From Tabrizicola sp. (GTDB taxonomy: Bacteria; Pseudomonadota; Alphaproteobacteria; Rhodobacterales; Rhodobacteraceae), in NCBI GenBank assembly GCA_012032275.1, contig JAAURK010000006.1, forward strand, positions 1 to 36,941: a DNA stretch of 36,941 nt, in the 5' to 3' direction. This document shows positions 1 through 36,941 of this stretch, one piece after another. Below the pieces are notes generated by a model that did not search any database, was not told where the DNA came from, and was given only the letters and a program-made list of their open reading frames with translations. How positions within the stretch are numbered: the stretch's first letter is position 1; each line of letters starts with the position of its first letter. Position numbers and translations under genes: made by a program.

Positions 1-1
1 G

Positions 2-1441
2 CGCGAACGGGTGGCCGCGTTGCTGGACCCCGGCGCGCCCTTTCTGGAAATCGGTGCCACGGCGGCGCATGGCATGTACGGCGGCGATGCGCCCGCGGCC
101 GGCCTGATCGCCGGTGTGGGCCGCATCCATGGGCAGGATGTCATGGTCGTCGCCAATGATGCGACGGTAAAGGGCGGCACCTATTATCCGATGACGGTGA
201 AAAAACATCTGCGCGCGCAAGAGATCGCCGAGCAATGCGCGCTGCCCTGCATCTATCTTGTCGACAGCGGCGGTGCGAACCTGCCCCGTCAGGACGAGGT
301 CTTTCCGGACCGCGATCATTTCGGGCGCATCTTCTACAATCAGGCGCGGATGTCGGCCAGGGGCATTGCGCAGATCGCCGTTGTCATGGGCTCCTGCACC
401 GCCGGTGGCGCCTATGTGCCCGCGATGTCGGATGTCTCGATCATCGTGCAGGGTCATGGGACGATCTTTCTGGCGGGGCCGCCACTCGTCAAGGCCGCGA
501 CGGGCGAGATTGTCAGTGCCGAGGATCTGGGCGGCGGCGACGTGCATACCCGGCTGTCCGGTGTCGCCGATTATCTGGCCGAGGACGATGCCCATGCGCT
601 GGCCCTCGCCCGCCGCGCGGTGGCCTCGCTGAACCGCCGGTCGCCGGAAACCGTGCTGCGTCAGGCATCCGAAGACCCGGCCTATGACGCGGAAGACATC
701 CCCGGCATCATCCCCGCGGATCCGCGGACACCCTATGACATCCGCGAGGTCATCGCGCGCATCGTCGATGGCTCGCGCCTGGACGAATTCAAGGCCCGCT
801 ATGGCGAGACGCTGGTGACGGGGTTTGCCCATGTGACGGGGATTCCGGTGGGGATTGTCGCGAACAACGGGGTTCTCTTCAGCGAAAGCGCCCAGAAGGG
901 GGCCCATTTCGTCGAACTCTGCAGCCAGCGCGGCATTCCGCTTGTCTTCCTGCAGAACATCACCGGCTTCATGGTCGGCCGCAAATACGAGAATGAAGGG
1001 ATCGCGCGCCACGGCGCAAAGATGGTGACGGCCGTCGCGACGACTTCGGTGCCGAAGATCACGATGATCGTCGGCGGCTCGTTCGGGGCAGGGAATTACG
1101 GCATGGCGGGCCGGGCCTACGCGCCCCGGTTCCTGTGGACCTGGCCGAATTCCCGGATTTCGGTGATGGGCGGCGATCAGGCGGCTGGCGTGCTGGCCAG
1201 CGTCCGGCGCGATGGCATCGAACGCGCGGGGGGCAGCTGGTCGATGGAAGAAGAGCAGGCGTTCAAGCAACCGACGATCCGGATGTTCGACGAACAGTCC
1301 CATCCGCTTTATGCCTCGGCGCGGCTTTGGGATGACGGCATCATCGACGCGCGGCGATCGCGCGAGGTTCTGGCGCTTTCCCTGTCGGCCAGCCTCAATG
1401 CGCCCATCGAACCCACGCGGTTCGGCGTTTTCCGGATGTGA
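2..1441 (+). CDS. mccB: Methylcrotonyl-CoA carboxylase, beta (carboxyltransferase) subunit, 5'-partial
   Basis: This subunit transfers the carboxyl group from carboxybiotin to 3-methylcrotonyl-CoA in leucine/isovalerate breakdown. The frame is open to the left edge of the window, and the GTG at 11 is an internal Val rather than a start. About 479 codons are present against roughly 535 residues usual for the family, so about 55 N-terminal residues lie outside. Both crotonase-like halves of the carboxyltransferase are visible: the Gly/Ala-rich CoA-binding stretch around [15 protein letters not shown], and the C-terminal half with [11 protein letters not shown] and [11 protein letters not shown]. 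The biotin carboxylase subunit follows after 57 bases. That pairing, and the HMG-CoA lyase downstream, favour methylcrotonyl-CoA over propionyl-CoA or geranyl-CoA as substrate. Family assignment is firm; substrate is inferred from context. Confidence 0.93.
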
Positions 1442-1498
1442 CGCGGCATGCAGCAACCCATGAGCCCGACCGACCTTTCCGCCGCAGGATCGCCGCCG

Positions 1499-3439
1499 AT
1501 GTTTCGCAAGATACTCATCGCCAACCGGGGCGAAATCGCCTGCCGCATCATCAGGACCGCACGGCGGCTGGGGGTGGCGACCGTCGCCGTCTACTCGGAT
1601 GCCGATGCGGGGGCGCTGCATGTGGGCATGGCGGATGAGGCGGTGCATATCGGCGGGGCCGCGCCCCGGCAGAGTTATCTGAACGGCGACCGGATCATCG
1701 CAGCGGCGCGGTCCACCGGCGCAGAGGCGATCCATCCGGGCTATGGCTTTCTGAGCGAGAACCCCGATTTCGTCACAGCGGTCGAGAAGGGCGGGCTTGT
1801 CTTCATCGGACCGTCGGCGCGTGCCATCCGCGCGATGGGCCTGAAGGATGCCGCGAAACGGCTGATGGTCGAGGCGGGCGTTCCGGTGGTGCCAGGCTAT
1901 CACGGCGCCGATCAGGATCCCGCCACCCTTCTGGACGAGGCAGGGCGGATCGGCTATCCCGTCCTCATCAAGGCCGTGGCGGGCGGCGGCGGCAAGGGGA
2001 TGCGGCTGGTCGAGCGGGCAGGTGATTTCGCCGATGCCTTGCAAAGCGCGCAGGGCGAGGCGCAGACAGCGTTCGGCAACCCCGCCGTCCTGATCGAGAA
2101 ATATGTCGTCAGACCGCGCCACATCGAGGTGCAGATCTTTGGTGACGGAAGCCGGGTCGTGCATCTTCATGAACGCGACTGTTCGCTGCAACGCCGACAC
2201 CAGAAGGTGATTGAAGAGGCGCCGGCCCCGGGCATGACCCCCGAGATGCGCGATGCCATGGCGGCAGCAGCGGTGCGGGCGGGCACCGCCATCGGCTATT
2301 CGGGGGCGGGAACGGTGGAGTTCATTGTCGACACCGCCGAGGGTCTTCGCCCCGACCGGTTCTGGTTCATGGAGATGAACACCCGCCTGCAGGTCGAACA
2401 TCCGGTGACCGAGGCGATCACCGGCATCGACCTTGTGGAATGGCAGCTTCGGGGCGCCGCGGGGGCGCCGCTGCCGCTTTTGCAGGCCGAGATCACGTGT
2501 TCGGGCCATGCCGTCGAAGCCCGTCTTTACGCCGAGGATGTGGCGGCGGGCTTCCTGCCCGCAACCGGCCGCATCGCCCATCTGGCCTTCCCGGAGGGGG
2601 TGCGGGCCGATACCGGCGTGGGGTCGGGCGATGCGATCAGCCCCTGGTACGACCCGATGATCGCCAAGATCATCGCGCATGGGCCGACGCGCGGCATCGC
2701 GCTTTCCCGTCTTGCCCGGGCGCTGGACGAGACGCGCGTGGCGGGGACGGTCAGCAATCTTGGCTTTCTCGGGCGGCTTGTCCGCCATCCGGGCGTTGCG
2801 CGGGGGGAGGTCGACACCGGCCTCATCGCCCGCGATCTTGACACCCTGCTTGCCCCGCCAGACGATCCTGACCGGGACCGGATCATGGCGGCAGCCGCGC
2901 TTCTTCACGCCGCCGCCCTGCCCGTTGGGCCGCTCGCGGGCTTTGCCCTCTGGTCCCCGCTCCGGCACCGGATCGCGCTGGATCAGGCCGGGGCCACGAT
3001 CGCCGCGACCCTGTCGCTGGACGGGCCGGATACCGCGCGGATCGAGATCGATGGACGGGCCCTGACCGCAATCCGGCATCCGCAGGGCTGGTCGATCGAC
3101 GGCCACCCGCCCCTGCCGCTGATCGAGGCGGATGGCATCCATGTCTTCGCCCCGGGACATGTCGCGAGCTTTGCCCGGCATGATCCCCTTCACCACCGGG
3201 AAGGCGCAGTGACGGGCAGCGATCTGACCCTGTCGCCCATGCCGGGGCTGGTGAAATCGGTTCAGGTCGCGGCCGGGCAGAGTGTTGGTACCGGCGATCC
3301 GCTCTGCACGCTTGAGGCGATGAAGATGGAGCACACGCTGCGGGCCTTGCGCGACGGGGTGATCGCCGAAGTCCTCGTTGCGCCCGGCACCCAGATCGAG
3401 GCCGGTGCCGCCCTGATCCGGCTGGAGCCGCTGTCATGA
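1499..3439 (+). CDS. mccA: Methylcrotonyl-CoA carboxylase, alpha (biotin carboxylase/biotin carrier) subunit
   Basis: This subunit carboxylates its own biotin with ATP and bicarbonate and hands the carboxyl group to MccB. In order it has a biotin carboxylase N-domain opening with MFRKILIANRGEIACR, an ATP-grasp domain with the Gly-rich loop AVAGGGGKGMR and the EMNTRLQVEHPVTE motif, a biotin carboxylase C-domain, a linker, and a C-terminal biotinyl domain with EAMKMEH. The biotinylated Lys is about residue 609 of 646. I chose ATG 1499 because family members begin at this MF-KILIANRGE block and an AGGAT lies about 8 bases upstream. An in-frame ATG at 1448 would add 17 residues with no family likeness. 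The stop overlaps the next gene's ATG (3436). The length suits acyl-CoA carboxylase alpha subunits. Confidence 0.94.
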   Translation: MFRKILIANRGEIACRIIRTARRLGVATVAVYSDADAGALHVGMADEAVHIGGAAPRQSYLNGDRIIAAARSTGAEAIHPGYGFLSENPDFVTAVEKGGLVFIGPSARAIRAMGLKDAAKRLMVEAGVPVVPGYHGADQDPATLLDEAGRIGYPVLIKAVAGGGGKGMRLVERAGDFADALQSAQGEAQTAFGNPAVLIEKYVVRPRHIEVQIFGDGSRVVHLHERDCSLQRRHQKVIEEAPAPGMTPEMRDAMAAAAVRAGTAIGYSGAGTVEFIVDTAEGLRPDRFWFMEMNTRLQVEHPVTEAITGIDLVEWQLRGAAGAPLPLLQAEITCSGHAVEARLYAEDVAAGFLPATGRIAHLAFPEGVRADTGVGSGDAISPWYDPMIAKIIAHGPTRGIALSRLARALDETRVAGTVSNLGFLGRLVRHPGVARGEVDTGLIARDLDTLLAPPDDPDRDRIMAAAALLHAAALPVGPLAGFALWSPLRHRIALDQAGATIAATLSLDGPDTARIEIDGRALTAIRHPQGWSIDGHPPLPLIEADGIHVFAPGHVASFARHDPLHHREGAVTGSDLTLSPMPGLVKSVQVAAGQSVGTGDPLCTLEAMKMEHTLRALRDGVIAEVLVAPGTQIEAGAALIRLEPLS

Positions 3440-4086
3440 TGCGTCTGCATCACGTTCCGGGATCGCGCAGCTTTCGGGTGCTTTGGCTGCTGGAAGAACT
3501 GGGCCTGCGGGCCGAGATCTTGCGGTATTCACTGACCGACGGCAGCCTGCGCAGTGCGGCGTTTCGCGCCACATCGCCTGCGGGCCGGGTTCCCGCGCTG
3601 GATATCGACGGGCAGGTGATCTTCGAATCCGCTGCGATCGTGCAATATCTGACCGAACGCGAAGGGCGCCTTGCGCCGCTTCCGGGCACCTCTGAACGCG
3701 GGGCCTTCCTGTCGTGGATCGGCTTTGCCGAGACGCAGGCGAACATCGTGCAGTCGCTGAACCTTCAACATATCTTCCTTCGTCCGGCCGAAGCGCGGTC
3801 GGTTCCCCTGATGCGGCTGGAAACAAGGCGGCTGGAGATGACGATGAAGGGGCTGGAGGCGCATCTTCAGGGCCGCGAGACTCTCTTGTCCGATTTCTCT
3901 GCCGCCGATTGCATGCTGGGCTTCAATCTTGACGCGGTGTTTCGCTTTGTCCGCCCGGATGCCTATCCCTCGCTGCTGGCCTATCGCAACCGGATGGCGG
4001 CGCGCCCGGCATGGCGCCGCGCGGCAAGCCTGGATGGTGAAAGCGGTATCTACAGCCGCGAATTCTACGAGCTTCCCGATGGCTGA
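3436..4086 (+). CDS. Glutathione S-transferase family protein
   Basis: The product is a 216-residue GST-like protein. The N-terminal thioredoxin-fold part carries a Ser-rich start (HHVPGSRSFRVLWLLEEL), the cis-Pro region GRVPALDI, and the glutathione-contacting Glu-Ser pair in QVIFESAAIVQYL. An all-helical C-terminal domain follows, with the usual DFSAADCMLGF helix motif. It overlaps mccA by 4 bases upstream and the HMG-CoA lyase by 8 bases downstream, so it is translated as part of the leucine-catabolism run. A role in detoxifying or trapping reactive enoyl-CoA intermediates is possible but is inferred only from position. No substrate can be read from the sequence. Confidence 0.88.
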   Translation: MMRLHHVPGSRSFRVLWLLEELGLRAEILRYSLTDGSLRSAAFRATSPAGRVPALDIDGQVIFESAAIVQYLTEREGRLAPLPGTSERGAFLSWIGFAETQANIVQSLNLQHIFLRPAEARSVPLMRLETRRLEMTMKGLEAHLQGRETLLSDFSAADCMLGFNLDAVFRFVRPDAYPSLLAYRNRMAARPAWRRAASLDGESGIYSREFYELPDG

Positions 4087-4934
4087 CCGGGTCGAGATTT
4101 TCGAGGTCGGTCCGCGCGACGGGTTGCAGAACGAACCGCGCCCGATTCCGTCAGAGGCCAAGATCCGGCTTGTGGAGATGCTGGCCGATTGCGGATTTGC
4201 CCGGATCGAGGCGACAAGCTTTGTCAGCCCGGCATGGGTGCCCCAACTTTCGGATGCTGCCGAAGTGATGGCCCGGATCCCCCGCCGGAACGGGCTGCGA
4301 TACACCGTGCTGACGCCCAACCTGAAAGGCTATGCCGCGGCCCGTGCCGCCGGGGCAGACGAGGTCGCGGTCTTTGCGGCGGCCTCGGAAGGGTTCAGCC
4401 GCGCCAATCTGAATTGCTCGATTGCCGAAAGCCTTGACCGCTTTCGCCCGGTGGCCGCTGCGGCGCGGGCCGATGGCCTCGCGCTGCGCGGCTATGTCTC
4501 GACCGTGACCGATTGCCCCTATGACGGGGCGGTATCCCCGGCGGCCGTCGCTGCGGTGGTGGCCGCGCTCAGGGATATCGGCTGCCACGAGATCAGCCTC
4601 GGCGATACGCTTGGCCGCGCGACGCCCGAACGCGTGACCGCCTTGCTGGACGCGGTGTTGCAAGAGCTTCCGGCCTCCCGGCTCGCCGGTCATTTCCACG
4701 ATACCGACGGCCGCGCGCTGGACAATATCGAGGCGAGCCTTGCCCTTGGCCTGCGGGTCTTCGACGCATCGGTGGGCGGTCTTGGCGGCTGCCCTATGCC
4801 CCCGGTGCGGCGGGCAATGTCGCGACCGAACGCGTGGCGCGCCGACTTTCCGCGCTGGGTTACGAGACCGGAGTGTCGCTGGAGCGGATCGATGCTGCCG
4901 CTGCTTTGCCAAAAGCCTGAAAGGTTCTGCATGA
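4079..4934 (+). CDS. Hydroxymethylglutaryl-CoA lyase, C-terminus frameshifted twice
   Basis: The enzyme cleaves HMG-CoA to acetoacetate and acetyl-CoA, the last step of leucine degradation. The N-terminal motif FEVGPRDGLQNEP, the metal-binding HFHDTDGRALDN block and the signature SVGGLGGC (catalytic Cys) are all present. Right after the signature, near 4797, the frame breaks: one missing C restores the expected P-Y-A-P-G-A-A-G-N-V reading. A second missing base in a T run near 4905 restores AKSLKGSA and a TGA at 4932-4934 that overlaps the next ATG as ATGA. The corrected protein would be about 285 residues, the normal size. Read literally, the original frame runs straight into the hydratase and gives a false fusion protein. 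The start ATG 4079 overlaps the GST stop. Sequencing error is my preferred explanation. Confidence 0.88.
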
Positions 4935-5726
4935 CCGGATACACGACGCTGGATCAAAGGATCGACGACCGGGGCATCGTTCAGCTTCGCCTGAACCGGC
5001 CCGAAAAGCGCAACGCGCTGTCGGCGGTCATGATCGCGGAACTTGCCGATTTTGCGGCCCGGATGGCGGCGCGGCGCGACCTGCGGGCGATCGTGCTGTC
5101 GGGGACGGGTGATCTTTTCTGCGCCGGGGGCGATCTGGACTGGATGCGCGCGCAGATGGTGGCCGACAGGGACACCCGCATCGCCGAAGCCCGAAAACTC
5201 GCGCTGATGTTCAAGGCGCTGAACGAGCTTCCCCAGCCGCTGATCGGCGCCGTGCACGGGGCGGCCTTCGGCGGCGGCGTCGGCCTCGCCGCGGTCTGTG
5301 ACGTGGTCATTGCCGCCGAGGGCGCGAAATTCGGGCTGACCGAAACCCGGCTTGGACTGATCCCGGCGACCATCGGGCCCTATGTCCTGGCACGGATGGG
5401 CGAGGGCAATGCCCGGCGCGTCTTCATGTCGTCGCGCATCTTTGGCGCGGAAGAGGCTCGCGATCTGGGGCTGGTCGCGCGTATCGTCGCCCCCCGGAGC
5501 GCTGGACGAGGCCGCGATGGACGAGGCGCTGCCCTATCTCTCTGCCGCGCCCGGCGCGGTTGCGGCCGCGAAGGCGCTGGTGCGGCAGTTGTCGGGCCGG
5601 GTGACCGAAGCGGCGATCACGGCTTCTGTCACCGCCCTTGCCGATACCTGGGAAAGCGCCGAGGCCACAGAGGGCATTGCCGCGTTCTTTGACCGCCGAC
5701 CACCGGGCTGGACGCAGCGCCGGTGA
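4931..5726 (+). CDS. Enoyl-CoA hydratase/isomerase family, probable methylglutaconyl-CoA hydratase, frameshifted
   Basis: This is a crotonase-fold protein of about 264 residues after correction. Motifs seen are RLNRPEKRNALS at the N-terminus, the first oxyanion-hole segment LFCAGGDLDWM, the second oxyanion segment HGAAFGGGVGLAAVCD, and the catalytic-region TETRLGLIPATIGPYV. Position right behind HMG-CoA lyase (ATGA overlap) and next to methylcrotonyl-CoA carboxylase suggests it hydrates 3-methylglutaconyl-CoA to HMG-CoA; that substrate is inference. The frame breaks in a C6 run at 5490-5495: one extra C, or two missing, switches reading to ...PGALDEAAMDEALPYLS and ends at the TGA 5724-5726. 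The C-terminal frame continues the family fold, so the gene is probably intact in the organism. Confidence 0.85.
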
Positions 5727-5750
5727 CGGGATGCCCGCCGCCAGCGGCGC

Positions 5751-6581
5751 TCAGCCCCGCTCGCGATCTGCCGGATAGACGCCAAGAATGTTCACCTGGC
5801 TGGTGAAGTAGCGCAACTCCTCCAGCGCCAGCGCGACATTGGCATCCTCGGGATGGCCTTCGATATCGGCGTAGAATTCGGTGGCGGTGAAGGATCCGCC
5901 CACCATGTAGCTTTCCAGCTTGGTCATGTTGACGCCATTGGTCGCGAAACCGCCCATCGCCTTGTAAAGCGCGGCGGGAATGTTGCGCACCCGGAAGGTG
6001 AAGGTGGTGATCATCCGGTCCGACCGGCGGGAATGATCGGGGCTGCGCGACATCACCAGAAACCGGGTGGTGTTGTTCTTCTGATCCTCGATATGGCGCG
6101 CGATCACATCCAGCCCGTAGATCCTGGCTGCAAGCTCGCTCGCCAGTGCGGCGCGGGTCGGATCGCCCGCCTCTGCCACTTCGCGCGCGGCGCGGGCGTT
6201 GTCAGAGCTGACCTTGCCCCGGATGCCGTGGCTTTTCAGAAAACCGGCGCATTGCGGCAGGATCACCACGTGACCATGGGCTTCGCGGATTCCGTCAAGC
6301 CGGGCGCCGGGCACCCCCAGCAGGTTGACATGCACGCGCACGAACGCCTCGTCCACGATATGCAGCCCCGCGCTTGGCAACAGGCGGTGAACATCGGCCA
6401 CCCGGCCATAGGTGGAATTCTCTACTGCGAGCATGCCGAGATCAACCTCACCCGACCGCGTCAGATCGACGACATCCTCGAAAGTGGTGCAGGCGACAGC
6501 CTCGAAATCCGGGCGGGCTTGCTGGCAGGCCTGGTGCGAATAGGCGCCAGGCTCTCCCTGAAACGCGATGCGTCCGGTCAT
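5751..6581 (-). CDS. pheA: Prephenate dehydratase
   Basis: A 276-residue monofunctional prephenate dehydratase, which converts prephenate to phenylpyruvate in phenylalanine synthesis. The N-terminal catalytic part starts [18 protein letters not shown], and the family motif NNTTRFLV, with the catalytic Thr, lies near residue 175. The C-terminal ACT domain carries the Phe-binding ESYMVGG-like segment ([21 protein letters not shown]), so feedback inhibition by phenylalanine is expected. There is no chorismate mutase domain. The ATG at 6581 was chosen because a GGAG lies about 8 bases upstream and the homology starts there; the open frame further upstream has no family likeness. It is divergent from cycM and convergent with the leucine run. 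Confidence 0.93.
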
Positions 6582-6641
6582 CGGCACAGATCTCCGTTCA
6601 AAATTCCCGCGGACAGGGGCGAATGGTCGCGCGTCTACACC

Positions 6642-6671
6642 TTGAAACTTTGCGTGGGAAGCGGATAGATA
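6642..6671 (+). promoter_or_regulatory. Candidate sigma-70 promoter of cycM
   Basis: A TTGAAA hexamer at 6642-6647 and a TAGATA hexamer at 6666-6671 are separated by 18 bases, about 33 bases before the cycM ATG. Both are close to the housekeeping consensus and are AT-rich against the local background. Prediction only. Confidence 0.4.
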
Positions 6672-6703
6672 CCGCGCGGAAGAAGACCTTGGGAAGGTGC
6701 ACC

Positions 6704-7231
6704 ATGTTCGACACGATGACGATGACCAAAGCGGTGGGCGCAATCTGCGGCTCGCTCCTCGTGTTCATGCTGGCAGGCTGGGCCGGAACCAGCCTTTATC
6801 ATGTTGGCGGCGGCCATGGTGAGCATGGGGAAGAAATGGCGCAGGCCTATGTGATCGAGACCGGCGCCGAAGAGGCTACGGGCGAGGCAGAGGAGGCAGG
6901 CCCCGATTTCGCGACGCTTCTGGCCTCGGCCGATCCTGCAGCGGGCGAAAAGGTCTTCGCGAAATGCAAGAGCTGCCACAAGATCGATGGCGGCGACGCG
7001 ACCGGCCCGCATCTGAACGGCGTCGTCGGCCGCGCGAAGGCCGCAGTCGACGGATTTGCCTATTCCGAAGCGATCGTCGCGGTGAAGGACCAGGCCTGGA
7101 CGCCGGAAAACCTGAACGGTTTCCTGGAAAGCCCGAAAGGCTACATGCCCGGCACCAAGATGGCCTTCGCGGGCCTGCCCAAGGCCGAAGACCGGGCGAA
7201 TGTGATCGCCTATCTGCAGACGCTTCCCTGA
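6704..7231 (+). CDS. cycM: Membrane-anchored cytochrome c (CycM / c552 type)
   Basis: A 175-residue cytochrome c with an uncleaved N-terminal anchor (hydrophobic helix about residues 9-29), an acidic Glu/Ala-rich linker (about 35-68), and a class I cytochrome c domain. The heme-binding CKSCH is at residues 88-92, and the distal Met is in GYMPGTKM (probably Met153). The opening [21 protein letters not shown] closely follows Paracoccus CycM/c552, which carries electrons from the bc1 complex to terminal oxidases. It could donate to the cbb3 or aa3 oxidase here. Transcribed alone, it has a candidate promoter upstream and a strong terminator 20 bases downstream. Confidence 0.93.
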
Positions 7232-7253
7232 AAGTGCGCGAATTGTGCGAACT

Positions 7254-7276
7254 GCCGTCCTTCGGGGCGGCTTTTT
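7254..7276 (+). terminator. Intrinsic terminator of cycM
   Basis: A 7-bp stem (GCCGTCC / GGGCGGC with one T-G wobble) closes a stable TTCG tetraloop and is followed at once by five T residues at 7272-7276. It lies about 20 bases past the cycM stop and is the clearest rho-independent terminator in the window. Confidence 0.85.
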
Positions 7277-7390
7277 GCCTTTCATGTCGGGGTTCGCTCA
7301 CCTCCTCCTCACGCAATCGCGCCTTGTTCTCGACAGAGGCTGCATTAGCATGAATGAATGGGGATGGTCGTAGTTGGCGGAGGGGTCGGA

Positions 7391-9316
7391 ATGCGGGGAT
7401 TGCACCAGGTGAATGTGGCGGTGAACACAATGGACGCGTTCGGCAGACGCGTTGCGCAGGGTCTTGGTGCGGGTTTTCTGGTCCTTGCGCTGGCCGGTTT
7501 CGGGGCGGCAGCCCGGGCCGAAACCGTCATAACCTCGCACGGCATCTCGACCTTCGGCGACCTTGCGCTGCCCGCCGATTTCACGCATCTGCCCTACGTC
7601 AACCCCGATGCCCCGAAAGGCGGCGAGATCAGCGAGTGGGCGCCGGGCAGTTTCGACAGTTTCAATCCCTATGCCATCGCAGGCAATGCAGGCGCGCTGT
7701 CCTCGATCTTCTACGAATCCATCCTGTCCGGGACGCTGGACGATATCAGCGCTGCCTACTGCCTGCTTTGCGAGACGATGGAATATCCCGAGGACCGGTC
7801 CTGGGTGATCTTCAACCTAAGGAAAGATGTGACCTTTTCGGACGGAAGCCCGTTCACGGCCGAAGACGTGCTGTTCAGCCATAACCTTTTCCTCGAAAAG
7901 GGTATCCCGGAATATCGCAGCGTGGCGGGCGGCAAGTTCCAGTCGGTCGAAATCCTCGACCCTCATCGCATCAAATTCACGTTCACGCCCGGAACGCCTT
8001 TTCGGGACATGCCCGCGCAAGCCGGTGGCACGATCGTCTTTTCCAAGGCGCATTACGAGGCGAACAACCGCGATCTGGAGAAGTCGAGCCTGGAGCCTTT
8101 CCTTGGCACAGGGGCCTATGTGCTTGAAAGCTTCAAGCCCGGTCAGCAGATCATCTACAAGCGGGATGAGGATTACTGGGGCGAAGATCACCCGCTGAAC
8201 GTCGGGCAGAACAATTTCGACCGCATCCGTATCGAATATTTCGGCGACGACAACGCCGCGATGGAGGGCTTCAAGGCGGGCGTCTACACCTTCCGCAATG
8301 AAAGCCTGCCAAGACGCTGGGCCAATGATTATGAGTTTCCGGCCGTGAAAGCGGGGGATATCGTCAAGGACGTGATCCCGTCGGGTAACATTGCCGGGGG
8401 ACAATCCTTCATCTTCAACCTCCGGCGCGCGCAGTTCCAGGATCCGCGGGTGCGTGAGGCAATTGGCCTGATGTTCAACTTCGAATGGTCGAACAAGTCG
8501 CTCTTCTACGGTTTGTTCACACGGGTCAACTCGATCTGGGAGAATTCGGACATGGCGGCCTCCGGGGTGCCGACACCGGCGGAAGTCGCGCTGTTGCAGC
8601 CGCTGGTCGATGAGGGCCTGCTTCCCGCCAGCATCCTGACGGACGAGGTCGCCATGGCGCCGGTGTCGTCCGAGGACAGGGCACTGGACCGGCGCAACCT
8701 GCGCACGGCCTCTGCCCTGCTGGATGAGGCGGGCTGGACCGTCGGCGACGACGGCATGCGCCGCAACGACAAGGGCCAGATGCTTCGGTTCGCAATGGTG
8801 CATTCCCGCGCCGATCTGTTGCCGGTGACCAATGCCTATGTCGAAAACCTGCGTGCCCTCGGGGTGGATGCCAGCTTCGACATCATCGACGATGCACAGC
8901 TTCAGGAACGCGCAAGCCCGCCCAATTTCGATTTCGATGCGCTTCCGACAGTGGTTGTGAACGGCGGGCCGGAGGGACTTGTCGGTCTTGAGCAGGCATG
9001 GTCATCGGTAACCAAGGACAATTCCAGCCGCAACCGCATGGGCTATGCCGATCCCGCGGTGGACAAGCTTCTGAAGCTGACGGATGCCGCCAGCAGCCGG
9101 GAAGAGCTTGATGCCGTGATCCGTGCAATGGATCGCGTCCTGCGGTCGCAGATGATCTGGGTGCCGCGCTACTACAAGAAGGACAACTGGGTCGCCTATT
9201 ACAACATGTACGAACATCCCGAAACCTTGCCGCCCTATGCTCTGGGCGAGCTGTCGATCTGGTGGTACAACGCGGAAAAGGCAGACGCGCTGAAAGCCAA
9301 GGGCGCGCTGAAATAA
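7391..9316 (+). CDS. yejA: Peptide ABC transporter, periplasmic binding protein (YejA-like)
   Basis: A large family-5 solute-binding protein (SBP_bac_5). It delivers oligopeptides, or microcin C-like cargo in E. coli YejABEF, to the transporter encoded next. A hydrophobic signal segment ends in GFGAAARA with likely cleavage before ETV. The mature part opens with the YejA-like pattern [20 protein letters not shown] and NPDAPKGG, followed by SFNPY and [13 protein letters not shown]. The start is uncertain. ATG 7391 has a GGAGG seven bases upstream and gives 641 residues; ATG 7430 gives a shorter, more typical signal peptide but a weaker ribosome site; ATG 7358 is also in frame. It is first in a tight yejABEF-glycosyltransferase run. 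Confidence 0.9.
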
Positions 9317-9335
9317 CACGGAACGGGCAGGGACT

Positions 9336-10478
9336 TTGGGCGCCTATATCCTCCGCCGCTTGTTGTTGGTGATCCCCACGCTGCTTGGCGTGATGATCAT
9401 CAACTTTGCGCTGACCCAGTTTGTCCCCGGGGGCCCGATCGACCAGATCCGCGCCCGGCTGGAGGGAGAGGCGGATTCGCTTCAGAACCTTGCGGGCACC
9501 GATGGGGGCGGCGTTCAGGAGACTGACAGCGCCTATGTGGGCGCGCGCGGCCTGCCGCCGGAATTTCTGGCGAGGCTTGAGGTTCAGTTCGGCTTCGCCC
9601 GCATCATCTGCGAGGAGGGCTTCACCGGCACGCCCTCGCTCAAGTCCGAGGAGTGCCGCAAGGAGGCGATCCCCGCTGTCGAGCGGTTCTTCATCATGAT
9701 GGGGAAATACATCCGGTTCGATTTCGGCAACAGCTATTTCAAATCGAAACCCGTGGTCGATCTGGTGCTGGAGAAGATGCCCGTGTCGATCACGCTTGGC
9801 CTTTGGTCGACGCTGATCGCCTATCTGATCTCGATCCCGCTGGGCATCCGCAAGGCGGTGCGCGACGGATCGCGCTTCGATACCTGGACCAGCGGCTTCA
9901 TCATCGCGGCCTATGCGATCCCAGGATTCCTGTTCGCCATCCTTCTGATGGTGGTCTTTGCCGGTGGATCCTATTTCCAGTGGTTTCCGCTGCGTGGCCT
10001 CACCTCGTCGAACTGGAGCGATCTCTCCCTGATCGGCAAGATCACCGATTACCTGTGGCACATCGTGCTGCCGGTCACCGCGCAGCTGATCGGATCCTTC
10101 GCGACGCTGACGCTTCTGACGAAGAACAGCTTCCTTGACGAGATCAAGAAGCAATATGTGATGACCGCCCGCGCCAAGGGCCTGTCAGAGCGGCGGGTGC
10201 TTTACGGCCATGTCTTCCGCAATGCCATGCTGATCGTCATCGCGGGATTTCCAGGGCTGTTCCTGTCGGTCTTTTTCGGGTCGTCGCTGATCATCGAGCT
10301 GATCTTCTCGCTCGACGGTCTGGGAATGCTTGGCTACAGCGCGGCGCTGGATCGCGACTATCCGATCATCTTCGGCACGCTCTTCGCCTTCGGCCTGATC
10401 GGCCTGATCGTCGGCATCCTGTCGGACCTCATGTATGTCTTCGTCGATCCGCGGATCGATTTCGAAAGCCGGGGCTAG
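9336..10478 (+). CDS. yejB: Peptide ABC transporter permease (YejB-like)
   Basis: A 380-residue inner-membrane permease. The first transmembrane helix ([25 protein letters not shown]) is followed by the [11 protein letters not shown] motif typical of the DppB/YejB group. A long periplasmic region of about 100 residues precedes the remaining helices, and the cytoplasmic EAA-type coupling loop is seen at [27 protein letters not shown] start at 9336 is preceded by an AGGGA. It lies 19 bases after yejA and 3 bases before yejE. YejB forms the channel with YejE and is powered by YejF. Confidence 0.92.
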
Positions 10479-10481
10479 GCG

Positions 10482-11591
10482 ATGCGGCTCTCGCCTCTCA
10501 ACCAGCGCCGCTGGCGGAATTTCAAGGCAAACCGCCGTGCCTACTGGTCGCTGTGGATTTTCCTGCTGCTCTACGGGATCACGCTTTGCGCTGAACTGAT
10601 CGCCAATGACCGGCCCCTGCTGGTCAAGTACAATGGCGAATACTACACGCCCTTCCTGAAATTCTATTCCGAGCAGACCTTCGGCGGCGATCTGCGAACC
10701 GAAGCGAAGTACAGCGCGGTCGAGGTGCAATGTCTGATCGCATCGGCCGGGTCGCTTGATTGCTGGGACGACCCCGAGGGGATCCTGGCCGAAGTCACCG
10801 AGAAAGACACCGCGCTTGGAGAGCCGGTGAATGCGGGATGGATCATCGCTCCGATCATCCCCTACCGCTTTGACACCATTGTCGATACCGGCGGGGTCGC
10901 ACCGGGCCCGCCAAGCCGCCAGAACTGGCTGGGCACCGACGATACCTCGCGCGACATTCTTGCCCGGGTGATCTATGGCTTTCGCCTTTCGGTGAGCTTC
11001 GCGCTTGTCGTCACGCTGCTGACGTCGATCATCGGAATCATCGCGGGCGCGGTGCAAGGCTATTTCGGCGGCCTCACCGACCTGATCTTCCAGCGCGTGA
11101 TCGAGCTTTGGGGTTCGATGCCGTCGCTTTACGTGATCATCATCGTGACGGCGTTCTGGGAAAAAAGCGTTCTGTTGCTGGTGATCCTGATGGTCATCTT
11201 CGGCTGGACGAGCCTTGTCGGCGTGGTGCGGGCCGAATTCCTCCGCGCGCGGAACTTCGAATATGTCCGCGCCGCGCGGGCGCTTGGGGTCGGCGATATC
11301 CAGATCATGTTCCGCCACATGCTGCCAAATGCGATGGTGGCGACGCTGACCATGCTGCCGTTCATCATCACGGGCACCATCGGCTCTCTCGCCATGCTGG
11401 ATTACCTCGGGTTCGGGCTTCCCTCCAGCGCGCCTTCCCTTGGCCAGTTGTCGCGCCAGGCGCAGGGCAATCTTCAGGCCCCCTGGCTGGCCTGGACGGC
11501 GTTTTTCACCTTTGCCGTGATGCTCAGCTTGCTGGTCTTCATCTTCGAGGGGATCCGGGATGCCTTCGATCCGCGAAAGACCTTCCGATGA
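10482..11591 (+). CDS. yejE: Peptide ABC transporter permease (YejE-like)
   Basis: The second permease, 369 residues, of the DppC/YejE type. The N-terminal RRWRNFKANRRAYWSLWIF forms the OppC-type lead and first helix. A periplasmic insert of about 110 residues, rich in acidic residues and Cys, is characteristic of YejE. The conserved NWLGTDDTSRDILARVIYG motif and a coupling-loop EAA motif (VRAARALGVGDIQIMFRHMLPNA) are present. Its stop overlaps the yejF start as ATGA, so translation is probably coupled. Confidence 0.92.
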   Translation: MRLSPLNQRRWRNFKANRRAYWSLWIFLLLYGITLCAELIANDRPLLVKYNGEYYTPFLKFYSEQTFGGDLRTEAKYSAVEVQCLIASAGSLDCWDDPEGILAEVTEKDTALGEPVNAGWIIAPIIPYRFDTIVDTGGVAPGPPSRQNWLGTDDTSRDILARVIYGFRLSVSFALVVTLLTSIIGIIAGAVQGYFGGLTDLIFQRVIELWGSMPSLYVIIIVTAFWEKSVLLLVILMVIFGWTSLVGVVRAEFLRARNFEYVRAARALGVGDIQIMFRHMLPNAMVATLTMLPFIITGTIGSLAMLDYLGFGLPSSAPSLGQLSRQAQGNLQAPWLAWTAFFTFAVMLSLLVFIFEGIRDAFDPRKTFR

Positions 11592-13171
11592 CCGTGCTTG
11601 ACGTGAAAGACCTTACCATCCGCTTCCGGCAGGACGGACGGGTGATCGAGGCGGTGAAGCGCGTGTCTTTCAGCGTCGCCAAGGGCGAGACGGTGGCGCT
11701 TGTCGGCGAAAGCGGGTCGGGGAAATCGGTGACCGCGCTTTCCACCGTCGGCCTTCTGCCCGACAGTGCCGAAATCACCGGTTCCGCCCGCTACAACGGC
11801 ACGGAAATGATCGGTGCCGGCGAGGCCGATCTGCGGCACATCCGGGGCAATGACATCAGCTTTATCTTCCAGGAGCCGATGACAAGCCTCAACCCGCTGC
11901 ACACGATTGAAAAGCAGATGGCCGAGAGCCTTGCCCTGCATCAGGGGCTGACGGGGAAGGCCGCCCGCAGCCGGGTTCTGGAATTGCTGGGCAAGGTCGG
12001 CATCCGCGACGCCGAAAGCCGCCTTGGCGCCTATCCGCACCAGCTTTCGGGTGGCCAGCGCCAGCGGGTGATGATTGCGATGGCGCTGGCCAACAATCCG
12101 GAGCTGTTGATCGCCGACGAGCCGACGACGGCGCTTGATGTCACCATTCAGGCCCAGATCCTCGATCTGCTGGCCGATCTGAAGCGGATCGAAGGGCTGA
12201 GCCTGCTGTTCATCACCCATGATCTCGGCATTGTCCGCCGCATTGCCGACCGGGTCTGCGTCATGCAGGGCGGCGAGATCGTGGAACAGGGGCCAACGGC
12301 GCGGATCTTCGACGCGCCCTCCCATCCCTACACCCGCAAACTGCTGGCCGCCGAGCAAAGCGGCACGCCCGACCCCGTTGCCGCCAATGCAGAGGAGGTC
12401 GTGCGCACCGAAAACCTTCGCGTCTGGTTCCCGATCTTCAAGGGTCTGCTGCGCAAGGTCAGCGGATATGTGAAGGCGGTCAACGATGCCACGCTCACCG
12501 TCCGCGCGGGAGAGACGCTGGGCATCGTCGGCGAAAGCGGCTCGGGCAAGACCACGCTTGCCCTTGCCATCATGCGGCTGATCGCCAGCGAGGGGCCGGT
12601 GGTGTTTCTGGGCCAGGATCTTCGCGGCAAGAAAGGTGCAGGCCTTCGCGCGCTCCGCCGCGAGATGCAGGTGGTCTTTCAAGACCCGTTCGGCAGCCTG
12701 TCGCCGCGGATGACCGCCGAGCAGATCATCGCCGAGGGGCTTGGCGTTCACGGGCTGGAGCCGGGGCGCGACCGGACAGAGATGGTGGCCGCGATCATGC
12801 GCGAGGTCGGTCTCGACCCTGCCGCGATGGCACGCTATCCGCACGAATTCTCGGGCGGTCAGCGCCAGAGGATCGCCATCGCCCGCGCCATGATCCTGCG
12901 GCCGAAGCTTGTCGTGCTTGATGAGCCGACCAGTGCGCTGGACATGACGGTGCAGGTCCAGATCGTGGAACTTCTGCGCGAATTGCAGAAGAAATGGGGG
13001 CTGGCATATATCTTCATCAGTCATGACCTGCGGGTGATCCGCGCCATGGCGCACAAGGTGATGGTGATGCGGGCGGGCGATGTCGTCGAGGCGGGCGATT
13101 GCGCAGCTGTGTTCACCCGGCCGGAATCCGATTATACCAGAGCGCTGATGACGGCGGCCTTCGGACCTTGA
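11588..13171 (+). CDS. yejF: Peptide ABC transporter, dual ATPase (YejF-like)
   Basis: A 527-residue protein with two complete ABC ATPase domains fused in tandem, the arrangement that distinguishes YejF from separate DppD/DppF subunits. Domain 1 has Walker A GESGSGKS near residues 40-47, signature LSGGQRQR and Walker [13 protein letters not shown]. Domain 2 repeats Walker [10 protein letters not shown], signature FSGGQRQR and [12 protein letters not shown]. Each ends with an oligopeptide-transporter C-terminal segment (SHPYTRKLL and SDYTRALM). The start ATG 11588 overlaps the yejE stop. The protein would energise import through YejB/YejE. Confidence 0.93.
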
Positions 13172-13172
13172 T

Positions 13173-14412
13173 GTGAAGCTTCTCTTTCTCCACCAGAACT
13201 TCCCGGGCCAGTTCGTGCATCTGGCCGCAGAGATGCGTCACCGGGGGCACCAGTGCCGGGTGCTGACCGATGCAAAGAACGCCAACGAAATCACGCTGCC
13301 GGTGGTGCGCTACAACTTCACCCCGGAAAAGGTTGATCCGGCGCTGACCCGGCTTGGCCGCAATTACACGGTGATGAGCGATCGCGGCGTTCTCGTCGCC
13401 GGCGGCAAAGGCGCTTCGTGAACGCGAAGGATATGTGCCCGATGTGATCATCGGGCATTCCGGGTGGGGTGAGACGCTGTTCCTGAAAGAGGTCTGGCCA
13501 GAGGCGAAACTTCTGGTCTATGCCGAATTCTACTACCGCGGCCGTCAGGCGGACGTGGGTTTCGACCCGGAGTTCAGTCCGGCGACCTTTGATCAGGTGA
13601 TGATCGCGCAGGGCCGTGCCGCCTATCTTGGCCAGGCGCTGCTGCATGCCGACCATGCCGTCACGCCGACCGAATGGCAGGCAAGCACGCATCCGCCGGT
13701 GCTGCGCAAGATGATCGACGTCATCTTCGACGGTGTGGATTGCGACCGGCTGAAGCCCGATCCCTCCGCGCGCTTCACCTTGCCGGATGGGACGGTGCTT
13801 GTGCCGGGTGACGAGGTGCTGACCTTCGTGAACCGCAATCTCGAACCCTACCGCGGCTATCATATCTTCATGCGGGCCCTGCCGGAGGTGATGGCCGCGC
13901 GGCCCGATGCCCGGGTGGTGATCGTCGGCGGCAACGAGGTCAGCTATGGCGCGGCCCCCAAGGATGGCCGCAGCTGGAAAGACATCTGCCTTGCCGAGGT
14001 TCAGGACCGGATCGATCCGTCACGCGTGCATTTCCTCGGCAAGGTGCCTTACCCCGACTTCGTCTCGCTGATGCAGGTCAGCAGGGCGCATGCCTACCTG
14101 ACCTATCCCTTCGTTCTCAGCTGGTCGATGCTGGAGGCGATGGCGGCGGGTGCGCTGGTGATCGGGTCAAGGACCGCGCCGGTGGAAGAGGTGATCGAGG
14201 ATGGCCGGAACGGCTGTCTGGTCGACTTCTTCGACGTGCCCGGCTGGTCCGCCACGCTCACGGCCGCGCTGGCAGAGCCGGAGCGCTTTCTGCCTCTTCG
14301 CCAGGCGGCGCGGGAAACCATCCGCAGCCGGTATGATCTGCGAACGATCTGCCTGCCGCAGATGGTGGCGCTGGTCGAAGGTCTTCGCCCCCCGGAGGAG
14401 GCGCAGTCCTGA
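13173..14412 (+). CDS. Glycosyltransferase family 4 protein, frameshifted
   Basis: A glycosyltransferase of about 412 residues once one indel is corrected. The N-terminal MKLLFLHQNFPGQFVHLAAEM pattern is that of the 'family 4 group' acceptor-side domain. The C-terminal GT-B donor domain shows the AYLTYPFVLSWSMLEAMAAG and AVIGS-like/APVEEVI motif, with the conserved Glu of retaining GT4 enzymes. Reading breaks near 13402 in a GC run (net one base extra, or two missing), where VLVA should continue as AAKALREREGYVPDVIIGHSG. It starts at a GTG that sits one base after the yejF stop, so it is cotranscribed with the transporter. The acceptor is unknown; cell-envelope or exopolysaccharide glycan is a guess. 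Confidence 0.82.
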
Positions 14413-14419
14413 GCGCCTG

Positions 14420-15775
14420 TCAGATGGCCGAGGAATGCTTTGCCTTCGTCTGATCATATCCGTCGAAGGCACGCGCGATCATGCGGGTCAGCGGGCGGGC
14501 GCGGGCCGGAATCGCCAGGGCCTCCGCAGTCACCCGGACCATGTCGCCGAAGGTCTCGGCGGCGACGGCGAACAGCGCATCGATCCGCGCCGGTGTCACA
14601 TCGAACTCCTGCAGAAGCTCGGTTCGCTTCACCACGAAGTCGCACATCAGCGCCTCGATGATCCGGGCGCGAAGCCTGTCCTCGCCGCTGAACCGATGGC
14701 CGCGGTGGGTCGAGAACCGCCCGTCGCGAATGGCCCGCGTGTGATCCGCCGTTCCCGAGGCATTCTGTGCAAAACCTTGCGGAAAGCGCGATATCGACGA
14801 CGCGCCAAGCCCGATCAGGACCGGAGCGGCATCATCGGTATAGCCCTGGAAGTTCCGCCGCAGCCTTCCGCTCAGTTGCGCCTTGGCCATGCTGTCGGCG
14901 GGCCGGGCGAAATGATCGATGCCGATCTCGGCATAATCGTCCCAGGTGAAAAGCTGCCGCGCCGTTTCAAAAAGCGCCAGCCGTTCCTGCGGAGTGGGAA
15001 TCGCATCCGACGGGATCATCTGCTGACGGCGGCTCATCCACGGCACATGCGCATAGCCATAAAGCGCCACCCGATCCGGCGAGAGCGTCAGCAGCTTCTG
15101 CACGGAACTTGCGATCCGCGGGCCGGTTTGATGCGGCAGCCCGTAAAGGATATCGGCATTCAGGCTGCGAACGCCGCGGTCCCTGATCTTCGCGGCCACA
15201 TCCCGGGTCAGCGCATAGCTTTGCTCGCGCCCGATGGTTTTCTGGATATCCGCGTCGAAATCCTGCACCCCGATCGAGGCACGGCTCATCCCGGCCTCGG
15301 CCAATGCGTCGAGACGGTCATCGTCGATCTCGTTCGGGTCGATCTCGACCGAGAACTCGCCCTCCTCGGCCATCGGAATGGCGGTGAAGATCGTCGCGGC
15401 CAGATCGCGGATCAGCGGTGCGGGGATCAGTGTCGGCGTGCCTCCGCCCCAATGCAGGCGGCTCAGGCTGACCCCGGCAGGCAGATGGCGTCGCAACAGC
15501 GCAATCTCGGATTTCAGCGTCTCGACATAGGCGATCACCGGATCGTCCGTTGATGTGCCCTGCGTGCGGCAGGCGCAGAACCAGCAAAGCCTGCGGCAGA
15601 ACGGCACATGCAGGTAAAGCGAGATCGCCGATCCCTCGGGGATCTCCTCGATCCATTGCGTGAATTCCCCTGCCCCTACTGACGTGCCGAAGTGCGGCGC
15701 CGTGGGGTAAGAGGTGTATCGCGGCACGCGGGCGTCAAAAAGCCCGAGCCGGGTGAGTTGCGGGTCCAGTGTCAT
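14420..15775 (-). CDS. hemN: Oxygen-independent coproporphyrinogen III dehydrogenase
   Basis: A 451-residue radical SAM enzyme that decarboxylates coproporphyrinogen III to protoporphyrinogen IX without oxygen. The N-terminus LGLFDARVPRYTSYPTAPHF matches true HemN. The Fe-S cluster ligands are Cys60, Cys64 and Cys67, with the extra Cys69 typical of HemN, in HVPFCRRLCWFCACR. Further motifs are LHWGGGTPT and a GVQDFD segment. It is divergent from fnrL with a shared FNR box in the 62-base gap, and convergent with the glycosyltransferase (7-base gap). hemF elsewhere in the window covers the aerobic version of the step. Confidence 0.94.
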   Translation of the reverse strand: MTLDPQLTRLGLFDARVPRYTSYPTAPHFGTSVGAGEFTQWIEEIPEGSAISLYLHVPFCRRLCWFCACRTQGTSTDDPVIAYVETLKSEIALLRRHLPAGVSLSRLHWGGGTPTLIPAPLIRDLAATIFTAIPMAEEGEFSVEIDPNEIDDDRLDALAEAGMSRASIGVQDFDADIQKTIGREQSYALTRDVAAKIRDRGVRSLNADILYGLPHQTGPRIASSVQKLLTLSPDRVALYGYAHVPWMSRRQQMIPSDAIPTPQERLALFETARQLFTWDDYAEIGIDHFARPADSMAKAQLSGRLRRNFQGYTDDAAPVLIGLGASSISRFPQGFAQNASGTADHTRAIRDGRFSTHRGHRFSGEDRLRARIIEALMCDFVVKRTELLQEFDVTPARIDALFAVAAETFGDMVRVTAEALAIPARARPLTRMIARAFDGYDQTKAKHSSAI

Positions 15776-15808
15776 ACCGCTAGGTTATCCAGAGCCCCGG
15801 TCTTGACC

Positions 15809-15822
15809 TTGACCCAGATCAA
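15809..15822. promoter_or_regulatory. FNR/FnrL binding site between hemN and fnrL
   Basis: TTGAC-N4-ATCAA matches the FNR consensus TTGAT-N4-ATCAA at 9 of 10 half-site positions. Its centre is 40 bases upstream of the hemN start codon and 22 bases upstream of the fnrL start codon. A -41.5 placement for hemN would put transcription start essentially at the hemN ATG, with a TAACCT-like -10. For fnrL the site is too close to the start codon for class II activation, so autorepression or a distant promoter is more plausible. Confidence 0.8.
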
Positions 15823-15837
15823 ACGAAAGGGATCAGC

Positions 15838-16574
15838 ATGCAGGATCTCTCGATGCATGTGCAGTGCGGAGATTGTCCGATCCGTCACCGCGCGGTCTGC
15901 GCGAGATGCGATGATGACGAACTCGTCCAGCTGGAGAAGATCAAGTATTATCGCAGCTATCAGTCCGGCCAGACGATCATCTGGTCCGGCGACCGGATGG
16001 ATTTCGTGGCCTCTGTCGTTACCGGCATTGCAACGCTGACCCAGACGATGGAGGACGGGCGCCGGCAGATGGTCGGGCTATTGCTGCCATCCGATTTCGT
16101 CGGGCGCCCCGGAAGGGCGGTCGCCGCTTATGACGTCACCGCGACCACCGATGTGCTGATGTGCTGCTTTCGCAGCAAACCCTTCGAAGAGATGATGCTG
16201 AAGACGCCGCATGTGGCCCAGCGTCTGCTGGAAATGACGCTGGACGAACTTGACGCGGCGCGGGAATGGATGCTGCTGCTTGGCCGGAAAACCGCGCGGA
16301 GAAGATCGCCTCGCTGATCGCCATCATTGCGCGGCGCGACAGGGCCCTTCAGCTCCGGCACGATCAGACCCCGATCACCGTCGATCTGCCCCTGACGCGC
16401 GAGGAGATGGCGGATTATCTCGGCCTGACGCTGGAGACGGTGAGCCGCCAGGTTTCGGCACTGAAACGGGACGGGGTGATCACGCTGGAGGGGAAGCGCC
16501 ACGTCGGCATTCCCGATATGGACCGGCTTCTGGAAGAGGCGGGCGACGATGCCGATGGCGGCATGCTGTCCTGA
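15838..16574 (+). CDS. fnrL: FnrL-type oxygen-sensing regulator, frameshifted
   Basis: An anaerobic Crp/Fnr-family activator, about 245 residues when corrected. Cysteines at 10, 13, 21 and 24 (CGDCPIRHRAVCARC) plus Cys109/110 supply candidate [4Fe-4S] ligands; the sequence closely follows Rhodobacter FnrL. A cyclic-nucleotide-binding-like beta roll, a dimer helix, and a C-terminal HTH with ETVSRQVSALKRDGVI follow, where the E..SR recognition pattern predicts TTGAT-type sites. One missing G near 16299 breaks the frame within the dimerisation helix. The C-terminal HTH is fully preserved in the next frame, so a sequencing error is likelier than a null mutant. Without correction the product would lack its DNA-binding domain. 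The ATG at 15838 lies 15 bases after an FNR box. Confidence 0.9.
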
Positions 16575-16779
16575 CCGGGCGAGGATTGCGGCGACCAAGC
16601 GCGGATGTTCTCGCCGACGGCAGGCTTTCCCGAAGACCCGGGCAGCGCAGCTTCGGGCCGCTGGCGCGCTGATGAAGTCGCCGCACGGGGCGCGAAAAAC
16701 GCGAAAGGCGAAGGCGGAGGAGAGCCCACTTTGACCAATGCTGCGCGATGCATGAAGGTCAGCATCTCAAAGATCGCCA

Positions 16780-16810
16780 TTGACTTAGAGTTACTCTAAC
16801 CCGCTACCCA
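16780..16810 (+). promoter_or_regulatory. MerR-type operator/promoter
   Basis: A perfect palindrome TTAGAGT-T-ACTCTAA at 16785-16799 lies between a TTGACT -35 (16780-16785) and a weak TACCCA -10 (16805-16810). The spacer is 19 bases, the over-long spacing characteristic of promoters twisted open by MerR-family activators. It ends 24 bases before the merR start codon, implying autoregulation and control of the downstream gene. Confidence 0.75.
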
Positions 16811-16834
16811 AAGGTCAGAGGAACACTTGCAAAG

Positions 16835-17200
16835 ATGAGAATAGCTGAAGCGTCGGAAGCCTCTGGGCTATCCGCACATACCATAAGATTTTATGAGAAG
16901 TCGGGAATGCTGCCGGAGATCGAGCGTGGCACCGATGGCCATCGTCGGTTCACACCTCGTTTGATCGACTGGCTGACTCTGCTCTACTGGCTGCGCGAAA
17001 CCGGCATGTCACTCAAGCAAATGCGTCGGTTCACAACGCTTGCAAAAGCAGGCGATGCCGGTATCGAAGATCGTCGCCAAATCTTGTTGGATCACGCGGA
17101 AACGCTGAAGTCCAAACGAGCAACGCTCGAAAAATGCGAAAGTATCCTCACCATCAAGATCGCCAGCTATGGCCCGGACACCAAAGAGGATGACCCATGA
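16835..17200 (+). CDS. MerR family transcriptional regulator
   Basis: A 121-residue regulator. The N-terminal winged HTH reads MRIAEASEASGLSAHTIRFYEKSGMLP with GHRRFTPRLIDWL, followed by a dimerisation coiled coil (about residues 74-110). There is one Cys (Cys101) in the C-terminal part and no metal-binding Cys/His cluster, so it is closer to the AdhR/NmlR-like group than to CueR or MerR proper. The inducer is unknown. It overlaps the next gene by 4 bases (ATGA at 17197), and the pair shares the palindromic promoter just upstream. Its lower GC and freer use of A/T-ending codons, compared with fnrL and uspA on either side, suggest acquisition by transfer. Confidence 0.9.
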   Translation: MRIAEASEASGLSAHTIRFYEKSGMLPEIERGTDGHRRFTPRLIDWLTLLYWLRETGMSLKQMRRFTTLAKAGDAGIEDRRQILLDHAETLKSKRATLEKCESILTIKIASYGPDTKEDDP

Positions 17201-17991
17201 AGTTTGCCTATCTAATCGAACCGCCGTTCAACTACCTCGATGCGACAGGCCGCGTCACGGGTTGCGATGTGGAGCTCGCCCGGCATGTATTTGTGGAAAT
17301 TGGCTTTGCGGGCTTTGAGCCGGTTGAGACGGAATTTGCCGAACTTTTACACGGTCTTGGCGATGGCCGTTGGCGCATGACGACCGGTCTTTTTGGAACG
17401 GATGAACGCAGAAAGAATGCATTGTTCAGCCGCCCGATCTGGGCGCTGCCCGACGGGCTACTGGTGGCTAGCGGTAATCCGTTGGGTTTGAGCGGCTATC
17501 AATCCGTTGCCGAAAATTCTGACGTCCGACTAGCGGTTATCCGCGACCAGTTTCAGCATCGCTCGGCAGTTGAATTTGGCGTCAGTGCAGACCGCATCAT
17601 GATTTTCGAAACATACACCGAAGCCGCACGAGCTGTTCGCGAAGGCATGGCCGACGCTTATGCCAGCGTTAGTCGAGCGCATGGCGGCTTTATCGAGCAG
17701 AACCCGGAATGGGGGCTGGAACTGATCCTTGTGCCAGATTCAGAAAAACCTCCTGCGTTCGGGTCATTCGCGTTTGGTTTGAACGACGCAGACCTGCTGA
17801 ATGATGTTGATGCTGTTCTTTCGCAGTTTCTTGGGACCGATGCTCATCGGAACATGGTCGCTTCTTTCGGTTTCTCGACTCCCGAAGTCGATATGGTGGC
17901 AGCCCGTCACATCAAAAGCTTACTTTGGCCGTGGCACGCGCAAAGTCCGCTCCGTCCCGCGTGCCGACCGTTGCATGAGCCCTCCCGGTAG
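17197..17991 (+). CDS. Substrate-binding-protein-like protein without signal peptide (SBP_bac_3 fold)
   Basis: A 264-residue protein resembling family-3 amino-acid-type solute-binding proteins. PPFNYLDATGRVTGCDVELARHV begins the first lobe, GRWRMTTGLFGTDERRKNALFSRPIW marks the ligand-binding region, and AVREGMADAYASVSRAHGGF the second lobe. The reading frame begins directly in the fold at MKFAYLIEPPFNY. No signal peptide, lipobox or membrane helix precedes it, and no permease or ATPase is nearby, so a cytoplasmic ligand-sensing or sequestering role with the overlapping MerR gene is conceivable. The last about 20 residues, rich in Pro/Arg, look unlike the family and could reflect 3' drift. The stop codon lies inside a perfect hairpin. 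Confidence 0.82.
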   Translation: MKFAYLIEPPFNYLDATGRVTGCDVELARHVFVEIGFAGFEPVETEFAELLHGLGDGRWRMTTGLFGTDERRKNALFSRPIWALPDGLLVASGNPLGLSGYQSVAENSDVRLAVIRDQFQHRSAVEFGVSADRIMIFETYTEAARAVREGMADAYASVSRAHGGFIEQNPEWGLELILVPDSEKPPAFGSFAFGLNDADLLNDVDAVLSQFLGTDAHRNMVASFGFSTPEVDMVAARHIKSLLWPWHAQSPLRPACRPLHEPSR

Positions 17992-18010
17992 CGCGTGCCC
18001 GCTACCGGGA
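17983..18010. terminator. Perfect hairpin between convergent SBP-like gene and uspA
   Basis: A perfect 10-bp inverted repeat (TCCCGGTAGC / GCTACCGGGA) with an 8-base loop lies in the 27-base gap between the convergent genes. The SBP-like gene's TAG stop is part of the left arm. There is no U tract on either side, so it may be a bidirectional or rho-assisted terminator or an mRNA-stabilising structure. Confidence 0.5.
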
Positions 18011-18018
18011 TGGGCGCT

Positions 18019-18863
18019 TCAATGCGCCATCAGGACCGGCAGCCCTCCCTCGGCCAGAAGGTCGCGGGTGGCGCCGCCGAGAATCGCCTCGCGGAACCGC
18101 GAATGGCCGTAAGCTCCCATCACCAGAAGATCGGCATCGCTGTCCATTCCGTGACGCAGCAGCATCTCGGACACGCGCGGCAAGGTCTTTGCCAGAACCG
18201 TGACATCGGCCTTCACCCCATGACGCACCAGCATCTGGCAGAGAAGCCCGCCGGGATCCGACCGCTCCGGCCCATGTGTCGGCGGGTCGATCACCGCGAT
18301 GTCGACCAGTTCGGCCCGTTTGAGAAACGGCAGCGCGCGGCGCACGGCGGTCATCGCCTCGCGGCTCTGGTTCCAGGCCACCACGATGCGCCGCGGCTCG
18401 GCGGTCTTCAGCCCGCCGTCGGGCACGACGAGGACAGGCGCCATTCCGTCGAAAAGCGCCGCCTCCAGTATCGCCTCGTCATCATGGTGCGTCCCTCGCC
18501 ATAGGGTTTTCGCAGCACCACCAGATCGGCATAGCGGGCGCGCGAGCCCACGATCTCGCTCAGCGCCCCGATCTGCGACACCGCCGTCTCCAGCGTGGAG
18601 CGCAGGGCCTGCGTTTGCGCCTGCAGCGCGGTCGTCGCCGCCTTGCCCACAAGATGCGCCTCTTCCTGCGCCCGCTCGGTCGCCGCGGCGATGATCACCG
18701 CACCGGAGCCGACATAGGAATATCCGATCTGGGTCCGGTCGACGCCCAGCGCAAGCACATCGAGATGCCCGTCCGCCTTGAGCGCGATCTGCGCTGCGGC
18801 GGGAATCGCGGTATTCGCGGCATCGGTGGACGCGGCGACCGTCAGAATCGTTTTGTATGCCAT
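18019..18863 (-). CDS. uspA: Universal stress protein (tandem UspA), frameshifted
   Basis: About 281 residues after correction, with two UspA-type halves: the first starts MAYKTILTVAASTDAANTAI, and the second contains RRIVVAWNQSREAMTAVRRALPFLKRA. The second half carries the nucleotide-binding GAYGHSRFREAILGGATRDLL motif (G-x2-G-x9-G-type). The frame breaks near 18490 (one missing base): GEG continues as a DDEAILEAALFDGMAPVLVVPD reading. The gene lies back to back with ccoN, as does the corresponding usp gene (orf277) in Paracoccus and Rhodobacter, and an FNR box sits 41.5 bases before a start point matching a TACTGT -10. Anaerobic induction through FnrL is therefore likely. A good AAGGAG precedes the ATG. 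Confidence 0.87.
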
Positions 18864-18920
18864 CCTCGTGCTCCTTCGATGAACATTGATGCACAGTACC
18901 GCCCGATTTGGCCGCTCACC

Positions 18921-18934
18921 TTGATGGAGGTCAA
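18921..18934. promoter_or_regulatory. FNR box, uspA-proximal
   Basis: TTGAT-N4-GTCAA matches the FNR consensus at 9 of 10 half-site positions. If it is centred at -41.5 for uspA, transcription would start near 18886 and the -10 would be TACTGT (minus strand, 18898-18893), leaving a 23-base leader that contains the ribosome site. That makes it the likely uspA activator site. Confidence 0.75.
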
Positions 18935-18950
18935 GGATGGAAGGCCGAAG

Positions 18951-18964
18951 TTGATGCAGATCAA
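18951..18964. promoter_or_regulatory. FNR box, ccoN-proximal
   Basis: TTGAT-N4-ATCAA is a perfect FNR site, centred 30 bases (about three helical turns) from the neighbouring box. A -41.5 position predicts ccoN transcription from about 18999 with a leader of roughly 73 bases. No clear -10 is visible for ccoN. FNR activation of cbb3 oxidase genes from such a site is established in Rhodobacter and Paracoccus. Confidence 0.88.
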
Positions 18965-19071
18965 GGCGTCTTGCAGTCGGACCGCTCAGAAGTCGCAGGA
19001 CTGATCAGCCCGCCCGGGCACAATCGGGCTGCGGGCTGCGGTGGGGAGCGGCACTGACGAAGGGACGCAAG

Positions 19072-20670
19072 ATGTGGGATTATGTGAAACTGGCCGTTCT
19101 TGGCCTGATCGCACTTTGTGCGGCGATCGCTGCGAATTACGCGCGTGACCTGGCCTATATGGTGAATGCGATCACGGTGATGCTGGCGGCGGGTCTGGCA
19201 TTTCTGTGGGTTCTGCGGCGGGTGGGCGAACCAAACCCGCACAATCCGAACGAATACATGGACGGGGTGGTCAGGGCCGGGGCGATCGCAACCGCCTTCT
19301 GGGGGGTTGTCGGCTTTCTGGTCGGCGTGGTCATCGCCACGCAACTCGCCTTTCCGCAGCTGAACTTCGAATGGCTGCAGGGCTACGACAACTTCGGCCG
19401 CCTGCGTCCGCTGCACACCAGCGCGGTGATCTTCGCCTTTGGCGGCAACGCGCTGATCATGAGTTCGTTCTACATCGTCCAGCGCACCAGCGCGGCGCGG
19501 CTCTTTGGCGGCAACCTTGGCTGGTTCGTCTTCTGGGGCTGGCAGCTGGTGATCGTGCTGGCCGCGACCGGCTATGTGCTGGGTGCAAGCCAGGGCAAGG
19601 AATACGCCGAACCCGTGTGGTACGTGGACATCCTGATCACGGTGGTCTGGGTCGCTTTCCTCATCACCTTCATGGGCACGCTCTTCAAGCGGAAGGAGCC
19701 CCATATCTACGTGGCGAACTGGTTCCTTCTGTCGATGATCCTGACTGTCGCGATGCTGCATCTCGTGAACAACGCGGCGATCCCGGTGTCGATCTTCGGA
19801 TCCGCACAGGTGCAGCTTTATTCCGGCGTGCAGGATGCGATGGTGCAGTGGTGGTACGGCCACAACGCCGTGGGCTTCTTCCTGACGGCGGGTTTCCTTG
19901 GCATGATGTACTACTTCGTGCCGAAGCAGGCCGAACGCCCGGTCTATTCCTACAAGCTCAGCATCATCCACTTCTGGGCGCTGATCTTCCTTTACATCTG
20001 GGCCGGTCCGCATCACCTGCATTTCACCGCGCTACCGGACTGGGCCTCGACCCTTGGCATGGTGTTCTCGGTCATCCTCTGGATGCCGTCCTGGGGCGGG
20101 ATGATCAACGGGCTCATGACGCTGTCGGGCGCCTGGGACAAGCTTCGCACCGATCCGATCATCCGGATGATGGTGGTCTCGATCGGCTTTTACGGCATGT
20201 CGACCTTCGAAGGCCCGATGATGTCGATCAAGGCGGTGAACAGCCTCAGCCACTACACCGACTGGACCATCGGACATGTGCATTCCGGCGCGCTTGGCTG
20301 GAACGGGATGATCACCTTCGGCGTCCTCTACTTCCTCGTGCCGCGGCTTTGGAACCGCGAGGGGCTTTACAGCCTGAAGCTCGTCTCGTGGCACTTCTGG
20401 CTCGCGACCATCGGGATCGTCCTTTACGCGAGCGCGATGTGGGTCAGCGGCATCATGGAGGGGCTGATGTGGCGCGAAGTGGATGCGAACGGGTTCCTCG
20501 TGAACGCCTTCGCCGACACGGTCGTCGCGAAGTTCCCGATGTATGTGGTGCGCGCGCTGGGCGGTCTGCTGTTCCTGAGCGGGGCATTGATCATGTGTTA
20601 CAATCTCTGGATGACGGTGCGCGCGCAGCCTGCAAGGGCTACGCAGCACTCCGCAGTTCCGGCTGAATGA
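19072..20670 (+). CDS. ccoN: cbb3-type cytochrome c oxidase subunit I
   Basis: The 532-residue catalytic subunit of the high-affinity oxidase, a polytopic membrane protein with about twelve helices that carries heme b and the heme b3-CuB centre. Conserved histidine-containing helices are seen at [55 protein letters not shown] and [19 protein letters not shown]. These supply the ligands expected for low-spin heme, CuB and heme b3. The ATG at 19072 has an AGGGA about 8 bases upstream. It is first in ccoNOQP, downstream of two FNR boxes. Confidence 0.97.
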
Positions 20671-20682
20671 GGAGACGGGACA

Positions 20683-21426
20683 ATGGCATTTCTTGACAAA
20701 CACAAGGCAATCGAGACCAACGCGACGCTGCTCATGGTACTGAGCCTTCTGGTCGTGACCATTGGCGGGATCGTGCAGATCGTGCCGCTCTTTTACCTTG
20801 AGAACACCATCGAGAAGGTGGAGGGGATGCGCCCCTACACGCCGCTGGAACTGGCGGGGCGCGAGATCTACATCCGCGAAGGCTGCTATGGCTGCCACAG
20901 CCAGATGATCCGCCCGATGCGCGACGAGGTGGAGCGCTATGGTCACTACTCGCTGGCTGCGGAATCGATGTATGACCGCCCGTTCCAGTGGGGCTCCAAG
21001 CGCACCGGGCCGGATCTGGCGCGGGTGGGCGGGCGTTACTCCGATGAATGGCATGTGGACCACTTCACCTATGCCAAGGGCGTGGTGCCGGAATCGGTGA
21101 TGCCGCCCTATGGCTTTCTGGCCGATACGGTGATCGACGGTCGCTATATCGAGGATCTGCTGTCGGCCCACCGGATGGCGAGCGTTCCCTACAACGACGA
21201 GATGGTCGAAAACGCGCGCGCCGATTTCGCGGCACAGGCCGATCCCAACGCCGACAGTTCCGGCCTTGAGGAGCGGTATGGCGAAGCGGTCTTCGGGCGG
21301 GCGGTGAATGTGCGCAACTTCGACGGACGCCCGGACCTGACCGAGATGGACGCGCTGATCGCCTATATCCAGGTGCTGGGCACGATGGTCGACTTCTCGA
21401 CCTTCACCCCCGTGGACAACCGGTAA
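20683..21426 (+). CDS. ccoO: cbb3-type cytochrome c oxidase subunit II (monoheme cytochrome c)
   Basis: The 247-residue membrane-anchored monoheme subunit that passes electrons to CcoN. One N-terminal helix (about residues 15-37) precedes the heme site CYGCH at 68-72. The family motif [25 protein letters not shown] and the [18 protein letters not shown] stretch are intact, and Met ligand candidates lie in [10 protein letters not shown]. It starts 12 bases after ccoN with a GGAGA ribosome site. Confidence 0.97.
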
Positions 21427-21436
21427 GGAGGCCCCG

Positions 21437-21634
21437 ATGGAAACCTATTCCTTTCTTCGCCATCTGGCTGACAGCTGGTTCCTTCTGGCCATGACGCTGG
21501 GCTTTCTGGGCCTCTGCCTCTGGGCATATCGGCCGGGAAGCCGCGCGGCTCATGACGAGATCGCAAGCTCCATCTTCCGCAATGATGACCGTCCTGCGGA
21601 CCCCACGAAGCCCACCAACCGGAAGGAGGCGTAA
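21437..21634 (+). CDS. ccoQ: cbb3-type oxidase subunit CcoQ
   Basis: A 65-residue small subunit with one transmembrane helix (about residues 14-31) and a hydrophilic tail that includes AYRPGSRAAHDEIASSIFRNDD, typical of CcoQ. It stabilises CcoP in the complex and, in Rhodobacter sphaeroides, relays the redox state of the oxidase to the Prr system. It starts 10 bases after ccoO with an AAGGAGG ribosome site and ends 2 bases before ccoP. Confidence 0.93.
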   Translation: METYSFLRHLADSWFLLAMTLGFLGLCLWAYRPGSRAAHDEIASSIFRNDDRPADPTKPTNRKEA

Positions 21635-21636
21635 CC

Positions 21637-22515
21637 ATGTGCGCCAAACGTGTGAAACAGTCGCCCCGGCAGGTGGAGACCACCGGCCACCAGTGGGACG
21701 GCATTGAGGAGCTGAACAACCCCTTGCCGCGCTGGTGGGTATGGGTGTTCTACGCGACCATCGTCTGGGGGGTGGGATACAGCGTCGCCTATCCGGCCTG
21801 GCCGCTGATTTCCGCGGCAACACCCGGCCTTCTTGGCGCCTCGACCCGGGCCGATGTGGCGACCGACATCGCCAATGTCGATGCCGCCAATTCCGCGATC
21901 AAGGAAAAGCTCATCGCCGCCGATCTGACGGCCATCGGTGCGGATGTCGAACTTGCGGCCTATGCCGAACGTGCGGGGGCGGCGGTCTTTCGCACCAATT
22001 GTTCCACCTGCCACGGATCGGGCGCCGCCGGTTTCGAGGGCAAGGGCTATCCGAACCTTCTGGAAGACGACTGGCTTTGGGGCGGCACGATGGAGGATAT
22101 CCATCTGACCGTCACCCATGGTATCCGCAACACCACGGATCCGGATGCCCGCTACTCCGAAATGCCGAAGTTCGGCGCTGACGAGCTGTTGGACAAGGAC
22201 CAGATCGCCCAGGTCGTCGAACATGTCCTGCAGATTTCCGGGCAGGAACACGATGCCGCGCTGGCCACTGAAGGCGCGACCATCTTCGCCGACAATTGTG
22301 CCGCCTGCCATATGGAAGACGGTTCGGGCGACCGCACGCAGGGCGCGCCAAAGCTGTCCGACAAGATATGGCTCTACGGCGGGTCGCGCGAGGCGATCAC
22401 CCATACGGTCACCTTTTCCCGGTTCGGCGTGATGCCGAACTGGAACACCCGTCTCAGCGAAGACGAGATCCGCGCCGTGGCCTTCTATGTTCACGGTCTT
22501 GGCGGCGGCGAGTGA
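21637..22515 (+). CDS. ccoP: cbb3-type cytochrome c oxidase subunit III (diheme cytochrome c)
   Basis: A 292-residue diheme subunit that accepts electrons from soluble or anchored cytochromes c. The N-terminal motif HQWDGIEELNNPLPRWW is diagnostic and precedes the single membrane helix (about 33-52). Two class I cytochrome domains follow, with heme sites CSTCH at 122-126 and CAACH at 221-225. The AAGGAGG ribosome site overlaps the end of ccoQ. It is the last gene before the hairpin that separates ccoNOQP from ccoGHIS. Confidence 0.96.
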   Translation: MCAKRVKQSPRQVETTGHQWDGIEELNNPLPRWWVWVFYATIVWGVGYSVAYPAWPLISAATPGLLGASTRADVATDIANVDAANSAIKEKLIAADLTAIGADVELAAYAERAGAAVFRTNCSTCHGSGAAGFEGKGYPNLLEDDWLWGGTMEDIHLTVTHGIRNTTDPDARYSEMPKFGADELLDKDQIAQVVEHVLQISGQEHDAALATEGATIFADNCAACHMEDGSGDRTQGAPKLSDKIWLYGGSREAITHTVTFSRFGVMPNWNTRLSEDEIRAVAFYVHGLGGGE

Positions 22516-22526
22516 CCGAAGAATTG

Positions 22527-22549
22527 CCCGGGCGGCACTGCCGCCCGGG
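22527..22549 (+). terminator. GC-rich hairpin between ccoP and ccoG
   Basis: A perfect 10-bp stem (CCCGGGCGGC / GCCGCCCGGG) with a 3-base loop starts 12 bases after the ccoP stop. It lacks a T run, so full termination is doubtful. It may stabilise the ccoNOQP message or attenuate reading into ccoGHIS, which would give less assembly factor than structural subunit. Confidence 0.5.
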
Positions 22550-22692
22550 GCCCCAGCGGTAAATCCGCGCAGGAGCGTGTTCTCCCTTCCGAAGACACCC
22601 TTCTGACACCTATGGTCATACCGGGCCTGACGATCAGATGCGCACGCCTGAAAAGTGCGGCCAGGCCCGTCCAACGATCCGGAGCAGCAAAC

Positions 22693-24111
22693 GTGACGAC
22701 GCCCGACGCCGATCCCCCCAGTCTCTATGCGGCGCGCGAGCCGATCTTTCCGCGTCGGGTCAGCGGGACATTCCGCACCCTGAAATGGTGGATCATGGGG
22801 GTGACGCTGGGGATCTACTACATCACCCCCTGGCTTCGCTGGGACCGTGGACCAAGCCTGCCCGACCAGGCCGTGCTGATCGATCTGGCGAACCGGCGGT
22901 TCTTCTTCTTCATGATCGAGATCTGGCCGCACGAGTTCTATTTCGTCGCGGGTCTTCTGATCATGGCGGGCCTTGGATTGTTCCTCTTCACCTCGGCCGC
23001 CGGGCGGGTCTGGTGCGGCTATGCCTGCCCGCAAACCGTCTGGACCGATCTCTTCATCCTGGTCGAGCGATGGATCGAGGGCGACAGGAATGCCCGGCTG
23101 CGCCTGCACCGGCAGGCGTGGAACCGCGAAAAGATCAGGAAACGCGCGATCAAATGGGCGGTCTGGCTGTTGATCGGGCTTGGCACCGGCGGCGCCTGGG
23201 TGTTCTATTTCACCGATGCCCCGACGCTGGCCCGGGATCTGGTGACCGGCCAGGCCCATCCGGTGGCCTATATCACCATGGCCATCCTGACCGCCACGAC
23301 CTTTGCCTTCGGCGGGTTTGCGCGGGAACAGATCTGCATCTATGCCTGCCCCTGGCCGCGCATCCAGGCCGCGATGATGGACGAGGACACGCTGACCATC
23401 GGCTACCGGCCCTGGCGCGGAGAGCCGCGCGGCAAGCAGGGTGTGGAAGGCAACGGCGACTGCATCGACTGCATGGCCTGCGTGAACGTCTGCCCGATGG
23501 GGATCGACATCCGCGATGGCCAGCAACTGGCCTGCATCACCTGCGGTCTGTGCATCGACGCCTGCAATGACGTGATGGGCAAGGTCGGAAAGGAGCCGAA
23601 CCTGATCGGCTATCTGGCCCTGACCGACGAGCTGCGCGAAAAGGCGGGCGAGACGCCGAGAAGCGTCTGGTCGCATGTCTTCCGGCCACGCACGATTCTC
23701 TACACTGTCCTCTGGGCCGGTGTCGGGATCGGGCTTGTCGTGGCGCTTTTCCTGCGCTCGCCCATCGACATCAACGTGACCCCGGTGCGAAACCCGACCT
23801 ATGTCACGCTGTCGGACGGGTCGATTCGCAACACCTATGATCTGAGGCTCCGCAACAAGGGCGGATCGGATGCGCGGTTCAGCATCGCCGTCACCTCGGA
23901 CGCTTTCGTGACGCTGACGCTGGAAGGAAACGAGGGTCTGACGGTCATGGTGCCCGCGAACGAGACCCAGACCCAGCGCGTCTATCTGACCGCCCCGGCC
24001 GGGTCGCGCGCGGCCGTCGAGGACCGCAGCAATGTGCGGCTCTGGGTCGAGGAGCAGGGCACGACGAACCGGGTTCATCATGACACGATCTTCAACGGGA
24101 AGGACGAATGA
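22693..24111 (+). CDS. ccoG: Cytochrome c oxidase accessory protein CcoG (4Fe-4S, polytopic)
   Basis: The 472-residue membrane iron-sulfur protein of cbb3 assembly, reported in the family to reduce Cu(II) to Cu(I) for CuB insertion. Seen in order: YAAREPIFPRRVSGTFRTLKW, about five membrane helices, the membrane Cys motifs CGYACPQTVW and CIYACPWPR, then two ferredoxin-type clusters (CIDCMACVNVCPMGIDI and CITCGLCIDAC), and a C-terminal periplasmic Ig-like domain. GTG 22693 was chosen for its upstream GGAG and the match to the family start; an ATG at 22612 would add 27 residues. It opens the ccoGHIS run, 177 bases after ccoP. Confidence 0.93.
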   Translation: MTTPDADPPSLYAAREPIFPRRVSGTFRTLKWWIMGVTLGIYYITPWLRWDRGPSLPDQAVLIDLANRRFFFFMIEIWPHEFYFVAGLLIMAGLGLFLFTSAAGRVWCGYACPQTVWTDLFILVERWIEGDRNARLRLHRQAWNREKIRKRAIKWAVWLLIGLGTGGAWVFYFTDAPTLARDLVTGQAHPVAYITMAILTATTFAFGGFAREQICIYACPWPRIQAAMMDEDTLTIGYRPWRGEPRGKQGVEGNGDCIDCMACVNVCPMGIDIRDGQQLACITCGLCIDACNDVMGKVGKEPNLIGYLALTDELREKAGETPRSVWSHVFRPRTILYTVLWAGVGIGLVVALFLRSPIDINVTPVRNPTYVTLSDGSIRNTYDLRLRNKGGSDARFSIAVTSDAFVTLTLEGNEGLTVMVPANETQTQRVYLTAPAGSRAAVEDRSNVRLWVEEQGTTNRVHHDTIFNGKDE

Positions 24112-24112
24112 T

Positions 24113-24565
24113 ATGCGCGAACTGACAGGCCGCCATGTGTTCTTCATCACCACCGGGGCCTTCGCGGTGATCATCGCGGTCAATGTGCTACTGGCCGTGA
24201 AGGCGGTGACGACCTTCCCGGGGCTCGAGGTCGACAATTCCTATGTCGCAAGCCAGGGCTTCGATGCGCGGCGCAGTGCGCAGCAGGCCCTCGGCTGGGA
24301 AATGACACCGGGCTACGAGGCGGGCCGGATGCGGCTCTCCTTCGTGGATGCGACCGGCCTTCCCGTCGCGGTGCGGGATCTGAAAGTGCTGGTCGGCCGG
24401 GTGACCGAGGCGGAAGACGATGTCTGGCCCGAGTTTACCGCGGTGGGCGAAGTCTACGAAGCCGCAGTGCCGCTTCAGCGCGGCAAATGGATGGTGAAGG
24501 TCACCGCGCGTGCGGCGGACGGCACCCTGTTCGAGCAGCGCTCGGAACTCTTCGTGCGGAGCTAG
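24113..24565 (+). CDS. ccoH: FixH family protein CcoH
   Basis: A 150-residue cbb3 assembly/stability factor. The N-terminal membrane helix (about residues 10-29) carries ELTGRHVFFITTGAFAVIIAVN, a FixH hallmark. A periplasmic domain follows with NSYVASQGFDARRSAQQALGW and LVGRVTEA. It lies one base after the ccoG stop and three bases before ccoI. In Rhodobacter, CcoH is needed for stable oxidase complex formation. Confidence 0.93.
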   Translation: MRELTGRHVFFITTGAFAVIIAVNVLLAVKAVTTFPGLEVDNSYVASQGFDARRSAQQALGWEMTPGYEAGRMRLSFVDATGLPVAVRDLKVLVGRVTEAEDDVWPEFTAVGEVYEAAVPLQRGKWMVKVTARAADGTLFEQRSELFVRS

Positions 24566-24568
24566 TCG

Positions 24569-26757
24569 ATGGCGTTGGCGGAAGATTTCCCGGAACGGGC
24601 AGGATTTTCGGCCTGCCCGGCCTGCGCGGCGGCCCCGGCAGCCGAACGGATGCGGCGCTGGCAAGGCCCGATCACGCGCGGATCATGCTGTCGCTGCCCC
24701 TGGCCCATTGCGCCCTCTGCATCTCGACCGTCGAATCCGTCCTCGCGGCGGTGCCCGGTGTCCAGTCAGCCCGGGTGAACCTCACGCTCAAGCGGGTCAG
24801 CGTCGATGCGATGCCCGATGTGCGGGCCTCCGATCTCATCGCAGTGCTGAAAGCCGCTGGCCAGGAGGCGCATGAACTTGACCCGGGTCTTCTCAGCACG
24901 ACAGAGACCGACCGCCAGAGCCGCGATCTTCTCATGCGGCTGGGCGTCGCCTTCTTCGCGATGATGAATGTCATGCTGCTTTCCGTCGCCGTCTGGTCGG
25001 GGGCAGAGGCGGCAACGCGGGATCTCTTCCACTGGATCTCGGCCGCGATCGCGCTTCCGACCGTGATCTTTGCGGGCCAGCCGTTCTTCCGGTCTGCCTG
25101 GGCATCGCTGCGCGCCGGGCGGCTTGGCATGGATGTGCCGATTTCCCTCGCCCTGATCCTCGCCTCGTCGATCTCGGTCTACGAGACGGCGCTGTCGGGC
25201 CATCACGCCTATTTCGACGCTGCGGTGATGCTGGCGTTCTTCCTGCTCCTGGGCCGGTATCTCGATCACCGGACCCGGGCCGCCGCTCGCTCGGCAGCAG
25301 AGGAACTTGCGGCGCTGGAGGTTCCCCGCGCCGTCGTGCTCGCCGGGGGGGCGGAGGAAGAAAGGCCGATCTCCGCGATCCTTCCCGGCGATGTGGTGCT
25401 GGTGCGGCCCGGCGCGCGGATGCCGGTCGACGGGGTGATCCTGACCGGACAGTCAGAGGTGGACCGCAGCCTTCTCACGGGCGAGAGCCTGCCGGTTTTC
25501 GCCGCCCCGGGGATGGAAGTCAGCGCTGGCGAGGTCAACCTGACCGGCCCCCTGACCCTGCGGGTGACGGCAGCGGGCCGGGGGTCGAGCCTGCACCGGA
25601 TGGCCGATCTGGTTGCCGTGGCCGAAAGCGCCAAGACCCGCTACACCAGCCTCGCCGACAGGGCCGCGCGCGCCTATTCCCCGCTGGTCCATCTGATGAG
25701 CTTCTCGGCCTTCGGATACTGGATGTGGGCGACAGGCGGCGATATCCGCCAGGCGGTCAACATCTCTGCCGCGGTCCTGATCATCACCTGCCCCTGTGCC
25801 CTCGGTCTTGCCGTGCCGGCGGTCGTCACGGCCGCAAGCGGCAGATTGTTCCGCCAGCGGCTCCTGATCAAGCATGGTACGGCGCTGGAGCGGCTGGCAG
25901 AGGTCGACACCGTCGTCTTCGACAAGACGGGCACCCTGACCCTCGCCACCCCCGAAGCCGCGGGCCTCGACCTGCTTCCCGCCGAGGCCGTGGCGGTCGC
26001 ACGGGCGCTGGCCGCCGGATCGCTCCACCCGCTCGCCCGCGCCCTCGTTGCAGCGGCGAGGGTCGACGCGGCAGAGGTGTCCGACATCGTCGAGGTGCCC
26101 GGCTTTGGCGTCGAAGGCCGCTGGCGGGGAGAACTGGTCCGGCTTGGTCGCGCCGACTGGTGCGCTGCCGATGCAGTCGCCGGAACCGCAACCTACCTCC
26201 GGATCGGCGCAGGCCATTTCGCCATCACCTTCACCGACCGTCTCCGCCCCGGCGCCGAAGCGGCAGTCGGGGCGCTTCATCGCGCGGGCAAGCGGATCCT
26301 CCTTCTGTCGGGCGATGCCGAAGCCGCCGTCGCCGCAATCGCCGGACGGCTGGAGATCGCGGAATGGCAGGCGGGGGTTCTGCCCGCCGAAAAGGCCGCC
26401 CGCGTCCAGGCGCTCACGGCCGCGGGCGGGCATGTGCTGATGGTGGGCGACGGGCTCAACGACACCGCCGCCCTCGCCTCGGCCCATGTCTCGATCAGCC
26501 CGGCCTCGGCCCTCGACGCCGCCCGCGTCGCCTCCGACATCGTGCTTTTGGGGCAGGATATGGCGCCCATCGCCGACGCCCTGCGCATCAGCAGCCAGGC
26601 GAAACGGCGCATGATCGAAAACTTCGCGATATCAGCCGCCTACAATGTCGTCGCCGTGCCCCTGGCCCTGATCGGTGCGGCGAGGCCGCTCGCGGCGGCA
26701 CTGGCCATGTCGCTCTCCTCGATCACCGTGTCCCTCAATGCCATGCGGCTGCGCTAG
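24569..26757 (+). CDS. ccoI: Copper-exporting P1B-type ATPase CcoI, frameshifted near N-terminus
   Basis: A copper-transporting ATPase, about 729 residues when corrected, that supplies Cu for CuB of the cbb3 oxidase. The N-terminal CPACAAAP and HCALC segments are metal-binding candidates. The core shows TGES in the actuator domain, the CPC motif in IITCPCALGLAVP, DKTGTLT phosphorylation site, HP motif in SLHPLARAL and GDGLNDTAALA. ATG 24569, three bases after ccoH, fits family starts and the cysteine pattern. However, one missing base near 24648 (between AAPAAE and DAALARPD) splits this N-terminus from the rest. Without correction the gene could only start at ATG 24685 (MLSLPLAHCALC). Confidence 0.9.
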
Positions 26758-26916
26758 ATGGAAATCCTCGCGATCCTCATCCCGGTTTCGCTGCTGCTTG
26801 GCGGCATCGGCCTTGCCGCCTTCTTCTGGGCCCTCAAGACCCGGCAGTTCGACGATCCCGAAGGCGATGCAAACCGTATCCTGAACAAGGAATGGGACGA
26901 CCGTCCGAAACCCTGA
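26758..26916 (+). CDS. ccoS: cbb3 oxidase maturation protein CcoS
   Basis: A 52-residue protein that starts with ATG directly on the base after the ccoI stop. It has one transmembrane helix (MEILAILIPVSLLLGGIGLAAFFWALKT region, about 4-26) and the conserved FixS/CcoS tail QFDDPEGDANRILNKEWD. CcoS is needed for cofactor-loaded cbb3 oxidase. It is the last gene of the run and faces hemC. Confidence 0.93.
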   Translation: MEILAILIPVSLLLGGIGLAAFFWALKTRQFDDPEGDANRILNKEWDDRPKP

Positions 26917-26935
26917 GGATCTGCTTCCCGGCTCT

Positions 26936-26985
26936 TTCATCTTGGGCGAAATATCCCACGGGGGGCCGGGGGTGTGAAACCCCGG
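26936..26985. repeat. Dispersed intergenic repeat, copy 1, with adjoining hairpin
   Basis: TTCATCTTGG-N3-AAATATCCC at 26936-26957 recurs at 29158-29179 with 19 of 22 bases identical. A GC hairpin (CCGGGG / CCCCGG, 8-base loop, 26966-26985) follows this copy. It sits between the convergent ccoS and hemC, and similar AT-rich-then-GC-rich intergenic elements are, from memory, common in Rhodobacteraceae. It may help end both transcripts. Confidence 0.6.
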
Positions 26986-27006
26986 GGGCCACGCGCAAAA
27001 GGCCTG

Positions 27007-27951
27007 TCATCCGGCCAGAAAGAACCCTTTCGGCGCGCGCGACAGCAGTTCCTCGCCCAGCGCGTGGCCGATCTCGGCCGCCTCACCCGTCCGGCCCCGC
27101 CGCTCGCCCTGAATAGCCTGCGAACCATCGGGCCGCAGAATCTCGCCGCGCAGCCACAATGCATCGCCATCGGTCAGGGCAAGCCCCGCGATCGGCGTCT
27201 CGCAGGATCCGTCAAGTGCGGCCAGAAAGGTCCGCTCGGCCGTCAGCCGGATCCCCGTCGGGCCGTCATGGATCGCATCCAGCATCGCGGCGGTGCGGTG
27301 ATCGTCCTCGCGACGCTCCACCCCGATGGCGCCCTGCGCGACGGCGGGCAGCATCTCCTCCACCGCAATCGGCCCGCGCGCCATATGCGCCATCCCCAAC
27401 CGGTTGAGCCCTGCCATCGCAAGGAAAGTCGCCGCGGCCACCCCCTCCTCCAGCTTTCGCATCCGGGTCTGCACATTGCCCCGGAACTCCACCATCACCA
27501 GATCCGGGCGGCGCAAGGCCAGCTGTGCCCGGCGCCGCAGCGAGGACGATCCGACCGTCGCGCCGCGCGGCAGATCTGCCAGCGACGCCACGGCGGGCGA
27601 CACGAAGGCATCCCGCACATCCTCACGCGCCAGATAGCAGTCGAGGATCAGGCCCGCGGGCTGCAGCGTCGGCATATCCTTCATCGAATGGACCGCGATA
27701 TCGATCCCGCCCGCAAGAAGCGCCTCTTCGATCTCGCGGGTGAACAGACCCTTGCCACCGATCTCGCGCAGCGCCTTGTCCTGGATCTGGTCCCCCGTCA
27801 CCTTGATCACGACGATCTCGAAGGCTGCCTCGGCCAGCCCGAAGGCCGCCATCAGACAGCGCCGCACCTCATGCGCCTGCCAAAGGGCAAGCGGACTGCC
27901 GCGGGTTCCGATCTTCAGGGGCTGCGCGGGGGAGGGCATGTCGGCGGTCAT
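27007..27951 (-). CDS. hemC: Hydroxymethylbilane synthase (porphobilinogen deaminase)
   Basis: A 314-residue enzyme that polymerises four porphobilinogens to hydroxymethylbilane. Motifs: [14 protein letters not shown], the catalytic Asp in AVHSMKDMP (Asp92), [11 protein letters not shown], and Cys250 in [10 protein letters not shown], which anchors the dipyrromethane cofactor. The start is at ATG 27951 or the in-frame ATG four codons later. It is divergent from hemE over an 87-base control region with a PpsR/CrtJ-like site, and convergent with ccoS. Confidence 0.96.
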
Positions 27952-27968
27952 GCGCCAAGACTTACATC

Positions 27969-27986
27969 TGTCATCTTTGCCTTACA
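27969..27986. promoter_or_regulatory. PpsR/CrtJ-like TGT-N12-ACA site between hemC and hemE
   Basis: TGT-N12-ACA at exact spacing, with the preferred C after TGT but T rather than G before ACA. It lies in the short divergent hemC-hemE region, just upstream of a TTGACA -35-like hexamer at 27991-27996. PpsR control of hemC and hemE is described in phototrophic Rhodobacter. Whether this organism carries ppsR or is phototrophic cannot be seen here. Confidence 0.45.
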
Positions 27987-28038
27987 ACTCTTGACAAGGC
28001 CCCGCTGCCGGTCGACCCATGGGCGAAAGGAGCCCGAA

Positions 28039-29073
28039 ATGACCGAAAAGAAGATCCTGCGCGCAATTGGCGGAGAAGTGCTGCCGACCCCGCCGATCTG
28101 GATGATGCGTCAGGCGGGCCGCTACCTCCCGGAGTACCGCGCGACCCGCGCCAGGGCGGGGGATTTTCTGTCACTCTGCTACACGCCCGATCTGGCCGCC
28201 GAAGTGACGCTGCAGCCGATTCGCCGCTACGGCTTCGACGCGGCCATCCTCTTCGCCGACATCCTCCTCTTGCCCCAGGCGCTCGGGCCGAAGCTCTGGT
28301 TCGAGACGGGCGAGGGCCCCCGGCTGGAACCCACGACCACCCTGGATCAGCTGCGCGCATTGAAACCCGTCGGCGCGATTCATGAAACGCTCGGCCCGGT
28401 ATACGAGACCTTGCGGATTCTCGGCCGCGAGCTTCCGCGCGACACCACGCTGATCGGCTTCGCTGGGGCGCCCTGGACCGTTGCCACCTATATGATCGCG
28501 GGCCGCGGCTCACCCGATCAGGCCGCCGCCCACCGGCTGAAGGACGAAGAGCGCGCCACTTTCGTGGCCCTGATCGACATCATCACCGAGGCCACGATCC
28601 ACTATCTCTCGGCCCAGATCGAGGCCGGCGCCGAAGTGGTGAAGCTCTTCGACAGCTGGGCCGGATCGCTGAAAGGCACCGATTTCACCGATTTCGCCGT
28701 CAGACCCACGGCCCGCATCATCGCCGCGCTGAAGGCCCGTCACCCCGGCACGCCGGTGATCGCCTTCCCGCGCGAGGCGGGGCCCGGCTATATCGGTTTC
28801 GCGCGCGCGACCGGCGCGGATTGCGTGGCGATCGACAATTCCGTCAGCCCGGAATGGGCCGCGGAACATGTGCAGCCCGACGGCTGCGTACAGGGCAACC
28901 TCGCGCCCGAACACATGGTCACCGGCGGCCAGGCGCTGATCGAGGCGACGCGGCATGTGGTCAGGGCCTTTGCGAACGGCCCGCATATCTTCAACCTCGG
29001 CCATGGCATCACCCCGGACGCGAACCCCGATCATGTGCAACTGATGATCGACACGGTCCGCGCGTCCGCTTAG
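28039..29073 (+). CDS. hemE: Uroporphyrinogen decarboxylase
   Basis: A 344-residue enzyme that converts uroporphyrinogen III to coproporphyrinogen III. The N-terminal [16 protein letters not shown] motif with active-site Arg residues, the [12 protein letters not shown] segment with the catalytic Asp, [13 protein letters not shown], and the C-terminal [16 protein letters not shown] motif are all present. ATG 28039 has an AGGAG seven bases upstream and matches family starts; the long open frame upstream is antisense to hemC. With hemC (divergent), hemN and hemF it supplies heme in the same neighbourhood as the heme-rich cbb3 oxidase. Confidence 0.96.
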
Positions 29074-29157
29074 GTCACGTTCATCGGCCTGATGCCGCCT
29101 GCGCCGCACCTTCGCATCCAGCCGGATCGTCACCCAATGCCAGGCTTTCCCCATCCA

Positions 29158-29179
29158 TTCATCTTGGAAAAAATATCCC
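29158..29179. repeat. Dispersed intergenic repeat, copy 2
   Basis: The second copy of TTCATCTTGG-N3-AAATATCCC, 19 of 22 bases matching the copy at 26936-26957 in the same orientation. It lies between hemE and the broken EamA gene. The flanking GC-rich part differs from copy 1. Confidence 0.6.
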
Positions 29180-29222
29180 CGCCGGAGGCTCCTGTCGGCA
29201 CCGCATTCGCCCGGTCGGGATC

Positions 29223-30121
29223 GTGATCCCGTTGTGGATCATCGCCACGCTGATCGCCGCTGCGGCCCAGACCGCGCGGAATGCGACGCAGTCGCATCTG
29301 ACCGCCCGGATCGGCACGCTTGGCGCAACACAGGTCCGGTTCCTGTTCGGTCTGCCCTTCGCGCTCCTCATTCTGGTGCTGGCTCGGCTTGTCACCGGCG
29401 AGGCGGTGCCGCGCCCGCCCTAGCAGACCTGGGCCTTTGTGGCAATTGGCGGAGCGGCGCAAATCGCGGCGACGGCACTGATGCTGGCCGCGATGCGGCA
29501 CGGCTCTTTCGCCATCACCACCGCCTGGATCAAGACCGAACCGGTGATCCTGGTCGTCATGGCAGCACTTCTTCTTGGCGATCCCATCACGCTCCCGGCC
29601 TTCGCCGCCATCCTTGCGGCGACGTTCGGCGTGTTTCTGGTGACGGTCAGGCCCGGCGCCGGCCTTGCGGCCTGGGGCGACACGCGGCCGCTTCTGATGG
29701 GGCTTGGTGCGGCGTCACTCTTCGGCCTGGCCGCCATCGGCTTCAGAGGCGCGATCGTTGCGCTGCCCGAGGGCAGCTCCGTCATCCGTGCCAGCACCGT
29801 GCTCTGCATGGCGCTCGCGTTTCAAAGCGGCCTTCTTGGCCTCTATCTCTGGCGGACCCGGCCCGGCCTTCTCGGCGAGACATGGGCGGAATGGCGCGCC
29901 TCTGTCGGTGCGGGGATGCTGGGCGCGCTGGCATCGCAGTTCTGGTTCATCGCATTCGCGCTGACCACGGCCGCCAATGTGCGAACACTGGCGCTTGTCG
30001 AGGTCATCTTCGCGCAAGCGGTCGCCCGTCTGCCTTCGGCCAGCGCCTCTCCGGGCGTCAATGGGCGGGCATCGCGATCCTTGCCGCCGGTGTGGCAGCC
30101 CTGCTCCGGATCGAGGGTTGA
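29223..30121 (+). pseudogene. EamA/DMT-family transporter, broken by a stop and a frameshift
   Basis: An inner-membrane drug/metabolite transporter with about ten helices if intact (about 299 residues from GTG 29223). Two EamA halves are visible, the first helix being IPLWIIATLIAAAAQTARNATQ and the second half starting GLGAASLFGLAAIGFRGA. Two defects interrupt it: an in-frame TAG at 29421-29423, within PRPP*QTWAF, where Trp (TGG) would be natural; and a missing base near 30033, after which FGQRLSGRQWAGIAILAAGVAALLR gives the expected last helix. The stop is a substitution, so this gene, unlike its frameshifted neighbours, may be truly inactive. The substrate is unknown. Confidence 0.78.
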
Positions 30122-30130
30122 ACGCCCCGA

Positions 30131-30484
30131 TCACTGCGCAAGGTCCGCGCCAAGCATCAGGTCCAGCGCCTCATAGGCCGCGTCGCGCCCTTCGGCATCG
30201 GGGTCGATCAGGATGGTCACCGCCGAGGCCCAGCCGAACCGGCTGGCCATGCCGGGTCTGAGGGTGATCTCGATCCCCTCGGGCAGCGCCTGAACCGTGC
30301 CGATCGCATCCTCTACACCAAAGCTTTCGTCATTCACCTCGAACCAGACAGGGCCGCCCTCGATCGGCTGGCGAAAGAGCGCATAGCCCTCATCCTCCGC
30401 CTCGCCTTCGGCAAAGCCTACGAAAAGCATGCCTTCGTCCTCGACAACCGAGGCATAGGCGGCGTTCAGGATCAGTGCTGCCAT
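30131..30484 (-). CDS. Hypothetical protein, 117 residues, possibly Imm10-like
   Basis: A small acidic protein with no signal peptide or membrane helix. The pattern YALFRQP..., VWFEVNDESFG, an IGTVQALPEGIEITLRPG strand region and a C-terminal helix DAAYEALDLMLG suggests a mixed beta sheet. It loosely recalls the Imm10 immunity-protein family, but I cannot confirm that from sequence alone. It lies 12 bases downstream of the LysE-family gene, probably as the last gene of a hemF-lysE run. Codon use is like its neighbours. Confidence 0.7.
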   Translation of the reverse strand: MAALILNAAYASVVEDEGMLFVGFAEGEAEDEGYALFRQPIEGGPVWFEVNDESFGVEDAIGTVQALPEGIEITLRPGMASRFGWASAVTILIDPDAEGRDAAYEALDLMLGADLAQ

Positions 30485-30496
30485 CGCTGTTTCCTC

Positions 30497-31108
30497 TCAG
30501 GTCTTCCAGGCAACCCAGCCTGCCACTGCAAGCAGGGCCAGCCCAAGGCCGCGTTGCACCGGCTTAACCCGTGCCGGATCGGCAAGCCAGCCCTGCGCCA
30601 GACCGGCAGCCGCAACGATCATGCCATGCACGCCGGTCGCCACTGCAACATAGACGGCCGACAGCGTGACCGTTTCGGTCACCGCCGCACCGGGCGTCAG
30701 AAACCCGGGCAACACGGCCACATAGAAGAGCGCCGCTTTCGGGTTGAGCAGGTTGGTGACCAGCCCGCGCCGGAAGTAAAGCCGCAGCGGCGATCCGAGT
30801 GCGGCCTGCGATCCATCCCCATCCGCGCCGCGCCATGCTTCCCATGCCAGCCAGACGAGATAGCCGATCCCCGTCCAGCGCAGCACCTGATAGGCCAGAT
30901 CGGACCTGTCGATGAGCGCGGCAAGGCCAAGCGCCGCCGCAAGTCCGACGATCGCGAGGCCAAGGGCCACACCTGCCACGGCGGCAAATCCGGCCCTCCG
31001 CCCCTCGGTTGCCGCGATCAGCGCAAGATAGGCCATGTTCGGCCCGGGTGTCAGTTCGATGAGAAGCGAGGTCAGGGCGAAGGCGCCAAGCGTCACGGCC
31101 TCTACCAC
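30497..31108 (-). CDS. LysE/RhtB family amino-acid exporter
   Basis: About 203 residues with six predicted membrane helices. The family motif ELTPGPNMAYLALIAATEGRRAGFAAVAGVALG is near the N-terminus and NLLNPKAALFYVAVLPGF in the middle. The start is unclear: GTG 31108 is used here; GTG 31096 would give the most typical N-terminus, and TTG 31129 would overlap the hemF end. It lies directly downstream of hemF and upstream of a small unknown gene. Exported amino acid unknown. Confidence 0.88.
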   Translation of the reverse strand: MVEAVTLGAFALTSLLIELTPGPNMAYLALIAATEGRRAGFAAVAGVALGLAIVGLAAALGLAALIDRSDLAYQVLRWTGIGYLVWLAWEAWRGADGDGSQAALGSPLRLYFRRGLVTNLLNPKAALFYVAVLPGFLTPGAAVTETVTLSAVYVAVATGVHGMIVAAAGLAQGWLADPARVKPVQRGLGLALLAVAGWVAWKT

Positions 31109-31112
31109 GGGC

Positions 31113-31973
31113 TCAATACCACTTGGCAACGGGGGGCAGGCTCATCAATACGGCATTGGGATCATGGCCGGTTTCAAGCCCGAATTTCGTTCCGCGGTCG
31201 TAGACGAGGTTGTATTCGGCATAAAGTCCGCGGTGGCGCAGCTGGGTTTCGCGATCCTCGTCGGTAAAGGCTGCCTCTGCCCGCCGTTCGACCAGGGGAA
31301 CGAAGGCCGGCAGGAAATGTGCGCCGACATCCTGGGTGAAGGCGAAATCGGCCTCCCAGTCGCCGGTATCGAGATCATCGTAGAAGATGCCGCCCACGCC
31401 CCGTGCCCGGCCACGGTGGGGGATGAAGAAATACTCATCCGCCCAGGCCTTGAATTTCGGATAATACGTGGTGCCATGGGCATCGCAGGCGGCCTGCATC
31501 TGGCCATGGAAATGCGCCGTATCCCCGGCATATTCGATGCAGGGATTGAGATCCGATCCGCCGCCGAACCAGGCGGCACCGGGGGTCCAGAACATCCGCG
31601 TGTTCATATGCACCGCGGGGGCATGCGGGTTGGCCATGTGCGCCACCAGACTGATACCGCTGGCCCAGAAACGCGGATCGTCGGCCATGCCCGGAACACC
31701 GCGCGCCGCCATCGCCTTCTGTGCCCTGTCGCCCAGAACGCCATGCACCTCCGAGACATTGACGCCCACCTTCTCGAACACCCGGCCGCCGCGCATCACG
31801 CTCATCAATCCGCCGCCGCCATCGGCGCGGGTCGTCGGCGTCACCTCGAATCGCCCCGGCGGGCCGGAACCGAACCGGTCCTCCAGATCTTCGAAGGCAG
31901 CCACGATCTGGTCGCGAAGCGACATGAACCAGGCAGCGGCACGGGGTTTGCGGGCTTCGAACGGATCGGACAT
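31113..31973 (-). CDS. hemF: Oxygen-dependent coproporphyrinogen III oxidase
   Basis: A 286-residue aerobic counterpart of HemN. The conserved blocks GGVSVNVSEVHG-like (KVGVNVSEVHGVLG), the NPHAPAVHMNTRMF active-site region, WFGGGSDLNPCIEY, and YYPKFKAWADEYFFIPHRGRARGVGGIFYDDL are intact. ATG 31973 (MSDPFEARK) was taken as start; the frame is open 29 codons further up without likeness. Having hemN and hemF in one window suits an organism that switches between oxic and anoxic heme synthesis. Confidence 0.95.
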   Translation of the reverse strand: MSDPFEARKPRAAAWFMSLRDQIVAAFEDLEDRFGSGPPGRFEVTPTTRADGGGGLMSVMRGGRVFEKVGVNVSEVHGVLGDRAQKAMAARGVPGMADDPRFWASGISLVAHMANPHAPAVHMNTRMFWTPGAAWFGGGSDLNPCIEYAGDTAHFHGQMQAACDAHGTTYYPKFKAWADEYFFIPHRGRARGVGGIFYDDLDTGDWEADFAFTQDVGAHFLPAFVPLVERRAEAAFTDEDRETQLRHRGLYAEYNLVYDRGTKFGLETGHDPNAVLMSLPPVAKWY

Positions 31974-32098
31974 CGCTGGTCTTTCTGAGGCAATGCGTTG
32001 GCAATGCCTAACATTCCATACCCTGTCTTTCCAACAGCGCATTTGGCAGGCCGGGGCCAAAGGGTTAGTCTTGCGCCCTGCCCCATGCGAGTCGCATC

Positions 32099-32491
32099 AT
32101 GAACCGCTTCGCTCTGCCCGTGCTGATCCTGCTTGCCGCCTGCGGTACGCCGCAAGAGCAATGCATCAACCGCAACACGCGCGATCTGCGCACTGTCGAG
32201 CGGCTGATCGACGAGACGGAGGGAAATCTCGCCCGTGGCTATGCATATGAAGAGGTGACGATTACCACAACGCAGTGGGGCTATTGCCCGGTTCCCGTTG
32301 TCGCCGCGGGGCAAAAGGCCCCGCCGCCACGGCTCTGCCTTGACGATGTAAGCGAGACCGTCCGCCGACCGAAAGCGATCGACCTTGCCGAAGAGGCGCG
32401 AAAGCTGGACGGGCTGAAGACAAAGCGGCGGCAGCTGGCGCGGGCGGCGGAAGCGGTCATCGCGCAGTGCAAGGCGGCCTATCCGGAATGA
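32099..32491 (+). CDS. Putative lipoprotein of unknown function
   Basis: A 130-residue protein with a short signal peptide and lipobox LLAAC (cleavage before Cys15, followed by Gly-Thr). The mature part has three more Cys (near residues 22, 63 and 80) that could form disulfides, and a Lys/Arg/Glu-rich, probably coiled-coil, C-terminal helix ending in QCKAAYPE. Function not recognised. Its stop TGA abuts the stop of the convergent SDR gene with no base between. Confidence 0.82.
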   Translation: MNRFALPVLILLAACGTPQEQCINRNTRDLRTVERLIDETEGNLARGYAYEEVTITTTQWGYCPVPVVAAGQKAPPPRLCLDDVSETVRRPKAIDLAEEARKLDGLKTKRRQLARAAEAVIAQCKAAYPE

Positions 32492-33304
32492 TCAATGGGC
32501 CGGTGCGGCGACCGCGTCGATCAGGCTGCGCCCGCCGTCCACGGTGATCACCTGCCCGGTAATGAAGCCCGCAGCCTCCGAGGCCAGGAACTGCACGGCT
32601 TCGGCGAGTTCGGCGGGCGAGGCGATGCGCTGCAGGGGCGTGCCTCCGGTGATCTGCTCGCGGAAATCGGGGTTCTCCTTCAGCGAGGCCTGCAGGCTCG
32701 CGCTCATCACGCTGCCGAAGGCGACCGCATTGACGCGGATGCCCTTCGGTGCAAGGGCAACCGCCATGGACCGCGTCATCTGGTCGACCGCCGCCGCCGC
32801 CATCGAATAGCCCAGCAGTTCCGGCCCGGTATGATGCGCCGCAATCGAGGAAATGTTGATGACAGAGCCGAGGATGGCGCCGCGTTCGGCCGACATCCTT
32901 TCGCCATGCTGGATCATCCGCTTTGCCGTCATCTGCGTCATCCTCAGCGCGGTCAGCACGTTCTGGCCCCAAAGCGCCTCGACCGCATCGGCATCGGGAT
33001 TGAGCACGTCCGACACCGCCATCCTGCGATTGGCGTTGACGAGGATATCGACCCGGTCGAAGGCATCGATCGTCGCCGAGAGAAGGTTTGCGATGGTCAG
33101 CTTCTGCGCCAGATCGCCGGCAAACATCCGCACCGCCCCTTCGGCGCGGGCCTCTTCGCCGACCTCGCTTTCAAGCCGGGCTTCGTCAAGATCGGCAAAC
33201 ATCACATTTGCCCCCTTGGCCAGCAGATGGCGGCCGATGGCAAGGCCGAGGCCGTTGGCCGCACCGGTGACGATCGCGGTCTTGCCTGCAACGGAAAAGG
33301 ACAT
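32492..33304 (-). CDS. SDR-family protein with degenerate active site
   Basis: A 270-residue short-chain dehydrogenase fold. The Rossmann dinucleotide motif TGAANGLG (residues 13-20) is intact, the Ser (NISS, 150-153) and Tyr166 of the catalytic set are present, and GQVITVDGG is the normal C-terminal motif. The lysine expected four residues after Tyr is Ala170 (Y-S-M-A-A), and the NNAG motif reads NANR (90-93). Catalysis by the classic tetrad is thus unlikely; it may have an altered mechanism or a binding role. It is 24 bases downstream of the methyltransferase. Confidence 0.86.
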   Translation of the reverse strand: MSFSVAGKTAIVTGAANGLGLAIGRHLLAKGANVMFADLDEARLESEVGEEARAEGAVRMFAGDLAQKLTIANLLSATIDAFDRVDILVNANRRMAVSDVLNPDADAVEALWGQNVLTALRMTQMTAKRMIQHGERMSAERGAILGSVINISSIAAHHTGPELLGYSMAAAAVDQMTRSMAVALAPKGIRVNAVAFGSVMSASLQASLKENPDFREQITGGTPLQRIASPAELAEAVQFLASEAAGFITGQVITVDGGRSLIDAVAAPAH

Positions 33305-33328
33305 GCGGATAGCTCCGTTCGGTCTTGG

Positions 33329-34309
33329 TTAGGCGCGGCGCGGCTTTGCGGCGCGGATGACGCGGAAGGCAGTATCGCCCCCGATATTGACCACATCAAG
33401 GAAATGGCCGGACAGCACGGTATCGTAGGGCAGGTGCCGATTCGCAACGAGCCAGAGCGCGCCGTCGGGGGCGAGCATCCGTCGCGCGGCGGCAATGAAG
33501 GCTGCGCCAAGCGCGGGATCGGCCTCGCGGCCCTGATGGAACGGCGGATTGCAGACCACCGTCTCGACCAGATTTTCCGGCCGGAAGGTCGTGGCATCGG
33601 CCCAGTGAAAGCGCGCCCTCGGATCGGTGATGTTGACCCGCGCGCAATCAAGCGCCTCCGCCTCCGCCTCCACGAGATCAAGCCGCTTCACCCCGTCACG
33701 CGCCAGAACCGCGCGCGAGAGATAGCCCCAGCCTGCCCCAAGATCGACGACCTTGGGCCCCAGCCTTGCAGGCAACGCATCGGCCAGAAGCACCGAACCG
33801 CGATCCGGTCCATCCGCGGAAAACACCCCGGGGAGGGTCTGGAACCCACCGTCGACAAGGGTGGGCCGTGCCATCCAATCCGACAGATCGGGGCCGGCGG
33901 CGAAGGTCGCAAGCTTGCCATGCGCCTTCGACAAGGCCTCAGAGAGCGGCACCCGCGCCCGCAGATCCCGCAGCACCGAATCGACGCCATCGGTCTTTTG
34001 CCCGTCGACCGCGATCACCCCGCCGGGAATGACCTCGCCCGCCGCCCGGGCGATGAGAGCCCGCGCCTCGGCCTTGGCGCGGGGCAGACAGACCAGCGCT
34101 GCCGCATAGGGCGGCCCGTGCTCCACCGAAACGCCCAGAGCGGCGAAATGATCATGGTCGGGGCGAAACCCGGTCAACGCCACCACCCGGTCCAGCGGCA
34201 GCGGCGACAGATCGTCTTCCGCGCGCGGCCGGTAGATCGCGATCCGCCCCTCGGTTGGCAGAAGCAGGGCACCGGTCTCCAGTGCCAATGTCAGACGGGC
34301 AAAGCGCAT
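33329..34309 (-). CDS. RsmC-like class I SAM methyltransferase
   Basis: A 326-residue protein with a degenerate N-terminal methyltransferase-like half and a catalytic C-terminal half. The catalytic half shows the SAM-binding VVDLGAGWGYLSRAVL and the N6/N2-type VVCNPPFHQG motif. This two-domain design is that of 16S rRNA guanine-N2 methyltransferases RsmC/RsmD-like (RsmC acts on G1207). It is followed by the SDR and preceded by clpS, 15 bases away. The exact rRNA target is an inference. Confidence 0.88.
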   Translation of the reverse strand: MRFARLTLALETGALLLPTEGRIAIYRPRAEDDLSPLPLDRVVALTGFRPDHDHFAALGVSVEHGPPYAAALVCLPRAKAEARALIARAAGEVIPGGVIAVDGQKTDGVDSVLRDLRARVPLSEALSKAHGKLATFAAGPDLSDWMARPTLVDGGFQTLPGVFSADGPDRGSVLLADALPARLGPKVVDLGAGWGYLSRAVLARDGVKRLDLVEAEAEALDCARVNITDPRARFHWADATTFRPENLVETVVCNPPFHQGREADPALGAAFIAAARRMLAPDGALWLVANRHLPYDTVLSGHFLDVVNIGGDTAFRVIRAAKPRRA

Positions 34310-34324
34310 GGGCGGGCCGCAGCC

Positions 34325-34666
34325 CTATTCCTTTTCCATCGTGCATTGCAGCGGATGCTGGTGACGGCGCGCGAAATCCATCACCTGGGCGACCTTGGTC
34401 TCGGCCACCTCGAACGAAAAGACGCCCACCACCGCCAGCCCCTTCTTGTGCACCGTCAGCATGATATCGAACGCCTGCGCATGGTTCAGGCCGAAGAAGC
34501 GTTCCAGCACATGCACCACGAATTCCATCGGCGTATAGTCGTCATTCAGAAGCAGCACCTTGTAAAGCGGGGGGCGCTGAGTCTTGGTTTTGGGTTTGGT
34601 CAGGATAGATGTGTCCTGCCCCGGACCATCGATCTTGTCGGACATCTGGATCGGGCGTTGCGACAC
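34325..34666 (-). CDS. clpS: ATP-dependent Clp protease adaptor ClpS
   Basis: A 113-residue N-end rule adaptor for ClpAP. The core motif [18 protein letters not shown] and the C-terminal CTMEKE ending are characteristic, and residues for N-degron binding are expected in this fold. GTG 34666 is taken as start because a GGAG lies seven bases upstream; ATG 34645 (MSDKIDG) is the alternative and has no clear ribosome site. It is divergent from the HAD gene. Confidence 0.95.
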
Positions 34667-34800
34667 GAAGTGGCTCCGTCAGGGTGGATTCGGCGATAGG
34701 CGCTGGTCTGGGCAATATAGCGGTTTTTGCGTTCCGGAAAAGGGGCGGGGATTGCGGGGCCGCGCGCCTGGGGGCAAAAGGCTGCGATGGGGGGGCGAAA

Positions 34801-35496
34801 ATGCTGACGACAATCGGTTTCGACGCGGATGATACCCTGTGGCAGAACGAAAGCTTCTTCCGGCTGACGCAGGGCCGCTTTGTCCGGCTGCTTGCCGATT
34901 ATGTCGAGCAGGACCATCTCCATGACCGGCTGCTTGCGGCCGAGCGGCGCAACCTCGGGCATTATGGCTTTGGCGTCAAAGGCTTCACGCTGTCGATGAT
35001 CGAAACCGCAATCGAAGTGACAAACGGCACCGTCCCCGCCTCGGTGATTGCCGAAATCCTCGCTTCTGGCCGTGAGATGCTGGAACATCCGATCGAACTT
35101 CTGCCGCATGCGCGCGGTGTCGTCACGTCGCTTGCATCGGCCTACCGGGTCATTCTGATCACCAAGGGCGATCTGCTGGACCAGGAGCGCAAGCTGGCGC
35201 AATCGGGCCTTGGCGATCTTTTCGACGGAGTCGAGATCGTGTCCGACAAGACCGCTGCCGCCTATACCGCAATTTTCCGGCGTCACGGGACCGGGGCTGA
35301 TCAAGCGATGATGGTCGGCAACTCTTTGAAATCGGACGTTATTCCTGCCCTGGAGGCTGGATCCTGGGGGGTCCATGTGCCGCATGGGCTGACCTGGGCG
35401 CTTGAACAGGCTGCGGCCCCAGTGGGACATCGGCGCTTTCACGCGATCAGCGATCTGGGTGAATTGCCCGATCTGGTCAGAATTGTGACGGAGTAG
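34801..35496 (+). CDS. HAD-superfamily hydrolase
   Basis: A 231-residue phosphatase-like protein. Motif I is FDADDTLW (Asp8 nucleophile, Asp10), motif II is ITKGD, and motif III/IV is SDKTAAAY followed by VGNSLKSDVIPA. A helical cap lies between motifs I and II. The start ATG 34801 fits family members; the frame upstream has no likeness. Substrate unknown; the pattern resembles HAD proteins related to phosphoglycolate phosphatase and YjjG-type enzymes. Confidence 0.9.
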   Translation: MLTTIGFDADDTLWQNESFFRLTQGRFVRLLADYVEQDHLHDRLLAAERRNLGHYGFGVKGFTLSMIETAIEVTNGTVPASVIAEILASGREMLEHPIELLPHARGVVTSLASAYRVILITKGDLLDQERKLAQSGLGDLFDGVEIVSDKTAAAYTAIFRRHGTGADQAMMVGNSLKSDVIPALEAGSWGVHVPHGLTWALEQAAAPVGHRRFHAISDLGELPDLVRIVTE

Positions 35497-35702
35497 ATCT
35501 ACAGGTAGCGTCCGGATCGCTTGCCACCTCAATATATGGCCTGATGAACAGGCACTGAAGCAGCGCCGCCACAACATGAGCTCTTCCCTGAAACCCCTTG
35601 TAATTTGTGGGTTTTCGGATTGTCCGCCCTGTGATAGCCTTTGTCCTGAGGCAGAACATCGGCACCGGAAAACCGGGCCGGACAGGACAAGGGAACAGCG
35701 AC

Positions 35703-36941
35703 GTGGCATCGCGTTTCGAGCGGTTTTTCCGCGGATTTTTTGGCGTATTCGCGCTTTTGGCGCTGTTGTTTTCCCCGGTTTCAGGTCAGGCCGCGCCCTT
35801 CGCGGCCCTGGTGATCGATGCCCGCACCGGCGAGACGCTTTATGAAAAGAACGCGGACGCGCGGCTCAATCCAGCCTCGCTGACCAAGATGCTCACCCTC
35901 TACATCGCGTTTCAGGAAATCGAGGCGGGCCGGATTTCGCTTGATACCCGGGTGACGATCTCGAAACACGCGGCATCACAGCCGCCCTCGCGCCTTGGCC
36001 TCAAGGCCGGTCAGAAGATCGCCCTGCGCTATCTGATCCGCGCCGCTGCGGTGAAATCGGCGAATGATGCCGCCACCGCCATCGGCGAAGCGATCGGCGG
36101 CACCGAGGCGGCCTTTGCCAAGCGCATGACCAAGACCGCCCAGGCCCTTGGGATGACGAATTCGACCTTTCGCAACGCAAACGGGCTGACGGCGGACGGC
36201 CATCTGTCCTCAGCCCGCGACATGACCACCCTCGGGCGGCATCTCTTTTACGATTTCCCCCAGTATTACAACATCTTCTCGCGGCGGACCGCGGATGCGG
36301 GGCTGGCGCAGGTCCGCAACACGAACTCGCGTTTCCTCGATTCCTATGAGGGCGCGGACGGGATCAAGACGGGCTACACATCTGCGGCGGGCTTCAACCT
36401 GACGGCGTCGGCACAGCGCGGCAACAAGCGGATCATCGCAACCGTCTTTGGCGGCACCTCGACGGCCAACCGCAACGCGCGGATGGCAGAGCTGATGGAC
36501 ATCGGCTTCAAATCCGCCAGGAACCGGGTCAACGAACAAAAGCCGGTGGCGCCTGCGCCGCTGGACAACGCGCTGGTCGCCTCGGCGGAGCCCGAGATCG
36601 ATGTGCCGGATGCAGAGGGCGGGGCGGCCAAGGTCGTCCGCGTTTCGGGTGCCGTGCTGGTTTCGCCGCGCCCGAAGGCCCGCCCGGAGAAGCCGGAGGT
36701 TCCCGACGCGATCGCATCGGCCATTGCGGTGGGTGTCGAAGGTGCGCTGGCCGAGGCGACGGCAGAGCCGCCTCCCGAGGGAACGCTTGAATATCAGGCC
36801 GAAGCGATCGCCGCGGCGGAAACGCTGCCGGAGGCCGATGTCCCGGACGCGCCGGAGACCGATGCCGCGGTAGCGATGGCCCTTGCCGCCGAACCGGCAG
36901 CCGAACCTGCCGCCGAGGGCACGCTTGAGGCTCAGGCCGAA
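35703..36941 (+). CDS. D-alanyl-D-alanine carboxypeptidase (peptidase S11), 3'-partial
   Basis: A DD-carboxypeptidase (PBP5/6 type) that trims peptidoglycan stem peptides in the periplasm. The signal peptide (about residues 1-30) ends in SGQA. The catalytic triad motifs are SLTK at 59-62, SAN at 119-121 and KTG at 222-224. After the enzyme domain comes a long Ala/Pro/Glu-rich tail with repeated EGTLE-x-QAE units, continuing past the window end; a C-terminal SPOR domain, common in this group, may follow. GTG 35703 has an AGGGA about 8 bases upstream. The 206-base gap before it holds no gene I recognise. Confidence 0.93.
   Translation, partial: MASRFERFFRGFFGVFALLALLFSPVSGQAAPFAALVIDARTGETLYEKNADARLNPASLTKMLTLYIAFQEIEAGRISLDTRVTISKHAASQPPSRLGLKAGQKIALRYLIRAAAVKSANDAATAIGEAIGGTEAAFAKRMTKTAQALGMTNSTFRNANGLTADGHLSSARDMTTLGRHLFYDFPQYYNIFSRRTADAGLAQVRNTNSRFLDSYEGADGIKTGYTSAAGFNLTASAQRGNKRIIATVFGGTSTANRNARMAELMDIGFKSARNRVNEQKPVAPAPLDNALVASAEPEIDVPDAEGGAAKVVRVSGAVLVSPRPKARPEKPEVPDAIASAIAVGVEGALAEATAEPPPEGTLEYQAEAIAAAETLPEADVPDAPETDAAVAMALAAEPAAEPAAEGTLEAQAE
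36777..36941 (+). repeat. Imperfect tandem repeat in carboxypeptidase tail
   Basis: The 27-base unit at 36777-36803 (coding EGTLEYQAE) recurs at 36915-36941 (EGTLEAQAE) with 23 of 27 bases identical, 138 bases apart, within Ala/Glu/Pro-rich coding sequence. The array may continue beyond the window. Confidence 0.6.

Follow-up and report, generated by a model that had tools for sequence, protein, structure and literature searches.

MerR regulators bind long-spacer promoters and distort them upon a signal, which leads to transcription, and type-II substrate-binding proteins (SBPs) are textbook extracytoplasmic receptors. Promoter spacers of 19-20 bp are a hallmark of MerR regulation (PMC9909328), and in the NmlR/AdhR group of short MerR proteins, which lack an effector domain and use palindromic operators within such spacers, a cysteine of AdhR senses aldehydes (PMC3499171). 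Among the SBPs, the ectoine-binding protein EhuB is reported to hold the ligand carboxylate by an arginine, together with aromatic side chains (PMC6344544, PMC2871039), and cyclohexadienyl dehydratase (PheC/CDT) arose from an amino acid binding protein of the same fold (PMC7683729). A literature search for a cytoplasmic SBP linked to a MerR regulator returned nothing relevant, which is weak evidence of absence because subscription literature mostly fell outside its scope.

The locus described here lies in a 36 941-nucleotide stretch of DNA from Tabrizicola sp. (hereafter, the window), which corresponds to an entire contig of an assembly that is incomplete (3.95 Mb, 391 contigs, 85.8% complete). 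Its features are listed in Table 1. As reported in the first-pass annotation, which was made from the sequence alone, a MerR gene and an SBP_bac_3-like gene overlap by the four bases ATGA (17197-17200). The two genes are a real conserved unit. When some 85,000 species genomes were scanned, 38 loci of the SBP family were recovered, and a MerR gene adjoins the signal-less SBP gene in 22 of these, with the identical 4-base overlap in 20; in the remaining two, the genes are separated by a 67-bp gap (L021) or by an SDR gene (L033). One of the 20 overlapping pairs, in Roseicyclus (L037, 4642-5488), combines an intact MerR gene and promoter with a broken SBP gene.

Table 1. Features of the MerR-SBP locus (coordinates are those of the window)
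Feature	Coordinates	Strand	Remarks
Conserved upstream element, 32 bp	16732-16763	+	Common to the nearest Roseobacter-type copies of the pair
MerR-type promoter/operator	16780-16810	+	-35 TTGACT, palindrome, 19-bp spacer, -10-like TACCCA; conserved before MerR in 22/22 loci, nearly unique in the genomes tested
MerR-family regulator, 121 aa, NmlR-like	16835-17200	+	W52 replaces the NmlR/AdhR Cys; family-invariant Cys101
Signal-less EhuB-like substrate-binding-fold protein	17197-17991	+	Family domain, residues 1-236 (17197-17904)
Read-through tail of the SBP ORF	17905-17991	+	TGA of nearest relatives is CGT in the window; ORF terminates within the hairpin
Perfect hairpin	17983-18010	.	11-bp arms, 6-nt loop, no T-run; attributed to the 3' side of uspA

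The -35 box (16780-16785) and the -10-like box (16805-16810) enclose the palindrome TTAGAGT-T-ACTCTAA (16785-16799), so that the 7-1-7 operator and 19-base spacer originally read from the sequence are borne out; this palindrome occurs once in the window, with zero occurrences expected by chance, and the strict operator pattern occurs once in the entire assembly. All 22 MerR-bearing loci share the operator-promoter TTGACttrGAGTnnCTCnAA-n5-TA, in which TTGAC lies 51-62 bp upstream of the MerR gene, the palindrome comes next, and TA is invariant at the 19-bp position, a spacing characteristic of MerR-family promoters; the operator was found upstream of none of the 16 SBP genes that lack an adjoining MerR gene. 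With up to two mismatches allowed, a pattern that diverged operators would escape, 15 of the 18 carrier genomes, including that of the window, contain a single site, two contain none, their own operators deviating by more than two mismatches, and one (G1134) contains two, the second of which precedes another MerR gene and an aldo-keto reductase gene. Apparent double sites in two other genomes are the same palindrome read on the opposite strand. As the tested genomes contain hardly any further copies of the operator, the MerR protein appears to control only its own operon, which would make the SBP its regulated output. The 32-bp element upstream of the promoter is present in a single copy in the window's genome, and the genome of locus L004 carries two similar copies elsewhere; an RNA structure in this element finds no support (z -1.3 and +1.0).

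The regulator matches PF13411 (59.1 bits) and PF00376 (47.7 bits), both above the curated cut-off, in keeping with the N-terminal winged-helix domain of the family, and residues 73-111 form, in the predicted structure (pLDDT over 90), the long C-terminal dimerization helix. The nearest solved structure is HiNmlR (5d90, 40% identity), with which the protein shares the short architecture, described in the PDB as being without a sensor domain, as well as the palindromic operator within a long promoter spacer. Unlike the NmlR/AdhR proteins, however, it scores only 82.8 bits against the NmlR equivalog NF041849, the cut-off being 175 bits, and the reactive cysteine near position 54 is replaced by an invariant tryptophan, whereas a different cysteine, Cys101, is invariant both in this MerR clade and in sister MerR proteins. 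Given that the aldehyde-sensing cysteine of AdhR is a tryptophan here, a carbonyl signal cannot be assumed.

The second protein of the pair belongs to SBP_bac_3, and EhuB is its nearest family by every measure, but it scores below the EhuB cut-off (TIGR02995, 128.7 against 190.9 bits) and differs from EhuB in lacking both a signal peptide and the ehuCDA genes. In the window, one residue only precedes Met1 in frame, and signal peptides are absent from all of the approximately 50 family members, in which only short or hydrophilic sequence lies in frame ahead of the start. When 60 rows of family members with at least 36% identity (∼50 distinct loci) were compared with the 22 EhuB-type relatives, whose identity does not exceed 34%, the peak 13-residue hydropathy before the start was at most 1.11 in the former and at least 1.89 in the latter, all 22 of which have a hydrophobic leader. 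The absence of a signal peptide is therefore a family trait and not an accident of the window copy, and a signal peptide hidden by an indel is rejected as none is present in any relative. Signal-less relatives are also found in Paraburkholderia and Aminobacter, whereas genuine EhuB, as encoded on Klebsiella plasmids, starts with a leader of 40 aa and lies next to ehuCDA. No ABC permease or ATPase consistently adjoins the SBP genes, a permease domain being detected in 2 of 116 neighboring proteins, a survey that rejects a conserved transporter partner. Neither a concealed signal peptide nor a conserved association with transport genes, both named at the outset as grounds for refuting the original proposal, was thus borne out.

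The predicted SBP model (pLDDT 88.6) has EhuB with ectoine (2q88) as its best match by both Foldseek and VIA-align (Z 28.4, 2.6 A, 242 residues), and 2q88 is the best match by sequence as well. R71 and F11, F47 and F66 align with EhuB residues that we take to line the ligand cleft, and the position at which amino acid binders secure the alpha-amino group with an aspartate is occupied by an invariant valine (V158). From this combination, the simplest guess is that the ligand is carboxylated but is not an ordinary alpha-amino acid. Matches over 400 bits to DoeA, which is involved in ectoine degradation, are present in 13 of 20 carrier genomes and are weak or partial in the other seven, including the incomplete genome of the window. 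Ectoine catabolism is accordingly not required as a shared context and, DoeA not being general among the carriers, ectoine as the SBP ligand is unproven.

Sister MerR proteins are encoded in units with SDR genes (L118, L119, L120) or aldo-keto reductase genes (L123, L172). These units share with the MerR-SBP pair Cys101, the two-gene layout and, in some cases, the operator itself, but the partner is an oxidoreductase without a binding-protein fold. SDR genes are also found within the SBP operon in three lineages, either as MerR-SDR-SBP (L033, L116) or as MerR-SBP-SDR (L024); beyond this, no third gene common to the copies of the pair was detected, and most copies share none. VOC/glyoxalase and RidA genes lie convergent to the MerR-SDR-SBP operon (L033, 5815-6704; L116, 2267-3145). 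By analogy with these oxidoreductases and neighbors, the theme of the unit is probably the removal of a harmful small metabolite.

The explanation that we favor, with about even confidence, is that of a mobile, autoregulated unit under an NmlR-like MerR protein, with a cytosolic EhuB-like protein as the only evident output that binds or converts a small carboxylated compound. The pairing, the operator, the lack of export, the fold and the mobility are observed, whereas the signal, the ligand and the role of the SBP as buffer or enzyme we infer as follows: bound to its long-spacer promoter, MerR would distort this promoter when the signal is present and so give rise to the MerR-SBP message, a mechanism known for the family and supported here by the conservation of the site; the SBP, staying in the cytoplasm, would close on a small compound that bears a carboxylate and is probably cationic or cyclic, and would sequester or convert it; and the falling level of the ligand would then switch the unit off. 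The proposal of a cytoplasmic binding-protein fold under MerR control, already made in the first-pass annotation, gains support. A broader claim, to which we give somewhat less than an even chance, is that binding proteins of an extracytoplasmic type have, as a family, settled for good in the cytoplasm, where they serve as an intracellular metabolite sponge or a new enzyme induced through a MerR switch that governs a single operon, and that the unit has spread between bacteria as a two-gene cassette. If this is true, a conserved signal-less family with a promoter dedicated to it would be a clear example of the SBP fold at work in the cytoplasm, well suited to studying how binding proteins turn into buffers or enzymes. 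Being compact, and with a single operator in nearly every genome, the unit should lend itself readily to reconstruction as a reporter, and the search for its ligand should be feasible.

A sub-case of the favored explanation, possible but rather doubtful, is that the SBP has turned into a cytosolic enzyme that is induced by MerR to degrade its substrate. Cyclohexadienyl dehydratase shows that this fold can give rise to an enzyme (PMC7683729), the solved structures closest to the SBP include ancestral CDT proteins, this MerR group is otherwise partnered by enzymes, and two signal-less Paraburkholderia relatives are encoded beside a cyclic amidohydrolase and an MFS transporter. However, the general acid of CDT, Glu173 (numbering of PMC7683729), aligns with the family-invariant A161, the cleft retains its carboxylate-binding arginine, as a binding protein would, and no catalytic motif is recognizable in the SBP.

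The first-pass annotation had offered a sensor, buffer or enzyme-like role for the SBP as the partner of MerR; of these, a mainly sensory role is weakened by the present results and is probably wrong. In the explicit form of this reading, which we consider unlikely, the inducer would be bound by the SBP, which would then associate with the short MerR protein so that the two act jointly as a split ligand-responsive regulator. Such a complex would suit a MerR protein of the sensor-less type, the 4-base translational overlap and the correlated divergence of the two proteins (r = 0.88 for the protein distances, with 0 of 2000 permutations as high), although shared ancestry alone would give part of this correlation. 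However, with an operator that is nearly unique in the genomes tested, an SBP that only senses would have no output beyond itself, and the sister MerR proteins beside the SDR or aldo-keto reductase genes manage without an SBP. Furthermore, solo SBPs without MerR account for 16 of the 38 loci and, of the 14 solo-SBP genomes searched, nine have no MerR match at E <= 1e-10, the best match in the rest (60%) lying beside an SDR gene. Solo SBPs being this common, the function of the SBP does not need MerR, and the SBP is not just a MerR accessory. In the tree of the family (57 rows), MerR-bearing members are not confined to the surroundings of the window but also occupy deep branches; judged from this branching pattern, the association would seem to be ancient and to have been lost several times.

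The SBP ORF of the window encodes 264 amino acids compared with about 236 in the family, the extra 28 resulting from the loss of the stop codon, which is TGA in the family but CGT in the window (17905-17907). The resulting tail is modeled with low confidence (pLDDT under 50 at residues 244-261). Because of this loss, the ORF runs into the hairpin at which the unit had been thought to end. The hairpin itself is indeed perfect but its assignment to the unit, as a terminator, is rejected: it is not shared by the relatives of the pair, and several relatives without the pair have a similar hairpin directly 3' of uspA, hence its attribution to that gene. That the SBP is a functionless, signal-stripped EhuB copy carried passively beside MerR, to which the lost stop codon of the window and the broken copy in L037 might point, is highly improbable and is refuted at the family level by the conservation of about 50 intact relatives, 48 invariant columns among the 38 rows of the SBP alignment, the conserved operator and the consistently signal-less start, although for the window copy alone it might hold if that copy is destabilized by its tail.

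The pair was probably acquired horizontally by the genome of the window, as originally proposed from its composition and position, a conclusion that rests on four observations. First, the GC content of the pair is lower than that of the flanks (54.6% versus 64.6%), and so is the GC3 of the two genes compared with their neighbors (0.56-0.59 versus 0.77-0.84), GC3 being the only measure of codon adaptation used. Second, the presence of the SBP family is patchy: within the taxonomic family of the window, 12 of 395 genomes contain a member, and at the class level 2 of 385 do, with the window counted in both. Third, the fnrL-uspA interval, which the unit was said to split, is a variable site without a fixed junction: the two genes do adjoin in three relatives (43-89 bp), but in eight others the interval is 0.5-2.8 kb (overall range 43 to 2767 bp) and in most cases contains other ORFs, with PhzF-like, GFA-like and DNA polymerase IV-like examples named by reading the sequence and not by family search. 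These relatives, which include no genome of the same genus, gave no sign that the pair is native at the locus. Fourth, the nearest copies of the pair, in Leisingera, Ruegeria, Tateyamaria and a Rhizobiaceae-group MAG, are found in unrelated contexts, and hemN, fnrL, uspA and ccoN are absent from the examined flanks of the family loci searched. Homology to the Leisingera copy (L001) extends from 16724 to 17960, which are likely the limits of the transferred piece. Both genes bordering the unit are split by frameshifts: that in uspA (18477-18492) suggests indel errors in the contig, and that in fnrL (near 16298, within 16280-16317), next to a run of G, may reflect either an assembly error or real decay.

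Some of the relatives are located on plasmids. On Paraburkholderia plasmids (L128, 3051-6732; L131, 3053-6732), the signal-less EhuB-like genes follow the cyclic amidohydrolase and MFS transporter genes beside a Tn3 transposase, and a solo SBP family member on the Aminobacter plasmid pAA04 (L126, 1-7705) is close to Hachiman, Fic and TIR-domain genes.
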